In this document: positions 1 to 64,000 of the stretch, one piece after another
Layout: every line of letters begins with the position of its first letter
Numbering within the stretch: position 1 is the stretch's first letter
Source of the DNA: a virus
IMG/VR virus record: IMGVR_UViG_3300035698_034402
Span: 1-64,000 of that record
DNA length: 64,000 nucleotides
Direction: 5' to 3' (one strand)
Notes under the pieces: generated by a model
Databases searched by the model: none
What the model was told of the DNA's origin: nothing
Seen by the model: only the letters and a program-made list of their open reading frames with translations
Program-made: the position numbers and the translations under genes

Positions 1-7654: not shown

Positions 7655-9340
7655 ATGGCCCGTACGGCACTTGGCATTCCGAATCGACGACGGTTCGCAG
7701 AGATTCCTAATGCTCCCGGCGAATGGGAGTATGGGGTCCAGCTCCATAATGCCTTACGTGCCGGGAAACACTTCGACTTGCGGCTGGGCCGCGGCAAAGA
7801 TGCGCATTCCTGGGTTGTCCGCAAATGGCCTGAACCCGGTCAAAAAGCACTAGCGATACAGCAGCCCACTCATTCGGCTTCATATATAGGCTGGTCCGGA
7901 ACTATCCCTGCTGGTCAATATGGCGGCGGGGAGGTGAAGCTGCACGATCGCGGCAAAGTCCGGGTTGTCGAATCCGGGCCGAATAAGATCAAATTCGTCC
8001 GCTTCCGCGGTAAAGAAGCGGAAGAGTTCGTTTTGTTCAAGGCCAAAGGGCGTAATTGGCTGCTGGCTAACATGACTGGCAAGCATCCCGACGTCCCGCA
8101 GTGGAAACCGGCGTACAAGACGATGCCGTTTGGCCCGGAACTTTCCGGCCAAGAAGGATTCATGTCCGCAAAGGTCAATGGCGCCCATGGACTGGTGGTG
8201 TTGCAGGCGGGCAAGACTCCGCGGGTGTACAGCGTGCGCAAACCGGTGTCCGGCGGTCTGGTTGAATGGACTCACAAGTTTCCGGATCTGTGGAAGCATA
8301 AAGCTCCCCCAGGGGTTAACGCGGTCCTGCGGGCCGAGGTCTATCTGGCCGACAAGGACGGCACTCCTCGTCCGGTGAATGAGACTGCGGGAGTGCTCAA
8401 TTCCGGCATTGAGAAGGCCTTAGGCAAGCAGCTGGAAACCGGGCTCAGTTTGCAGATTATGCCCTTTGCGGTGCACACCGTCGGCGATCAAGCCCTGAGT
8501 TACGAAGACCAGGTTGCCAGGATCAATAACCTGTCCAAACAACTGCCGTTTCTGCGTCCGCCGGAGTTCGCTACGACCCCGGAGCAGAAGAAGCAGATGC
8601 TGGAGCGGGTGCAAACCGGCGATCCCGCACGTTATGACGGGGTAGTGATTTGGGGAGATCGTCCATCTAAGGCTAAAATCGAGACCGAGTTCGACGTGTA
8701 TCCTCGGGAAGTTTTCCCGGGCGAAGGAAAGCATTTAGGCCGTGCGGGGGGTTTCACTTTCGCGCGGGCGTCTGACGGACCCGTAGTAGGCAAGGTTGGC
8801 ACGGGTTTGTCCGACCAGTTCCGTGAGGAGCTGTGGGCGCAGCGGCGACGTTTGCTTGGCCGTGTTGCGGTAGTCGCGGCCGAACGGGAGACCCCGTCGG
8901 GAGCGTTGTATGCTCCGCGTTTTAAGAGCTGGCACTTGGACAAAGATCCCGGGGAGTGGGCTGAATCTATGGAAGCTGAACCGGTTCGTAACGCTGAGTT
9001 GTTCAAACGTGGTTTTCTCAGGAAGATAGCCGGGCTGGGGCTAATTCCTTCGGATTTCGAGGAGGCTATGGAGAAATCCGGCACCGTTCCGTTCTTGAGC
9101 GGCCTGGGCGCGGCGGGTAGTTGGGCCAAGGGCCTTGTTGCTTTGGGTTTAGAGGGCAGCAAGTTGGCTTTGGCGCTGACTGCGGGCCTACCTTTGTTAG
9201 GCGGCTCCGTTTTTGGCGCAGGGGCTCGGGCAGCGACGCATGCCGATGATCCGGACGTAGAAGAAGTTAAGACGCAGGAAATGACCTCGCTGTATCGGCA
9301 ATTGGCCCGTGACGTCAGGGAGCGATCTCAACATGGCTAA
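7655..9340 (+). CDS. LigD-like 3'-phosphoesterase plus ATP-dependent DNA ligase, 561 aa
   Basis: Residues 10-130 match the phosphoesterase (PE) domain of bacterial LigD. All six active-site positions known for that domain can be placed: H31, H39, D41, R43, H73 and Y77, together with the IPAGQYGGGEV loop. Residues 155-370 look like a nucleotidyltransferase ligase domain with KVNG (K163) in place of the usual KxDG, AEVY near E218, DGVVIW, and a following K-rich strand. PE domains trim 3' ends carrying phosphates or ribonucleotides, and the ligase seals nicks, as in non-homologous end joining. I see no polymerase domain and no Ku gene in the window. The last 110 residues are basic and then hydrophobic (GLVALGLEGSKLALALTAGLPLLGG), which is unusual. 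It lies in the head module rather than with replication genes. Confidence 0.85.
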   Translation: MARTALGIPNRRRFAEIPNAPGEWEYGVQLHNALRAGKHFDLRLGRGKDAHSWVVRKWPEPGQKALAIQQPTHSASYIGWSGTIPAGQYGGGEVKLHDRGKVRVVESGPNKIKFVRFRGKEAEEFVLFKAKGRNWLLANMTGKHPDVPQWKPAYKTMPFGPELSGQEGFMSAKVNGAHGLVVLQAGKTPRVYSVRKPVSGGLVEWTHKFPDLWKHKAPPGVNAVLRAEVYLADKDGTPRPVNETAGVLNSGIEKALGKQLETGLSLQIMPFAVHTVGDQALSYEDQVARINNLSKQLPFLRPPEFATTPEQKKQMLERVQTGDPARYDGVVIWGDRPSKAKIETEFDVYPREVFPGEGKHLGRAGGFTFARASDGPVVGKVGTGLSDQFREELWAQRRRLLGRVAVVAAERETPSGALYAPRFKSWHLDKDPGEWAESMEAEPVRNAELFKRGFLRKIAGLGLIPSDFEEAMEKSGTVPFLSGLGAAGSWAKGLVALGLEGSKLALALTAGLPLLGGSVFGAGARAATHADDPDVEEVKTQEMTSLYRQLARDVRERSQHG

Positions 9341-9782
9341 ATCAAACAGCGATCGTGTGGACTTGCCACTTCCGCTGAATCCGGCGGATCCTTTGCATCA
9401 ATTCGCGTTTGCTACGGGTGGCGGCGAGGACCGGTTTAATACCTATCCGGGAATGGATGGCATTCCTCATCGGGCTAAGGGTGTGCGGTTATACCGGAAG
9501 GATGATCCGGCGCGTTCGCAACCTCAGCCAGGTGGGCAGGTGCGCTGCATGCTTTTCGATATTAGTAAGCCGGAGGAGAAACAGGCTTACGAAAAGCAGG
9601 CTTCAAGAATCTTTACTATGGCCCAACAAGGCAAAGCAGTTTTTTGTGCGATTGAACGTAACTTTGATTCTGGTTCCGGTTCTATGAAGGTCTACGTGGA
9701 GTGGATCGAATATTACACTTACGATCCAACTGGACCGAGGGAGCACACTCACGCTGAGCCTGGCTTGCTGCGACGGAGATAA
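9333..9782 (+). CDS. Hypothetical protein, 149 aa
   Basis: Not recognised. A compact alpha/beta protein with motifs GGGEDRFNTYPGMDG (about 29-43), a central beta strand (VRCMLFDISKPEE) and a C-terminal YVEWIEYYTYDPTGPREH segment. The ATG at 9333 follows an AGGGAG site and overlaps the end of the ligase gene by 8 bases, so it is probably translationally coupled to it. An upstream GTG at 9309 is less likely. It might act with the ligase, but nothing in the sequence proves this. Confidence 0.65.
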   Translation: MAKSNSDRVDLPLPLNPADPLHQFAFATGGGEDRFNTYPGMDGIPHRAKGVRLYRKDDPARSQPQPGGQVRCMLFDISKPEEKQAYEKQASRIFTMAQQGKAVFCAIERNFDSGSGSMKVYVEWIEYYTYDPTGPREHTHAEPGLLRRR

Positions 9783-9784
9783 CG

Positions 9785-11311
9785 ATGTTCGCTAAATCTT
9801 CTGACCCGTTCGATAAACCGACTCCTCAGGAATCTGAGCGGATTACTAACAAATATGCTTTGAAGGACTTGAGCTTAGCTCTGCTGTTGGGTCTTATGGG
9901 CGGCGCTGGTGGGCGGGCGGGCGTCGGGGTCTACGGTAATGTTGCCCAGAATCTTCGGCGGCGGCGGCAGAAAGAGGAAGATGAGAGGCGCGGGTCTCGT
10001 GAGTTTAGTTTGTTGGCCAAGTCCTCCGCTGAAGAAAAGATGCAACCCCCACGATGGTTTTACCCCAGTATTATTTTGGGTACTCCAGCGGCCGCGTATG
10101 CTGGTTGGGCAGGAACCGGCAAGCTGATGAAGGGCTATCGGAAAATGCGTGATCGCCAGGAACTGGATAAAGCCAAGCAGGAATTTGAGGACGCTTTGGC
10201 CGAGGAGCAGGCGCTGCGATCCAAGTTTGCTGTGGATCTTAATACTTTGTCCGATGCGTGGTCCGCCGGTGATATTGATGAAGAGCTGAAAAAGGAAGCG
10301 AACGGGATAACCGAGGGCGTTGCTCCGTTTCTTTACACTTTAGCGGCGCTAATGGGCTTGGTGGGCACCGGGACGGGCTGGAAGCTGCTTGGGGAATCTT
10401 CAGAGGAAAAGGGTGTTCGAGCGTACCGGGAAGCTGCGCGTCGGCGGCGGGTAGCTCGTCCGGCTAGTCTGGTGGCGCGCCCTCCGGAACTCACTACTGC
10501 GTTGGCTGCGCGTTCTAAGTCTACCTCCGTATCGCCGCAGACGGAGCGGACAAATGAGCCGGAGGTTGAAGAACCTTACGGCGAAAAAGAGGTGAACAAG
10601 ATGGCGGGCTCTAAGCAAGCTAACATACTTTCTGCGCTGCGTAACGTTGGAAAAGGAATGGGGTACGTCGGGAGAGGTGCGGGACGTTTGGGCAAGAGAT
10701 TTGCGTTGCCTGCGGCGGCGGCTGGGGGCGTTGCAACGCCTGCGATGCTTTACGGCACGGAAGCTGGACGTGGCTTCGTAGGGAATAGGACGATGCAGTC
10801 GCTGCAAGAGAATCCCGAGATGGTCATGCAGGGAATCGGCTCGATGATGCAGAAGAACCCTGAGACGATCATGCAGGGAATCGGCTCGGTAATGAAAGAT
10901 AATCCCAAAGAGATTGCCCAGGGAGTGGGCTCTGCGGTACGGCAGCATCCTGGGGAGATTCTGGGCGGGCTTGGTTCTGCAGCTAAAAATTGGATATCCA
11001 ATCTGGATCCCAGCCTGAGGAATGCTTTGATCGCCGCGGTGCTCGGTACGCTAGGCGGTGGGCTCTATGGCGGATTGTCGGGGCGCGGGACCGGCCGGAG
11101 TGCGATGATCGGCATGTTGCTGTCTGCGCTACTAGGCTACGGCGGGACCAAACTGAAACAAAGTCCTTACGCACAAAACATGTGGCAACAGCACGTGGCT
11201 AGACCGGGGCAGGATCTTTGGCGGCGATACGGCCCTACGTTGGGGCAGGGATCTCCTACGTCCCCGCCTGCGTCTCCGCAGGAACCGAAGCCTTTGAGCA
11301 CGATGCCGTAA
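9785..11311 (+). CDS. Hypothetical membrane-active internal protein with tandem repeats, 508 aa
   Basis: No family recognised. It has several Gly/Ala-rich hydrophobic segments (near residues 30-48, 95-110, 177-200, and 408-450 with AAVLGTLGGGLYGGLSG). Charged helical linkers separate them. Residues about 345-405 hold four degenerate copies of a 14-residue repeat of the form NPExxMQGIGSxMQK, a probable amphipathic helix array. The C-terminus is Pro-rich. The pattern of glycine-zipper membrane segments plus amphipathic repeats resembles ejection or membrane-penetrating virion proteins in general style, not in sequence. It starts 2 bases after the preceding stop. Confidence 0.65.
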   Translation: MFAKSSDPFDKPTPQESERITNKYALKDLSLALLLGLMGGAGGRAGVGVYGNVAQNLRRRRQKEEDERRGSREFSLLAKSSAEEKMQPPRWFYPSIILGTPAAAYAGWAGTGKLMKGYRKMRDRQELDKAKQEFEDALAEEQALRSKFAVDLNTLSDAWSAGDIDEELKKEANGITEGVAPFLYTLAALMGLVGTGTGWKLLGESSEEKGVRAYREAARRRRVARPASLVARPPELTTALAARSKSTSVSPQTERTNEPEVEEPYGEKEVNKMAGSKQANILSALRNVGKGMGYVGRGAGRLGKRFALPAAAAGGVATPAMLYGTEAGRGFVGNRTMQSLQENPEMVMQGIGSMMQKNPETIMQGIGSVMKDNPKEIAQGVGSAVRQHPGEILGGLGSAAKNWISNLDPSLRNALIAAVLGTLGGGLYGGLSGRGTGRSAMIGMLLSALLGYGGTKLKQSPYAQNMWQQHVARPGQDLWRRYGPTLGQGSPTSPPASPQEPKPLSTMP

Positions 11312-11328
11312 GAGCGCGGCAGTGAGTG

Positions 11329-11553
11329 ATGTTTGAAATGCTAATAGCAAATAAGCAAACAGATTTAGATAACCAGCCGTGCCCTTCGTGTGGGCGATGT
11401 GCTTTGCAGATGACAGGGGTTCGTTACTCTGAACCATTGCAGTTCATTTCTCATTGTAGAAGTTGTGGCGGCGATTCTCCGGGGGAGGGATCACCTGTCA
11501 AAGTATTATCGGTTGAGGAAGCTGTGAAGAAAGGCCTTAAAGTAACCCTCTGA
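11329..11553 (+). CDS. Small zinc-ribbon protein, 74 aa
   Basis: Two Cys pairs, CPSCG near residue 19 and CRSCGG near residue 47, separated by 28 residues, form a classic zinc-ribbon pattern. The rest is a short acidic helix (LSVEEAVKKGLK). It sits directly before the RNA polymerase gene, whose beta' part lacks the usual N-terminal zinc-binding module. A separate zinc-ribbon partner for the polymerase is therefore an attractive idea, but it is inference. A GTG one codon upstream is an alternative start. Confidence 0.6.
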   Translation: MFEMLIANKQTDLDNQPCPSCGRCALQMTGVRYSEPLQFISHCRSCGGDSPGEGSPVKVLSVEEAVKKGLKVTL

Positions 11554-11577
11554 GTTTAATGCCGCAAGAGCGACATA

Positions 11578-14500
11578 GTGAATGACATTGGACTGCCGAC
11601 AACGACTACTCGCGCCTTCGACGACGTCGATGCCCTGCGTGGCCGGGTGTACGACGACGTACGTTCCGCATACACTGATTTCTACCCCATTGAGAATAAG
11701 CAGCACCGTCTCGAACTGTCCGACGTCTCCTACGATCAAGACGAACCTACAGGTCTGGAGCGCCAGAAGCGAGCTATCCTCAGTGGCCGCAATCTTCATC
11801 GGCCGCTGAGCGGCACTTGGCGCCTGGTCGACAGAGCCACTGAGCAGGTTCTTGACCAGCGGCGCAGTCGCGTCGCTATGGTTCCTCATGTTACTGATCG
11901 GGGTACTATTGTTTATCGGGGGAGCGAGTACAGCGTCGCAAATCAGCTTCGTTTGAAGCCGGGAATGTACACTCGCAAAAAGGAGAACGGGGAGCTGGAA
12001 GGGCATTTTAATATCATGCCCGGCAGCGGGCCGCCGTTCCGAGTCTTTCTGGATCCTACTAGCGGGGTGTTTTATGCCCGGGTGGGCCAATCCAAGTTTC
12101 CATTATACACCGTGCTCAAATCGCTGGGGGTGGCTGATGCACAGATGGTCGATGCTTGGGGCAAGGAGCTATATGCTTCAAATAAGCTGCAAGACAACCC
12201 TAAGCATCTGAATAAGGCCCACGAGAAATTCACCAGCCGCCGGGCGCAGCTGGGCACCGGGGATCGCGAGCCGGGGGACGTAACCAGTTTGGTCGACGAG
12301 CTACGCGAGACTTTTGGCCGTATGGAGCTGGACCCGGAGGTGATGCGCGACACTCTTGGGCATCCTTACGAACGGGTAAATCCGGAAGTCATTTTGCGGA
12401 CTACGCAAAAACTGGTGGACGTATCTCAAGGAAGGTCCGCGGTCGACGACCGGGATTCTATCGCTTACCAGACGGTCTACGGACCCGAGGATCTTTTTGC
12501 AGAAAGAATTCGCAAGGACGCTGGGAGGCTCTCGCGTAACTTGCTCTGGAAGGCCACCTTTCGCAAGTCGTTAGATCCGGTAGTCAACACCGACGCCCGC
12601 ACTCAGCAACTTCAGACGGTGTTGCTCAACTCCGGGTTAGCGATGTGTTTTGACGCGGATACCTGGGTATTAACGTCTGACGGATTTATCCGTTGGCCTG
12701 ATGTTACAAAAAGTACGAAGTTGGCTTGCTATATAAACGGTCAAGTGGAGTTTTATCGCCCGAAGAAGTTGCATATTTATAATTATACAGGGCGGTTGTT
12801 GGCAGGTCGAACAAAGAACTTTAGTTATCTTGTTACTCCCAATCACCGTCTATTTTGCCGCCCCAAAAAGGACGCTGAGTTCCGCTTTGAAACTGCTGCT
12901 GAGGCGCAGGGATATCAGCGATTCCATCGTGTGGCTTTGGGATGTCGGGCGGCGACCGATGCCCGGAAGGAATTTGTGATTCCTGGATGTAAAGAGAATC
13001 GTTGGGGGCATATGTTGCCTAGTCTCAAGTTTTCGATTCGCGATTGGGCGGCATTTCTTGGTTTCTGGTTTGCAGAGGGCAGCGCGCAAAATAACAGCGC
13101 GAAGCGGAACGACGAGTATCGTGTTACAGTTTCTCAGGTTGCGAAGAACAACCCGGATCTGATGGCTACGATCTCTGCTCTTCTGGACCGACTTGGTCTG
13201 CACTGGCGCTATTGTGAGGCAGCTGCCGAATTTATCATTAGAAGTAAAGTTCTCTGGTCAGAACTCCGAAGCTACGGCATTGGATGCCAGAATAAGAGAA
13301 TTCCAAGATATATCATGGAACTGCCACCGGAGCTGCTTCGCGTATTTTGGGAATTTTACATGGCGGGGGATGGCAACGAATATAACGGCTATCTCAAATC
13401 GTCAACATCTTGCGAGGGATTGGCGAAAGATCTGGTCGAATTGTTTGGGTACATTGGCGAGGGTTCTTCAGCAATTTCGGTACGCGTCAAGGGTAATGGC
13501 TGGTCTGATGAGCACGTTGTCAGTTACAGCCCGAAGCGTACTGAAGCATTTGTTAGTTCTTTGGCTATGTCTAGCAATAAGGGCGAACCCGACGCTTACT
13601 CGTCTGTGGATTATTGCGGCAAAGTCTATTGTGCTGAAGTGCCCGGCGGGTTGTTATATATTATGCGGGATGGAAAGACTCATTGGTCTGGAAATAGTCT
13701 TGAGGAATCCAATCCGATGGATATTCTGGATCAATTGTCCAGGATTACCAGGATGGGCGTCGGGGGAATTCCGTCATCCGATTCAATTCCCGATGAATCG
13801 CGGGCAGTGCAGCCGTCGTACGCGAGTTTTATCGATCCGATACGTACCAGCGAGTCCATGAAGGCCGGTGTGGATAACCGCCTTGCCTACAAGACTCTCA
13901 AAGGTTCCGATGGCCAATTGTACACTCCCATGCTCGACAAACAGGGCGTTACGAAGTTGGTGCCCTCTATTGAGGCCTCTCGCCGGGTGATTGCTTTCCC
14001 GGGAGAGGTCGAGCAGGCCAAGAGGGAGGGACGTCTGGTTCGGGCCATGGTTCGCGGGCAGCTGCGCTTTGCGAAGCCCGAAGACGTGGACTACGAGATT
14101 CCTTCCGTTGAGGACATGATGTCCGGCCCGGCGCATCTGGTGCCGTTTTTGTCCGGGGTCAAAGGCCATCGGATGCTGATGGCCACTAAGATGTTCAACC
14201 AGGCGCTAGCATTGAAGGAGCCCGAGGCGCCGTTGGTGCAGACGAGTCGTATCAATCCGGACGATCCGGACGACTCGTTTGAAAAGTGGTTCGGCTCCAA
14301 GATGGGGGTGGTACGAACCAAGCAGGCGGGGGTAGTTAAGTCGGTCGACGAGGACCATATTGCGGTGCAGACGCCGGATGGTGTAACGCGTTACGAACTT
14401 TATCGGAACTTCCCGTTCAATCGCCGCGCATTTCTCCACAGCACTTCTGCAGTGCGGCCGGGGCAGCCGGTGCGGCCCGGCGATCTGCTGGCCAGCTCGA

Positions 14501-17019
14501 ATTTCTCCGACACGGAGGGAACGCTTGCGTTGGGGAAGAACCTGCGGGTGGGCTATCTGCCGTTTCGCGGTTTGACGCACGAGGACGCTTTCGTAATTAG
14601 CGAAGGCGCTGCAAATCGCCTCCTTTCCGAACATATGTATCAGCACGATGTGGATATTATTCCCGGTCAGAAGGTATCTACGCGGTCTTTCCTGGCGAAG
14701 TTTCCCGCAGTTTATCCGCGGAAGATTATCGACCGCTTCGACGATAACGGAGTCATTCGTCCGGGCACCGAGGTGCAGAAGGACGATCCGCTGGTGTTAA
14801 GCATCACTCGCCGCCCGAAGAAGGGGCAGGGGGTGTTGCACAAGATGGCCAAGGATCTGTGGTCGAATACTTCTGAGATCTGGAAGCACGACTCTCCGGG
14901 GGTGGTCACCGACGTGCACGCTGGACCTCGTGGAGTCAACGTGGTGGTCAAGAGCTACCATCCTATGGAGGCGGGTGACAAGCTCACTGCGCGTTTCGGC
15001 AATAAGGGGGTGGTGTCACAGATCGTCCCTGACGATCAAATGCCCCAGGACGCAGAAGGCCGCCCGCTGGAGGTGCTTATGCACCCCTTTGGGGTCATCA
15101 GCCGTGGTAATCCCGCTTCGATTCTGGAGGCTGCGCTCGGCAAGATCGCGGCTAAAACCGGGAAGCCTTACCGGGTGCCGGGTTTTGCGGAGGGCGATCT
15201 GCGGGAATTCGTGGAACGCGAGCTGGCCAGGAACGGCATGTCGGACACCGAGTCGGTTTGGGATCCTGAGCGCCAGGCAAAGATTCCTAATGTCTTCGTA
15301 GGGAACCAGTTCTTTATGAAGCTGCACCATCGGAGCGAGGACAAGCTGGGCGGGCGCGGAGATGAGGCGGGGTATACCGCGGATATGATTCCGGGCAAGC
15401 AGAAGGGGGAAGCTTCCAAACGAATCGGGCAGATGGAGACTACGAGTTTGCTCTCAAGTGGAGCGACTTCTGTTTTACGGGACGCCAAATTAATTCGCGG
15501 TCAACGTAACGACGAGTTCTGGCGGGCTTTCCGTATGGGCTATCCGCCGCCTACCCCTTCTGTGCCCTTTGTCTATCGCAAGTTCATGGATAGTTTGAAA
15601 GCGGCAGGAGTCAATGTGCAGAAGCGCGGCAATTACGTGCACATCATGGCGCTGACCGACAAGGACATCAACAAGCTGTCCCGCGGTGATATCACCCGCC
15701 CGGAGCTGTTGGACTTCGATACGATGGACCCTATTCCTGGCGGGTTGTTCGATTTGGCAAAGACCGGCGGAGCGGGTGGTTTGGGGTGGAGCGCCATTCC
15801 GCTTCATGAGCCTCTTCCTAATCCAGTCATGGAAGAGCCTGTTAGGCGTTTACTGGGGTTGACTAAAGAGAAATTCCGCGAAGTGCTGTCCGGTAAACGG
15901 GAGGTCGGAGAACTGACCGGCGCCCGCGGTATCCAGATGGCGTTGCGCAAGATCAATGTCGACAAGGAGCTGGAGGGGCAGAAAGCCATTCTTCGGTCGG
16001 GAATGAAGAGCAAGCGGGACGATGCGGTCAAGCGTCTACGGGTGCTTGCCATGTTTGAGCAAACCGGTATCAAGCCGGAAGAGCTGATGCTCTCCAAGAT
16101 TCCGGTGTTGCCGCCGCAGTATCGCCCGATTTCCAAGACCCCGGATTTTCGGGTCGTCGCTGATCCGAACTACTTGTACAGGGAGTTGATGCTTGCCAAC
16201 GATAACCTGCGCGACTTACAGGCCGACCTGGGCACTGCAGGGGTCGGCGCTGAGCGGCTTGCGTTGTACGATACTTTCAAAGCTCTGACTGGGCTAAGCG
16301 ATCCGATACAGCCGAAGTTGCAGCAGAAGAACGTTCGCGGCATTCTGGCGCATCTGCTGGGGCTGCGGTCTTCGCCGAAGGCTTCTACATTCCAACGTAA
16401 GCTCATCGGTACTAATACGGATCTAGTAGGCCGGGCGGTGATTACTCCGAATCCCTCGTTGGACATGGACCAGGTAGGCTTACCGGAGAGCAAGGCTTGG
16501 GTGCTTTATCGGCCGTTCATCGTAAGGAACCTGATGAGGCGGGGCGTAGCTGCGACGACCGCGGCGCACATGGTCTCTGAACAGGATCCCCGTGCGAAGG
16601 ATGCTTTGCTGCGAGAGATGGAACATCGGCCGGTGATCGTCAATCGGGCGCCTACGTTGCATCGGTACGGGATCATGGCGGCGTTTCCGGTGTTGACCAA
16701 GGGGAACACTTTGCAGGTGTCGCCGTTGACAATTGGAGGCTACGGTGGCGATTTTGACGGAGATGCGGAGCAGTTCCATGTGCCGGTCAGCGATGATGCA
16801 GTGGCCGAGGCCAAGGATAAGCTGCTCCCCAGTCGCAACTTAACCGACGTGCGGTTTTTTGACGTACACTACGTCCCCGGTCAAGAATTCTTACAGGGAC
16901 TTTTCAACGCTACTGAGCCGAGTTCCAAGCCGACGCGGACGTTTCGTAATCATCGGGACGTCGAACGGGCTTATCGAGCAGGCAAGATTGGCGCGAACGA
17001 CCGGGTGAAGACCATCTGA
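11578..17019 (+). CDS. RNA polymerase beta subunit fused to N-terminal half of beta', with intein, 1813 aa
   Basis: Multisubunit RNA polymerase core. Beta: residues 1-356 are the N-terminal lobe. After the intein (357-706) the chain resumes with SLEESNPMDIL, the counterpart of the rifampicin-region SQLSQFMDQ block. The double-psi barrel region follows (GDKLTARFGNKGVVSQI near 1130), then the C-terminal clamp block (KRIGQMETTSLL near 1285). Beta' then begins without a stop: DGLF-like GGLFDLAK, GRAVITPNP near 1618, NRAPTLHRYGI near 1686, and the catalytic triad D1725-D1727-D1729 in GGDFDGDAE. The ORF ends about 85 residues later, so beta' is split; the missing part is at 19311. The N-terminal zinc finger of beta' is absent. 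The start is a GTG with an AAGAG site upstream. Fused beta-beta' occurs in a few bacteria, and phiKZ-like phages have split subunits, but I know of no phage combining both. Confidence 0.93.
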   Translation: MNDIGLPTTTTRAFDDVDALRGRVYDDVRSAYTDFYPIENKQHRLELSDVSYDQDEPTGLERQKRAILSGRNLHRPLSGTWRLVDRATEQVLDQRRSRVAMVPHVTDRGTIVYRGSEYSVANQLRLKPGMYTRKKENGELEGHFNIMPGSGPPFRVFLDPTSGVFYARVGQSKFPLYTVLKSLGVADAQMVDAWGKELYASNKLQDNPKHLNKAHEKFTSRRAQLGTGDREPGDVTSLVDELRETFGRMELDPEVMRDTLGHPYERVNPEVILRTTQKLVDVSQGRSAVDDRDSIAYQTVYGPEDLFAERIRKDAGRLSRNLLWKATFRKSLDPVVNTDARTQQLQTVLLNSGLAMCFDADTWVLTSDGFIRWPDVTKSTKLACYINGQVEFYRPKKLHIYNYTGRLLAGRTKNFSYLVTPNHRLFCRPKKDAEFRFETAAEAQGYQRFHRVALGCRAATDARKEFVIPGCKENRWGHMLPSLKFSIRDWAAFLGFWFAEGSAQNNSAKRNDEYRVTVSQVAKNNPDLMATISALLDRLGLHWRYCEAAAEFIIRSKVLWSELRSYGIGCQNKRIPRYIMELPPELLRVFWEFYMAGDGNEYNGYLKSSTSCEGLAKDLVELFGYIGEGSSAISVRVKGNGWSDEHVVSYSPKRTEAFVSSLAMSSNKGEPDAYSSVDYCGKVYCAEVPGGLLYIMRDGKTHWSGNSLEESNPMDILDQLSRITRMGVGGIPSSDSIPDESRAVQPSYASFIDPIRTSESMKAGVDNRLAYKTLKGSDGQLYTPMLDKQGVTKLVPSIEASRRVIAFPGEVEQAKREGRLVRAMVRGQLRFAKPEDVDYEIPSVEDMMSGPAHLVPFLSGVKGHRMLMATKMFNQALALKEPEAPLVQTSRINPDDPDDSFEKWFGSKMGVVRTKQAGVVKSVDEDHIAVQTPDGVTRYELYRNFPFNRRAFLHSTSAVRPGQPVRPGDLLASSNFSDTEGTLALGKNLRVGYLPFRGLTHEDAFVISEGAANRLLSEHMYQHDVDIIPGQKVSTRSFLAKFPAVYPRKIIDRFDDNGVIRPGTEVQKDDPLVLSITRRPKKGQGVLHKMAKDLWSNTSEIWKHDSPGVVTDVHAGPRGVNVVVKSYHPMEAGDKLTARFGNKGVVSQIVPDDQMPQDAEGRPLEVLMHPFGVISRGNPASILEAALGKIAAKTGKPYRVPGFAEGDLREFVERELARNGMSDTESVWDPERQAKIPNVFVGNQFFMKLHHRSEDKLGGRGDEAGYTADMIPGKQKGEASKRIGQMETTSLLSSGATSVLRDAKLIRGQRNDEFWRAFRMGYPPPTPSVPFVYRKFMDSLKAAGVNVQKRGNYVHIMALTDKDINKLSRGDITRPELLDFDTMDPIPGGLFDLAKTGGAGGLGWSAIPLHEPLPNPVMEEPVRRLLGLTKEKFREVLSGKREVGELTGARGIQMALRKINVDKELEGQKAILRSGMKSKRDDAVKRLRVLAMFEQTGIKPEELMLSKIPVLPPQYRPISKTPDFRVVADPNYLYRELMLANDNLRDLQADLGTAGVGAERLALYDTFKALTGLSDPIQPKLQQKNVRGILAHLLGLRSSPKASTFQRKLIGTNTDLVGRAVITPNPSLDMDQVGLPESKAWVLYRPFIVRNLMRRGVAATTAAHMVSEQDPRAKDALLREMEHRPVIVNRAPTLHRYGIMAAFPVLTKGNTLQVSPLTIGGYGGDFDGDAEQFHVPVSDDAVAEAKDKLLPSRNLTDVRFFDVHYVPGQEFLQGLFNATEPSSKPTRTFRNHRDVERAYRAGKIGANDRVKTI
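12646..13695 (+). mobile_element. LAGLIDADG intein in RNA polymerase beta
   Basis: A 350-residue in-frame insertion. It starts at Cys357 (CFDADTWVLT, splicing block A) and has block B YLVTPNHRLF at intein residues 61-70. Two LAGLIDADG motifs follow (AFLGFWFAEG, 136-145; FWEFYMAGDG, 234-243). It ends THWSGN followed by Ser+1. Asn350 and Ser+1 are intact. The penultimate residue is Gly rather than the commoner His, which occurs in other inteins. Splicing would restore GLAM-SLEESNP in the beta active-site region. The DNA looks more AT-rich than its surroundings, consistent with later arrival. Confidence 0.92.
14383..14394. repeat. Palindrome GTAACGCGTTAC, copy 2
   Basis: Exact copy inside the beta coding region, read as V-T-R-Y, a different reading frame from most other copies. 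Confidence 0.8.
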
Positions 17020-17036
17020 GCGACAGGATAATAGAG

Positions 17037-17105
17037 ATGATTGGCCTGGCGGAGAGCCGGTTCAGACCAGACTGGCAGATCGCTAAATATCTGCCTGGCT
17101 GGTAA
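17037..17105 (+). CDS. Possible micro-ORF, 22 aa
   Basis: Starts MIGLAESRFRP and ends LPGW. An AGGATAATAGAG sequence provides a plausible ribosome-binding site. It fills the first half of the 168-base gap after the polymerase gene. Short length makes it uncertain. Confidence 0.35.
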   Translation: MIGLAESRFRPDWQIAKYLPGW

Positions 17106-17108
17106 AAT

Positions 17109-17177
17109 GTGAATAAGTGGAAACTTCGTATCGTAGACGGATTTCTTGACAAGCTCATGTTTCATTGCAGAAAATAG
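17109..17177 (+). CDS. Possible micro-ORF, 22 aa
   Basis: A GTG start four bases after the stop of the previous micro-ORF, encoding a basic, hydrophobic peptide (VNKWKLRIVDGF...). No clear ribosome-binding site of its own, so expression would need coupling. Its stop lies in the ribosome-binding site of the next gene. Confidence 0.3.
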   Translation: MNKWKLRIVDGFLDKLMFHCRK

Positions 17178-17187
17178 GAGGTCAGAG

Positions 17188-17385
17188 ATGGGTACTGAGA
17201 CCGCACAAAGCCAGTTAGGCCTGGATGAGGTCCGAGGAAACTGGATCGATCCCAATATCGAACCTGGGTTGCTTGATGCAAACGACCCCGAGGCGGTCTC
17301 CGGGCGATCCGCAAGCGATTTTCGATCTAACAAGGACGCCTGGCCCGGCGGGGAGCCGTTTCAAACTAGGCTTGAAGACCGTTAG
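17188..17385 (+). CDS. Small acidic protein, 65 aa
   Basis: The ATG at 17188 follows a strong TAGGAGG site. The protein is hydrophilic and acidic, starts MGTETAQSQLG and has no predicted membrane segment. Its composition resembles the next gene product: Asp/Gly/Asn-rich, ending in an acidic -LEDR versus -LDDR. The two may be diverged paralogs. Both lie between the two polymerase genes. Function unknown. Confidence 0.6.
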   Translation: MGTETAQSQLGLDEVRGNWIDPNIEPGLLDANDPEAVSGRSASDFRSNKDAWPGGEPFQTRLEDR

Positions 17386-17414
17386 GCGGGGGTATTCGAC
17401 GAAGGAGAAAATTC

Positions 17415-17729
17415 ATGGCAACGTGGCAAGATGATATGGGGATTGATGCGGTCGATGGGCAGATCCAGGGTTCCACGTCGGATCACGCCAAGTGCGATAC
17501 TAAGTATCCGGCTTCATACCGCGGCGATATCGAGGATGCGCCGCGTGTGTCCGAAGAGTACACGGACCAAGCTGAGCCGCATCCCCAGATAGGGGATACG
17601 GATATGGGTAACGCTACCGGCGGCACTACCGACTGCTCGCGGGTTCATGACACCGAGGTGGCTCACGACGGCTATGGTGGCCGCGGGTCGGGCAAGAAGG
17701 ATGTGGACCCTGCGCTCGACGATCGCTAG
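17415..17729 (+). CDS. Small acidic protein, 104 aa
   Basis: Hydrophilic, Asp/Gly-rich and probably largely disordered, with DMGIDAVDGQ at the start and PALDDR at the end. It has a GAAGGAGAA ribosome-binding site. The ending and composition echo the 65-aa neighbour. Function unknown. The DNA-mimic-like acidity is noted, but the charge is not extreme. Confidence 0.6.
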   Translation: MATWQDDMGIDAVDGQIQGSTSDHAKCDTKYPASYRGDIEDAPRVSEEYTDQAEPHPQIGDTDMGNATGGTTDCSRVHDTEVAHDGYGGRGSGKKDVDPALDDR

Positions 17730-17740
17730 GAGAATAGCTT

Positions 17741-18124
17741 ATGAACACAGCGCTTAAGGTAGTTAAGAGAGCGCAGAGTCTTGGTACGGCGCTTGAGGTA
17801 ATCAAGCGGGCGCGGGATATTAGTGCGCAACGGCGAACCATTCCTGAGAAGTCCGCTTCGCCTGTTAAAGCTGCGGCTGCGTCTGAGGAGCCGAAGTATA
17901 CTTTGCCGGAGGCGGCGGCGCTTCTTGCGAAGGCAGCGCAGGCCATTGTGAAGGCTGCGGCGGAGAAAGCTGTGCAAACGACCAAGGAGGTCGGGACAGA
18001 ACTAAAGGCAGCCGAATATCGTATCCCGCCTATCGAAGTCAACGTGCCGGATCCGGTAGATTACGACAAGCTTCGGCAAGTGGTCCGTGAGGAGGTTGGG
18101 CTGGTCAAAGGAGACGGCAAGTGA
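17741..18124 (+). CDS. Hypothetical Ala/Lys-rich helical protein, 127 aa
   Basis: Predicted almost entirely helical, with an Ala/Lys/Glu-rich central stretch (about 58-88, LPEAAALLAKAAQAIVKAAAEK), probably a coiled coil or amphipathic helix. A short KxVKRAQ / VIKRARD near-repeat is visible in the first 30 residues. It has a TAGGAGAATAG ribosome-binding site, and its stop overlaps the GTG of the next gene. Function unknown. Confidence 0.6.
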   Translation: MNTALKVVKRAQSLGTALEVIKRARDISAQRRTIPEKSASPVKAAAASEEPKYTLPEAAALLAKAAQAIVKAAAEKAVQTTKEVGTELKAAEYRIPPIEVNVPDPVDYDKLRQVVREEVGLVKGDGK

Positions 18125-18840
18125 ATTCATTTAACCCTCGACTAGCGGCGGTTGCCTTAGCCAGAGTGGACCAGTTTGAAAAGCCCGGGTTTGTTCCGGC
18201 GGATGCTGGGGGCAGTATGCCGGTGGACGCAGGCCCTCCAGGAGCCGCTCCAGGCGGGATTCCCCCTGAATTAGCCGCGGCGATGGGAGGAGGCGGAGGC
18301 GGAGGCGGAGGCGGGGCTCCCCCGGGGTTGGATGTGGCAATGGGGGGAGGCGGGGGCGAGATACCCCCCGAACTGGCTGCGGCAATAGGGGGAGGCGGAC
18401 CTTCTCCAGGCGGCGCACCTCCTCCGGGAGGCGGACCCCCTCCAGGCGCCGACATTGGCGAGCAGCTGGCCAGCGTCAACAGTAAGCTCGATCAGCTAAT
18501 CGGGACGCTCCAGGGGTTTCTGATGGGGCAAGAATCGGCGGGCGGCGCTAAGGGTAGCGGAGGCGGAGGTGGTCAGAAGGAATTGCTTGGGCTCGTTCAG
18601 CAGATGGCTACGCAAATGGGCATTTCGTCTCCGGATGCTATGGGCGGCATGGGCGCAGGTGGCGCAGGAGCTGCGGCGCCTTTGGGGGCCGGGATGCCGG
18701 GAGCGCCTGCTGCTCCAGCGGGTCCGTTGGCTCCAGCAATGCCAGGCATGACGTTATCGGCGAGTGACGCGAGAACGCCGCCGAATAAACATAGCCCGGC
18801 TGCGCGGGTTAGCAGGTTGCTTACAGATCTGGCGGTATAA
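18121..18840 (+). CDS. Gly/Pro-rich repetitive protein, 239 aa
   Basis: After a short N-terminal helix, residues 28-115 are low-complexity. Three variants of the block IPPELAAAMGGGG are separated by Gly and Pro runs. A helix follows (about 118-140, IGEQLASVNSKLDQLIGTL), possibly an oligomerising coiled coil, then a Gly-Met-Ala-rich tail. The C-terminus (ARVSRLLTDLAV) is amphipathic. It begins at a GTG overlapping the upstream stop and ends at TAATG, overlapping the next start. Similar Gly/Pro/Met low-complexity tails occur in the portal and scaffold-like proteins of this phage. Confidence 0.6.
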   Translation: MNSFNPRLAAVALARVDQFEKPGFVPADAGGSMPVDAGPPGAAPGGIPPELAAAMGGGGGGGGGGAPPGLDVAMGGGGGEIPPELAAAIGGGGPSPGGAPPPGGGPPPGADIGEQLASVNSKLDQLIGTLQGFLMGQESAGGAKGSGGGGGQKELLGLVQQMATQMGISSPDAMGGMGAGGAGAAAPLGAGMPGAPAAPAGPLAPAMPGMTLSASDARTPPNKHSPAARVSRLLTDLAV

Positions 18841-19064
18841 TGCGCGTCGTGCTCAAAGGGGAAAAACTTAGCGCTATTCCTGTAGAAAACCAGGGGGTTG
18901 GGCAGGTGGCGGTGTACGACGACGGCGGAGTGTTGCTAGCGCTGATGTGGAAGCGCGATGACGGGACAATTGCTCTCACCCGTGCGGGAGAGGGCGATTT
19001 TGAGCGGTTGACGCAGCAAATGGGTCTGTCCAAGCGTGTAGCTGCCCGCTGTGTCACGTTGTAA
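18840..19064 (+). CDS. Hypothetical protein, 74 aa
   Basis: A compact, probably beta-rich small protein (MRVVLKGEKLS, VAVYDDGGVLLALMWKRDDG) with a C-terminal helix containing GLSKRVAARC. The start overlaps the upstream stop. The last gene before two tiny hydrophobic ORFs. No family recognised. Confidence 0.55.
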   Translation: MRVVLKGEKLSAIPVENQGVGQVAVYDDGGVLLALMWKRDDGTIALTRAGEGDFERLTQQMGLSKRVAARCVTL

Positions 19065-19077
19065 GAGGAGAAGTTCA

Positions 19078-19137
19078 ATGTGTCCGTTCAGTATTATCGG
19101 AATTCTGTTGGCGTTTTTCGCGCTGTTCAGTTTCTAA
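19078..19137 (+). CDS. Hydrophobic micropeptide, 19 aa
   Basis: Encodes MCPFSIIGILLAFFALFSF, nearly all hydrophobic and long enough for one membrane helix. The AGAGGAGAAGTT ribosome-binding site is strong and correctly spaced. The same AGGAGAAGTT site precedes the next micro-ORF, which argues that both are translated. Confidence 0.55.
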   Translation: MCPFSIIGILLAFFALFSF

Positions 19138-19152
19138 ATAGGAGAAGTTGGT

Positions 19153-19236
19153 ATGGGTTTGCTCGAAGCTATCGTAGCTTTCGTGACGTTGATGCTGGGG
19201 TTTTTTAATCTCAGCGACTTCACGTTCCCGTTCTGA
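19153..19236 (+). CDS. Hydrophobic micropeptide, 27 aa
   Basis: Begins MGLLEAIVAFVTLMLGFF and ends DFTFPF. It has one predicted membrane helix and the same AGGAGAAGTT ribosome-binding site as its neighbour. Lies 15 bases after the 19-aa ORF. A small holin-like, pore-forming or membrane-anchoring role is conceivable, but nothing decides between these. Confidence 0.55.
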   Translation: MGLLEAIVAFVTLMLGFFNLSDFTFPF

Positions 19237-19260
19237 ACACGCTGATCGAAGGATAGCAGA

Positions 19261-19290
19261 GGGGGCGCACCGACTGGTCGCGCCCCGTTT
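19261..19290 (+). terminator. GC-rich hairpin, weak terminator candidate
   Basis: GGGGCGC at 19262-19268 pairs with GCGCCCC at 19280-19286, with an extra ACC/GGT pairing inside. Only GTTTG follows, so termination would be weak. It may instead separate the translation of the small genes from the second polymerase gene. Confidence 0.4.
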
Positions 19291-19310
19291 GCTACTCCCA
19301 GGAGAGCGCC

Positions 19311-21158
19311 GTGGATACGACGGTTGGCCAGCTGCTTATTAACGAAGCTTTGCCTCCCGATCTGCGGGACTACAACCGCAGATTGGACAAGGCGGGCCTG
19401 AAAGATCTGCTCCGCGAGGTCATGCGGCGGTATCCGGAGCGCTACAAGGAAATTGCCCATCGGCTGGAACAATTGGGCGCAGATTTTGCCACGTCCACGG
19501 GCTCCAGTTTTTCGCTGAAGGATCTACGTCCTTCCCAAACAAAACGACGTATCGTAGCGGAAATCGAACGTCAGCTCAGCCGGACAACTAATCACCCTAC
19601 CTGGTCGGATGAAACGAAGGATCGCAAGATTATCGAGCTGTTGGGCTCTCGCATGGATGAGCTGCAGAAGGGCACCCACGCCGAGGGGCTGGCAGAAGGA
19701 AATAGCTTTTCGCGAATGATACGATCAGGCGCTCGGGGTAACCCGGCGAACTTGTCTTCCCTTCGCGGGGCTGATCTGCTTGTACTCGATCATCGGGATC
19801 GTCCGATCCCGATCCCGATTACCCACAGTTTCAGCGAGGGGCTCAGCCCGGCGGAGTATTTTGCCCAAGCTTATGGGACTCGTAAGGGCGTGATCGGGGC
19901 CAAGCTGAGTACCGCGAGTGCTGGGTTTCTCAATAAACAGCTGGTTAATACAGCCGGACAATTGCTCGTTACTGACGAGGAGCCCCTCGAAGGCACGGGT
20001 TTGCCTGTGGATATCGACGACCCGGACAACGAGGGCTCGGTTTTAGCTCGGGGCTACGGGGAATTCCCGGCGGGCACCATTCTGACCCCTTCTAGTGTCC
20101 GAGCGCTTCAACGTCTGGGGCACGACGAGATTCTGGTGCATTCGCCAATCTCAGCGGGTGGCGCAGGGGTTCCTCGTTTGGCGGCTGGGATACGGGAGCG
20201 AGGTGGGCTATCCCCGGTCGGAGATAATATCGGGATTGCTGCGGCACAGGCAGTGGGCGAGGTGCTTTCGCAAAGCCAGCTGTCTAGCAAGCATTCTGCG
20301 GGAACCGGAGGCGCTCCTTCGGCCACGCTCAGCGGATTCCAGGCTATCAATCAGTTGGTGCAGGTGCCGCGTACGTTCCAGAACGCTGCTACAATATCCC
20401 GGTTGGACGGCATCGTGGAACGGGTCGAGGATGCGCCGCAGGGCGGCAAGTACGTCTGGGTGAACGACGAGAAGCATTATGTCCACTCCGGAATTGAAAT
20501 CAGAGTCAAGATCGGTGATCGAATTTCTGCGGGCGATATGGTATCCGCTGGGGTGCCTAACCCCTCGGAAGTGGTTAAATACAAACACATCGGGGAGGGT
20601 CGTCGATATCTGGTTCGACAGCTTCGGGACACTTTGGAGTCTCAGGGGGTTGGAATTCACCGGCGGAACCTTGAGTTGCTCGCCCGAGGACTGGTCAATC
20701 ATGTCCGCGTTGTAGACCCCGACGGCGTCGCAGGTGCGTTGCCTGATGATATTCTCCCCTATGATGAGTTGGTTCGGCAGTATCAGCCCCGTTTTGGGAA
20801 CCTCTCTCTGACGCCGGGGCGTGCGCGTAACAAATATCTTGAGAGACCGGCGCTGCACTACTCCATTGGCACCCGGCTGACTCCGGAGGTTATCGCTACG
20901 CTCAAGAAACACGGAGTAGGGGAGGTTGTTGTACACGAGGATCCTCCTCCGTTCGAGCCCCATATGGTGCGGGCGATGGAGAGCACATTGCACGATCCGG
21001 ACTTCTTTCGGCGACTGGGTGGCTTTTACATCGGGAAAGGGTTCATGGACGCGGCGCAGCGGGGAGGCAAATCAGAAATCCACGGTCAGAACTGGGGGCA
21101 CTCTTTGGCGCAGGGGCAGGAGTTTGGTAAGCAATTGGCTACTAAGGGTGTGTATTAA
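19311..21158 (+). CDS. RNA polymerase beta' C-terminal part, 615 aa
   Basis: This supplies the part of beta' missing from the fused subunit. RSGARGNPANLSSLRG (about 138-153) matches the conserved SGARGS block. HSFSEGLSPAEYFAQAYGTRKG (172-193) is the bridge helix, and AKLSTASAGFLNKQLVN (197-213) is the trigger-loop region. NIGIAAAQAVGEVLSQSQL (near 310) matches the conserved AAQSIGEPGTQ segment of the C-terminus. A later block with the pattern GVGIHRRNLELLARGL corresponds to the terminal helical region. The 615 residues cover the family's C-terminal half without large insertions. The GTG start has an AGGAGAG site. It is separated from the other subunit by 2.3 kb of small genes, so this split is not a simple frameshift. 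Confidence 0.92.
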   Translation: MDTTVGQLLINEALPPDLRDYNRRLDKAGLKDLLREVMRRYPERYKEIAHRLEQLGADFATSTGSSFSLKDLRPSQTKRRIVAEIERQLSRTTNHPTWSDETKDRKIIELLGSRMDELQKGTHAEGLAEGNSFSRMIRSGARGNPANLSSLRGADLLVLDHRDRPIPIPITHSFSEGLSPAEYFAQAYGTRKGVIGAKLSTASAGFLNKQLVNTAGQLLVTDEEPLEGTGLPVDIDDPDNEGSVLARGYGEFPAGTILTPSSVRALQRLGHDEILVHSPISAGGAGVPRLAAGIRERGGLSPVGDNIGIAAAQAVGEVLSQSQLSSKHSAGTGGAPSATLSGFQAINQLVQVPRTFQNAATISRLDGIVERVEDAPQGGKYVWVNDEKHYVHSGIEIRVKIGDRISAGDMVSAGVPNPSEVVKYKHIGEGRRYLVRQLRDTLESQGVGIHRRNLELLARGLVNHVRVVDPDGVAGALPDDILPYDELVRQYQPRFGNLSLTPGRARNKYLERPALHYSIGTRLTPEVIATLKKHGVGEVVVHEDPPPFEPHMVRAMESTLHDPDFFRRLGGFYIGKGFMDAAQRGGKSEIHGQNWGHSLAQGQEFGKQLATKGVY

Positions 21159-21169
21159 AACTAATGGTT

Positions 21170-21199
21170 TTGAGGGGTCCGAGGTCGGCTTAGTATACT
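21170..21199 (+). promoter_or_regulatory. Possible sigma-70-type promoter
   Basis: TTGAGG at 21170-21175 and TATACT at 21194-21199 with an 18-base spacer, in the 104-base gap after the second polymerase gene. Four and five of six bases match the consensus. It would drive the endonuclease and the following 776-aa gene. Confidence 0.35.
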
Positions 21200-21262
21200 G
21201 ACGAGTATGTCTGGGTGGTTCAACAGGGGAGTTCTCCAGGACGATTTTTGACAGGGTAGCTA

Positions 21263-22405
21263 GTGCTTACAGCTGAAACAGCTATTTTGCTTGATGATTT
21301 TAGCCAATGTCCTGCGGGGGCTGTTCGTATCGGCGACCGTGTGATGACCGCGGACGAGAGCAGGCAGCTGCAATCGCAGCCGGTAGTGGGGCTTCGTAGT
21401 GCTTCCGCGGATTGCTATCATGCGGAGTTTTCCGAGCAGAACCGAAGGAAAGAGCGAAAGACTTATGTAGTTGCTGCGTCTCCAGAAACGGAGATTTTGT
21501 CTTTATACGATCCGGGATCGCGGGAGATGTCGGGGCGAACACCCAGTTTTAATGCCTTTGTTGCGGGACCTCGTTCGGCGCAGTTCCGTGGCGTGTTGCA
21601 TGGCGGTCTGTATGACGATGCCTCCATGCCTAGCGACTCTCGCGATTTATTGTTGGGAATGTTATTGGGCGACGGCTATTACGCGCCTAGTAGCCAGTCT
21701 GGAGTGTATCTTTCATGTTACGATCCTACGTTGATAGACGATACCCGGGAGTATTTGCACGGCTTGGGGCTTGTGGCACGGAGTACTGCAGCGCGCCCGG
21801 AGTTATATCGCCTGGTGCCTTTCGGACGAAGTGAGGGGCGTTATTACGCATTTGCTAGTAACGATCCGGCACTGGCTATGCTTAGAGATTTGGGCGTTGA
21901 GCGCAAGCTTGCCCACGAAAAGGTGATTCCCGAGGTAGGCTATAGCTGGTCGAATGCGTCCGTGGCTCGTTTGCTATCCGGGCTGCTAGTGACTGACGGA
22001 TCAATTTTCTCCCCGTGTGACAGAAGTCACGGCGCGGTGTTTGTTTCGTTTGCTTCAACATCGGAACGTATGGTTCACCAGATCGCGGAATTGCTTAAGA
22101 CGCGATTTGGCGTTCACGATTGTCGATTTGTCTCTCATAGCGGCGAGAGAAACAACGCTCTGCATACGTTGAGAGTTATGTCGGCTTACTCGGTGCGGAG
22201 ATTGCTTCGCACGATACCGCTATTCGGCGTAAAGAAATTGCGGGCGGCACAACTTATGCGTTCGTGGACAACGAAGAAAGAACGTCTGTACGGCTGTTTG
22301 AAGCGCGGACCGGTAGTGCATCGCGGGAGCGAAGAGTGCGTAAGCATTCAGATCCCAGCGGAATCGGTGGTGCTCGGCTGCGGACTTATTGCGAGGGTTG
22401 ATTAA
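21263..22405 (+). CDS. Free-standing intein-derived LAGLIDADG endonuclease, 380 aa
   Basis: The layout is that of an intein: N-terminal Hint-like segment (LTAETAILLDDFSQCPAG, VRIGDRVMTADE), two LAGLIDADG motifs (LLLGMLLGDGYYA, 128-141; ARLLSGLLVTDGSIF, 235-249) and a C-terminal SIQIPAESVVLGCGLIARVD. But the first residue is the initiator instead of Cys or Ser. The terminal His-Asn and following nucleophile are missing, and there are no flanking exteins in frame: a TAG lies two codons upstream and a stop follows directly. It therefore cannot splice and should work, if at all, as a homing endonuclease. It sits between beta' C-terminal and a structural gene, next to the intein-bearing polymerase. 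Confidence 0.85.
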   Translation: MLTAETAILLDDFSQCPAGAVRIGDRVMTADESRQLQSQPVVGLRSASADCYHAEFSEQNRRKERKTYVVAASPETEILSLYDPGSREMSGRTPSFNAFVAGPRSAQFRGVLHGGLYDDASMPSDSRDLLLGMLLGDGYYAPSSQSGVYLSCYDPTLIDDTREYLHGLGLVARSTAARPELYRLVPFGRSEGRYYAFASNDPALAMLRDLGVERKLAHEKVIPEVGYSWSNASVARLLSGLLVTDGSIFSPCDRSHGAVFVSFASTSERMVHQIAELLKTRFGVHDCRFVSHSGERNNALHTLRVMSAYSVRRLLRTIPLFGVKKLRAAQLMRSWTTKKERLYGCLKRGPVVHRGSEECVSIQIPAESVVLGCGLIARVD

Positions 22406-24736
22406 ATGCGTAAACAAGCGACTGGTGTAGGTTCGCCATCCGACGGTGACTTCGAGGTCACGCTTTCTGATTTAGCCCATGCACAATTGCGGGATCGTGC
22501 TCCGGCGCTGTTGGACTACTTGCTCGGGTTCCAGGTGCTGGACCAGAACGAAGATCAAACACACGGCATCGGGATCATGGGCTTCAAGATCGGCGAGCAG
22601 ATGTTGTTTGTGCCGAGCTTTTTCCTCAACGGGGAGCTGAAACAGAGTCTTATCTACATCAAGAATCAGGATCTGTTTGTTCCACTGCAGGACAATTGGG
22701 TGACTTATCTGCTCAATCGACGTCCGTTTACCATGGGCGAGCCCGAACCGCGCAAGGAGCAGGAATTGGGCGTGCAGCAGCCGGATCTGTCGGTATTGTC
22801 CAATACTCGTACGGGGGCAGCTGGCGGGGCAGATCTTTTTTCTCAGCGACAGGCCAGCTGGGAGCCTTGGACTGCGGGCATCGAACAAATGCTCGTTAGA
22901 ATCGGCGGGCGGTACCAGGAGCTTCCCACTTTGCCGGGATTTTTGTCCAAGACGGCAGCTTATGGGACTTCGCGTGCTTTGCTATGCACTATGCGTTCCG
23001 ATCCTCCGTTTGCCGAAGTGGTGTTGGCCCAACGCCCTTTGCACGAGCTGGCGCACAAGCCCTCCGCGAAGGAGGGTTGTAGTTCGAGTCGTAAAAAACA
23101 GCGGCGGGTGGATCGATGGCATAAGCCTCCGCAGCAGAAGCGCTCCGCGTTACTATTTGACGAAGAAGACTTTTACGAGCGGAACGGTCCGCAGCGGGTG
23201 CGGGCGCTATACGGGCACGTCGAAGATCTGCTGCTATCCGATACGGAAAAGAGTGCGCTAGTCCGCGGGGAGTTCGTGTTCAAGGATGCGCGGGAGAAGG
23301 CTAACCAGGCCTACGCTGCGGAGACCGCGGAGCCCAAGAACCTGGCTAACCCTACCGAGAGCGGGCGTCATGAAATGTTGATTTCCAGCGGGGAGTATCG
23401 CGATGTGCTTATTGGCATCGGCCCCCGTGCTCTAGGCAAAGGTTATCTCCGTGTGGCCCTGGTGGTCGATCGGGATACCGGCAACTACGGATACTGGTGG
23501 CCGGAGAGCATCTGGGTTAAACCCAAGGAAGAGGTCTGCGAGGACGATGGGGACTACTTTTCCGCCCTTGCTGGCGCTGAATCGGCCGAGCCGAATAAGA
23601 CCTACGCGTTAATCAGCAAGACTCGCCAGATGTCGGTCGCTTTCCGGGTGAAGCGCAAAGTTCGTACGGCGGACGGCAAGGTGGAGCTGTTCGTTCAGCC
23701 GATGGTAACTGACCCGGGAGCCAAACCCAGCGTGCTGGAGCCTTATAGGCAGGAAGATGTAGTCCAGTTCGGTGACGGACCGCATCTGGCTCATGTTGGT
23801 AATGTAACCAGTGGCGCCCCTTCCGACTCCGGCTTCGACTCCGAACCCGACTCCGAACCCGATTCGGGCTCTACGCCGGAGTTTGCTCAGCTATCTCATA
23901 TTGTTCTGGTGGACGATGACCGAGATCTTCGGGTTGTAAGACAGACCTTATTTGCTCCCAAGACTGCCAAGCTGATCTCGTTGAAAGAGGGCGAGGCGCT
24001 GGAAAGCTGGGGCATGAACGATCCCACCGGCTTGTTAGATGTAGAGATCAAATTGCTCAAGTCCGGCGCGGTCGAGCCCTTGGAGCTGCTGAAGAAGAGC
24101 GAGGGGGTCTATTTGAACAACGTTGGCCCGCACACTCGGGAGCAGGCCGTGCTTGCCTTGGTTAAGTGTGCTGGGTTACGTGGCCCGCAGGCTGTAGGCA
24201 TGCTCAATCAAGCGCCGCTGGACCGGCGTCAGCAATTTTTGGTCAAGAATAATATCGGTATGTCAGGGGGGTTTCCGGAACCGGCATATGGCTATGACGA
24301 CTACTCCGGGGCGCTGGAGCAATATCCTACTGAGGACCAGGTGCCTGTGGATATGCCGATGGGAGCTGGGCCGGAGGCTTATCTGGGCAAGCCCGAGAAA
24401 CACCAGATCATGGAAGCGGCTCAGACCGGGCAGAAGGATATTTTTGACGCTTCGGCTATTGCCTCCCTGGTGCGTACCTCTGATAGCGAGGATCTGATCA
24501 CCCAGTACCTGTCCGACATTATTCTGGGCCTGGACCGGGTCGGGAGAATTCTGTTCATGTACTACTGGCTCAATGAGCAGTTCCGCGATCGCTACGGGCA
24601 GGAGAACATGGTCGAATTGGAGGACCAGCTCAAATCCGTGCTGAAGGGCACTGGGGACCTGGTTCTCTTCCTTAAGCAGCGGCAGGTGGAGGGATCGCCG
24701 ACGGACTCGATGGATATTGATCTGGGCGTGAGATGA
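22406..24736 (+). CDS. Large hypothetical virion protein, 776 aa
   Basis: Not recognised. The N-terminal 110 residues are well-folded in appearance (FKIGEQMLFVPSFFLNGEL, LIYIKNQDLFVPLQDNWVTYLL). A charged linker (about 215-260) is followed by a beta-rich middle domain (about 320-470). A short Asp/Ser/Pro-Glu repeat (SDSGFDSEPDSEPDSGS, about 475-490) leads into a C-terminal part with a long helix (SDIILGLDRVGRILFMYYWL) and an acidic end. It begins directly after the endonuclease stop. The size, lack of enzymatic motifs and place in the head module suggest a structural or internal virion protein. Confidence 0.7.
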   Translation: MRKQATGVGSPSDGDFEVTLSDLAHAQLRDRAPALLDYLLGFQVLDQNEDQTHGIGIMGFKIGEQMLFVPSFFLNGELKQSLIYIKNQDLFVPLQDNWVTYLLNRRPFTMGEPEPRKEQELGVQQPDLSVLSNTRTGAAGGADLFSQRQASWEPWTAGIEQMLVRIGGRYQELPTLPGFLSKTAAYGTSRALLCTMRSDPPFAEVVLAQRPLHELAHKPSAKEGCSSSRKKQRRVDRWHKPPQQKRSALLFDEEDFYERNGPQRVRALYGHVEDLLLSDTEKSALVRGEFVFKDAREKANQAYAAETAEPKNLANPTESGRHEMLISSGEYRDVLIGIGPRALGKGYLRVALVVDRDTGNYGYWWPESIWVKPKEEVCEDDGDYFSALAGAESAEPNKTYALISKTRQMSVAFRVKRKVRTADGKVELFVQPMVTDPGAKPSVLEPYRQEDVVQFGDGPHLAHVGNVTSGAPSDSGFDSEPDSEPDSGSTPEFAQLSHIVLVDDDRDLRVVRQTLFAPKTAKLISLKEGEALESWGMNDPTGLLDVEIKLLKSGAVEPLELLKKSEGVYLNNVGPHTREQAVLALVKCAGLRGPQAVGMLNQAPLDRRQQFLVKNNIGMSGGFPEPAYGYDDYSGALEQYPTEDQVPVDMPMGAGPEAYLGKPEKHQIMEAAQTGQKDIFDASAIASLVRTSDSEDLITQYLSDIILGLDRVGRILFMYYWLNEQFRDRYGQENMVELEDQLKSVLKGTGDLVLFLKQRQVEGSPTDSMDIDLGVR

Positions 24737-24770
24737 TGGCTTTACGTGTCTTCTTTGGGAGCTGAAACGG

Positions 24771-25739
24771 CTGACTACTGCTCTAGCTCATTTTAGCCGA
24801 AGAGAACTTGTCCCGCTGCCTACTGCGACGGAGCTGGAGGAGGTACGCCGCCGCGCCTACAGCCTGCGCTCTCTGTTGGATCCGGAGTGGCGTTATACCC
24901 GCAGCCGCAGTTTACATACTGAGGGCGTTATCCGGTATCGCAGCTCGGAAGATCCCTGGGTGGCCCAGTTGGGCAGTTTTTTGCGGGCATTTCATAGTTC
25001 AACGGTCGCAGGATTGAGCGCCATAGAAGACCGGTTCCCCGATATCTACTGGGCCTATCAGACGCAGACTATGGAGACTCGTGGCCCGCGGTACCATCTG
25101 GAAGCTTTGGTGCTTACTAGCCTTCCTACTGACGAAATCGCCGATTATTTGGGTCTGCCACCTGCTGTAGTGCTCGCTTATGAGCAGTGTTTCTTTGATC
25201 TGCGCCAACATTTAGCTCGTCCGGAGGCCATTCGCACCTATATTGGCGCTCGTTCACGTGCCCGGGGTATGCGGGACCTGGATCCGGATCCGTTTTGGAA
25301 GCGGATAGCTCTGTCGGAGGGCGAAGCTTTGTTGTTCTCCTTATGGGATGACGGTGTGCTCGGTCCGGCGGATCGCAAGAAGCTCGACGCCCTTATCGAA
25401 TCGGATGCCCGGCGTAACGCCTTGGAAGCTATGCGGGTTCGACACATCAATTCGGCCAACGCTCACGAGGTCATGGAAGAGTACATCGCGATTTGCCGGA
25501 ACGAAACAGAGCGGCTGAAGGCGGAAGCGGAGGTGGGAGAGGCTGCGGGCAGTGTACAAGAATTTGTTGCAGGACTGTTCCACGCCGTACAATTTTCAAT
25601 AGCGCCGGTAGGAAAGGGCGCAGAACAGTCCTATATCGAATTGACGAGCGCGCTGGCGCAGGCTCCTGCTTTGCTAGAACGTTTGCAGGGCGCGGCTGTG
25701 GAGACTAAACATGTCGACATATCAGAAGGCAGCGAATGA
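24771..25739 (+). CDS. HTH-containing hypothetical protein with probable CTG start, 322 aa
   Basis: Coding-like sequence begins well upstream of the first ATG/GTG/TTG in this frame (TTG at 24876). The frame is open from 24732. A GGGAG site at 24757-24761 lies nine bases before a CTG at 24771, giving LTTALAHFSRREL... as a plausible N-terminus. Around residue 125-150 there is a helix-turn-helix-like segment (TDEIADYLGLPPAVVLAYEQCFF) similar in style to sigma region 4 or response-regulator HTHs. The rest is helical and charged. It overlaps the following gene by 29 bases. Its closeness to the polymerase genes makes a transcription-related role possible, but this is inference. Confidence 0.6.
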   Translation: MTTALAHFSRRELVPLPTATELEEVRRRAYSLRSLLDPEWRYTRSRSLHTEGVIRYRSSEDPWVAQLGSFLRAFHSSTVAGLSAIEDRFPDIYWAYQTQTMETRGPRYHLEALVLTSLPTDEIADYLGLPPAVVLAYEQCFFDLRQHLARPEAIRTYIGARSRARGMRDLDPDPFWKRIALSEGEALLFSLWDDGVLGPADRKKLDALIESDARRNALEAMRVRHINSANAHEVMEEYIAICRNETERLKAEAEVGEAAGSVQEFVAGLFHAVQFSIAPVGKGAEQSYIELTSALAQAPALLERLQGAAVETKHVDISEGSE

Positions 25740-26649
25740 CGCTTTGGCTACTCTGGATCGGCTGGAAACGGATTCAGAGGCAATAAACCAATTAGGTCCC
25801 CTGTGCAAGCAAGCGGGGCTTGGCGACGACGAGGCCGTGTATCTCGTTAAATTCGCCCGTTCCTTTGAAGAGGTTACTGCTCTGTCTACTGAGGACCTGG
25901 TGAAACGGGCGTTGAGGAAGTTTCTCCAGGGTCGCGATTCCGATGCCATCTACCGGGGGATCTCCCTTAGGCAACCGTCGGATTCGGTCAAATGTGCGGC
26001 AGCCTGCGAGATGCTTGGTATACAGGACCTGCGTGAACGTCCCGAGGACGCGGCTCTGGCCGTCGAGCTGGAAAAGCGCGCTATTGGCGGAGGGATCAGG
26101 GCGCTTGGACAGTTGGGGAGGTCGATGGGTCGAGCGGGGCGTTCAGGGGGAAGTTTGATCCGTGGAGGCTCGCGTGCATCTCGTCCGAGTATTGCGTCTC
26201 GCGTGTCCGGTTTGAGAGGAGCGCGTGGCGGAAGAGGCGTCGGTGAAGTAGCCGGGCTGGGGACTGGCCGAATCGGGGGTGTTGCCGGAGCAGCTGAGGC
26301 AGGCGGCGCTGGTGCGGGTGGGATCGGAAATATCGGCGGAGGAGGAGGCGCAGGTGGAGCAGCTGGAGGGGGCTGGGGGAGAACTGCGCTAGGGGTCGGT
26401 GCCGGAGGTGGAGCGGGTTACGGCCTGTCCGAGTTGTCGGGTCCCTCCCGGGAGGAAATGCAGCGAGAATTTTTTCAACAGTACGCTGTGCCAGCGGTGC
26501 AAAGCATGGCCCGGCAGGGGGATATCCCGGGAATTGTGGACTTGATTCAGCAGGCTAAAAGTGCGGATATTCCACCAGAACTTTGGCAGGCGCTGGCGCG
26601 GGCGATGCATTACAACCGCAATTCTTTTATTCCTCAGCACTGGGCATAG
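25711..26649 (+). CDS. Hypothetical head-module protein with Gly-rich core, 312 aa
   Basis: Residues 1-120 are helical and acidic/neutral. Residues 125-235 are a basic, then extremely Gly/Ala-rich low-complexity stretch (for example GGAGAGGIGNIGGGGGAGG). Residues 240-312 form a helical domain (EEMQREFFQQYAVPAVQSM). The starting ATG lies inside the preceding gene. The two-domain design linked by a flexible Gly region is shared by several proteins in this block. Function unknown. Confidence 0.65.
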   Translation: MSTYQKAANDALATLDRLETDSEAINQLGPLCKQAGLGDDEAVYLVKFARSFEEVTALSTEDLVKRALRKFLQGRDSDAIYRGISLRQPSDSVKCAAACEMLGIQDLRERPEDAALAVELEKRAIGGGIRALGQLGRSMGRAGRSGGSLIRGGSRASRPSIASRVSGLRGARGGRGVGEVAGLGTGRIGGVAGAAEAGGAGAGGIGNIGGGGGAGGAAGGGWGRTALGVGAGGGAGYGLSELSGPSREEMQREFFQQYAVPAVQSMARQGDIPGIVDLIQQAKSADIPPELWQALARAMHYNRNSFIPQHWA

Positions 26650-26657
26650 GGCTAGTT

Positions 26658-27998
26658 ATGAAGACGTTATCAAGAACTCAGGAATTGCGCGTCATCGACG
26701 CTGCTGAACGGATGGTAGATCTGTCCAATCAGGGGGTTTCCCCTAACGACGCGCTTTTCAAGGTGGCCACGGACGAGAGCTTGAATCCGGAGTTCGTTCG
26801 GCGTCTGACGGAGGTTTACAATACCAGCCGCATGCTGGCTCATTTCCAGACGTGTGCTCCGGAGAAGCGGGCTGACGAGTTTCCGCTGGCCAGTGCCGAG
26901 ATCGTGCTGAAGCGTATGTATCCTCAAACGATCGAGGCCGACGGGGTCAAGGCGGCTCGGGAACAATGCCATTCGACCTGGTTCAGTCCGCCTCCGGATT
27001 TCAACCGTCCGCAAGCCCTGGAGAAGACAGCGGTGGCTGCCGTTCCTATGGAGTCTTCATACGGACTCGCAGATCCGAATTTGCTAATCAAACGTGCCCG
27101 TAATCATCTGGCGTCGTTAAAACGAAACGCGGAGATTGCCCGGACAGACGAGCAGTATTCTCGTGAGCTGGTGCGGGATAGCATCGCGAAGACGGCAGCA
27201 TATTTTCGCTCGTTGGACCATGTGCCGTTCGAGCGGGTGGAGTCGGCGGTTCTGACACATTTTGGGGATACTGTTGCTAAGCCGCTGATGAACGCGGTTT
27301 ATTTGGCCTGTCGTGGAGAGACCTTCGGGGAGAAGCGCGGCGCGGCGGATGGTTTGCCGAAGGTATTCAGCCGGGAAGATGATCCTTATAGCCATATTTT
27401 TGCCGCGGTAGAACGAGCGCGGGAATGGCACAAGGCCGCTGCGGAGGACCAGATGGTTCGTGCTGACGTCCGGCAGTTTGGCGCGGCATTGCAAGAGCGC
27501 CTGCAAAAGCTCGCGGGGCCGAGGAGGACTCGCATCCCTTTCCCTTTTACTGAGATTGCCAAGAGCGCTGTAGGCCTGTTACCTACGTTGGCAAGTGGCA
27601 CGTTTATCGGAAGCAAGCTGAACGAAATGATAGAGGATCCCGCGGAGTTCGAGCAGCGGGTGCAGGGGGCGGCGGATCCGGAGCAGGATATTAAGTTGCG
27701 CGCGATTCAGACGCGGGCCATGCTGAACGAGTTCATGACCTCGGATCCGGTAATCTCCGGTTACCCTCCGGAAGCAATTATGGCGGCGTACAATGAGATT
27801 TCGCAGATGACCCCTCGGGTGGCCGATCAACCGATGCTTCTACGGGGGATGCTGGCTCGGCGGCTGGAAATGGGCCGGTCGGAACCATTCGAGGCCGATC
27901 AGGCGATTACCGCGGAAACCGGACTCAAAAAACTCGAAGAACCTCAACGAGCACCGGATAGCCCATCGACATGGACAAGCAAGCCGCTGAAAAATTAG
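26658..27998 (+). CDS. Hypothetical helical head-module protein, 446 aa
   Basis: No family recognised. Almost entirely helical, with a basic central part (RARNHLASLKRNAEIARTD) and one moderately hydrophobic Gly-containing segment (SAVGLLPTLASGTFIGSKL, about 318-336), followed by a helical C-terminal domain. The ATG at 26658 is preferred over an upstream in-frame GTG at 26583 because it lies just after the preceding stop (9-base gap). It overlaps the next gene by 28 bases. Position suggests an internal virion protein. Confidence 0.65.
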   Translation: MKTLSRTQELRVIDAAERMVDLSNQGVSPNDALFKVATDESLNPEFVRRLTEVYNTSRMLAHFQTCAPEKRADEFPLASAEIVLKRMYPQTIEADGVKAAREQCHSTWFSPPPDFNRPQALEKTAVAAVPMESSYGLADPNLLIKRARNHLASLKRNAEIARTDEQYSRELVRDSIAKTAAYFRSLDHVPFERVESAVLTHFGDTVAKPLMNAVYLACRGETFGEKRGAADGLPKVFSREDDPYSHIFAAVERAREWHKAAAEDQMVRADVRQFGAALQERLQKLAGPRRTRIPFPFTEIAKSAVGLLPTLASGTFIGSKLNEMIEDPAEFEQRVQGAADPEQDIKLRAIQTRAMLNEFMTSDPVISGYPPEAIMAAYNEISQMTPRVADQPMLLRGMLARRLEMGRSEPFEADQAITAETGLKKLEEPQRAPDSPSTWTSKPLKN

Positions 27999-29053
27999 CC
28001 TCTGAACTAGCCGAATTGGCCATGGAAAAGCGGGCGCTAAGCCCTCAAGAGTGGCCGAGTTGGTTATGGCAGAAGTTCAATGAACTGCCTCGGGAGCAGC
28101 GTAACGCCCTCGTTGCGAGTCTTGCTGGAGGGGCGGCTACCGGCGGAGGATCTGCGCTGACTGGCGGGAACGTTCCTCTGGATACGATTTTGGGGCTGTT
28201 GCTTGGCGGGGGCGCGGGCTACGCGGGTACTCGCTTGGCGGACTATTTCAAGGGGCGTACACCAATTCCGAGTCGTGAGTTACCGCCTGAAAGGTGGCGG
28301 GAGATTAATGAGGAGTTGCCTAAGAGTCCCTCTTGGGAGAAAGCAAAGCGCATTGGTGGAGCAGGCGCTCGTGGCGCTGCCGTTGGAGGAGCAGGCACAG
28401 CGCTAGGGCTGGGGGCAGCCGGGAGATTACAGCGCGGTGGAGCTGCCGCTATTGCCGAGTCGGTTGGGGGACTTCAAGAGGCGCGGGGAGAGCTGTCCGG
28501 GCTGCTTCAGACTTTGGAGCACATGCGGTCAGGGAATATTAAAGAAGTTCAGACGGCGCGAGGAGAAGTGTCCGAACTGCTTCATAATTTGGAGCGCGTG
28601 CAGGCAGGGAAGCCTAAGGTAAAAAAGTGGCATTCTCTTGCGGAATTGGAGCGCGCAATTGACCTTAAAACCGAGGCTTTGGGGCACACGATGCCGCAGC
28701 AGGCCGTTCAGAATGTTTACAAGGGCATGAACTGGAAGCAGCGCGCACGGGCGGCTGTCCCTGGGCTCGGAGGGCAAGCGCAAGCAAGGACCCAAGCCGA
28801 GGTCGCGAGGATGATAAGCGAGCTTAAGAAAGCGGGTCCTGCTGGCAGGCCGCTTAACCCGTTTCCTTGGCTCTCGTCCGGGTCCAAGGCCGAGAGTTTG
28901 AAGCATATTCGTCGCGCTTCGGGAAGACATCTGCGCGGCCTTGGAGCGATTAAAGGAAAAAAGGGTTGGTTGGCTGGGGGCGCTTTGCTCGCAGGTCTTT
29001 TGGGGGCAGGTTACGAGGCGCTTAAGAGCGGCGAGAAGGAGCCAGCAAAATGA
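27971..29053 (+). CDS. Hypothetical membrane-active protein, 360 aa
   Basis: An amphipathic N-terminus (KLASELAELAMEKRA) is followed by a glycine-zipper hydrophobic region (about 48-90, LAGGAATGGGSALTGG and LGLLLGGGAGYAG). A second Gly/Ala-rich segment (125-150) and a helical stretch with a near-repeat follow: EARGELSGLLQTLEHMRSG and TARGEVSELLHNLERVQAG. A basic region and a final hydrophobic segment (LAGGALLAGLLGAGYEAL) complete it. At least two segments could insert in membranes. The stop overlaps the protease start (ATGA). No family recognised. Confidence 0.65.
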   Translation: MDKQAAEKLASELAELAMEKRALSPQEWPSWLWQKFNELPREQRNALVASLAGGAATGGGSALTGGNVPLDTILGLLLGGGAGYAGTRLADYFKGRTPIPSRELPPERWREINEELPKSPSWEKAKRIGGAGARGAAVGGAGTALGLGAAGRLQRGGAAAIAESVGGLQEARGELSGLLQTLEHMRSGNIKEVQTARGEVSELLHNLERVQAGKPKVKKWHSLAELERAIDLKTEALGHTMPQQAVQNVYKGMNWKQRARAAVPGLGGQAQARTQAEVARMISELKKAGPAGRPLNPFPWLSSGSKAESLKHIRRASGRHLRGLGAIKGKKGWLAGGALLAGLLGAGYEALKSGEKEPAK

Positions 29054-30417
29054 TCAAAGCTGTCTTAAGCGGATCATTTGAATTCGATGACCGGGTAGCC
29101 GCTATTGTGCCTCTCCATAAAACGGGAGTTGATAGTGGCTGGATGAAGAAACGAGCTGCAGCGCCGTTGTTCGATTTTTCCAAGTTGGCTGCGGAAGCGC
29201 GACCTGACGAGACGTTGGTTCATCTGCTGGCGTTGGGGGACGGAGAGACCCATGGATCTAACCGCAATGGCGATTTTTTCCCTAAGGTAGCGAATAAGAA
29301 ATATCATCGCACGTTTTTGAAGGCGCACTATTTCCACGGCCACGACAACAAAGATCCGGCAAAAGCCTATGGGCGCGTAGCAGCTGCAGCGCATAACGAA
29401 CCGATGGGTCGAGTGGAATTGGTGATCGGGCTGGATAATGATAAAGCTGCAAAGGATCTCGATGAGCTGAACAAGAAGGGCGAGTTCAGCGTATCGATGT
29501 CTTGCCGAGTGCCCTACGATGTTTGTTCGATTTGCGGCAATCGGGCAACGTCCCGCAAGGACTACTGCAAGCATGCCTCTTTGATGATGGGGCAGATTAT
29601 GGCTGACGGGAAGCAAGCCAGTGTGGTTAATGACCATCCAGATTTCTTCGATATTAGTAAGGTGTTTCGAGGGGCTGATCGAGTCGCCTTTACTTTCCGC
29701 AAGTTGGAGAAAGCAGCTTCTGAAGGCCGGACCCTTGGCGGGGCGGAACTGGCCGAATTGATGAATATCGCCGATCTCGCTGTTCCGACGGTACCTTCGG
29801 CCTATGCGCGAAGGAAACAGGCCGTCTTGCAGCAAATGGCTAAGGCTGCGGGCGACATTCCGCCGGAATTCCGTAACGCGTTACGCGCTTCCAAGACAAA
29901 CGGGGAAATTTTGGATTTGTTAAAGTCTGCGGGGGATCTGGAAGCGCTCTGCGGGGCGCTACATCGGGAAGGGGTATGCTTGCCGCTGAATGATTTTTTG
30001 GCGGTGACCGGCATGGACCAGCGGACCGCGGGAGCAGAAGTCCGGACAGCTATGCAAGGGCTGTTCGCTAAAGTTTCCGAGGACTCGGAATTGACCCGGC
30101 GATTGTGCTCTGATGGCTCCTACGACGGGGCTGTTTCTGCTGTGCCCATGAAGGTTAGTTCTGCGATACGTAGTTTGCGGGGGGAATTAGGATTGTTCCC
30201 TGCTGAAGCGCGCTGCCGGATTTTGTCGAAAGTGGCGGGCGACGGTTTGGGAGAAGTTCTCTTGGAAAAAAGTGCGGGAGAGGTTTCATCCGCGGCGAAA
30301 GTGGCTGCGGAAGCGTACGCGGCCTATCTGCTTTCGTTTGCCGATGCTGCGGAAAGAACTGGAATTGGTTCTACAGGCTTTGTGCAAAACTTGACGGCGC
30401 TCCGTGCCTTTGCTTAG
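29050..30417 (+). CDS. Prohead protease (probable), 455 aa
   Basis: Maturation protease that cleaves scaffold and capsid proteins inside the prohead. The N-terminal 200 residues show the pattern of large-phage head proteases: LALGDGETHGSNRNGDFFP near residue 61, a candidate catalytic His at H98 in YFHGHDN, GRVELVIGLDN near 120, and a candidate nucleophile Ser in FSVSMSC (S147-S151). A Cys cluster C159-x2-C162 with C173/H175 could bind zinc. The C-terminal half is helical and probably belongs to core targeting. The gene stands directly before the scaffold-like and capsid genes, as expected. A GTAACGCGTTAC palindrome lies inside it. Confidence 0.75.
   Translation: MIKAVLSGSFEFDDRVAAIVPLHKTGVDSGWMKKRAAAPLFDFSKLAAEARPDETLVHLLALGDGETHGSNRNGDFFPKVANKKYHRTFLKAHYFHGHDNKDPAKAYGRVAAAAHNEPMGRVELVIGLDNDKAAKDLDELNKKGEFSVSMSCRVPYDVCSICGNRATSRKDYCKHASLMMGQIMADGKQASVVNDHPDFFDISKVFRGADRVAFTFRKLEKAASEGRTLGGAELAELMNIADLAVPTVPSAYARRKQAVLQQMAKAAGDIPPEFRNALRASKTNGEILDLLKSAGDLEALCGALHREGVCLPLNDFLAVTGMDQRTAGAEVRTAMQGLFAKVSEDSELTRRLCSDGSYDGAVSAVPMKVSSAIRSLRGELGLFPAEARCRILSKVAGDGLGEVLLEKSAGEVSSAAKVAAEAYAAYLLSFADAAERTGIGSTGFVQNLTALRAFA
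29873..29884. repeat. Palindrome GTAACGCGTTAC, copy 3
   Basis: Exact copy within the protease gene, extended to 14 bp (CGTAACGCGTTACG). Read as R-N-A-L-R. Confidence 0.8.
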
Positions 30418-30477
30418 CTAGCAGGGTAGAGATAGTTTTTTAGTGTCGTCGGCCTATGTTGACGAAGGAGTGTACAC

Positions 30478-31686
30478 ATGAGTTCAGGCCAAGCTCTGAT
30501 CGACGAAATCGACAGCTTCTTGAAAGCTGCCGGAACGGAGAAGGCCGCTGAGGAGTCCTCGTCCGACTCAGGGCGCGTCCAGAACCAGGGCGATACCGCT
30601 ACTTCGCATCCGTCGAAGTCGGTGGACGACGGCACTCAGGAGGCCCCCGAGGGGGCGCGTTCGGCGGAGAATACGTCTGATGTCAAATCGGACGTCCCCG
30701 GGCAGCCCGTGGATTCTGCTGCGGAAGATAAAATGGAAGGTGCTTCTGAGCATCCGTTGACCACTGCTAAGCCGACGGGGGAAGACCCGGCCAATGAAAC
30801 CGGCTCGGCGAGCCCTAATATCGGCGGGGAGGCAGGTAAGGATTCAACGGGTAAAGACACGACTCATCCTGCCAAAGTTGATTTCGATGGCAAGTATGCG
30901 TCGGTTAAGGAGGCAGCGGTTTGTCTCATGCAGCAGATCAACGATTACAACGCCAAGATTGCCGCGCTGGAGGCGCCGCTTGAGAGACAGGAGGTTGCTG
31001 CGGACCCTAAGGTCGCCGGGTACGTGGAAACTGCTTCCCCGGAAAGCAAGGTGGTCAAACCTTCGCCTGACGAGGAAGCTGGGGCCAAAGCTGCTGAAAT
31101 CGCGGCGGATAAGCTGGGTTTGACTACTCCGCCGGAGAAATCGGCGGAACTGGTGAAGAACCTTGTCAAGTCCGCGATTGCCGATGCGGATCGTTACGTC
31201 GACTTCTGCGTGGGTTTGCAGGAAGGCGCGACGGAGGAGACGCAGAAGCAGGCCGCTGCTGCGCGAGTTCGCGATGCCCAGAAGCTCCACGGACAGGTCA
31301 AGACGGCCATCGAAGACGAGATGGCAGGGGCGGACATGCTGGCCGCAGGGGGCGAAGGCGAGGCTCCCGAGGAGATGGGCGAAGGTGCGGGCGCAGGCGG
31401 CGGGGAACTCGGCATGGGCGGCGGAGAACCCGGCATGGGCGGCGACGAGATCGAACAAATTCTTGCGGTTCTGCAAGAGGCCGGAATAGATCCGGAAGAA
31501 CTTGCCCAAATTCCTCCGGAGGTACTCGCAGAGGCTCTCGCAGGCCTTACTGGGGGAGCGCCTGGAGGGGGGATGCCTGAGGAGGGGATGCCTGAGGAGG
31601 GGATGCCCCCGGAAGGAGCGCCCCCGGAGGGAATGATGCCCGCTGGTGAAGGGGCCGCAGAAATGCTTCCTGCGGCGGCTATGTAA
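30478..31686 (+). CDS. Acidic scaffold-like protein, 402 aa
   Basis: The N-terminal 130 residues are hydrophilic, acidic and probably disordered. Residues 140-290 are helical, including a coiled-coil candidate (VCLMQQINDYNAKIAALEAPLERQ). The C-terminus is Gly/Met/Pro/Glu-rich with tandem short repeats (MGGGE-, and three variants of PEEGM). This composition, together with the position between protease and capsid genes, fits a scaffolding or core protein that is digested on maturation. There is no catalytic motif. The ribosome-binding site is GAAGGAG. The 60-base leader upstream has a T6 run but no clear promoter or hairpin. Confidence 0.55.
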   Translation: MSSGQALIDEIDSFLKAAGTEKAAEESSSDSGRVQNQGDTATSHPSKSVDDGTQEAPEGARSAENTSDVKSDVPGQPVDSAAEDKMEGASEHPLTTAKPTGEDPANETGSASPNIGGEAGKDSTGKDTTHPAKVDFDGKYASVKEAAVCLMQQINDYNAKIAALEAPLERQEVAADPKVAGYVETASPESKVVKPSPDEEAGAKAAEIAADKLGLTTPPEKSAELVKNLVKSAIADADRYVDFCVGLQEGATEETQKQAAAARVRDAQKLHGQVKTAIEDEMAGADMLAAGGEGEAPEEMGEGAGAGGGELGMGGGEPGMGGDEIEQILAVLQEAGIDPEELAQIPPEVLAEALAGLTGGAPGGGMPEEGMPEEGMPPEGAPPEGMMPAGEGAAEMLPAAAM

Positions 31687-31698
31687 GGAGATTGGACA

Positions 31699-32070
31699 AT
31701 GAGTAAGACAGTACAGATTCCTGTCGACCTGCTGCGCCAGAGTGTGCAGATCGGGGCCGAGGCCGCCGCGTTGTGCGAGAAAGTGGCAGCGGACCATACT
31801 GCCGTCGAGACCAAGGCCCCGCTGGTAGCGGACACCTTGATCGCGAACGGCTTGGTCGATGAATTGGACAAGCAAGCTACGGTCGATCTATTGCGGGATC
31901 CGACGAAAACGCTGGACGTTATCGCCAGCTTGGCCAAACAGGCGAAGCCGCGGACGATGGGTACGGCGACTACGGAGAAGCTGGCAAGCGAGGATTACAG
32001 CCCTCAATTTCCGGCGCCCCGGGAGTCCGATCGTGTGTTCGAGGACAAACTGCTCGGTGTGACGCCGTAG
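31699..32070 (+). CDS. Hypothetical capsid-region protein, 123 aa
   Basis: A small, mostly helical, soluble protein (QIPVDLLRQSVQIGAEAAAL at the N-terminus) with a disordered C-terminal third. It has an AAGGAGATT ribosome-binding site 12 bases after the scaffold gene. Position suggests a minor head protein or assembly factor. No family recognised. Confidence 0.6.
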   Translation: MSKTVQIPVDLLRQSVQIGAEAAALCEKVAADHTAVETKAPLVADTLIANGLVDELDKQATVDLLRDPTKTLDVIASLAKQAKPRTMGTATTEKLASEDYSPQFPAPRESDRVFEDKLLGVTP

Positions 32071-32117
32071 CATTGGACTAGAAGCTCTTTGCGGCTTCGA
32101 CTTTAGCGAGGAAAATC

Positions 32118-32678
32118 ATGCCTGGTACATTTAATGCATACGGGCAGATGTTCGATCACGAACTCAACCCGCGGAAGGGCTGGTCCGGGGATCGCGGCAT
32201 GTGCTTGGAGAAGACGCTGGGGATTGACGCGGACTTGGACAACAACGTTAACGCTGGCGCGGTAGTTCATATCAGCGCGGCTGGTGTGTTCAAGTTGGGG
32301 ATAGACACGACTTTGAGCACGGCTACAGTAGCTTGTGTCCCCCTGTTTGCGTTCCAGAACGAGACCGACTTCGATGTAAACTCCGATCTGGGCAACATCG
32401 CAGGCGGGGTGCTCATGGCCTTGTGCTCGCTTGGTCCGTTCGAGTTGGAAAGCACCGAGGTGGCGGATGACCAGACGTTTGCTTACGGGTCTTACCTGAC
32501 TAGCGATGATGGCAGCGGCACCGCAGGGACCGGCGCGATTCAGACCGGCACTTTGGCCACCGACATCATCTGCGGAATCGTCAGTGAGGTCGGCACTAAC
32601 GCCGACGGAACTTTTGAGAATGAGCACGGCCAGAATGTCGTGCGCTTCTGGACCTATTTCGCTTCGGAGCACATCTAG
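32118..32678 (+). CDS. Possible head decoration protein, 186 aa
   Basis: Predicted beta-rich, with many Thr, Gly and Ala residues and short strands (AGAVVHISAAGVFKLG, DIICGIVSEVG). The end (NVVRFWTYFASEHI) is hydrophobic. Size, beta content and place immediately before the major capsid gene fit a head-stabilising decoration protein, but there is no diagnostic motif. It has a GAGGAAAATC ribosome-binding site. A weak hairpin (GAAGC/GCTTC, 32081-32098) lies in the leader. Confidence 0.5.
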   Translation: MPGTFNAYGQMFDHELNPRKGWSGDRGMCLEKTLGIDADLDNNVNAGAVVHISAAGVFKLGIDTTLSTATVACVPLFAFQNETDFDVNSDLGNIAGGVLMALCSLGPFELESTEVADDQTFAYGSYLTSDDGSGTAGTGAIQTGTLATDIICGIVSEVGTNADGTFENEHGQNVVRFWTYFASEHI

Positions 32679-32726
32679 CCTGTGGTTGGATGAGTTTTAG
32701 AGGCGCGCACAGAAAGAGGTGCAATA

Positions 32727-33665
32727 ATGCCTATTACCACGGACCCTACGGCTCGTATTACCGGCGCTCAGTTCTGGGATCATCTTTCCAGTGACAATCC
32801 ACAGATTGTCAAGAACGCCGAGGACGCGGTTAACGCCTTTATCCGGGTGAAGATGCGCGAAGACGGTTTTACCCGGAAGATCATTCCCCCTCTTCCACTA
32901 TCCAACGATGATCTGGATCGGCAGGTCGATACCGACAAGCCGGTCATCGTGCTGGATAAGGAGCCGAATTCTCCGGCTGCGGCCAGCGTGCCGTATGCGA
33001 CTCAGCCGTTTGCGCGGTACATCAAGGCGCCGCGTTATCGGGTGATGTTCGACCGGATTGTCACTCCTAAGTTCATGAAGGACGTCGGCGAGCTGCGGAC
33101 GTACGACATGGATATCCGGCAGATCCTGAGCGACAACGCCGTGAAGGACATGCTGGCGGAGGAGGACGGTAAGTTCATCGCGACGGTGAACACCTTGCTG
33201 GGGGCAGTTGATGTAGCTGTGCCCGAGACCGGCGTGGCGCAGTACCAGACGATTGCTGGCGGGATCACGCGTGATTCGGTCAACGATGCGCTGATGATCC
33301 TTCCAGGGACGCCTGCCCATTTGGAGGCGGCCACGGTCCTGGTGAACAATATCACCATCAAGAACGTGCAGAAGTGGGGCTATGACGAGATCGGCGGAGA
33401 ACTGTCGGAGGAGATCCTGCGACAAGGTTTCGCCGAGCGCAACCTGCTGAATGCACGCTGGATCGTCACTATCAAGACGCGTCTGGTCGCCAATAACCAG
33501 ATGTACTTTTTCGCAGAACCAAAATTTTTAGGCAAATTTTTTGTTCTCGAAGATACGACGATGCATATTAAACGCGAAGCGTTCATGTTGGAATTTTTCG
33601 CGTACGAAAGCATTGGGGCGGCTATTGCGAATGTGGCGGGCATTGGCCGCGCGGTCTACGTCTAG
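32727..33665 (+). CDS. Major capsid protein (probable), 312 aa
   Basis: Expected HK97-fold shell protein. The evidence is its place after protease and scaffold genes, typical size, an N-terminal helical arm, mixed alpha/beta body and a C-terminal domain with strands like those of large myovirus capsid proteins (MYFFAEPKFLGKFFVLEDTT). It has a GAAAGAGGTG ribosome-binding site. The DNA from about 33505 to 33600 is AT-rich and uses AAA, TTT, ATT and CGC codons unlike the rest of the gene. This may mark a recombination patch or expression-related selection. Confidence 0.75.
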   Translation: MPITTDPTARITGAQFWDHLSSDNPQIVKNAEDAVNAFIRVKMREDGFTRKIIPPLPLSNDDLDRQVDTDKPVIVLDKEPNSPAAASVPYATQPFARYIKAPRYRVMFDRIVTPKFMKDVGELRTYDMDIRQILSDNAVKDMLAEEDGKFIATVNTLLGAVDVAVPETGVAQYQTIAGGITRDSVNDALMILPGTPAHLEAATVLVNNITIKNVQKWGYDEIGGELSEEILRQGFAERNLLNARWIVTIKTRLVANNQMYFFAEPKFLGKFFVLEDTTMHIKREAFMLEFFAYESIGAAIANVAGIGRAVYV

Positions 33666-33680
33666 TCGAGAACTCGTGGG

Positions 33681-33722
33681 GCTGTGGCGCAGTTGCTGTA
33701 GTTGCAGTAACTGTGCCTCAGC
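33681..33722 (+). other. Imperfect hairpin after the capsid gene
   Basis: GCTGTGGCGCAGTTGCTG pairs imperfectly with CAGTAACTGTGCCTCAGC around a short TAGTTG loop. No T-tract follows, so it is more likely an mRNA-stabilising or processing structure protecting the abundant capsid message than a terminator. Confidence 0.5.
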
Positions 33723-33743
33723 TTCCCGCTAGGAGAAATATTC

Positions 33744-34109
33744 ATGGATGCTGCGCAAATGGAAAAGGCAGGCGAGCTGTTGTTTGACCAGGTCTACGTC
33801 CCGACCTTCATGAAACAGTGCGCGGCCCGCGGGGTTGGATTCAATAGTTCGGACGAACTGGCCGTGGCTTTAGAAAGCACGCTGATGCTTAAACAGGAGG
33901 AGGCAACGGAGCAGGCCGACAACAACGGCGAGTTGCATAAGACTGCCAATGTAGCCATTCGGCAGCTCCTCGGCGAAGACGTTGCTGCTACGGAGAAGGC
34001 GGCTGCCGAGACTCGGCAGCTTACCGAGGCAGGCGCCGAGCTAAAGGGCAATACCGAAGTCAAGAAAGCTGCTGAGCTGCTCGCGAGTTTGTCGAACGAA
34101 ACTGCGTAG
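33744..34109 (+). CDS. Hypothetical helical protein, 121 aa
   Basis: Short helical protein (MEKAGELLFDQVYVPTFM; later an Ala/Glu/Lys-rich helix). It has an AGGAGAAA ribosome-binding site. It follows the capsid gene and its downstream hairpin. No family recognised; a minor head or assembly protein is likely from position. Confidence 0.6.
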   Translation: MDAAQMEKAGELLFDQVYVPTFMKQCAARGVGFNSSDELAVALESTLMLKQEEATEQADNNGELHKTANVAIRQLLGEDVAATEKAAAETRQLTEAGAELKGNTEVKKAAELLASLSNETA

Positions 34110-34124
34110 CGAGGAGGGGGCGCC

Positions 34125-34652
34125 ATGCATCCGGGAACGGCGGTAGGCTACGGTAAGAAGGCCCAGGACTGGTCGTATCTGACGCCCAAGAATGCGTTAT
34201 ACGTCCAGACTGGGAATATCACCGATCCTACGGATATCCCCGATCTTGCGATTGTCGACACGACGGTGACTCGCAAGGGCGATCCGATTGATCGAGCGCG
34301 CCAACAGACGCTAGTGATCTACGCCGTGCCTCTAACAGGGGTAACGTTGTCGAAGACTGCGACTTTGCAGCTTTGGATCGAGGTCGATTGGAATACAGAG
34401 CAATGTTCAAATATCGGCAATCTTTCGTCTTCTTCGGACTGGGAGTGTCCGGCTTACGGACAACCGGAAGATCTTGATGAAGCGGATCATTGGGCAGTTA
34501 TCGGGGCGGCGGTACACGACGACAATAACTCGGACGGGGCTTTGTGTTTCTCGTTCCCCTGGTTGCCCGCAGGTAGATACAAGGCAGCAATGTCCGATGG
34601 CATCAGCGGCGGAACTACCAAAGTGCTAATCATTGAGCAGCATACAGAATAG
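34125..34652 (+). CDS. Hypothetical beta-rich virion protein, 175 aa
   Basis: Predicted beta-sandwich type protein with strands such as QTLVIYAVPLTGVTL and ATLQLWIEVDW. A Ser-rich run (SSSS) occurs near residue 105, close to two Cys residues (C90, C109). It has a very strong GAGGAGGGGG ribosome-binding site, which implies high expression. A head fibre or surface protein is possible, based on composition and location only. Confidence 0.6.
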   Translation: MHPGTAVGYGKKAQDWSYLTPKNALYVQTGNITDPTDIPDLAIVDTTVTRKGDPIDRARQQTLVIYAVPLTGVTLSKTATLQLWIEVDWNTEQCSNIGNLSSSSDWECPAYGQPEDLDEADHWAVIGAAVHDDNNSDGALCFSFPWLPAGRYKAAMSDGISGGTTKVLIIEQHTE

Positions 34653-34664
34653 GAGTAGCAAGTC

Positions 34665-35174
34665 ATGGCTTCCTATGCGGGGTGCGCAGACACCGTAATT
34701 GAAAATGTTAGCGGCGGCACGATCTCCCGTTTGTCGCTTTTTAGCCAGAGTAATCTTGTTGACGGCGCAAGATTTACGATACCGGGCAATGTGTGGTCCT
34801 GGTTAGTTGGTAAATTTCCAGGCATCAAAGGACGCCGAGTAATACAGATATTCAGAGATCTTCTGGATCAGCAGGTTCTGTCGCTCGTATCGTGTCCGGA
34901 ATGCCCTTGTGGCCATCAGCAGTCTTCGTCGTCTTCGTCGAATGCTGGTACTGCGGCAGCGGAGCAGTCTTCGTCTTCGTTGGATGCTGGTACTGCGGCA
35001 GTGGAGCAGTCTTCGTCGTCTTCGTCGGATGCTGGTACTGCGGCAGTGGAGCAGTCTTCGTCGTCTTCGTCGAATGTTGGTACTGCGGCAGCGGAGCAGT
35101 CTTCGTCGTCTTCGTCGAATGTTGGTACTGCGGCAGCGGAGCAGTCTTCGTCGTCTTCGTCGAATGCTGGTTAA
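34665..35174 (+). CDS. Paralog A: small virion protein with Ser-rich tandem repeats, 169 aa
   Basis: Residues 1-85 form a compact domain (DTVIENVSGGTISRLSLF, ARFTIPGNVWSW, CPECPCGHQ at its end). The rest is five and a half copies of a 14-15-residue unit (QSSSSSSNAGTAAAE and variants). The domain is almost identical to that of the next gene, so this is a recent duplication, and it is distantly like the third gene at 35671. The CPECPC motif may bind metal or form disulfides. Likely a surface-exposed head or neck decoration with a flexible stalk. This is inference. Confidence 0.65.
   Translation: MASYAGCADTVIENVSGGTISRLSLFSQSNLVDGARFTIPGNVWSWLVGKFPGIKGRRVIQIFRDLLDQQVLSLVSCPECPCGHQQSSSSSSNAGTAAAEQSSSSLDAGTAAVEQSSSSSSDAGTAAVEQSSSSSSNVGTAAAEQSSSSSSNVGTAAAEQSSSSSSNAG
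34919..35171 (+). repeat. Tandem 42/45-bp repeats encoding Ser-rich stalk
   Basis: About five and a half copies of a unit based on CAGTCTTCGTCGTCTTCG followed by an Asn/Asp-Ala-Gly-Thr-Ala-Ala stretch. Copy 2 is 42 bp, the others 45 bp. All are in frame. High similarity between copies implies recent slippage or unequal recombination. Confidence 0.9.
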
Positions 35175-35213
35175 ATTCCGCTGGACGCGGTGGGTAAGCA
35201 GGAGTAATAGATT

Positions 35214-35555
35214 ATGGCTTTATACACAGGGTGTGCGGACACCGTAATTGAAAATGTTAGCGGCGGCACGATCTCCCGTTTGTCGCTTTTTAATAAAAGC
35301 AATCTTGTCGACGGGGCGAGGTTCACGATACCGGGCGATGTCTGGGCCTGGCTGACGGGCAGCTTTCCAGGTATCAAAGGGCTTCGGATGATTAAGACGT
35401 TCCGTGATCTTATGGATCAGCAGGTTCTGTCGCTCGTATCGTGTCCGGAATGCCCTTGTGGCCATCAGCAGTCTTCGTCGTCTTCGTCGAATGCTGGTAC
35501 TGCGGCAGCGGAGCAGTCTTCGTCTTCGGTTGCGGGATCGTCTTCGTCGGCGTAG
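35214..35555 (+). CDS. Paralog B: small virion protein with short Ser tail, 113 aa
   Basis: Same N-terminal domain as paralog A, with nearly identical DNA over most of it. The tail has only one Ser-rich unit, then SSSSVAGSSSSA. Shared DTVIENVSGG and CPECPCGHQ motifs confirm the relationship. The stop codon lies in a TAGCGCGCGCTA palindrome. The difference in repeat number between A and B suggests phase-variable stalk length. Confidence 0.65.
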   Translation: MALYTGCADTVIENVSGGTISRLSLFNKSNLVDGARFTIPGDVWAWLTGSFPGIKGLRMIKTFRDLMDQQVLSLVSCPECPCGHQQSSSSSSNAGTAAAEQSSSSVAGSSSSA

Positions 35556-35670
35556 CGCGCGCTATTTAAGGCGCAGTTTTGCAGCGTCGGTAGCGCGAGA
35601 CAATGGTGTGATTCCCTACGGGCGCGGCGCTCGCTCAGAGCCCGTGCCCGTGTTGTTTAGAAGTGGCACT
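35553..35670. other. Structured 118-base gap with palindrome
   Basis: TAGCGCGCGCTA (35553-35564) is a perfect 12-bp palindrome that includes the upstream stop. Further along, ACGGGC pairs with GCCCGT around a GCG/CGC inner stem. No convincing T-tract follows either. I see no small ORF with a ribosome-binding site. Confidence 0.5.
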
Positions 35671-36030
35671 ATGGCTGATTTAGCTCGTTCTCACGGCGTG
35701 GATTACACGGTCGTTAAGAACCTGACCGGCGAAGCGCAGTTTCTGCCCTGGTTCCCTGGCACACAATCAGGCAGTTGGGGGCGAGAGCTGGAGCCGCATG
35801 CCAAGGTTCGCTTCTCCGGCAATCTGTTTGAGGCCCTCTCGGGGTTTCCCGATAAAAAGTCCAGCCTGGAGAATGATGCTCGGACCGGCAAAGTGGCCCT
35901 AGCGATCTGCGGTACGGCAGATCCTGACGCTTACGATGCGTTGACTCTTCAAGCTACGCCGGGTTTCGCCTGGTACGGTTGCTTGGACTGGCATTACGAG
36001 TCTTCGTCCTCGGCCTGGGTAGTGGAGTAG
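35671..36030 (+). CDS. Paralog C: diverged small virion protein, 119 aa
   Basis: The ATG at 35671 is chosen because the open frame to its left is a shadow of paralog B's Ser repeats. The pattern YTVVKNLTGEAQ...KVRFSGNLFEAL parallels DTVIENVSGGTI...ARFTIPGNVWSW of paralogs A and B, so the three appear to share one fold. It ends with a short SSSS run and no long repeat. Function unknown; probably a virion surface or neck component. Confidence 0.6.
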   Translation: MADLARSHGVDYTVVKNLTGEAQFLPWFPGTQSGSWGRELEPHAKVRFSGNLFEALSGFPDKKSSLENDARTGKVALAICGTADPDAYDALTLQATPGFAWYGCLDWHYESSSSAWVVE

Positions 36031-36034
36031 CTTA

Positions 36035-36943
36035 ATGCCTTTTGATGAAAGCGCCTATCGCAGAATACGTTGCACCGCAGGTACGCCGGTTCATCGTATG
36101 TCCCAGGGTCAGCAGGAGACCTTTACGCTAACTATCCGAGACGAGCAGGGCGACGCGGTCGATCTCAACCAGTTTCGTGAACCTGTTTCGACTTACTCAG
36201 CCACTGCCCCCGTGTGGATGTCCTCCTCATCCTTGGCGCAGACCGAGCTGTTGTCTTCGTCGGTGAGTCAATTCCTGGAGGTTCGGCTAGCGGCCAGCGC
36301 CTGCTTGCAGTCGTCTACGACGGAATTTGAGATCGACGGCACGATTATCGACGCGGAGCTGGGGGAGGTTGAGTTTACGATCACCCCGACTGAATCGTCC
36401 AGCCCGGGCATTTTTGTAGCCTCAGTGGGGGTCTTCTGGGGCGATATTCTTCGCTTTCAACAGATGATCTATTTCGAGTTCATGCCTACCACTTTTACGT
36501 TGTCCACCGGCGGGCCAATTACGGTGCCGGAAGTGCGTATGGACTTGATGGACGTGTGCCCGGACGCTAATTACCTGCTCGACGAGTTGGAGTTCACGGA
36601 TGCCGAGATTATCCACGCCATGCGCAAAGCGGTGGATGTTTTCAACGAGACTCCGCCGCGCGTGGTGGGTTACACCGCGGAGACGTTTCCTTTCCGCGTA
36701 GTGTGGTTGGGCGCAACAGCCGGGTACCTGTTGCGTATGGTGGCCCATCGCTACCGGCGTAACGCGTTACGCTACTCGGCAGCCGGGGTGACCGTCGCGG
36801 ATCAGGAGCGTTATGCCGAATACGAGAAGATCTCGAAAGAGGCCATTGAGAAATTTGAGGAGTGGGCACAAACAATCCAGGTGTCCTTTAACATTAGCCG
36901 AGGTTACGGATCGATTGCTCCGTCGCCGTATCGGCGGGGGTAG
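36035..36943 (+). CDS. Head-tail connector/neck protein (probable), 302 aa
   Basis: The N-terminal half is a beta-rich domain with Ser-rich linkers (SSSSLAQ, LLSSSVS). The C-terminal half (about 165-300) is helical: DELEFTDAEIIHAMRKAVDVFNE and GYLLRMVAHRYRRNALRYSAAG. It resembles the connector proteins that stack below the portal in large myoviruses. It is the first gene of the neck series before the sheath. The RRNALR codons contain a 16-bp palindrome (copy 4 of the GTAACGCGTTAC motif). Confidence 0.6.
   Translation: MPFDESAYRRIRCTAGTPVHRMSQGQQETFTLTIRDEQGDAVDLNQFREPVSTYSATAPVWMSSSSLAQTELLSSSVSQFLEVRLAASACLQSSTTEFEIDGTIIDAELGEVEFTITPTESSSPGIFVASVGVFWGDILRFQQMIYFEFMPTTFTLSTGGPITVPEVRMDLMDVCPDANYLLDELEFTDAEIIHAMRKAVDVFNETPPRVVGYTAETFPFRVVWLGATAGYLLRMVAHRYRRNALRYSAAGVTVADQERYAEYEKISKEAIEKFEEWAQTIQVSFNISRGYGSIAPSPYRRG
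36759..36770. repeat. Palindrome GTAACGCGTTAC, copy 4
   Basis: Exact copy extended to a perfect 16-bp palindrome (GCGTAACGCGTTACGC) in the connector gene. Confidence 0.8.
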
Positions 36944-36961
36944 TGCGGAGGGTAGTTTCTG

Positions 36962-37288
36962 ATGCCTGAAGTGACGAAGAAATGCGTGGTGAAGGAAGGC
37001 AACGGGGTGGCAGCCAAAATAGCTATGGCCCTGATAGGCATTCTGGCGACGATTGCTATTGCTCTTGCCGGGTTTGCTTTGAAGTGGCAGTTCGACGCTA
37101 ACGCACGGATTGAAGTGATGTCCAAGGTAGTCACTGATTTGGTGGACGATACTGCAGAAGACACCCGGCAGAGCAAGAAGCTCCAACAGCACTGGAAGCT
37201 GCATAGCTGGGCGCGGGACCGTATTACTGAACTGCGCGCCTTACACAAGCTACCGGTGGAGCCCTGGCCGGATCTGGGGGGCGATTAA
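36962..37288 (+). CDS. Single-span membrane protein, 108 aa
   Basis: One strong transmembrane helix at about 18-42 (AAKIAMALIGILATIAIALAGFAL) after a short basic N-terminus. A mostly helical, charged C-terminal part follows, ending in a Pro-rich tail. It might be a holin-like or membrane-targeting protein, or a minor structural protein; nothing settles it. It is unusual within a neck-gene series. It has a GGAGGGTAG ribosome-binding site, and its stop abuts the next ATG. Confidence 0.6.
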   Translation: MPEVTKKCVVKEGNGVAAKIAMALIGILATIAIALAGFALKWQFDANARIEVMSKVVTDLVDDTAEDTRQSKKLQQHWKLHSWARDRITELRALHKLPVEPWPDLGGD

Positions 37289-37774
37289 ATGGCGAAGGGA
37301 CCATCTCAGCTGGAATGCCTCTCCGATCAGCTGCACAAGCTCTGGATGGGATGGGCTAAAGCCGTCCAGGGCGAGGTATCGCCCGTTCGGGCCAAGCGCT
37401 GGAAGAAGTTGTTTGTTGCCTACGACAAACTGCCAGAAGTGGAAAAGGATAAAGATCGTAAGCTCGCTCGGCGCGTTCAGAAAGTAGTTAAGCTGGGCGC
37501 TGAGCAGCCAGGAGATGTTTCGATGCAGAAAGATAGTTTCGCTCGTGAACTGGGCCGGGCGTTGGCCAAGACCGCGCTTGATCGCCCGCGTCGAAGAATG
37601 GATCCGGGCGATCCGACTTGTTTGGAAGATCCGGAAGCGGCTCGAAAACGCCGGGCGCAGGCTGCGGTGCATCGGGCGGCGAGGGCGGCTGCTCGGGAAG
37701 AACGGCAGCAATCCAGTCCTTTGAATCAGAAGTCGGAGGCGCGAGAAGCCAGACGAACTAAGCTGCGCGAATAA
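37289..37774 (+). CDS. Hypothetical very basic protein, 161 aa
   Basis: Rich in Arg, Lys, Glu and Ala, with several helices and a strongly basic C-terminal third (ARKRRAQAAVHRAARAAAREERQQ). Probably nucleic-acid binding or an assembly factor. It starts directly at the upstream stop, and its own stop overlaps the next start. No family recognised. Confidence 0.6.
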   Translation: MAKGPSQLECLSDQLHKLWMGWAKAVQGEVSPVRAKRWKKLFVAYDKLPEVEKDKDRKLARRVQKVVKLGAEQPGDVSMQKDSFARELGRALAKTALDRPRRRMDPGDPTCLEDPEAARKRRAQAAVHRAARAAAREERQQSSPLNQKSEAREARRTKLRE

Positions 37775-38631
37775 TGCCCTACGAGCACGGTATAACCCGC
37801 AATCCCTTACCGGTAGTAACCCATAGCCGGGTCTTTGATCGTGTCGTGGTTACTCCGGAGATCCGCGGTGGCACCGTAGTTAGTTTCTGGCTGGATTTGG
37901 AGCGGTTCGACGCTGACGGCCCGTATACGTTTTACTTGGAGTGGGCGGAGCATCCCGACGGCGATTTCATTGGAGTTGCGGGTCCGACTACTGGTACGGT
38001 GCTTGTGGACGTTGATCAGCGGCGTTTCAGCAAGCTGCCTCATAGCGTCTACCGTATCCGTCTGGAGACGCCCGGCGGTCTCTATTACAGCGACGCCCAT
38101 TTGGGGACCGGAAATCTTAATCGTCACCAGTGGCATCTCGCCCGGGAGATCGTCCGCCGGGAATATCTGCGCCTGGAACGTTTCGTAGGGACTCAAGGAA
38201 AATACCTGGCGCGGAAGCAATGGGGAGCCTGGTGTACCGAATGCCTGGATCACAACACGGGCATGCCCACCAACGACCATTGTCCTGTTTGCTACGGAAC
38301 CGGCTTCGTTGGCGGGTACTACAGCGCTTCGGACCTCTGGCTAGGCGAGGACCGTGCAGCGGTGCGGGCGCAGCGAGGGGGCGCTGTCGGGGTGACGGCA
38401 GACCAGACTCAGCAGGCTCGGGCGGTAGCGTGCCCGTTCTTGACGGCCAAGGACGTATGGGTCAACTCCGGCACCGGAGAACGCTGGGTCATTCAGGGCA
38501 AGCAGGAATTGGCCGCGTTACAAGGTGTGCCTCTAGTGTATAACGTGGAACTACGGCTCGCCGAGCCTGGGAGCGTAGTTTACGAGGTGCCGCTGGCGGC
38601 TGCGGCAGAATCTAGTTCTGCAGGGTATTGA
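37774..38631 (+). CDS. Neck/head-completion protein with zinc motif (probable), 285 aa
   Basis: The N-terminal half is beta-rich. A Cys cluster, CTECLD near residue 153 and CPVCYGTGFVGGYY near residue 168, looks like a structural zinc site; similar motifs occur in head-closure proteins of large myoviruses. The C-terminal third is a beta domain (ERWVIQGKQELAALQGVPL). The end has a SSSAGY tail. Its position between connector and tail terminator supports a head-completion role. Confidence 0.6.
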   Translation: MPYEHGITRNPLPVVTHSRVFDRVVVTPEIRGGTVVSFWLDLERFDADGPYTFYLEWAEHPDGDFIGVAGPTTGTVLVDVDQRRFSKLPHSVYRIRLETPGGLYYSDAHLGTGNLNRHQWHLAREIVRREYLRLERFVGTQGKYLARKQWGAWCTECLDHNTGMPTNDHCPVCYGTGFVGGYYSASDLWLGEDRAAVRAQRGGAVGVTADQTQQARAVACPFLTAKDVWVNSGTGERWVIQGKQELAALQGVPLVYNVELRLAEPGSVVYEVPLAAAAESSSAGY

Positions 38632-38632
38632 T

Positions 38633-38875
38633 ATGCCGAGTGCTTGGGGAGTACGGCGCAACGATGAACGTATCGGCCCGGTTCGTAAGCCTGAACCGGT
38701 AGCGCCGCTGAAGACTTCTGAACGTATTGCCGGGGAATTACGCAGTATGGAAAGTGCGATCGAGGAGGCACGGACCCGGGGGGCTCTCCGGGCAGCGGAG
38801 GACATGCTTCCGCAGATCTCCTTGACTCGTTATACGCCCCCGGAGGACGCGATCGAGCAGGCTTTGCGAGGCTGA
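38633..38875 (+). CDS. Small hypothetical protein, 80 aa
   Basis: A short hydrophilic helical protein (ERIAGELRSMESAIEEARTRG). The ATG is one base after the preceding stop, and it is followed one base after its own stop by the next gene. It may be a small assembly factor in the neck series. No family recognised. Confidence 0.55.
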   Translation: MPSAWGVRRNDERIGPVRKPEPVAPLKTSERIAGELRSMESAIEEARTRGALRAAEDMLPQISLTRYTPPEDAIEQALRG

Positions 38876-38876
38876 A

Positions 38877-39527
38877 ATGGCGACTGAACCTTACAACGTG
38901 GACAAGGAAATCAGCAGCCTGTGCTCTACGGGCCTGCGTCCCCATATTTTGACAGGGGTAGTTTTGCGCTTACTAACCAGGCACTTTGCTTCCGAACGCG
39001 GAATCCAGGAGCCTCAGCTCAAAAGCTATATTTGGGACCCCGATCCTCGGGCAAGTAAAATCTTAATTGCGCCAGTGTGGCAGTGGTTGACGCCTGGTCA
39101 GCAGAAGCGCCCGGCCGCGGTGATCAAACGTAACGCATTACGTCCGCGGCAATTGGCCCTTGGTGACGGGCAGACCTTGGTCAGCGACCTTAGCGAAGAA
39201 CGGATTCCGGCGGACGGAGCGGTTTCTTCGCAAATTGCGATGGCGGGCAGTCATACGATATTTGCCATCGGCGCGGCGGCGGCACAAGCTGAATTGCTGG
39301 GTACCGAGATCTCGACGAGATTATTGCAGTACCAACAGGCGATTCAGAGGGAGTTTGGATTCAATCGGTTTCGGGTCGCGGAGATCGGCGCTTTGGCCAA
39401 ACTGGAAGAGGCTGATGAAACTTTCGTCGTACCCGTAACGGTTGCTTACACGTATGTCGATGCCTGGCAGATCTGGGCAGCGGCGCCGTTCCTTAAGCGG
39501 CTCACCGTGGAAGCGAACGTGACATAG
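38877..39527 (+). CDS. Tail terminator/completion protein candidate, 216 aa
   Basis: Alpha/beta protein located directly before the sheath gene, where tail-terminator proteins (gp15/gpU class) usually lie. Visible features: an N-terminal helix (ILTGVVLRLLTRHF), strands such as KILIAPVWQWL, and a terminal EADETFVVPVTVAYTYVDAWQIW typical of a domain forming rings. The copy-5 palindrome lies at its KRNALRPR segment. Sequence alone does not prove the role. Confidence 0.5.
   Translation: MATEPYNVDKEISSLCSTGLRPHILTGVVLRLLTRHFASERGIQEPQLKSYIWDPDPRASKILIAPVWQWLTPGQQKRPAAVIKRNALRPRQLALGDGQTLVSDLSEERIPADGAVSSQIAMAGSHTIFAIGAAAAQAELLGTEISTRLLQYQQAIQREFGFNRFRVAEIGALAKLEEADETFVVPVTVAYTYVDAWQIWAAAPFLKRLTVEANVT
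39130..39141. repeat. Palindrome variant GTAACGCATTAC, copy 5
   Basis: One mismatch from the 12-bp motif, flanked by A and T bases that extend the near-palindrome to 16 bp. Read as R-N-A-L-R. Confidence 0.7.
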
Positions 39528-39539
39528 AAGGATAAACTG

Positions 39540-42434
39540 ATGAGCTACGTTGTTCCCCAAGTCAAAGTGTTTCAGGAGTTCACGCAGACTCCCGCGGCCA
39601 TTACGAACCCGCTGTACGCGTTCATCGTCGGCCCGAATTTCTATCTATGCAAATATGCCGACGGTGAGGGGGAGCTGGGTCAATATGATCCGGATGCTGA
39701 TACCGCGTACAGCTGGCCGAATCGCCCCGCTGGAGCTGTTGTGGACCAGAGTTTCACCAAGGTGTACGTGAAGGACGCCTTGTTGCGCTTCTACAGCAAT
39801 ACCGCTGGAGACGTGTCCGACGAAATTCTGGCGGTGTATGGCTACAACAATCGCGTCCGGGCTACAGGTGTGAATTTTGCGGCTAACGGTACCACGTATC
39901 CGCGGGACACCGGATTGCCTGCTCGCGACGTCACCGTGGGCGACATCGCCCGGGTCTTCGCTAACGTGGGCGGTACTACTTACGAGCTGTGGTCTAAAAT
40001 TACCGCTCTTGTAGCGGATCAAGCTACCCCGGTAGTCGGCTCGGCAACCGCGGACTCCGACAATTCTCCCGATTACGCTGTTAACTGCTGTGGCGCGGCT
40101 AATGGGCTGGATAACGGGGCCGACGCTGCGGTATCAAACACCGGCACTGGCGGAGGGCTGCGCAGCATCGCTGTAATCGCTGATTCTGCCGGGTACGCTG
40201 GTGTCGTTGCGGGTTATCCGCGGGAGATTTACACCGTCGTGATCACCACGGCTTCCGTGGGCGGAGCTGGTGCTTTGGCTACGGTAACTAGCGGCAGCGG
40301 CACAGACGACGCCACGAGTGTGGCTATCGCGGCTACTGGCCAGGAAATCGGCTCCCGGGGGTTGACCTTCGATTGGGGCGGCTCCGGGGAATGGCGGGTC
40401 GGCGATACGTGGGTGATTTACGCGCGGCAGGACTTCCGGGCGCCGTCTCTGACCACCGGCGGAGGGTTCGACAGTGACGAGGACACCACCTACATTCTCG
40501 AAGTCACCGCGGGCGGTGCTGGCGGCAGCGCGCAGGTTTCGGTGTCCACGACCAATGGCCTGGACGTCAGCGGACCGCACACTGTGACCGAGGACGTACC
40601 GGTCACGATCGGCACTAAGGGGGTAACGGTCACTTTCGGTGACGGGGTGGGCGCGTGTTACGGCGACAGCTCGTCATCATCGGCGTCTCCCTGCCCGGCG
40701 CAATTCAACAAGGGCGACAAGTGGTATGTCGCGTGTACCGGTCGGGAGGGCGAGGGATACAAGACCCTGGTGTTAGCTGACGATTTGCCGTCGCAGCTAC
40801 GTGCGGCTTTCAACTCGCAAGGAGGCGCGGGCTCCAGTTCTTCGTTGGTTGAGGCTTCGGATCTCAATTTGCAGTTATTTGTCAGCCGGGATATCCAGCT
40901 GCCGCGAGAGAACTTCCCTGACGCGCCTAATGTCAACTGGACCCAGAACGCCACACAGATCATCCTGGAATCCGGCGCTAAGGTGTACCAGAGCGACTTC
41001 CTGGACGCCTTGGGCAACTCCGTGGCTTTGAATCTGGATGCGGATAGCGACGAACTCTACAGCATCTGTTATGTGGAGTACCGGGCGCTACTGCAGACCT
41101 ACGCTACAGATATTAATACCATCTCCAGCATTAGCGACGTGGTCACCACTTTGGGCGAAGTAAGCACGGATAATCCGCTGGCGCTGGCAGTCTGGTACGC
41201 TCTACGAAACTCCAACGGTACAGCGGTCAAGTACATGGCCGTGCCGACTAATGATCTCGCTGGTTACAGCTTGGCCCTGGATAAGGCCACCGGACGTCGG
41301 GACATCTACACCGTCGTACCGACGACGCGGAATGCTGTGATTCAGAATACTATTGCCGCCCACGTGGACGAGATGTCTGATGAAGAGAAGGGTCAATGGA
41401 GAATTGCCTTTTTCAACGGGGCTTCTTCGGCCATCGATCCTCTGGTTGCGGAGGACGAGTACTACCCGATCGGCGGTACTGACCAGTATGAAGCAGACGA
41501 CTTGCTGGCAACGATCGGCGATGATCCCGACGCTACAGGTACCCAGCACACCCGAGTGACTTGGGATCCGACGGCTTATCCGGCAGGTGGCGGATTCGTG
41601 GACAAGGGCGTCCGTGCGGGCGACTTGTTCCGAATTAATTACACCGGCGACGGATTTGGCGGCTCCAGCTACGATGACTACGTAATCGACTCCGTCTTGA
41701 GCAATCAGACCTTGAGGTTGGTCAGCGGACCCAGTTCTCCGATCACTGTGGCCAGAAAGTTCTCTGTGCAACGGAGCTTTACTCGGGCGGAGGAGGCCGC
41801 GGAATACGGCGAGAAGGCTGGATCGTTCTCCGCTCGCCGAGTTTACTACGTGTGGCCCGACGTGATCGAAGATGCTTCGGGAGTTCAGGTCGAAGGGGTC
41901 TATCTCTGTGCGGCGATCGCCGGGCTGATTTCCGGAGTTGTGCCGCAGCAGGGGCTAACCAACGTGGCCATCGAGGGGTTCAGCGACGTGACGCGGACCA
42001 CGGATTACATGGCCGAGTCGCAGCTGAACGCTATGGCCGGAGCGGGAGTGTGGGTCGTAGCCGAAGATCCGGATACCGGGCAGATCTACTCGCGGCACGA
42101 GGTAAGTACCTGTACTACCGACCTGAACTGTCGCGAGCTGATGGTAGTGAAGAACGTTGACGCTATCTCGTATACATTCTTGAATCAGCTGGCGCCGTAT
42201 ATCGGGCGGGCCAACGTGACTCCTCGCTTTCTGATCCAGCTGCGGCGGGCCGTTATGGGCACAGTGGATTACCTGAAGTCCAATGGCTCGACTCCGAGTC
42301 TCGGAGGGCAGTTGATCGAGGCCGAGTTGACCGAATTGCGGCAGCATGCGGTGAATCTGGATCACGTGATTGCGACTCTTAGTATCACGGTGCCCTACCC
42401 GCTCAACGTCGTGAGCCTGCATTTGGTCATCTGA
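39540..42434 (+). CDS. Contractile tail sheath protein, 964 aa
   Basis: Forms the contractile outer tube. The start (MSYVVPQVKVFQEF) and the C-terminal domain are typical of sheath proteins: GAGVWVVAEDPDTGQIYSRHE, ELMVVKNVDAISYTFLNQL, and a final ATLSITVPYPLNVVSLHLVI. It is longer than ordinary sheaths (about 400-660 residues). The extra length is in the middle, with beta-rich, Gly/Ser-rich inserted domains (about 240-440, including SSSSSASPCPA) that could decorate the sheath surface. It places the phage among myoviruses. Confidence 0.85.
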   Translation: MSYVVPQVKVFQEFTQTPAAITNPLYAFIVGPNFYLCKYADGEGELGQYDPDADTAYSWPNRPAGAVVDQSFTKVYVKDALLRFYSNTAGDVSDEILAVYGYNNRVRATGVNFAANGTTYPRDTGLPARDVTVGDIARVFANVGGTTYELWSKITALVADQATPVVGSATADSDNSPDYAVNCCGAANGLDNGADAAVSNTGTGGGLRSIAVIADSAGYAGVVAGYPREIYTVVITTASVGGAGALATVTSGSGTDDATSVAIAATGQEIGSRGLTFDWGGSGEWRVGDTWVIYARQDFRAPSLTTGGGFDSDEDTTYILEVTAGGAGGSAQVSVSTTNGLDVSGPHTVTEDVPVTIGTKGVTVTFGDGVGACYGDSSSSSASPCPAQFNKGDKWYVACTGREGEGYKTLVLADDLPSQLRAAFNSQGGAGSSSSLVEASDLNLQLFVSRDIQLPRENFPDAPNVNWTQNATQIILESGAKVYQSDFLDALGNSVALNLDADSDELYSICYVEYRALLQTYATDINTISSISDVVTTLGEVSTDNPLALAVWYALRNSNGTAVKYMAVPTNDLAGYSLALDKATGRRDIYTVVPTTRNAVIQNTIAAHVDEMSDEEKGQWRIAFFNGASSAIDPLVAEDEYYPIGGTDQYEADDLLATIGDDPDATGTQHTRVTWDPTAYPAGGGFVDKGVRAGDLFRINYTGDGFGGSSYDDYVIDSVLSNQTLRLVSGPSSPITVARKFSVQRSFTRAEEAAEYGEKAGSFSARRVYYVWPDVIEDASGVQVEGVYLCAAIAGLISGVVPQQGLTNVAIEGFSDVTRTTDYMAESQLNAMAGAGVWVVAEDPDTGQIYSRHEVSTCTTDLNCRELMVVKNVDAISYTFLNQLAPYIGRANVTPRFLIQLRRAVMGTVDYLKSNGSTPSLGGQLIEAELTELRQHAVNLDHVIATLSITVPYPLNVVSLHLVI

Positions 42435-42483
42435 TTAACAGAGTTAACGATGCCTGCGTTCGTGCGAAATTAAGAAGAGTAAG

Positions 42484-42500
42484 CTGGCCGCATAGGCCAG
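42484..42500 (+). other. Small hairpin before the tube gene
   Basis: CTGGCC pairs perfectly with GGCCAG around GCATA, ending one base before the AAGGAGAG ribosome-binding site of the tail-tube gene. It could protect or modulate translation of this abundant product. Confidence 0.5.
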
Positions 42501-42513
42501 AAGGAGAGTTACA

Positions 42514-43020
42514 ATGGCAGATGGCACTTTGGATATTTTGGGCAGAACGCCCCAGGTAGCTAACCGGGCCTACAGTTCGGACTCTTTTCAGATCGCGATT
42601 GCCGGGCCAGATCATGATTTCCTTTTAGTTCAGCAGGTGTCGATGAACTATGCCCAAAATGTTACACGGCTATTTGATCTGGAGAACGCAGACTTCCAGG
42701 CTTACGTGGCTTCGCGTCCTCAGGGGCAAATGACCATGGCGAATGTGGTCACCAACCTGGAGTCGATGATCGAGTTTTTGCAGACCTACGGCGATGTCTG
42801 CACGGCGGACGTCAACAAGAACATCTTGATCGAGATCCAAGGTCGCACGGAAGACACTGGGCTTTGCCGGGTTCAAGGCGGCTCGATCTCGCTTAGCCAG
42901 CCTGTTCTGGTCTCAACTGCTCTGTCCATCGCCGTAGCTGATTACGTGGTCAATAACAATATGGCCTTCATTTTTGCCAGCGCGAAGTCAGCGGGATCTA
43001 CGTCTGGTCAGATCGCCTAG
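42514..43020 (+). CDS. Tail tube protein (probable), 168 aa
   Basis: Inner tube of the contractile tail. The size, beta-rich prediction (FLLVQQVSMNYAQNVTRLFDLE, VLVSTALSIAVADYVV) and position directly after the sheath gene all fit. It is separated from the sheath by an 79-base leader containing a 6-bp hairpin at the ribosome-binding site, and is followed by a strong hairpin with T-tract. Confidence 0.75.
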   Translation: MADGTLDILGRTPQVANRAYSSDSFQIAIAGPDHDFLLVQQVSMNYAQNVTRLFDLENADFQAYVASRPQGQMTMANVVTNLESMIEFLQTYGDVCTADVNKNILIEIQGRTEDTGLCRVQGGSISLSQPVLVSTALSIAVADYVVNNNMAFIFASAKSAGSTSGQIA

Positions 43021-43090
43021 TAGGGCAGTAACATGAGTTTCGCGCCAGGGCAATCTGCGTAATACATCCGACGGGCTCTTTGCCGCAGCT

Positions 43091-43130
43091 AGCGGTTGCC
43101 GCATAATACATGCCGCAACCGCTATCTTTT
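43091..43130 (+). terminator. Terminator after tail tube gene
   Basis: A 14-bp stem with one mismatch (AGCGGTTGCCGCAT / ATGCCGCAACCGCT) and a five-base loop, followed by ATCTTTT. It lies in the 121-base gap between tube and spike genes. A related sequence containing GTAATACATCCG lies about 40 bases upstream. Probably an attenuator that keeps tube mRNA more abundant than spike mRNA. Confidence 0.7.
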
Positions 43131-43141
43131 AGGAGCTTACT

Positions 43142-45979
43142 ATGAGCGGTCTTTCCGGAATGGGACTTGGGGTCGCAGCACTTCGTCAGGATCGCGCAGC
43201 ACATCCTATCCTTTCGATGCCGCCCGGCACTTTGTTCGTTTCCGAAGTGGTCGATTGCATTGCTCATTACGGCACGGTCAAGGTAAATCCGGCGGTCGGT
43301 GGCGTCACCACCGGGGTGCCCTTGTGGGGGTCCAGTGGCATCTGGGGTCCGCGACGGATCGGCGCCGCTTACCCGCCGCATACTAAAGTGCTCTGTTTGC
43401 GCCCCCCAGGCGAAGACTTCTGTTATGTGCTGGGGGCGATTCCTCACTGGATCATTTCTCCCCAGTTCAATATGGTTCCCGATTGGCTAGTGATGGGCTC
43501 GATGTCCGGATTGGGGTTCGATCGGGTCCATTCCGGGCTTACTGAGCGTCCCAAAGGAGTCTCCCCGGACATCAATTTCGGCGCCGGGCGCCCAGCTGAC
43601 GAATTGCCCGGAGATGACGGGTTCATTAATGAGTTAGGGGTGAGCTACGGGATGGGGCGTTTGATGGCCTGGTTACGCGCCAGCCATTTTTGTGGCGTCG
43701 AAGCCCACTGGGTAGACGATCTGCTGCGGCTCAAGGGAGTGAATCTGGAGATAATGACCTCGTCCAGTGAGCTGCGCGCTTTCAACGACGAGGGAGAATT
43801 TACCGAGCTGTTGCGCTGGGGTCCGTATCCTTGGGAAACAACGGGGATTTACCTTCCGAACACGGATTTCACGAAACACGGGCACGGGCGGTGGGAGACC
43901 GCAGCGGACGGGATCAACCGAGCCGGTCGTGAGCCTCAAGAGGACGACCAGGCGGGTATCTGGAGAGTACAACGTTTCCGCGGGTACCTGGGGGATTTGG
44001 AACGTACCGTTGTGGCCTTGCCAAAGGCCAGCACCTTCGCCGAAGGCGTGGAGCAAATGTCCCGGGACACCGTGTTGCCGGGACTATTGGACGCAGGCTT
44101 CGGAATCGACGGCGCTTACCATATCCGTTCAGCTAAGAGAGTGCTCTTCGAGAAAACTATAGTGCTACCTGTCCCCAAGGAGAAGATTGCTCCTGACGAC
44201 CCGACAGGAGACAGCGCCGACGACTACAAAGCTGCGGGCATCTTTGGCACCGGCGAGGACCACACCAAGCAAGAGCCTGAACTACTCGACGATCAAGCCG
44301 GGCTGCGCTCTTTCTTGTTCTACGAGCGTCACGCTTTGCTTTACGGCTACAACGCCAATCTTCCTTTCATCCGGCACACCAAAGACTGGTTTCTACCTGA
44401 AGAACTGGATGTGTTGAATGAGCTGGGGGTCCGTTCCGGGCTCTACTACTCGGACGAACCAGTCGATGACATAGCGTTCTGGATGCCGCTGCCTGCCAGC
44501 GTGGACCTGGACGTGGACCATCGAGGGAAGGCTAAATACTTTGTCGGACGAGCTTTGCAGTTGTTCGACGAGGACGGCAGCATCATTTTGGAGGACGCTT
44601 ACGGCAGCCAGATTCGTATGGAGGGCGGTAACATTATCCTGGCCGCGCGGAACGACGTGCTTTTGCAGCCGGGTCGGAATGCCGTACTGATGCCTCCGAA
44701 CGACCTGATTCTACGTTGCGGTCACTCTGCGGATCTAACAGCCAGCCACGGGGACGTGCGGATCAAAGCCCAGGGCAATTTGATGATGGCCGCAGTGGAC
44801 AAGGGAGTGCTCATCGAAGCCCGAGACAGCGGCGGCACTCCGGATTGGGAACAGCTGGGCGAGGGCGTCGAGAGTCGGGGGGTATTGGTCAAGGCGCTCA
44901 ATTCCAGCGTGATTACCATGAGCAAGGACGCCTACTTCCGTGCCGGGGCTTTGGAAAGTGACCGGACGTCGGGGCAGTTGCATCTGGACGCGGGAGAAGG
45001 CGCTGGGCCGCTGTATCTGCACGGCGGGACAATTGCCGGGCGGGCGCTAACTCGGGTCGAGTTCGTTACCGGCACTACGGGGGAGTCAGAGAACGCGGTG
45101 TCCATGGACCTGACTACCTCCGAGTTTCTCCTGGGCGGCAAGGCCTTGCTCAACGCCACGATCGGGGCGGCCAACGTTAATCTGACCCACGAGGAGTATG
45201 ACACCAGTCTCAAGGTTATCGGCAGCATTTTCGCCTCTAAGGATGCGTGGCTTGGCGGCGGGTTGGTAGTCGGCGGGATCATTCGTGGCAATGGGCAGTT
45301 GTTGCTGCATGGTAGTATTACCGCTGACGGAAACGGCCTGTTTACGGGATCGCTCGTTGCCCATGGTATTGCAGCTGATACCGGGGCTCCGTTCTTGGCG
45401 TCGACCGGCGATTCGTTTAACGCTTCAGAGCAGGTCCCGCCGGACCATCCAACGATGGGCCAGGATATTACGGATTCCGAGGCTGAGCGCTCGCGTAACG
45501 CGTTACAGCAAGCGAGAGTTAGCGACAACCAGGCAATAACTCAGCTCAAAGAGGATCTTTACGGGGACGACAGTCGGTTCGCCAGCGAGATGTTAGTAGA
45601 TCAGGCGGTATTCTCTTTCCGTACTCCGGACGATTACGGCACAGCGCAGGATTTCGTCTGGTTCGAGTCGCGTTGGCAGGAGCTAAACCGCAAGATTTTC
45701 GGGAAAACTGCGGTCTGGGACGAGATCGCTTTACGTACGCCGGGGACTGGGCGGCAGACCATGCCCTATCCTGGTTACGAGGTTTGGGGAGAGGAAACTG
45801 CCTTTCGTATACTGGAAAGCAAGTTGTTCGACTTCTCGACGGGTACGGCCAAACGACGCACTGGTGGAGAAGATGCGGGGGCGGAAACTAGTCAGCCGGG
45901 GATCGAGGACGACCTGGCGCTAGGCGAAGTGCAGAGGCGGACTCTTGCTGATGCTTACATTGTGACCTTACAGAACTGA
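43142..45979 (+). CDS. Baseplate spike/hub protein (probable), 945 aa
   Basis: The N-terminal region has an OB-fold-like start (AHYGTVKVNPAVGG, HTKVLCLRPPGEDFCYVLG). After a long middle domain, residues about 480-560 contain short repetitive strands (GSQIRMEGGNIILAARNDVLLQ, ADLTASHGDVRIKAQGNLMMAA) as in the gp5/VgrG beta-helix spike that punctures the host envelope. The C-terminal 150 residues are helical and carry the copy-6 palindrome at SRNALQ. Position after the tube fits. No lysozyme domain is evident. An IsrB unit is inserted directly downstream. Confidence 0.6.
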   Translation: MSGLSGMGLGVAALRQDRAAHPILSMPPGTLFVSEVVDCIAHYGTVKVNPAVGGVTTGVPLWGSSGIWGPRRIGAAYPPHTKVLCLRPPGEDFCYVLGAIPHWIISPQFNMVPDWLVMGSMSGLGFDRVHSGLTERPKGVSPDINFGAGRPADELPGDDGFINELGVSYGMGRLMAWLRASHFCGVEAHWVDDLLRLKGVNLEIMTSSSELRAFNDEGEFTELLRWGPYPWETTGIYLPNTDFTKHGHGRWETAADGINRAGREPQEDDQAGIWRVQRFRGYLGDLERTVVALPKASTFAEGVEQMSRDTVLPGLLDAGFGIDGAYHIRSAKRVLFEKTIVLPVPKEKIAPDDPTGDSADDYKAAGIFGTGEDHTKQEPELLDDQAGLRSFLFYERHALLYGYNANLPFIRHTKDWFLPEELDVLNELGVRSGLYYSDEPVDDIAFWMPLPASVDLDVDHRGKAKYFVGRALQLFDEDGSIILEDAYGSQIRMEGGNIILAARNDVLLQPGRNAVLMPPNDLILRCGHSADLTASHGDVRIKAQGNLMMAAVDKGVLIEARDSGGTPDWEQLGEGVESRGVLVKALNSSVITMSKDAYFRAGALESDRTSGQLHLDAGEGAGPLYLHGGTIAGRALTRVEFVTGTTGESENAVSMDLTTSEFLLGGKALLNATIGAANVNLTHEEYDTSLKVIGSIFASKDAWLGGGLVVGGIIRGNGQLLLHGSITADGNGLFTGSLVAHGIAADTGAPFLASTGDSFNASEQVPPDHPTMGQDITDSEAERSRNALQQARVSDNQAITQLKEDLYGDDSRFASEMLVDQAVFSFRTPDDYGTAQDFVWFESRWQELNRKIFGKTAVWDEIALRTPGTGRQTMPYPGYEVWGEETAFRILESKLFDFSTGTAKRRTGGEDAGAETSQPGIEDDLALGEVQRRTLADAYIVTLQN
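45495..45506. repeat. Palindrome GTAACGCGTTAC, copy 6
   Basis: Exact copy near the 3' end of the spike gene, read as R-N-A-L-Q. Confidence 0.8.
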
Positions 45980-46227
45980 AATCCTGGAGAACGCCAATCG
46001 ACTGCCGCCAATTTTTTGACGGTATGAAAGAAGGAGGAAGCCAACCTCCGACTTTCATCGTAAGAGTCGATTAGACAGGAGATCTTCGAGGTCTCAACTA
46101 GCCACCTGGACGTGGCAGTCCGAAGTATGATGCTGGATGCCTCCCTAGTCTGCATCCTCTACGGTGGTGAGTGTCGAAGGGATTAGTTGCCGTCTCCGAA
46201 AGGAGACGAGAGGAGAGGTAACTCTCA
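45980..46227 (+). ncRNA. Omega RNA of the IsrB system (probable)
   Basis: A 248-base non-coding stretch directly upstream of isrB, where omega RNAs of IscB/IsrB loci are encoded. It is densely folded. AATCGACT (45996-46003) pairs with AGTCGATT (46065-46072) enclosing a long hairpin (ATGAAAG...GGAGG / CCTCC...CTTTCAT, 46024-46058). Further stems: GAGATC/GGTCTC with a TTCGA loop (46079-46095), GCCAC/GTGGC (46101-46116), GGATGC/GCATCC (46135-46157), and CGTCTCC-GAAA-GGAGACG (46191-46208). The guide would be at the 5' end, in or near the end of the spike gene. No ORF with a start is visible here. Confidence 0.8.
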
Positions 46228-47274
46228 ATGTTTGTACCTGTAATTAGCAGTACAGAAAATCCTTTAATGCCTTGTCATCCGGCAAGGGCCAGGGAACTTC
46301 TGGCGAAGGGTAAAGCTGTACGGAAGTTTGACCGAGGATTGTTTTATCTCCGATTGGCCGATCGTGAAGATGGAAAGGTTCAACCGGTGACTGTAGGTAT
46401 CGATCCTGGCTCCAAGAAGGAAGCTTTTAGTGTCAAGTCCGAAGCTCATACCTATTTGAACATCCAAACGGATGCTGTGACTTGGGTTTCCAGACATATT
46501 AAATCCCGGAGAGAAGCCCGTAGAGCCCGGCGTTCTCGGAAGACTCCTTATCGGAAATGTCGCCGAAATCGAAGTGTCAAAAATCGGCTTCCTCCTTCAA
46601 CCCGAGCCCGTTGGGGCTGGAAACTGAGGATCTGCAATTGGTTGGCTCGAAGGTACCCGATTACAACTTTTGTAGTCGAGGACATTAAGGCTGTCTCTCG
46701 AAAAGGACAGCGCCGCTGGAATCGATCCTTCAGTCCTCTACAGATCGGCAAGAACTGGTTCTATAAAGAGCTGGAAAAGTTAGCTAAAGTCAAAACTTAC
46801 TTCGGTTATGAAACCAAGGAGTTTCGGGATTCTCTAGGTCTCAAGAAGATCAGTAAGAAGCTGTCGGATCGATTCGAGGCCCACTGTGTTGACAGCTGGG
46901 TTCTGGCAAACTCCGAAACAGGAGGACATCTTCGGCCAGATGATACCGAGATAATGTATGTCGTTCCTCTGCAATTTCATCGCCGACAACTTCATCGTTT
47001 CTTGTCAAAAAATGGAGAGCGTAAACGTTACGGGGGGACAATTAGCCTGGGATTTAAGAGGGGGACTTGGGTAAAACATCCAAAGCACGGGGTGGGATAT
47101 ATCGGCGGCTGCAAAAATGAGAGGCTTAGTTTACATGGACTTTGGGGCGGAGAGAGACTTTGTCAGAATGCAAGACCCGAGGACTGTGTTATGCTGACTC
47201 GGTGTTCTTGGCGGGTGCGCAAGGGCGAGGTATCCCGAGAGAGCTTGAGTGGGAAATCGCAGAGAGCAGCGTGA
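46228..47274 (+). CDS. isrB: IsrB, RNA-guided nickase of the IscB/TnpB-like group, 348 aa
   Basis: The N-terminal PLMP domain (P12-L-M-P15 in NPLMPCHPARARELL) is diagnostic of the IscB/IsrB group. RuvC-I GIDPGSK holds D59. An Arg-rich bridge helix follows at about 93-115. RuvC-II VVEDIKA holds E151, and RuvC-III FEAHCVDSWVLA holds H219 and D222, so the catalytic set is intact. The chain runs directly from bridge helix to RuvC-II with no HNH insertion, which separates IsrB (about 350 residues) from IscB (about 400-500). The C-terminal part, with FHRRQLHRF, RYGGTISLGFKRG and GLWGGERLCQNARPED, matches the target-adjacent-motif-recognising domain of these proteins. IsrB enzymes nick DNA guided by omega RNA. 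The upstream RNA gene supports activity. Confidence 0.92.
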   Translation: MFVPVISSTENPLMPCHPARARELLAKGKAVRKFDRGLFYLRLADREDGKVQPVTVGIDPGSKKEAFSVKSEAHTYLNIQTDAVTWVSRHIKSRREARRARRSRKTPYRKCRRNRSVKNRLPPSTRARWGWKLRICNWLARRYPITTFVVEDIKAVSRKGQRRWNRSFSPLQIGKNWFYKELEKLAKVKTYFGYETKEFRDSLGLKKISKKLSDRFEAHCVDSWVLANSETGGHLRPDDTEIMYVVPLQFHRRQLHRFLSKNGERKRYGGTISLGFKRGTWVKHPKHGVGYIGGCKNERLSLHGLWGGERLCQNARPEDCVMLTRCSWRVRKGEVSRESLSGKSQRAA

Positions 47275-47299
47275 TTTTGGTACTTTAAGAGGCAGAATA

Positions 47300-48340
47300 A
47301 TGAAGAAACAAGGCCATCTGAGTAAATTTCCTGAGGAGCAGCTGGTCGAAGCCAAGAGTTTGTCTGGCAGATTTGATCGTGCGGACCAGTCTCTCTCCCC
47401 TCTGGAACGTGCGGTAGCGGAGCACCAAGGCCTGTTGAACGAAGAGGGGCAGATTAAACCGGAGCACCTGCGGTCACAGGTGACGGCCCCAGAGTTAAAT
47501 TTGCCGCCGGGGGTCACTGCTCCCGTGCCGCTGGAAGATCTAAAGCCGGAGATTGCCGCGCAGGTGGAAGAGCAGGTGCAGGAGATTCGAGGCGAAGCGG
47601 CGCCGTCAGCGGACGTCGACGCCGACAAGCAGGTCAGTGCGCCGCTGCCCCCACCGGACTTCAGCGACGGCGAGCCGGAGGACCCGGGGCTTCCACCGGG
47701 GGATCCCGGAGAGATTAAAGGCGCCGGAAGCAAGGTAAGCATTGATGTAGGCGCCGTGGTGGCCAACGCTCTGGAGCCGGTGCGATGCAGCCATTGCGGC
47801 TGGGACATCCGCGGAGCCTTTCAGAGCCCCCCGTTTACCGAAGACGACAAACTGGCTTTTGTTCGCCATATCATGAGCAAGACTGGTCGTTTCTACAAGA
47901 CTTTCGAGGTATTTGACGGCCAGTTGAAAGTAACTTTGAGATCCCGTTCTCAGCGCGAATCGGAGATGATCCTGGATCGGGCGCGTAAGGATCTGCACGA
48001 GGAAGCTGTAACCAGCATGGGAGATATGGCCGCTCAGATGCAGCGTTATCACATGTCGGCGGCGGTGCACAAGTTGGCCCCCGCTGTGGACGCAGGAGAG
48101 ATAGAGAAATTCCCGTTCCTGCAGGATGTAAATCCTCCGGAGGCCTATGACAGCGATCCCCAGCCGGAGTTTGATGCAGTGAAAGCAGTTGATAATGAAG
48201 TGTTCAGCAGCGGGCGGCCGACTGCTTTGTATACGGTAGTTTTCGCGCTGTGGTTGGAGTTCGAGAAGCTCTATGGTTGGTTCTCATCCAAGGCCCATGA
48301 ACCGGATTTTTGGAAAGCAGCCGCTGGGGATCACTCTTAG
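47300..48340 (+). CDS. Tail assembly chaperone, short form (probable), 346 aa
   Basis: The N-terminal 130 residues are acidic/Pro-rich and probably disordered. The C-terminal part holds a CSHCGWD motif near residue 172 and a helical domain (EDDKLAFVRHIMSKTGRFYKTF, RSQRESEMILDRARKDLHEE). Its place just before a -1-frame overlapping ORF and the tape-measure gene is the arrangement of tail chaperone pairs. The ATG at 47300 has an AAGAGG site; an upstream GTG at 47249 lies inside isrB and is rejected. Confidence 0.6.
   Translation: MKKQGHLSKFPEEQLVEAKSLSGRFDRADQSLSPLERAVAEHQGLLNEEGQIKPEHLRSQVTAPELNLPPGVTAPVPLEDLKPEIAAQVEEQVQEIRGEAAPSADVDADKQVSAPLPPPDFSDGEPEDPGLPPGDPGEIKGAGSKVSIDVGAVVANALEPVRCSHCGWDIRGAFQSPPFTEDDKLAFVRHIMSKTGRFYKTFEVFDGQLKVTLRSRSQRESEMILDRARKDLHEEAVTSMGDMAAQMQRYHMSAAVHKLAPAVDAGEIEKFPFLQDVNPPEAYDSDPQPEFDAVKAVDNEVFSSGRPTALYTVVFALWLEFEKLYGWFSSKAHEPDFWKAAAGDHS
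48301..48340 (+). promoter_or_regulatory. Possible programmed -1 frameshift window
   Basis: The -1 frame is open from 48301, after a TGA at 48298, and the zero frame ends at 48340. Within it, GAT-TTT-TGG contains a run of five T, the best slippery position visible. A shift here would give DF-LESSRWGSLLV and continue into the downstream ORF. It is not a perfect X-XXY-YYZ heptamer. Confidence 0.4.
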
Positions 48341-48759
48341 TACGGGCCGCCGCCAGAGGACTGCTTGATCCAGGAGATGGCTGCCCGTTGACGCGCCATT
48401 ACTCGTTCCGCGAGGCGCTGATTATCAATGAGCTGGCTCGGGAAGAGGGAGTAGAACTCAGCAAGACCATGGCCCAGATGCAGGCCAGCGGTGCCCAGGT
48501 GTTGACTGTCGGAGCTTATGAGAAAGTTTGGTGGAAGCTGTTTGAGCATGCCAGCGATCAGGCCTTACTGGCTTATCAAAGAATGGGCCGACTGATGATG
48601 CCCTGGGACCAGAGTTGGAGTGAAGCTCTGGATCGTACGCAACAACGGGTCTATGAAAGAACCAACGAGATCGGCACTACCGGCCTGAGCGATCAGAGCA
48701 TCGTTAAATTGGTCTCGGAATACGAACGGGAAAAACAACGGCGGGAGCGACAGCCCTAG
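48310..48759 (+). CDS. Tail chaperone extension (T-like part), about 149 aa
   Basis: An ORF in the -1 frame relative to the upstream gene, overlapping its end. There is no ribosome-binding site before its first possible start (TTG), which supports expression as a frameshift fusion. It is helical (FREALIINELAREEGVELSKTM, WSEALDRTQQRVYERTNEIG) with a charged C-terminus. Lies directly before the tape-measure gene, as do T-like chaperone extensions. If it were an independent gene, the start would be unclear. Confidence 0.6.
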   Translation: MESSRWGSLLVRAAARGLLDPGDGCPLTRHYSFREALIINELAREEGVELSKTMAQMQASGAQVLTVGAYEKVWWKLFEHASDQALLAYQRMGRLMMPWDQSWSEALDRTQQRVYERTNEIGTTGLSDQSIVKLVSEYEREKQRRERQP

Positions 48760-48760
48760 G

Positions 48761-51700
48761 ATGAATCCAGCCGATCAAGCTCAAATTGACACTCTATTGC
48801 GGGCGCTAGGTCACCAGCCCTTCGGTACGCCGGGCTTCGGACCGGCTTTCGGCGATTTACCTGCTATGTATCCTATGCCGCCGGGGGCCTCGTTCCTGGG
48901 TGGCGGTACTTTCTTTGGCCCTCAGCTTCCCTCTCCACATCACCTATCTTTCGGCGCTGGCCCATTCGGACAATTCGCCGGGATGGCGATGGAAAATACG
49001 ATGGCGGCCCGCGGATACCAGTACTTTCCGCGGGGGGTCAATGTTGGGGATGTGCTGCAAGGCCGTCAGTTTGAGCGGAACATGGAGAGCGTGGCCGGGT
49101 TGGGGCGCGAGTTCGACGAGCAGCGCTGGGCTAGGGTTATCGAGGCCGGGCTAAGCCAGTTTATGGACCGCCGCCCGGCAATGGCCCGGGCTGGCGCGTT
49201 GTCTGAAATGACTGCCGGGCCGATGTCCGCTCTCGGGCTCATGCGCCATTTGCCCGGCGGTTCTGCCGAGGACTTTGCCCGCAACATGTTCCTGGCCACG
49301 CAGAACATGCAGGACTACACCCGGACTACTTACGGGCTGGGACTGCCGGTTGGAGAAGCACAAGGCACGGTGCGCCAACTGATGGACTTCTTCATGCCGG
49401 TGTCTGGTGTCGTTAGCCCTCGACGAACCCGGGGGATGAAACTGGGGGACATCGGACAAATGGGCGCTGCTCTGACCAGTTTCGGCCTATTACGAACTGA
49501 TGTAGAGCCCGGTCAAATTGAAGAAATGGCCAAACAGCTGCAGGTTGATCCAGCAACTCTTACCGCTCCGGAGACGGAAAGACTGCGTGGGGCAGCACGT
49601 GCGACCAACATGGGGCAACAGCTCCGGGCTTACTCCGAGGTCATGGGCACGATGCGGGAGATCATGGGGTCTCCTGATGCTCCGATTCCGCAGATCATGA
49701 ATCAGCTTCAGCAGCTCACCGGCGGCATGTTCCAACAAATGGATCCCGGGCAATTGCAGAATCTGCTTTACAAGGTCAAGGAGACTGCTCGGGCCACTAA
49801 TGTGTCCATGGATGCGATGATGTTAGTGCTTCAGGAGGGGTCCAACATGGCCCAGCAGATGGGTTTACCGGGGCTGTCCGGTGCTCAGATGACTTTGGGG
49901 GCCGTCGGCGCTACGGTAGCCGCTCAAACGGTAACTACCGGGCCGTTCCCCGGCCGTATGGACCCGATGGAGCATTTGAACTTGCAGAATCAGATGATGG
50001 CCCGCGGGCGAGTGTCCCCCGCGGCGCGGGTCAATGTCCAGATTATGCAAATGTTGGAAGAGGTCGAGGCAGGATCGACTTTAACGCCTACAGAGCAGAC
50101 TGTAGTTAATCAATTGAGACAACGGGCCGGAGTCGGGGAGTTCGACGAACGGAATTGGGGAGAGGCCGCTGGACTGCTTGAGCAATTGAACATATCGCCT
50201 GCGCAGTCTATGCGGCGGATGCGTAGTAATGTCGGTGTACAACCTTGGCTGATGGAGCACCCTGACTTCGATACGGTAATCCGCGGTCGGTCATACGGAG
50301 AAACCGAAGAAGATTATTTTCAGGAGCTGCGATTGAATTTCGCTAGGGGAGGCACCGGCGATGTCCACGAGGAACTGGCACGTGCTGCCGTAACAAACAA
50401 CATGAGCGTGGCAGATTTGGTTAATCAATTGGGCACTGCAGTCTTCGAGAGCGGGTCTGGCGAAATCGGGGAGATGCGGAACTGGCTGACTAATCAAGGA
50501 ATAGACTTGCAAGATATCAATTTGGAGAGATTCTACGGCGAGGCCGAATCACAAGGGGGAGTACAGTCAGTTTATCGAAAACGTTCGATAACCAAGGGGC
50601 GGCGCCAGTTTGCTCAAATGTTCGGGAGAAAGGGACGGCGGGCCGCTACGGAGATGGCCCGGGTTCGTGATCAGGGGGTAGCGGGGCAGAAACTATTGTC
50701 GGACATCAACGCCGAGTTCCGGGGTGGGGCGTTGGAAAGGGTCATGGGAGCGATCGCTGGAGGGGCAGGCGCTCGGGGCACTGCCTTGCAGCGGATCGAG
50801 GCGATATCCATGGCCGCATTCGGCTTCAAGTCCACCGAGGAGCTTCAACAAGCAGTCGGTAAAGACTGGGTTAGAGATATGACCAACTTGAACACTCGGC
50901 TGCAAGAGCTGCAGGGCAGTAATAATCCGGAAGACATTAGAGAAGCGGATAAAATTCGGGAGGAAATGAGGGATCTTAATGTGCGCGCGAAGGATCTCGC
51001 TCCAGGAGGGCTCTACGCTGGACTGGACCGCACCCGAGGTGCTCGGCAGGTTCTGGAAGAGCTGGACCAGGATGCAATAGATGCGGCGAGGACCTTGGCT
51101 GACGATACCAATACCGACCAGGAGCGCATCCAAGCCGCTCAGCTGCTGACGGGGCGCATGGGAGAGATCGACTCCGAGGCTTACGAAGCCATGGCCGGGG
51201 AGATGCGCGGCCCTGGCGGCAAAGCTTTTCGTCACATGACCGGGATAGTTCAAGCGGACGTCTGGAGTTTGCGGGGCAGGTTACGGCAGTTGGATGACCC
51301 CAATCTCACCGATGACGAACGCAAACAAATGACCAGGGAAATCCTGGGTGAAGCTTCGAGGACCGTAGGATACGGAGCGCAGGAAATCAGGGCGGCTGCA
51401 AGGTCGCAGGAACGTAGCTTGCGGGGGCGGGCGCGGTTGCAGCCGCAGTCGCTGCGCGGTCGGGCCGCGTTGTATAACGAATTCATGCAGAGCTACAACG
51501 AGTTTTTGAACGCCGATCCGGACAAGGCTATCGATGCTACCAGGCGCCTGGTCGATATGAGTTTCGATACTGATGCCTTATTTACTATGACGCCCGAGGG
51601 GGAGATTGTACCCGATGAGAATCTGATCAAGCAGCTTACTTTCATGAACGAGGATGTTTACGGCAAGAGGGAGGCGTCTGCAAAGTACGCCAATAAAGTG

Positions 51701-52456
51701 CGGAATAATCTTACCCGCATGCTCGAAATTCAACAGACGTTGAAGCTTGCTCCCCTTCTTGATATGTCGCCTGAGTCTATTGCAGATCTGCAGGAAGAGA
51801 TGAAGAAGTTAGGCACGATTGACGGTAAGCCGATAAATCTCAGGGCTCTTCCGGGGATGGATGAGCAGACACAGGAGGAGTATCGCGTGGGCCTCGGCGC
51901 TGGTGGCGCAATTAAGGGACAGATCGAGGCACTTGAACAGCTTTTGGATACCCCGATTCCGAAAGGCAAGGAGTCTGCTGCTCGACAGGCCCGGGCTCTA
52001 GGACGCATGGTCAGTGTCATGGCGAAGGATAAGCGGTTATACGGTGACAAAGGCCTGCTTACGAAAAAAGCTAAGGGAGTTATTTTCGGGAAATATTCTG
52101 AAGACGGAGAGCTGGTCGATCCGGACCGGGCATTTGCGCTTATACAGCAATTTGAGGAGATTGGACAGCTGGGACAGCAAGGGATGTCCACGCAGGAACA
52201 GGGTAAGGCTTTGTCAAGTATGCTGAAGGAATGGCAGGCCGAAGACGAAGCTGCTAAGCCGGACAAAGGCAAAGACGGCAAGGGCGGAAAAGGGCAGATC
52301 GAAATAAAGTTCATGCGTGGAGGAGAGGAAATTACAGATTCGCTTGTTGTCGAAGTCGGGGCTGGAGGAGAGGAAAATGTCGGGCGTGAGGCCACGCAGA
52401 CTGGTAGTCGAACGGCGCAGATTTTCGGTCCGTTGCTGGGCAGCCTTGGTTTTTGA
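48761..52456 (+). CDS. Tape measure protein (probable), 1231 aa
   Basis: The longest uninterrupted virion ORF after the RNA polymerase gene, directly after the chaperone pair. After a Pro/Gly-rich N-terminus (1-75), it is mostly helical with Gln/Met/Arg-rich stretches (QIMNQLQQLTGGMFQQM, RRRQ-like segments, LNTRLQELQGSNNPED). The C-terminus has a Lys/Gly linker (KPDKGKDGKGGKG) and a short beta domain. Length and helicity fit a tail-length ruler. I see no lysozyme or peptidase motif in it. It starts one base after the previous stop. Confidence 0.75.
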   Translation: MNPADQAQIDTLLRALGHQPFGTPGFGPAFGDLPAMYPMPPGASFLGGGTFFGPQLPSPHHLSFGAGPFGQFAGMAMENTMAARGYQYFPRGVNVGDVLQGRQFERNMESVAGLGREFDEQRWARVIEAGLSQFMDRRPAMARAGALSEMTAGPMSALGLMRHLPGGSAEDFARNMFLATQNMQDYTRTTYGLGLPVGEAQGTVRQLMDFFMPVSGVVSPRRTRGMKLGDIGQMGAALTSFGLLRTDVEPGQIEEMAKQLQVDPATLTAPETERLRGAARATNMGQQLRAYSEVMGTMREIMGSPDAPIPQIMNQLQQLTGGMFQQMDPGQLQNLLYKVKETARATNVSMDAMMLVLQEGSNMAQQMGLPGLSGAQMTLGAVGATVAAQTVTTGPFPGRMDPMEHLNLQNQMMARGRVSPAARVNVQIMQMLEEVEAGSTLTPTEQTVVNQLRQRAGVGEFDERNWGEAAGLLEQLNISPAQSMRRMRSNVGVQPWLMEHPDFDTVIRGRSYGETEEDYFQELRLNFARGGTGDVHEELARAAVTNNMSVADLVNQLGTAVFESGSGEIGEMRNWLTNQGIDLQDINLERFYGEAESQGGVQSVYRKRSITKGRRQFAQMFGRKGRRAATEMARVRDQGVAGQKLLSDINAEFRGGALERVMGAIAGGAGARGTALQRIEAISMAAFGFKSTEELQQAVGKDWVRDMTNLNTRLQELQGSNNPEDIREADKIREEMRDLNVRAKDLAPGGLYAGLDRTRGARQVLEELDQDAIDAARTLADDTNTDQERIQAAQLLTGRMGEIDSEAYEAMAGEMRGPGGKAFRHMTGIVQADVWSLRGRLRQLDDPNLTDDERKQMTREILGEASRTVGYGAQEIRAAARSQERSLRGRARLQPQSLRGRAALYNEFMQSYNEFLNADPDKAIDATRRLVDMSFDTDALFTMTPEGEIVPDENLIKQLTFMNEDVYGKREASAKYANKVRNNLTRMLEIQQTLKLAPLLDMSPESIADLQEEMKKLGTIDGKPINLRALPGMDEQTQEEYRVGLGAGGAIKGQIEALEQLLDTPIPKGKESAARQARALGRMVSVMAKDKRLYGDKGLLTKKAKGVIFGKYSEDGELVDPDRAFALIQQFEEIGQLGQQGMSTQEQGKALSSMLKEWQAEDEAAKPDKGKDGKGGKGQIEIKFMRGGEEITDSLVVEVGAGGEENVGREATQTGSRTAQIFGPLLGSLGF

Positions 52457-52465
52457 GTAGTCATC

Positions 52466-53047
52466 ATGGACCTCTTTCATCGTGATCAGGTCAGCGCAGG
52501 GACCCTGAGTGTCTTTACCCTGCCTCAAGTGCGGGGGCAGGCTAAGCTGTTCTTCTTCAACCAGCCTGCGCCTCGGGGCAATACCTTTGTGCCCGGCGCG
52601 ATTATTACCAATGTGCAGTACGGACAGCAGACCAATACTCAATTTCAACAGAGCCTGGATAACACCATCTACGTCTATTCCTTCGGGGACCAGATGGGCA
52701 ACGTGACGATCTCCGGGCTGGCCTTTCCGCGGATATGCTCCGGTGACGAAAACGGTCTCCGGGAAGTGCTGGAGTTCTATCGTGCTCATCGGGTATCCCG
52801 GAACGTTGAACGGGTGCGAGTTACTTTCGCGGACGAGATTATCGAAGGGTTTCTGGTCAGTATCTCCATGACCACGGCGGACGTCGCTTCTGGAGTGCAC
52901 AACTTTCAGCTGGGCCTGCGGACCATTCCGTTGGCATTTCAACGCGGCAGTGGAGCTGGTTACGCCGCTTTAACAGGGTCCCCCGAAGACACCCGCCGCT
53001 ATTTTAATGAGCGTGACACTTCGTCGACTGAGGGCGCGGCAACATGA
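52466..53047 (+). CDS. Baseplate/tube-initiator candidate, 193 aa
   Basis: Beta-rich protein (AKLFFFNQPAPRG, YVYSFGDQMGNVTISGLAFPRI, EIIEGFLVSISMTT) with a fold style close to tail-tube or tube-initiator proteins. Located between tape measure and hub genes. Its stop overlaps the next start (ATGA). The specific role is inferred from position and strand pattern. Confidence 0.55.
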   Translation: MDLFHRDQVSAGTLSVFTLPQVRGQAKLFFFNQPAPRGNTFVPGAIITNVQYGQQTNTQFQQSLDNTIYVYSFGDQMGNVTISGLAFPRICSGDENGLREVLEFYRAHRVSRNVERVRVTFADEIIEGFLVSISMTTADVASGVHNFQLGLRTIPLAFQRGSGAGYAALTGSPEDTRRYFNERDTSSTEGAAT

Positions 53048-53844
53048 TCAACCATGCGCGGACTTTGCTGTTAAACCGCCCGGGCGGAAAGCAGAATTTA
53101 ACCGAACTCGGTGAGGAATTTATCCCTTCCGACTTCGCGGCCCAGGACTTAGTGCCTTGGATGGCGGATTATCGTCGGGTGCTGCTGGGCGCTGATCCGG
53201 GGCACGTTTATGCCAATTTCCAGCTGGCTCGTTTGTTGCGAGCTGTTCATGCGACGGAGTATGAGCCCTATTTGACTCTGTTCGACGAACGCTTGACTTA
53301 CGATCCGCGGGCTGCGGGTCCATTTGCTGAGGCGCAGTACGGGCTGAACTGGAGTAGCAGCGCCGGGAAGGTGACCGAGATCAACCGGATCGGCGATATC
53401 GTGGCAGACGAAGAGCGCGGGCGTATGCAGCAGCGTTGGACGATCTCCATGACCGATGGCGAAGTTACAGTTTATAACGTTGCGACCGGGCAGTCTCGTA
53501 CTGCTTCGGTTTACCGGGCCGCTGGGGCATCTTCGGCAATAACTCTACCCGGCAGCGATCTTCAATTGGTACTTACTGTCGGGACATCTGTCCTATCGGA
53601 GTGGACTGATGATTTAATGGTGGAAGTATTAGCACGCCCTACGCGGGAGTTGCACGAAGTGGCAGGGCGCCTGGAAAGCCTGCGTCAGCATGAGCGTACC
53701 TTATTCGGTACACAGTCCCAGCAACCTTATCTGACGTTCTACGGGCTGTGGCAAACCAGCAAGGTATTACCTGAGCGCCTTGCTGGCCTGTTGCTAGCCT
53801 TGATCTACCGGCTACACGCCCATCGCACCGGGAGTACCGCATGA
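53044..53844 (+). CDS. Hypothetical baseplate protein, 266 aa
   Basis: Helical N-terminus (LLRAVHATEYEPYLTLFDERL), a beta-rich middle (GKVTEINRIGDIVADEERG, WTISMTDGEVTVYNV) and a helical end (LHEVAGRLESLRQHE, LAGLLLALIYRLHAHRTG). Overlaps genes on both sides through ATGA junctions. The place between tube-initiator-like and hub-like genes suggests a baseplate component; no family recognised. Confidence 0.6.
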   Translation: MINHARTLLLNRPGGKQNLTELGEEFIPSDFAAQDLVPWMADYRRVLLGADPGHVYANFQLARLLRAVHATEYEPYLTLFDERLTYDPRAAGPFAEAQYGLNWSSSAGKVTEINRIGDIVADEERGRMQQRWTISMTDGEVTVYNVATGQSRTASVYRAAGASSAITLPGSDLQLVLTVGTSVLSEWTDDLMVEVLARPTRELHEVAGRLESLRQHERTLFGTQSQQPYLTFYGLWQTSKVLPERLAGLLLALIYRLHAHRTGSTA

Positions 53845-55673
53845 CTGCCCTCGATGAAACCACCACTACTACGGTGTATGCCGGTATCCGGGGGCGGGTA
53901 CTGCTGACCAAAGTAGACCCTTCCGGGGAAATTACTGGGACAGCCGAAGAATTGCCTATGTCTTCGATCCAGGCGACTTTCCTGGTCAATACCTTCCCCC
54001 GTGCTCAGATTCTCATTCCAGTGGGAAAACCGGCGGACAGTGCTTCTAAAGCTGATGTGATAAAAGCTCGCGAATTAGCGGAGAAGCTGAAGACTTTCCA
54101 AACGATTGAATGTTTTGTCACTATCTCCGGGGAGTTTGCGCCGGGGGTCCGCTGGCCACAAGACGATATCAGGGTGTTTAATGGTTACGTCACCGGCACC
54201 AGCACTACGCGGGCTACCGGGGTAATCAGCGTGCTGGTCGAAGCTACGCATTGGCTGATGGATCTGGACGCCTCCAGCGCGTTGAGTTCTGTGTTCGTCT
54301 CGGGCGCTCCGGTGTCCTTTAATCTTCCGGCAGCCGGTAACAACGCCGGAAGCCAGGTAGGCGAGATTCTCGATCCTGATTTAGTGGATATCGGAGAGAA
54401 TGTTTGGCTTGCGGCTATCAAACCCAAATTCGTTGCCTTGTGTAAAACGGCGGCCTTGGAGACGCGGCTGAAATGCGCTCCTACAGGGGTCCGAGCGGAA
54501 GCAGCAATGTCCAACGATATCGCTTTGCCACGACTCGACGGATCAGGCAATGGGCGTTTCGACAATAAAGCAGTAGTCGATGTACCTGATCTCGCTTTTA
54601 TTGTAGAGCTGGACCAGATGTTGGAAGGCTCGGCAACCAAGCATGCAGGAGTGTTAATCTACAGCGGCGCTTATGGTAACGCTACATTTTGGGACCAGCT
54701 AACCCGTTTGGCCGCCATGTTTCATTTCACGATTATTCCTACGATAGACTCCGCCGTGTGTGCGCCCTTGTCCAACTGCGTTGCGGGTACCGACGTACCG
54801 CGGCACGTTACTATCAAAGCTAACGAATATCATCAGATGCAGCCGAGTCAGGGGGTGTTTCGGTTGCGCCGGGGCTTGTCCATTCACGGCAACTCTACGT
54901 CGCCTTGGGGATCTGGCGATGTAACCTTAGTGCCGATAATGGAGACCGGGGGGCAGGTCCGGCGGAAAGTGATCCCTTACGAGTTTTCCGACGGTTGCTA
55001 CATCGCGGAGAACGATCCTGATTTACCTGCTGATGTAAAGAAGGCCGCGCGTAAGGGGGCAATGTACTACGATTCGGCGCCGGACTGGCTGGAGGATAAG
55101 GGGATGCAGGCTATATTAAACCGAAAGCAAACCGACCCTCCGCGTAATCCGACGACTACTGCTCAAGATGTCGAAACTGAGGAAGGTGAATCGACGGAAG
55201 AGGAGACAGCAGGACAAGCGGCCGCGGTTAAGAAGGACGCTGCTAAGTGCAAGGAGCTGGGCGACGCTTATGCCAAGTGGCGCTACTGGTACGATCAGCT
55301 GCTGCCGCGGACCGGGCAGCTGGTAGGCAAGCTGCGCTTCGACATTGCTCCGGGTTCAATTGTGAGGATCGAAGATCTCGACGGTAAACTGTATGATGAT
55401 CCGGCGGCGTTTGGCTATCTGTATGCCTGCGTGACCGCGGTGCGGTTTACCATCGATGCGGTCAATGCCAAGGCCTCTACGATGTTCGGGTTAAGCCATG
55501 TTCGCCGGGAAAGCGAGAAGCAGATGGGTACCGATCGGCATCCTCTTTATGAGGACCGTTGGGTCGGCACCGTTCTGCAACAGGTAAACATGGTCGCTGG
55601 GGGCGCGGGTCCGGGCGCGGCGCAGGCCACGTTCGTCCCGTCCGTCGGCAAACACGAGCATAATCCACAGTGA
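53841..55673 (+). CDS. Baseplate hub protein (probable), 610 aa
   Basis: Expected to form the central hub below the tube (gp27/gpD-type). The first 160 residues are beta-rich, with the pattern SSIQATFLVNTFPRAQILIPVG, IECFVTISGEFAPG and VFNGYVTGTSTTRATGVISVLVEA, as in hub domains. A charged, disordered insert (about 430-465) follows. The C-terminal part has GSIVRIEDLDGK and a His-containing tail (VGKHEHNPQ). Position after tape measure and before wedge genes supports the role. The stop overlaps the GTG of the sigma-like gene. Confidence 0.65.
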   Translation: MTALDETTTTTVYAGIRGRVLLTKVDPSGEITGTAEELPMSSIQATFLVNTFPRAQILIPVGKPADSASKADVIKARELAEKLKTFQTIECFVTISGEFAPGVRWPQDDIRVFNGYVTGTSTTRATGVISVLVEATHWLMDLDASSALSSVFVSGAPVSFNLPAAGNNAGSQVGEILDPDLVDIGENVWLAAIKPKFVALCKTAALETRLKCAPTGVRAEAAMSNDIALPRLDGSGNGRFDNKAVVDVPDLAFIVELDQMLEGSATKHAGVLIYSGAYGNATFWDQLTRLAAMFHFTIIPTIDSAVCAPLSNCVAGTDVPRHVTIKANEYHQMQPSQGVFRLRRGLSIHGNSTSPWGSGDVTLVPIMETGGQVRRKVIPYEFSDGCYIAENDPDLPADVKKAARKGAMYYDSAPDWLEDKGMQAILNRKQTDPPRNPTTTAQDVETEEGESTEEETAGQAAAVKKDAAKCKELGDAYAKWRYWYDQLLPRTGQLVGKLRFDIAPGSIVRIEDLDGKLYDDPAAFGYLYACVTAVRFTIDAVNAKASTMFGLSHVRRESEKQMGTDRHPLYEDRWVGTVLQQVNMVAGGAGPGAAQATFVPSVGKHEHNPQ

Positions 55674-56392
55674 AGCCGAATCCCATAGATCCGCTCAAAA
55701 CGTCAGATGAAGTTGCAGATCCCTACGACGTCTGGCAGCGCTACCCCACTTCTACGAACTTGCAGCGAGTGCTGACTACCCTGAATCCTACGATCAACTC
55801 CGCGTTGACCACTTATGCAGGTAGCCAGAGTTCCCCACTGGTTCGCGGACGGGCTAAGACGTTAGCTGTTGGAGCGGTTAAGAACTACGATCGACAGCGT
55901 GGAGCTTCGTTGTCGACTCATGTGATGTCTCAGCTGCACCCGCTGACCCGTTATGCTGCACAAGCTTCTCAGCCGATGAAGATGTCTGAACGCCGCATGC
56001 GCCAGCTTTCCTCGTTGAGGCGGGTCGAAGAGGATTTTTACGATCGGCATGGACGGGACCCGTCGGACATTGAATTGGCTGATCGTTTGGGGCTGAGCAT
56101 GCGCCGGATCGGGCGTATTCGTGCCTACGCTACGCCAATTATAGGCGCCGAGGCGTCCGCCGGAGAGGCTGACCCGGTAACTGCCCGCCCGGATCCTATG
56201 GACGTTTGGGCCGACTACGTGTATTACGATCTGGATCCGATAAATCGGAAGATCTTGGATTGGAAAATGGGACGCAGCGGGCAGCCGGTTCTGCGTAACG
56301 TGGAGATCGCCCGGCGGCTGCAGATTTCGCCCGTCGCGATAACCAAGCGGGTCGCTAGAATTCAGCAAAAACTCATGGAGGGAATGGGCTGA
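55670..56392 (+). CDS. Sigma-70-like transcription factor, 240 aa
   Basis: Region-2-like segment at about 63-95 (AVGAVKNYDRQRGASLSTHV, comparable to the YDPxRGxxFSTY block). Region-3-like segment at 116-152 (FYDRHGRDPSDIELADRLGLS). Region-4-like helix-turn-helix at 205-236 (NVEIARRLQISPVAITKRVARI). This order and spacing fit a compact sigma factor, which would direct core polymerase to phage promoters. It begins at a GTG overlapping the hub stop, so it is coupled to virion genes, and ends at TGATG with the next start. Together with the polymerase genes, it makes a phage-encoded holoenzyme plausible. Confidence 0.8.
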   Translation: MKPNPIDPLKTSDEVADPYDVWQRYPTSTNLQRVLTTLNPTINSALTTYAGSQSSPLVRGRAKTLAVGAVKNYDRQRGASLSTHVMSQLHPLTRYAAQASQPMKMSERRMRQLSSLRRVEEDFYDRHGRDPSDIELADRLGLSMRRIGRIRAYATPIIGAEASAGEADPVTARPDPMDVWADYVYYDLDPINRKILDWKMGRSGQPVLRNVEIARRLQISPVAITKRVARIQQKLMEGMG

Positions 56393-56880
56393 TGTATGAC
56401 GTAATTCAGAAATTCCAGGAGCGCTTGGACGAGTTAAAAGGTGATTGCCAGGAACTAGCTGGCGGGCTCCGTGGAATAGCTCAGCCGCGCTGGATGTTTT
56501 CTGGAAAGGACGGGGATACGGTCAAACCAGGCCGTTTCGATTTTGCCGGGGTTCATGCGCTCTTCGACCGTTCTGAGGCTGCAGACACTTACATGGAAGC
56601 GATCGAGGAGTCTACTGCAGCAGTTGAAGCGGGCGAGGACTCTAAGCGCACCAAGCAAGAACTAGCTATCGCCAAGTTCCAGAGTGATTACCTATCCGGC
56701 ATGGAGCGCGATTTTTTCATGCGTAAACGCAGCCGTGTACGGATGTTGGCCCACGAAGCGACTGCGCGAAAGCACGCGGGCTCGGGAGCGGGAGTGTTCC
56801 AATCCTGTATTTTGGCTTATTTACAAACTCAGGCCCAGCGAGCGAGCGGGAGCGCCGGTAATGGCAACAGCGACTCGTGA
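56392..56880 (+). CDS. Hypothetical helical baseplate-region protein, 162 aa
   Basis: Helical and charged (FQERLDELKGDCQELAGGL; SDYLSGMERDFFMRKRSRVRML). It starts by overlap with the sigma gene and overlaps the following gp25-like gene by 20 bases. No family recognised; an assembly or minor baseplate role is likely from position. Confidence 0.6.
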   Translation: MYDVIQKFQERLDELKGDCQELAGGLRGIAQPRWMFSGKDGDTVKPGRFDFAGVHALFDRSEAADTYMEAIEESTAAVEAGEDSKRTKQELAIAKFQSDYLSGMERDFFMRKRSRVRMLAHEATARKHAGSGAGVFQSCILAYLQTQAQRASGSAGNGNSDS

Positions 56881-57334
56881 CTATACCGGCCGCTCGGTCG
56901 ACCTCTTTATTATGCAAGGCGCTGAAGAGACCGGCATGCGAAGAATCTCTCCCGGCCTGGGCGGAGAGGACGGCGGGCAAGTCACTGCGGGCGCTCAGAA
57001 GGCTGCCCAATTTTTTGCAGTTGTTTTCCTGACGGAAAGGGGGACGGCTGCTCATGACGAGGAATTCGGCACTAACTTCCTGTCTAGTCTGCGGCGCTCG
57101 AACCTGTTGGATTCTCAACTACAGCTGGCCTTTCGGGAGGCTGTGCAGGATGTGTTAAATCAGCAGGATAGTTACCGCCAGAGTGGAGATCCGGACGATG
57201 AAATTCTGGCGGATGCCGAGTTGACGAGTTTCGCGACACCCAGCCCCGCTGAACTGCAGCTGACCGTGCAGTTGATTACGGTGGCAGGTGCTCAACGTAC
57301 GATAATTCTTCCGGTCTCTTTGGCGATTCAGTGA
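56861..57334 (+). CDS. gp25/gpW-like baseplate wedge protein, 157 aa
   Basis: Small wedge protein linking baseplate to sheath. The core matches the family pattern: FFAVVFLTERGTAAHDEEFGTNF near residue 52, then LAFREAVQDVLNQQ and a terminal beta hairpin (ELQLTVQLITVAGAQRTIILPVS). The ATG at 56861 is chosen because earlier in-frame starts lie deep in the preceding gene. It directly precedes a J-like gene, the usual pairing. Confidence 0.75.
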   Translation: MATATRDYTGRSVDLFIMQGAEETGMRRISPGLGGEDGGQVTAGAQKAAQFFAVVFLTERGTAAHDEEFGTNFLSSLRRSNLLDSQLQLAFREAVQDVLNQQDSYRQSGDPDDEILADAELTSFATPSPAELQLTVQLITVAGAQRTIILPVSLAIQ

Positions 57335-57335
57335 T

Positions 57336-58994
57336 ATGTTAGCTATCAGCGATTTGACGACTACGGACGTGGCGCAGGCGGAGCTGGCCCTGGTAGAATT
57401 CCTTCAGGATGAATATCCCAGCCTGGATCTGTCTAAAGGCCGCGTACTGCGCGACTTGCTCATTCGCCCGGCGGCGATGTTCTATACACTCAACGAAGAG
57501 AACCTGGATCGCTTACGGCGCTCCATGTCGTTGCAGCAAATCTCTGCGGATCCAACTTTGGCCAACGCCGATATTGTCGACGGAGTGCTGTCCAATTTGC
57601 TGTTAGCCCGTGACACCGGCGCTGCTGCTTCCGGTCAACTGCGGGTCATTGTCACCGCCAGCGTAACCACTCCGGTCGACTCGGACCTGGTTTTTGCAGC
57701 CACAGGGATCAATTATGTTCCGACTCGTGCGTTTGTAGGGGTTACTGACCAGGCTAACGTGGTTAACACGGGTTCGCGATTGATCAGCCAGCGAAGCGAC
57801 GGCAATTATGAGTTTCTGATTGATGTCCAGGCGGAGGACACCGGCGCGGAGGGCAATATTGCCGAGGGCACTCGGTTTACCGTATCTGCGGCCATTCCTC
57901 GATTGATAGACGTCCTCGCGGCCAACGACTTCTCCGGGGGTCGAACCACCGAGAGCAACGCGGTATTAGCTGCAAAAGCGCAACAAGGGCTGAGCCCACG
58001 AGTGCTCAGTGGGCGCAGCCATATCGAGGCGCTGTTGGAGGAGACCTATGACGATCTGCAGGCCGTTTCTATCGTCGGCTTCGGCGACGTGGAAATGACT
58101 CGCGATCGGCACAATCTGTTTTCGCTTAGTAACGGCGGAAAAGTGGATGTCTACGCTCGAACCGCGACGGTGCCTCAGCGGGCGCTGGTGGAAATAACTG
58201 CGACCATGCTGGACAGCGACACTAATACCCTGGCGGTCTCGCTGGACCGAGACACGATGGCTGGAGTTTATGCGGTGTTGGCGGTTTATCGGGAAGGGGC
58301 TACCCCGTTCCAATTGAATAGCGAAAGTGAGCCCTCTCTGCTGGATTCCTTGGATATCACCAGTCGAGTATGGGCGCATAATGCAACGCAAACGGGGGAC
58401 GAATTTGTACCCGATATCGTTAGCGGCAGCGAGGCAGCTTTCACTCGCTACCGGACCATGGTGCTGCAGTTCAAAGATCCTGCTGCAACTTTGGAGGCGG
58501 GCGGTACGGCCATTTATCAGGTATACCTGCTGAAGATGCCGGATATTGCTTCCATGCAGGATTTTGTTAACGCCCGCGATCGGCGGAGCCCGGCCTCCGA
58601 TTATTTAATCCGGGCGCCGGTCCCGGCAATTTGTAGCGTGGGCATTAAAGTGCGAGCGCGGAGCACTGGGGAGGTAGATAGCGACGCGGTGAAGAACGCG
58701 GTGGCCAACCGGATCAATGGTCTAGGCTTTTCTGTGGGGCACCTGCCCGGTTCAGCGATTATCGACGCTGCTCAGGGGCAACTGCCTTCCGATGCGGTGT
58801 TGGATTTGCCGATTAACATGCTGGCCGTGTTGTATCTGCCGGATGGAACTACTCTGGCGCTGACGGGCACGAACGAGCTGCGGGTGCCAAGTACGGCGGG
58901 AGATGCTACAGTGTCGGCGCGGACCGTAGGTTGGTTCCTGCGGACTAGCAATGTTGACGTGAGCGTGGAGGAAATCTCCACGCCGGAAACTTAA
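57336..58994 (+). CDS. Baseplate J-like wedge protein, 552 aa
   Basis: Matches the Baseplate_J (gp6/gpJ) pattern. An N-terminal helical region (SKGRVLRDLLIRPAAMFYTL) is followed by a beta domain with ASVTTPVDSDLVFAATGINY, AEDTGAEGNIAEGT near residue 170 and NDFSGGRTTESNAVLAAK near 197. The C-terminal domain has GIKVRARSTGEVDSDAVKNAV and GHLPGSAIIDAAQ. It starts one base after the gp25-like stop. Length is typical. Confidence 0.8.
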   Translation: MLAISDLTTTDVAQAELALVEFLQDEYPSLDLSKGRVLRDLLIRPAAMFYTLNEENLDRLRRSMSLQQISADPTLANADIVDGVLSNLLLARDTGAAASGQLRVIVTASVTTPVDSDLVFAATGINYVPTRAFVGVTDQANVVNTGSRLISQRSDGNYEFLIDVQAEDTGAEGNIAEGTRFTVSAAIPRLIDVLAANDFSGGRTTESNAVLAAKAQQGLSPRVLSGRSHIEALLEETYDDLQAVSIVGFGDVEMTRDRHNLFSLSNGGKVDVYARTATVPQRALVEITATMLDSDTNTLAVSLDRDTMAGVYAVLAVYREGATPFQLNSESEPSLLDSLDITSRVWAHNATQTGDEFVPDIVSGSEAAFTRYRTMVLQFKDPAATLEAGGTAIYQVYLLKMPDIASMQDFVNARDRRSPASDYLIRAPVPAICSVGIKVRARSTGEVDSDAVKNAVANRINGLGFSVGHLPGSAIIDAAQGQLPSDAVLDLPINMLAVLYLPDGTTLALTGTNELRVPSTAGDATVSARTVGWFLRTSNVDVSVEEISTPET

Positions 58995-59020
58995 GGAGTC
59001 GGTGTTCTGGGGGCCGATTT

Positions 59021-60793
59021 GTGAAGCTCGATCAAACAATAATGAAGCTTCCGCCGGAAGAAGAGCTAGACGACTCGTTAGCTATCCCTCGCGGGTATCT
59101 CTCGGCTTTTGGCAAGCATGTTCCGGTTTACCCCAAGGGGGATTACTCCACTGGCTGGCAGGTGTTGTCGGCTCTAGGTTCGTTCTGGTCGCGGCATTTT
59201 GGGGATCGCGGAGAGTTGCTGGCGCTTTATCGCGGGGAGGCTGCTTTAGCGGTTCAGAGCTACATCGATTACTTGGAAGCGGTAGCCTGTGTCAGTAAAG
59301 AAGAGTGTCCGATTTTCCACCGGCGCACTTGGTACGCTTTAACTATTCTCGAAAGCGAATTGAGCAGCGGCAAAGCCGCTTTGCTGCGCTATGGCGACGC
59401 CCGCGGCGCAGGGTACGGCGAGTCTTACGCTTATGGGACGCCGGTGACCGACGATCTGTTAGTTGTCGATTTGGGCGAGATCAAGCATGTCGGGCTGCTA
59501 ACCAATCGTATTTTGGATCCCAGTCTAACTTGGGTGAATGGGACGGATTACTACCTGGAAGACGGGGCGCTGGCCTTGCGGGCTAATCCTTTTACGGACG
59601 GGCGCTTGCCGGTACAAAATATCTTGGACTCTGCCGGGAAGGTGACCGATCGCCAGGTGGTACTGTGGGGTTTCGACACTCAGCAGGATCACGAGTACCT
59701 CTATCAACACTACGGCTTTGTCCTGCGGTACAAAGCTTCGTCCTCCCAAGGCTACAAGGATCTGATCAACGCGGTCTGGAACGGCTTCGTAGGTGGGTTG
59801 TCCACTCGGGATTTGGAGTGGATGCTTGCTGCACTGGCGGGGATTCCTGCAGTGAAGGAGTCCCAGGAAGTCGTCGAGGCTATTTTGCCTTACGCCTACA
59901 AGACCGTGGTGGTTACCGATCGACACAGCTATATCTACCCTCAGGGTTCCGTGGCCCGGGTGACCGTGGGCGAGCAAGTGTATGTAGGGCAGGCGTTGGT
60001 GGACACGGTTAGCGTATTTGACCTGGCAAACTTCGACGATTGTGTGGATCTTCTCACGCGCCCGTTCGTCAACGACACCGGTAGGGTTGTAACGCGTTAC
60101 ACTTTCGCCGATTCGTCCTCTTCAGAGGGAGCTGTGCAAGCGGTTACTCAGTATTTAGGGCACCGTTCGCCGTCTAAGGTGATCCCGGACGCAGATACTG
60201 CTCCTCTACTGGTATTGTTGCCGATCGGTAAGGGCTTTTTAGGCACAGGCTACCAGGGTCCGCTGGGCTTTATGAACGAGCGCGGGGCCTACGACACTTC
60301 ATCGATGGACGCTGCCGGGCGGATCATCGGTAAGGTGGCCCCGGTGCGGGGGACGGACGCGGACTTGGATTCATTTTGGAATGCTGCGCATTCCGCGGGG
60401 GTGGCCGAAGGCGAAACCTGGCTGCAAAAGCTCAAGCCGCTTCCGACGTACGTGAATCCGGCTGGCTTTGTCATCGAGCATTTTCTGCAGAATCACGGGC
60501 TGGTGGTATATTTGCGGTACACGCGCTTCGATGAAGACGCGCAGAACCTGGGGTTGCTACGTCTGTTGCGCGATACCTTGCCGCCGGAGAAGACGGTTAT
60601 CTTCCTGCTGGATGTGGAGCAAGAAGACGACGGATCGCTGGGGGCGGAGGAGCATAAGAATTGCTACGCTGCGGTCACCAGCGAATGCTCCGTAGGCCAC
60701 GAGCTGCTTTCGTCTTCTTCGGCAGAGACCTGTATGGGCGGTACCCGCATGACGGATGACCCTCAAAGTTATTATGTGAGTCGGTGTGGCTAA
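59021..60793 (+). CDS. Baseplate wedge/peripheral protein, 590 aa
   Basis: In the place of gpI or gp7-type proteins, right after J. It has a helical N-terminus (FWSRHFGDRGELLALYRGEAALAV), beta-rich parts (TWVNGTDYYLEDGALALRA; VARVTVGEQVYVGQALVDTV), a C-terminal domain with FLQNHGLVVYLRYTRF, and a Ser/Cys-rich end (LLSSSSAETCMGG). The start is a GTG with a GGGGG site. Contains copy 7 of the GTAACGCGTTAC palindrome, read as V-T-R-Y. The precise role is uncertain. Confidence 0.6.
   Translation: MKLDQTIMKLPPEEELDDSLAIPRGYLSAFGKHVPVYPKGDYSTGWQVLSALGSFWSRHFGDRGELLALYRGEAALAVQSYIDYLEAVACVSKEECPIFHRRTWYALTILESELSSGKAALLRYGDARGAGYGESYAYGTPVTDDLLVVDLGEIKHVGLLTNRILDPSLTWVNGTDYYLEDGALALRANPFTDGRLPVQNILDSAGKVTDRQVVLWGFDTQQDHEYLYQHYGFVLRYKASSSQGYKDLINAVWNGFVGGLSTRDLEWMLAALAGIPAVKESQEVVEAILPYAYKTVVVTDRHSYIYPQGSVARVTVGEQVYVGQALVDTVSVFDLANFDDCVDLLTRPFVNDTGRVVTRYTFADSSSSEGAVQAVTQYLGHRSPSKVIPDADTAPLLVLLPIGKGFLGTGYQGPLGFMNERGAYDTSSMDAAGRIIGKVAPVRGTDADLDSFWNAAHSAGVAEGETWLQKLKPLPTYVNPAGFVIEHFLQNHGLVVYLRYTRFDEDAQNLGLLRLLRDTLPPEKTVIFLLDVEQEDDGSLGAEEHKNCYAAVTSECSVGHELLSSSSAETCMGGTRMTDDPQSYYVSRCG
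60089..60100. repeat. Palindrome GTAACGCGTTAC, copy 7
   Basis: Exact copy in the wedge gene, read as V-T-R-Y, a different frame from the R-N-A-L copies. Confidence 0.8.
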
Positions 60794-60804
60794 GGATCGA
60801 CATA

Positions 60805-61365
60805 ATGAGTATCGAGCAACCTGGAAGAATCGTTGGCGAAGTAGAGCTTGCTCTGGTAGATCGCTTTGGCCACAAGTTGGCTTCGCTGTACCACGGACGC
60901 AATACCTTAACCTACGAGGGTGCCGATGCAGTAGGGCAGATCTTGGCGGGCACGTTGGAGGGGCGCATCAGCGGCATGTACTTCGGGTTCGACAGCACCG
61001 GGGCCGGAGGTGCGCCGATATCGACCAATGCCTATAGCCGAGCAGCCGACTTTCGTAGTTTGAGTTCGCCTTATGACTTCGTCCGCGTGCGGATGGGCAC
61101 TGGGGTAACCAGCGCCTCGGCCTCTCAATACCAGCACAACCGAGTGATCTTTACCGCGGTAGCCGAGGCGGGCGAGACGGGTTACAACGGCCTGGCTTTT
61201 GCCGGAAGTACCGCGGAAGTTACCCATTTCGGTTTGGTAGTGATCCCAGATTGGAATGACGCGACGCAGGACCTGGTTTACGCGGTCTACAGCCCAGCCG
61301 CGGTGATCGGGGTTCCTGCGAACACTGGCGTGGCTATGCGATGGCAAACAGCTTTCAGCTCGTAG
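60805..61365 (+). CDS. Tail/fibre-associated protein, 186 aa
   Basis: Beta-rich protein with the pattern GRIVGEVELALVDRFGHKL, RNTLTYEGADAVGQILAG and RISGMYFGFDSTGAGG, typical of small distal tail proteins of large phages. The ATG at 60805 has an AAGGATC site; the upstream GTG lies inside the previous gene. Followed after 9 bases by a fibre gene. Confidence 0.6.
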   Translation: MSIEQPGRIVGEVELALVDRFGHKLASLYHGRNTLTYEGADAVGQILAGTLEGRISGMYFGFDSTGAGGAPISTNAYSRAADFRSLSSPYDFVRVRMGTGVTSASASQYQHNRVIFTAVAEAGETGYNGLAFAGSTAEVTHFGLVVIPDWNDATQDLVYAVYSPAAVIGVPANTGVAMRWQTAFSS

Positions 61366-61374
61366 AGATTTATA

Positions 61375-63192
61375 ATGTCGATATGGCGCGAGAATCTTAG
61401 CCTAATCAGCGACGGCGATACGGTAGACGCGCAAACTACTAATCCACCGCTGATCCAGCTAGCCGAACGTACACAATACCTCAAGAATCGAATGGACGCT
61501 CAGGCCAGCGGTGAGGGGGTTGTGCTCTTTTCCCAAACGTTGGATTCTACGGTTTCCGAGGGCGACGCAGTCTACTATGACATTGTCTCGGAGACCTTCA
61601 AGTCCGCCTTGGCTACTGCCGTCGATACCTCCGGGCAATTGAAGACCGCCCCTTCCGCCTTTGTAGTAGGTGTCGTTATCCGCAAGCTGACGACTACCAG
61701 CGGCGATATCCTCATCCAGGGGCGCTATGGGGACGTAACGCTGACTGATGCAGCGGGTGCGGCCTTGGCCTATGGGAACTACTACTTGTCGGCCAACGAC
61801 GCAGGTAAGCTGGTAAGCACCCGCCCCGCAGTGGGAATTTACGTTTGCGCGGTTACTGATCAGGGCATCATCGTCAACCCCACACCGCGAGAGGTGCTGG
61901 AAGATCATCTGCACTACCGTTTCGAGCTGGATGTCGATCCGGCGGGGCAGGCCATCTGCTACGACGAGAACCGGGTAGGTATCGAATATGCTGATTCCTC
62001 ACGGGAGGGTTGGCTGCCTGCTGATGACGCGGTGTTTCAAGGCGCCGCTTCGACAGGCGCCCAGTTCGGATACAACCTCTGGCAAAACGCCGAGTTGGCC
62101 GCAGCTTGGCCGCCGCAACCTTTAGGCGCAGCTTACCTTGAGCTGAACGGTGTCGGAGTCTCGCAGGATCTGTTCCAGATAGACGCTCACGGGATCTGGT
62201 GGCTGAGCGCCTGCCGCACTCAGGTGCCTTGGGAGAGCAATATCTGCTTGAGCAGCAGCCTGTCAGTTGCCGAGTCAGAGGTCTCGTCCTCCTCGTCCCC
62301 GGCGGCTGCTGCGCCGGTATGCGGTCCGACCACGCGGCGCCTGATCCTGTGGTTCACTACGCTGCTATCTAAGACCGATCAGGCAGCAGTTACCGGGATC
62401 AAGGCAGCTACCAACGAGCCCATCATGGTTACGGGGTGCGCTGAACCAGACGCCAATGGCTACCTCCAGGGGCGCGTTGAAGTAGCACTGAATATGGATT
62501 GGTCGCGAGCGGGAGATACCGCAGGTTCCGAGGTGCTCAAGACCATCACCGGCGACGGAGTCTTGGGAGTCGGCCACGTGGTCGAGGGCATTCGAGGAAC
62601 CGGCCTGATCTCCGCGACGGGTTCCCAGAGGCTCTCTGGAGGCTATTCCGCTGGCTCTGTGACGCTTTCAGGGCTCGACCCTACTCAGATCACCCGAAAA
62701 GTCGACGTGACGCTTGTAGCGCTTGCTGGCGCTGCTGAAGGCATCTACGAAGGGATTGTGCCTTATATCGGGTTGGTAGCCGGAAGGGACAATTCCTTTG
62801 TTGGCCGGGTGCGTGTGGATCAGCTATCCATGACCAGCCCGCGATTGCGATTGACGCTGTGGTTTGCTACTCCGACCGCCGGTACTCCTCCATCTACGGT
62901 GTCGATCGCGTATGCACGGATTGCAGCCGCCGACCTGGTCGGCGAGTCGTCTTCTTCGCTGGTCGGGGGCGGATTTGCCACTTTGCCGACTGCCTGGTCC
63001 AGCGCGGTCAACTTGAGTCTTGAGGATCTGGGTAATGTGGGGGCCGGAGAGTACTTCGCCCGGCGGTCTTTAGATCTCTCGGTGGCCAGCGATGAACTGC
63101 TGCTATTTCGACTAAGACGTTCTGCGACAGGAGGTTACAGCGGAGAACTAGCGGTCGTGAACATGGTGGCCTTACTTTACGATGGGGCGTAA
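61375..63192 (+). CDS. Tail fibre protein (probable), 605 aa
   Basis: The N-terminus (ISDGDTVDAQTTNPPLIQLAERTQYL) is the attachment motif seen in many tail fibres. Beta-rich domains follow (about 60-180, 190-300), with a Ser-rich linker (SSSSSPAAAA) near 305-315 and a distal beta domain. A second SSSS run occurs near residue 528. Likely involved in host binding, by domain style. No chaperone or peptidase domain is visible. Confidence 0.65.
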   Translation: MSIWRENLSLISDGDTVDAQTTNPPLIQLAERTQYLKNRMDAQASGEGVVLFSQTLDSTVSEGDAVYYDIVSETFKSALATAVDTSGQLKTAPSAFVVGVVIRKLTTTSGDILIQGRYGDVTLTDAAGAALAYGNYYLSANDAGKLVSTRPAVGIYVCAVTDQGIIVNPTPREVLEDHLHYRFELDVDPAGQAICYDENRVGIEYADSSREGWLPADDAVFQGAASTGAQFGYNLWQNAELAAAWPPQPLGAAYLELNGVGVSQDLFQIDAHGIWWLSACRTQVPWESNICLSSSLSVAESEVSSSSSPAAAAPVCGPTTRRLILWFTTLLSKTDQAAVTGIKAATNEPIMVTGCAEPDANGYLQGRVEVALNMDWSRAGDTAGSEVLKTITGDGVLGVGHVVEGIRGTGLISATGSQRLSGGYSAGSVTLSGLDPTQITRKVDVTLVALAGAAEGIYEGIVPYIGLVAGRDNSFVGRVRVDQLSMTSPRLRLTLWFATPTAGTPPSTVSIAYARIAAADLVGESSSSLVGGGFATLPTAWSSAVNLSLEDLGNVGAGEYFARRSLDLSVASDELLLFRLRRSATGGYSGELAVVNMVALLYDGA

Positions 63193-63194
63193 CG

Positions 63195-64000
63195 ATGGTT
63201 GCTGGAGCCATCACGCATACCGAATGGCTGAACGAGAACCGCAACCGGAGGTACCCCTTCTGGGATTATTGCTCGTTGAGGGATTCCTCCAGCTCGATGC
63301 AGCTGCCTAACGAGCTAATCGTGGATTTGGTCTTCCCGGTTCACGCTCTGGATCAGGACGTTTCTCAGTTCCATCTCAAAGAGCTGGTTGTCTTTGGGGG
63401 CGGAGTAACCATCACCCTGGGGTATGGCGGGGTAGCCATCGCTACTCGGACCATCACCGAGGCCGAGCACACCGAGAACAGGACCTATTGCATCGAGGGC
63501 CTCGGAGATTTCGCCGATAGCGTGGGCCGAATCATCATCGGGCGCTTGGAGGACGTTAAAGATTACGGGGGAAGTTACGCGTTCAACATTGCCGATGCCC
63601 GGCTCTTGCCAACGGTACTCCGCCCCAGTCTCAAAGGAGTCAGCAGTCTGCGGGTGGTTAGCGCAGATAATGACATCAGCGACCTGCTCCAGGGGGATAT
63701 TGAACTGGTAGCGGGCGACAATATCCAGATGACTATTACCGACGCAGGCGGCGGAGTTAAACGTCTGAAGATATCCGCGGTGACCAATTCCGACTTCCAA
63801 GAGAGCTGCGACTGCCCGGACGAGGCCCAGGGCGAGCCGATCAAAACTATCAATGGCGTGAGCCCCAACTCCAACGGGGAGTTTTTTATCACAGGACTCG
63901 ATTGCGTGACTATTGACAACGGTGCGGTAGCTAACGGTATTCGGATCGAGGATGACTGCGCGGAGCCATGCTGCGGCTGCAAGGAGCTGGATGTTCTACG
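63195..64000 (+). CDS. Tail protein, truncated by window end, at least 268 aa
   Basis: An open frame from ATG 63195 to the edge of the window. The N-terminus (WLNENRNRRYPFWDYCSLRDSS) is a pattern seen in large-phage tail or collar proteins, and the following part is beta-rich (ELVVFGGGVTITLGYGGVAIA). Cys clusters (CDCPDE and later CAEPCCGCKEL) near the edge suggest metal binding or disulfides. The 3' end is missing. Confidence 0.65.
   Translation, partial: MVAGAITHTEWLNENRNRRYPFWDYCSLRDSSSSMQLPNELIVDLVFPVHALDQDVSQFHLKELVVFGGGVTITLGYGGVAIATRTITEAEHTENRTYCIEGLGDFADSVGRIIIGRLEDVKDYGGSYAFNIADARLLPTVLRPSLKGVSSLRVVSADNDISDLLQGDIELVAGDNIQMTITDAGGGVKRLKISAVTNSDFQESCDCPDEAQGEPIKTINGVSPNSNGEFFITGLDCVTIDNGAVANGIRIEDDCAEPCCGCKELDVL

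What the first reader, a model, noticed from the sequence alone, without database searches (positions are those of the whole stretch)
45980..47274. IsrB with a complete omega-RNA region inside the tail operon
The protein has PLMP, bridge helix, full RuvC set and target-recognition domain, and no HNH. Upstream there are at least five stems in 248 bases. IsrB is a rare ancestral-type RNA-guided nickase. Finding it in phage virion genes raises the questions of spread by phage, inter-phage competition or gene regulation.
Basis: partly seen in the sequence, partly recalled or inferred. Interest (0 to 1): 0.87.

Follow-up and report, generated by a model that had tools for sequence, protein, structure and literature searches.

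The report
RNA-guided nickase element in phage tail genes
A small mobile element that encodes an RNA-guided DNA-nicking enzyme (IsrB) and its own guide RNA sits between two tail genes of this phage; it belongs to a known kind, but comparing about 70 phage copies shows that such elements lodge just in front of the start codons of other phage genes and seem to use the start codon as their recognition signal.

Summary
Window 46228-47274 encodes a 348-aa IsrB (best solved relative DtIsrB, E=5e-37 over residues 3-325), with all RuvC catalytic residues, the two TAM-reading residues and no HNH. The 231 bases upstream are a genuine omega-RNA: a covariance model built from 31 other loci, window left out, finds it at E=8e-20, its only hit in 64 kb. 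Comparison with ~65 loci places the scaffold start at 45997 and the guide at 45977-45996. The right end is most likely 47299, so the TAM (ATGA, 47300) is the start codon of the next tail gene. A distant relative phage has the same two genes adjacent without the insert. IsrB is not rare in phages: at least 68 distinct copies were compared. Across these, the element abuts ATGA/ATGG start codons of phage genes, the TAM-reading residue covaries with the fourth TAM base, and a Shine-Dalgarno-like motif plus hairpin precedes the start codon. This copy has lost the matched end hairpins and no TnpA is in its record, so I favour retention by RNA-guided nicking (homing-like) over active transposition; that step is inferred. 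New member of a known kind; the start-codon pattern is the interesting part.

The parts
45977..45996 (+). predicted 20-nt guide (TGAAATCCTGGAGAACGCCA); spans the stop codon of the upstream tail gene and the Shine-Dalgarno of the downstream one
   Evidence: sequence left of the sharp, conserved scaffold boundary, unrelated between loci; guide length taken from DtIsrB (PMC9581776)
45997..46227 (+). omega-RNA scaffold (231 nt)
   Evidence: conserved left boundary; RNA fold z=-3.38; held-out covariance model hit inside it
46003..46024 (+). SL1, the left-end hairpin (short, with a G-U pair, weaker than in relatives)
   Evidence: folds; compare the alignments
46025..46057 (+). SL2-like hairpin of the guide-adaptor region
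   Evidence: folds
46069..46185 (+). omega-RNA core (nexus helices and pseudoknot) matched by the covariance model
   Evidence: E=7.7e-20, 86.5 bits; covariation in homologues
46191..46208 (+). 3'-terminal hairpin of the omega-RNA, followed by the Shine-Dalgarno of IsrB (GGAGAGG 46212-46218)
   Evidence: folds; sequence
46228..47274 (+). IsrB, RNA-guided nickase, 348 aa
47287..47292 (+). AAGAGG, probable Shine-Dalgarno supplied by the right end of the element for the next gene
   Evidence: 7 nt before the ATG; inferred
47300..47303 (+). ATGA: predicted TAM and start codon of the downstream tail gene (alternative TAM GTGA at 47271-47274)
   Evidence: pattern across loci; NTGA is the published IsrB TAM (PMC9581776)
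47300..48340 (+). downstream tail-region gene (346 aa) whose start codon abuts the element
   Evidence: orthologue L006:10809-11786 starts 6 nt after the upstream gene's stop
43142..45979 (+). upstream tail-region gene (945 aa); its stop codon begins the guide
   Evidence: 53% identical orthologue L006:7974-10802

Best explanation
This is a compact OMEGA element (omega-RNA plus IsrB nickase, about 1.3 kb, 45997-47299) inserted at the junction of two co-oriented phage tail genes, right before the start codon of the second. Shown: IsrB with its catalytic and TAM-reading residues, a conserved omega-RNA, an empty homologous junction in a relative phage, and the same placement (TAM = start codon) in many phage copies. 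Inferred: the transcript from the tail operon yields an omega-RNA whose first 20 nt are the upstream junction sequence; IsrB nicks the same junction in relatives that lack the insert (junction + ATGA), and repair from the insert-bearing genome copies the element in, an RNA-guided homing/retention cycle. Its own genome is not cut because the insert separates guide match from TAM. The downstream gene stays translated because the right end carries a Shine-Dalgarno. This copy has lost the matched end hairpins and has no transposase in the record, so it probably no longer moves by TnpA.
For: Protein identity over full length and invariant active-site residues in the loci compared. Held-out covariance hit; 25 of 30 pairs with two-sided change, 94.8% of cells paired against 34-44% when slid. 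Sharp left boundary with unrelated left flanks in ~65 loci. Start-codon placement: 27 of 32 rule-called right-end TAMs open an ORF of 50+ codons against 34% of control ATGR (p=8e-9); all 28 loci with Q at position 313 have NTGA and all 3 with R/K have NTGG (p=2e-4), the direction of the Q326R experiment of Hirano 2022 (PMC9581776). Downstream genes include DNA polymerase, helicase/primase, endolysin, head morphogenesis, baseplate hub. Empty junction in L006. End hairpins matched in 32 of 68 loci but not in the window; no Y1 transposase in the record. Gene drive by the related TnpB on plasmids is published (PMC11870625).
Against: No expression, nicking or homing data. No close relative with the exact uninserted target was found, and L006 has ATGC, not NTGA, at its junction, so homing targets are not shown to exist. 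The right end is not certain: GTGA at 47271 is an alternative, and alignment to L006 does not separate the two (80.3 against 79.8). The record is partial, so a TnpA could lie outside it. Start-codon placement could simply reflect survival of insertions that break no gene.
Confidence: 0.6

Rival explanations
1. An ordinary IS200/IS605-type passenger: the element arrived by TnpA acting in trans and IsrB merely prevents its loss on excision; it has no role for the phage and is on the way to decay.
For: IsrB is classed with IS200/IS605 transposons (PMC9581776); paired end hairpins in 32 of 68 relatives; Y1 transposase above cut-off in 8 of 33 related records; the window copy has degenerate ends.
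Against: The window ORF, active site, TAM residues and omega-RNA core are intact although the ends are degenerate, which suggests selection on nicking rather than on transposition. No transposase in the 85-kb record.
Confidence: 0.25
2. A phage-domesticated effector: the guide directs IsrB to rival phages or host DNA to suppress them, or regulates the tail operon by binding near the start codon.
For: Position in the tail operon; the guide spans a Shine-Dalgarno and start-codon junction.
Against: The guide is simply the local flank, as in every other locus. The only full match in the own record is the flank itself. The 20 exact 16-base matches elsewhere are at about the number expected by chance and in unrelated phages.
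Confidence: 0.1
3. Inactive relic with no function.
For: End hairpins degenerate, SL1 weak.
Against: Intact 348-codon ORF, invariant catalytic residues, omega-RNA matching a model made without it at E=8e-20.
Confidence: 0.05

Closest known systems
IsrB OMEGA nickases (DtIsrB, PDB 8dmb; Hirano et al. 2022, PMC9581776)
   Same: PLMP, split RuvC with bridge helix, no HNH, TAM-interacting R and Q residues, ~350 aa, a 5' guide followed by a long scaffold RNA ending at the ORF, NTGA-type TAM.
   Different: Scaffold 231 nt rather than about 262 nt; short SL1; only moderate sequence similarity (131 bits); sits in a phage tail operon.
K2IsrB from a viral metagenome contig (PMC9581776)
   Same: IsrB of viral origin, shown to nick with an NTG TAM.
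   Different: Sequence not available here for direct comparison.
RRXRR/IsrB-like proteins of Microcystis phages LMM01 and MaMV
   Same: IsrB-like protein in an isolated phage.
   Different: 34% identity, other genomic place; their RNAs not examined.
HEARO RNA / IscB
   Same: RNA upstream of an RRXRR protein, element next to an NTGA-like motif (from memory for HEARO).
   Different: IscB has HNH; Rfam's RNA families do not match this RNA or ten relatives.
Nicking homing endonucleases of phages (I-HmuI type; own knowledge) and TnpB gene drive on plasmids (PMC11870625)
   Same: Proposed way of spreading: cut or nick the uninserted allele and be copied in by repair.
   Different: Here target choice would be RNA-guided and by a nickase; not shown.

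Membership tests
IsrB (OMEGA nickase) | Full-length similarity to a proven IsrB | tested here: met
   8dmb E=4.8e-37, residues 3-325
IsrB (OMEGA nickase) | PLMP domain, bridge helix and RuvC I-III residues | tested here: met
   PLMP motif at 12-15, Arg-rich bridge helix, D59, E151, H219, D222 in alignment
IsrB (OMEGA nickase) | No HNH domain | tested here: met
   No HNH family in Pfam or NCBIfam; IscB model matches residues 5-154 only; 348 aa
IsrB (OMEGA nickase) | Upstream omega-RNA with conserved fold | tested here: met
   Held-out covariance model E=7.7e-20; covariation
IsrB (OMEGA nickase) | TAM-reading residues and NTGA TAM at the element's right edge | tested here: met
   R310/Q313 align with DtIsrB R323/Q326; ATGA at 47300 and GTGA at 47271
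IsrB (OMEGA nickase) | RNA-guided nicking activity | not testable with these tools
   needs biochemistry
HEARO RNA / IscB | Match to the Rfam HEARO model; HNH in the protein | tested here: not met
Active IS200/IS605-type mobile element | Matched subterminal hairpins at both ends | tested here: not met
   window p=0.89; 32 of 68 loci p<0.05
Active IS200/IS605-type mobile element | Y1 transposase in cis or elsewhere in the genome | tested here: inconclusive
   none in the 84,988-b record, which may be incomplete
RNA-guided homing element | Uninserted allele carrying guide match + TAM in a relative | tested here: inconclusive
   L006 is uninserted but too diverged and has ATGC; no other relative found

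The most novel reading that the evidence does not exclude
Phage IsrB elements are RNA-guided homing elements specialised for gene starts: their TAM is the start codon, the fourth TAM base is read by a residue that covaries with it, and the right end carries a Shine-Dalgarno followed by a hairpin that brings it 8 nt from the start codon, so that insertion between a ribosome site and its start codon leaves essential phage genes translated. The window copy is a settled form that lost the transposition hairpins, acquired a plain Shine-Dalgarno and persists by nicking uninserted relatives.
Probability: 0.3. Interest if true: 0.78.

Novelty: new member of a known kind. Interest (0 to 1): 0.55.

Why it matters
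What IsrB nickases do in nature is not known. Phages give a setting with many genomes per cell and frequent recombination, where an RNA-guided nick could copy an element into uninserted rivals. If the start-codon TAM and the Shine-Dalgarno hairpin are real functions, they explain how such elements sit in front of polymerase, helicase, endolysin and tail genes without harm, and they make the natural target of each guide readable from sequence.

Tried and rejected
Rfam search for HEARO or other families: nothing, and nothing in ten related IsrB loci either, so uninformative. Search for nearer relatives of this phage by three tail proteins: only L006 found; no match among 50,697 phage records. 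Search for uninserted alleles of two other IsrB phages by exact junction patterns: none. Search for the window's own target: 20 exact 16-base matches in IMG/VR, 13-17 of 20 guide bases, none in a phage with homologous tail genes, about chance. Single-strand DNA fold of the window's right end: no better than shuffled. Global alignment to L006 to choose between right ends 47270 and 47299: not decisive. A looser automatic call of right ends gave a noisier but concordant Q/A, R-K/G association (p=0.001). Conserved GACTAG pairing with CTAGTC in the omega-RNA was considered and dropped because it clashes with a helix better supported by covariation.

Full report
What is there. The window is part of an 84,988-base virus record. 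At 46228-47274 (+) lies one intact ORF of 348 aa. Its best solved relative is DtIsrB (PDB 8dmb), E=4.8e-37 over residues 3-325; IscB proteins match only the N-terminal part. Pfam gives RRXRR (117.5 bits), NCBIfam's IscB model matches residues 5-154 and stays under its cut-off, and no HNH is found. D59, E151, H219 and D222 (RuvC) are present, as are R310 and Q313, which align with the DtIsrB residues R323 and Q326 that read the G and A of the TAM (PMC9581776).

The omega-RNA. I collected IsrB loci from IMG/VR viral contigs with an alignment query and aligned the sequence upstream of the ORFs. In about 65 loci the conserved block begins at the same place, G/A-TCAA..ACC, while everything to the left is locus-specific. 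That marks the start of the scaffold, at 45997 in the window, and makes the preceding 20 bases the guide. From 31 of these loci, window excluded, I built a covariance model of the core. It finds 46069-46185 in the window with 86.5 bits, E=7.7e-20, and nothing else in 64 kb up to E=10. The structure is real in the homologues: 25 of 30 pairs have changes on both sides, 94.8% of cells pair (34-44% if partners are slid by 1-3 columns), covariation score 0.694 against 0.09-0.16; a four-pair pseudoknot helix is included. The window scaffold 45997-46227 folds 3.4 standard deviations better than shuffles, with a closing helix, SL1, SL2, nexus and terminal hairpin. Rfam has no matching model; ten other IsrB loci do not match either.

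Where it sits. The flanking genes are phage tail genes: a tail sheath at 39540 by PHROGs, and a distant relative phage, L006 (216 kb), carries orthologues of both flanking genes (53% and 49% identity) in the same order with 6 bases between them and no insert. So the element entered a gene junction.

The right end and the start codon. In relatives the right end is a two-tier hairpin followed by 8+-1 nt and then ATGA or ATGG. By a fixed rule (stem of 5 or more bp, gap 6-16), 32 loci could be called; 27 of these TAMs begin an ORF of at least 50 codons, against 34% of control ATGR sites in the same contigs (p=8e-9). The fourth TAM base follows the residue aligned with DtIsrB Q326: Q with A in 28 of 28, R or K with G in 3 of 3 (p=2e-4); a looser automatic call gave 19:2 and 0:4 (p=0.001). 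Hirano et al. showed that Q326R in DtIsrB admits NTGG, so the association is what a functional TAM predicts. Sequences are related by descent, so the p-values are only a guide; R/K occurs in several of the compared copies with different flanks. Several downstream genes are core phage genes: head morphogenesis (L012), thymidylate kinase (L018), baseplate hub (L027), endolysin (L047), DNA polymerase (L070), helicase/primase (L076).

For the window this gives ATGA at 47300, the start codon of the next tail gene, as the likely TAM, and 45997-47299 as the element. The joined flanks read GGAGAACGCCA-ATG, like GGAG..ACGCAG-ATG in L006. GTGA at 47271, overlapping the IsrB stop, is an alternative that I cannot exclude; a global alignment to L006 does not separate them. 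I put the first at about 75%.

Keeping the next gene translated. Insertion between a Shine-Dalgarno and its start codon separates them by 1.3 kb. In 28 of 33 hairpin-bearing loci a GGAGG-like motif lies directly 5' of the outer hairpin stem, so that with the hairpin looped out it is about 8 nt from the ATG. The arginine codon that contains this motif (in the conserved Ser-Trp-Arg) is AGG/AGA in 42 of 54 against 42.5% for other arginines (p=1e-7), and where the codon is not AGR or lies elsewhere (L010, L020, L034, L053) a separate AAGGAG-like motif precedes the stem. The motif could instead serve transposition; this is a lead, not a result. In the window the hairpin is absent and a plain AAGAGG stands 7 nt before the ATG.

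Mobility. In 32 of 68 loci the left-end hairpin sequence recurs at the right end, as expected of IS200/IS605-type ends; in the window it does not (p=0.89). No Y1 transposase is in the record, though the record may be incomplete. Hirano et al. found SL1 dispensable for nicking and proposed a role in mobility (PMC9581776). The copy thus has a worn transposition apparatus and an intact nickase and omega-RNA.

Mechanism. The best-supported reading is a selfish or resident element kept by RNA-guided nicking of the uninserted junction, followed by copying through repair. Insertion splits guide match from TAM, so the carrier is immune. The related TnpB has been shown to act as a gene drive for its insertion sequence on plasmids (PMC11870625), and nicking homing endonucleases are known in phages (own knowledge). 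No homing target was found in the collections I could search, so this step is inference.

Known or new. IsrB as a family, its TAM and a viral-metagenome member (K2IsrB) are published (PMC9581776); phage members are present but unnamed in PHROGs (phrog_32617) and in Microcystis phages. In the held literature I found no report of start-codon TAMs, natural Q/R-A/G covariation or a Shine-Dalgarno hairpin at the right end, but the HEARO paper of 2009 is not held and I did not read Altae-Tran 2021 or Kapitonov 2015, so I do not claim priority. From memory, HEARO elements were described as lying before ATGA/GTGA.

Noticed in passing
L073:3007-3143: An omega-RNA matched by the model (E=2e-11) with no IsrB behind it (next ORF is a DnaJ-like protein), in a phage that has a full IsrB locus 1.9 kb on: a stand-alone omega-RNA that may act in trans.
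   Followed up: partly
L071, L075-L078, L082 (IMGVR 3300023213_000432 and 3300023212_000371); L004/L063/L068/L074 (IMGVR 3300034155_000052): Single phage genomes with three to four dispersed IsrB loci, each with its own guide.
   Followed up: no
L043:4818-4947 and 9998-10132(-); L066:2084-2218 and 7223-7352(-): Two IsrB omega-RNAs in opposite orientation about 5 kb apart in one phage.
   Followed up: no
L015, L053, L055, L010 left and right ends: The hairpins at the two ends of many elements have the same sequence and change together from element to element, as if read by one transposase.
   Followed up: partly
L006 (IMGVR 3300043219_000566): 216-kb phage with a tail module syntenic to the window at 34-74% protein identity; the only relative found in IMG/VR.
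   Followed up: partly
window 48761-52456: 1231-aa tail-region protein (tape-measure position) without any Pfam or PHROGs match.
   Followed up: no
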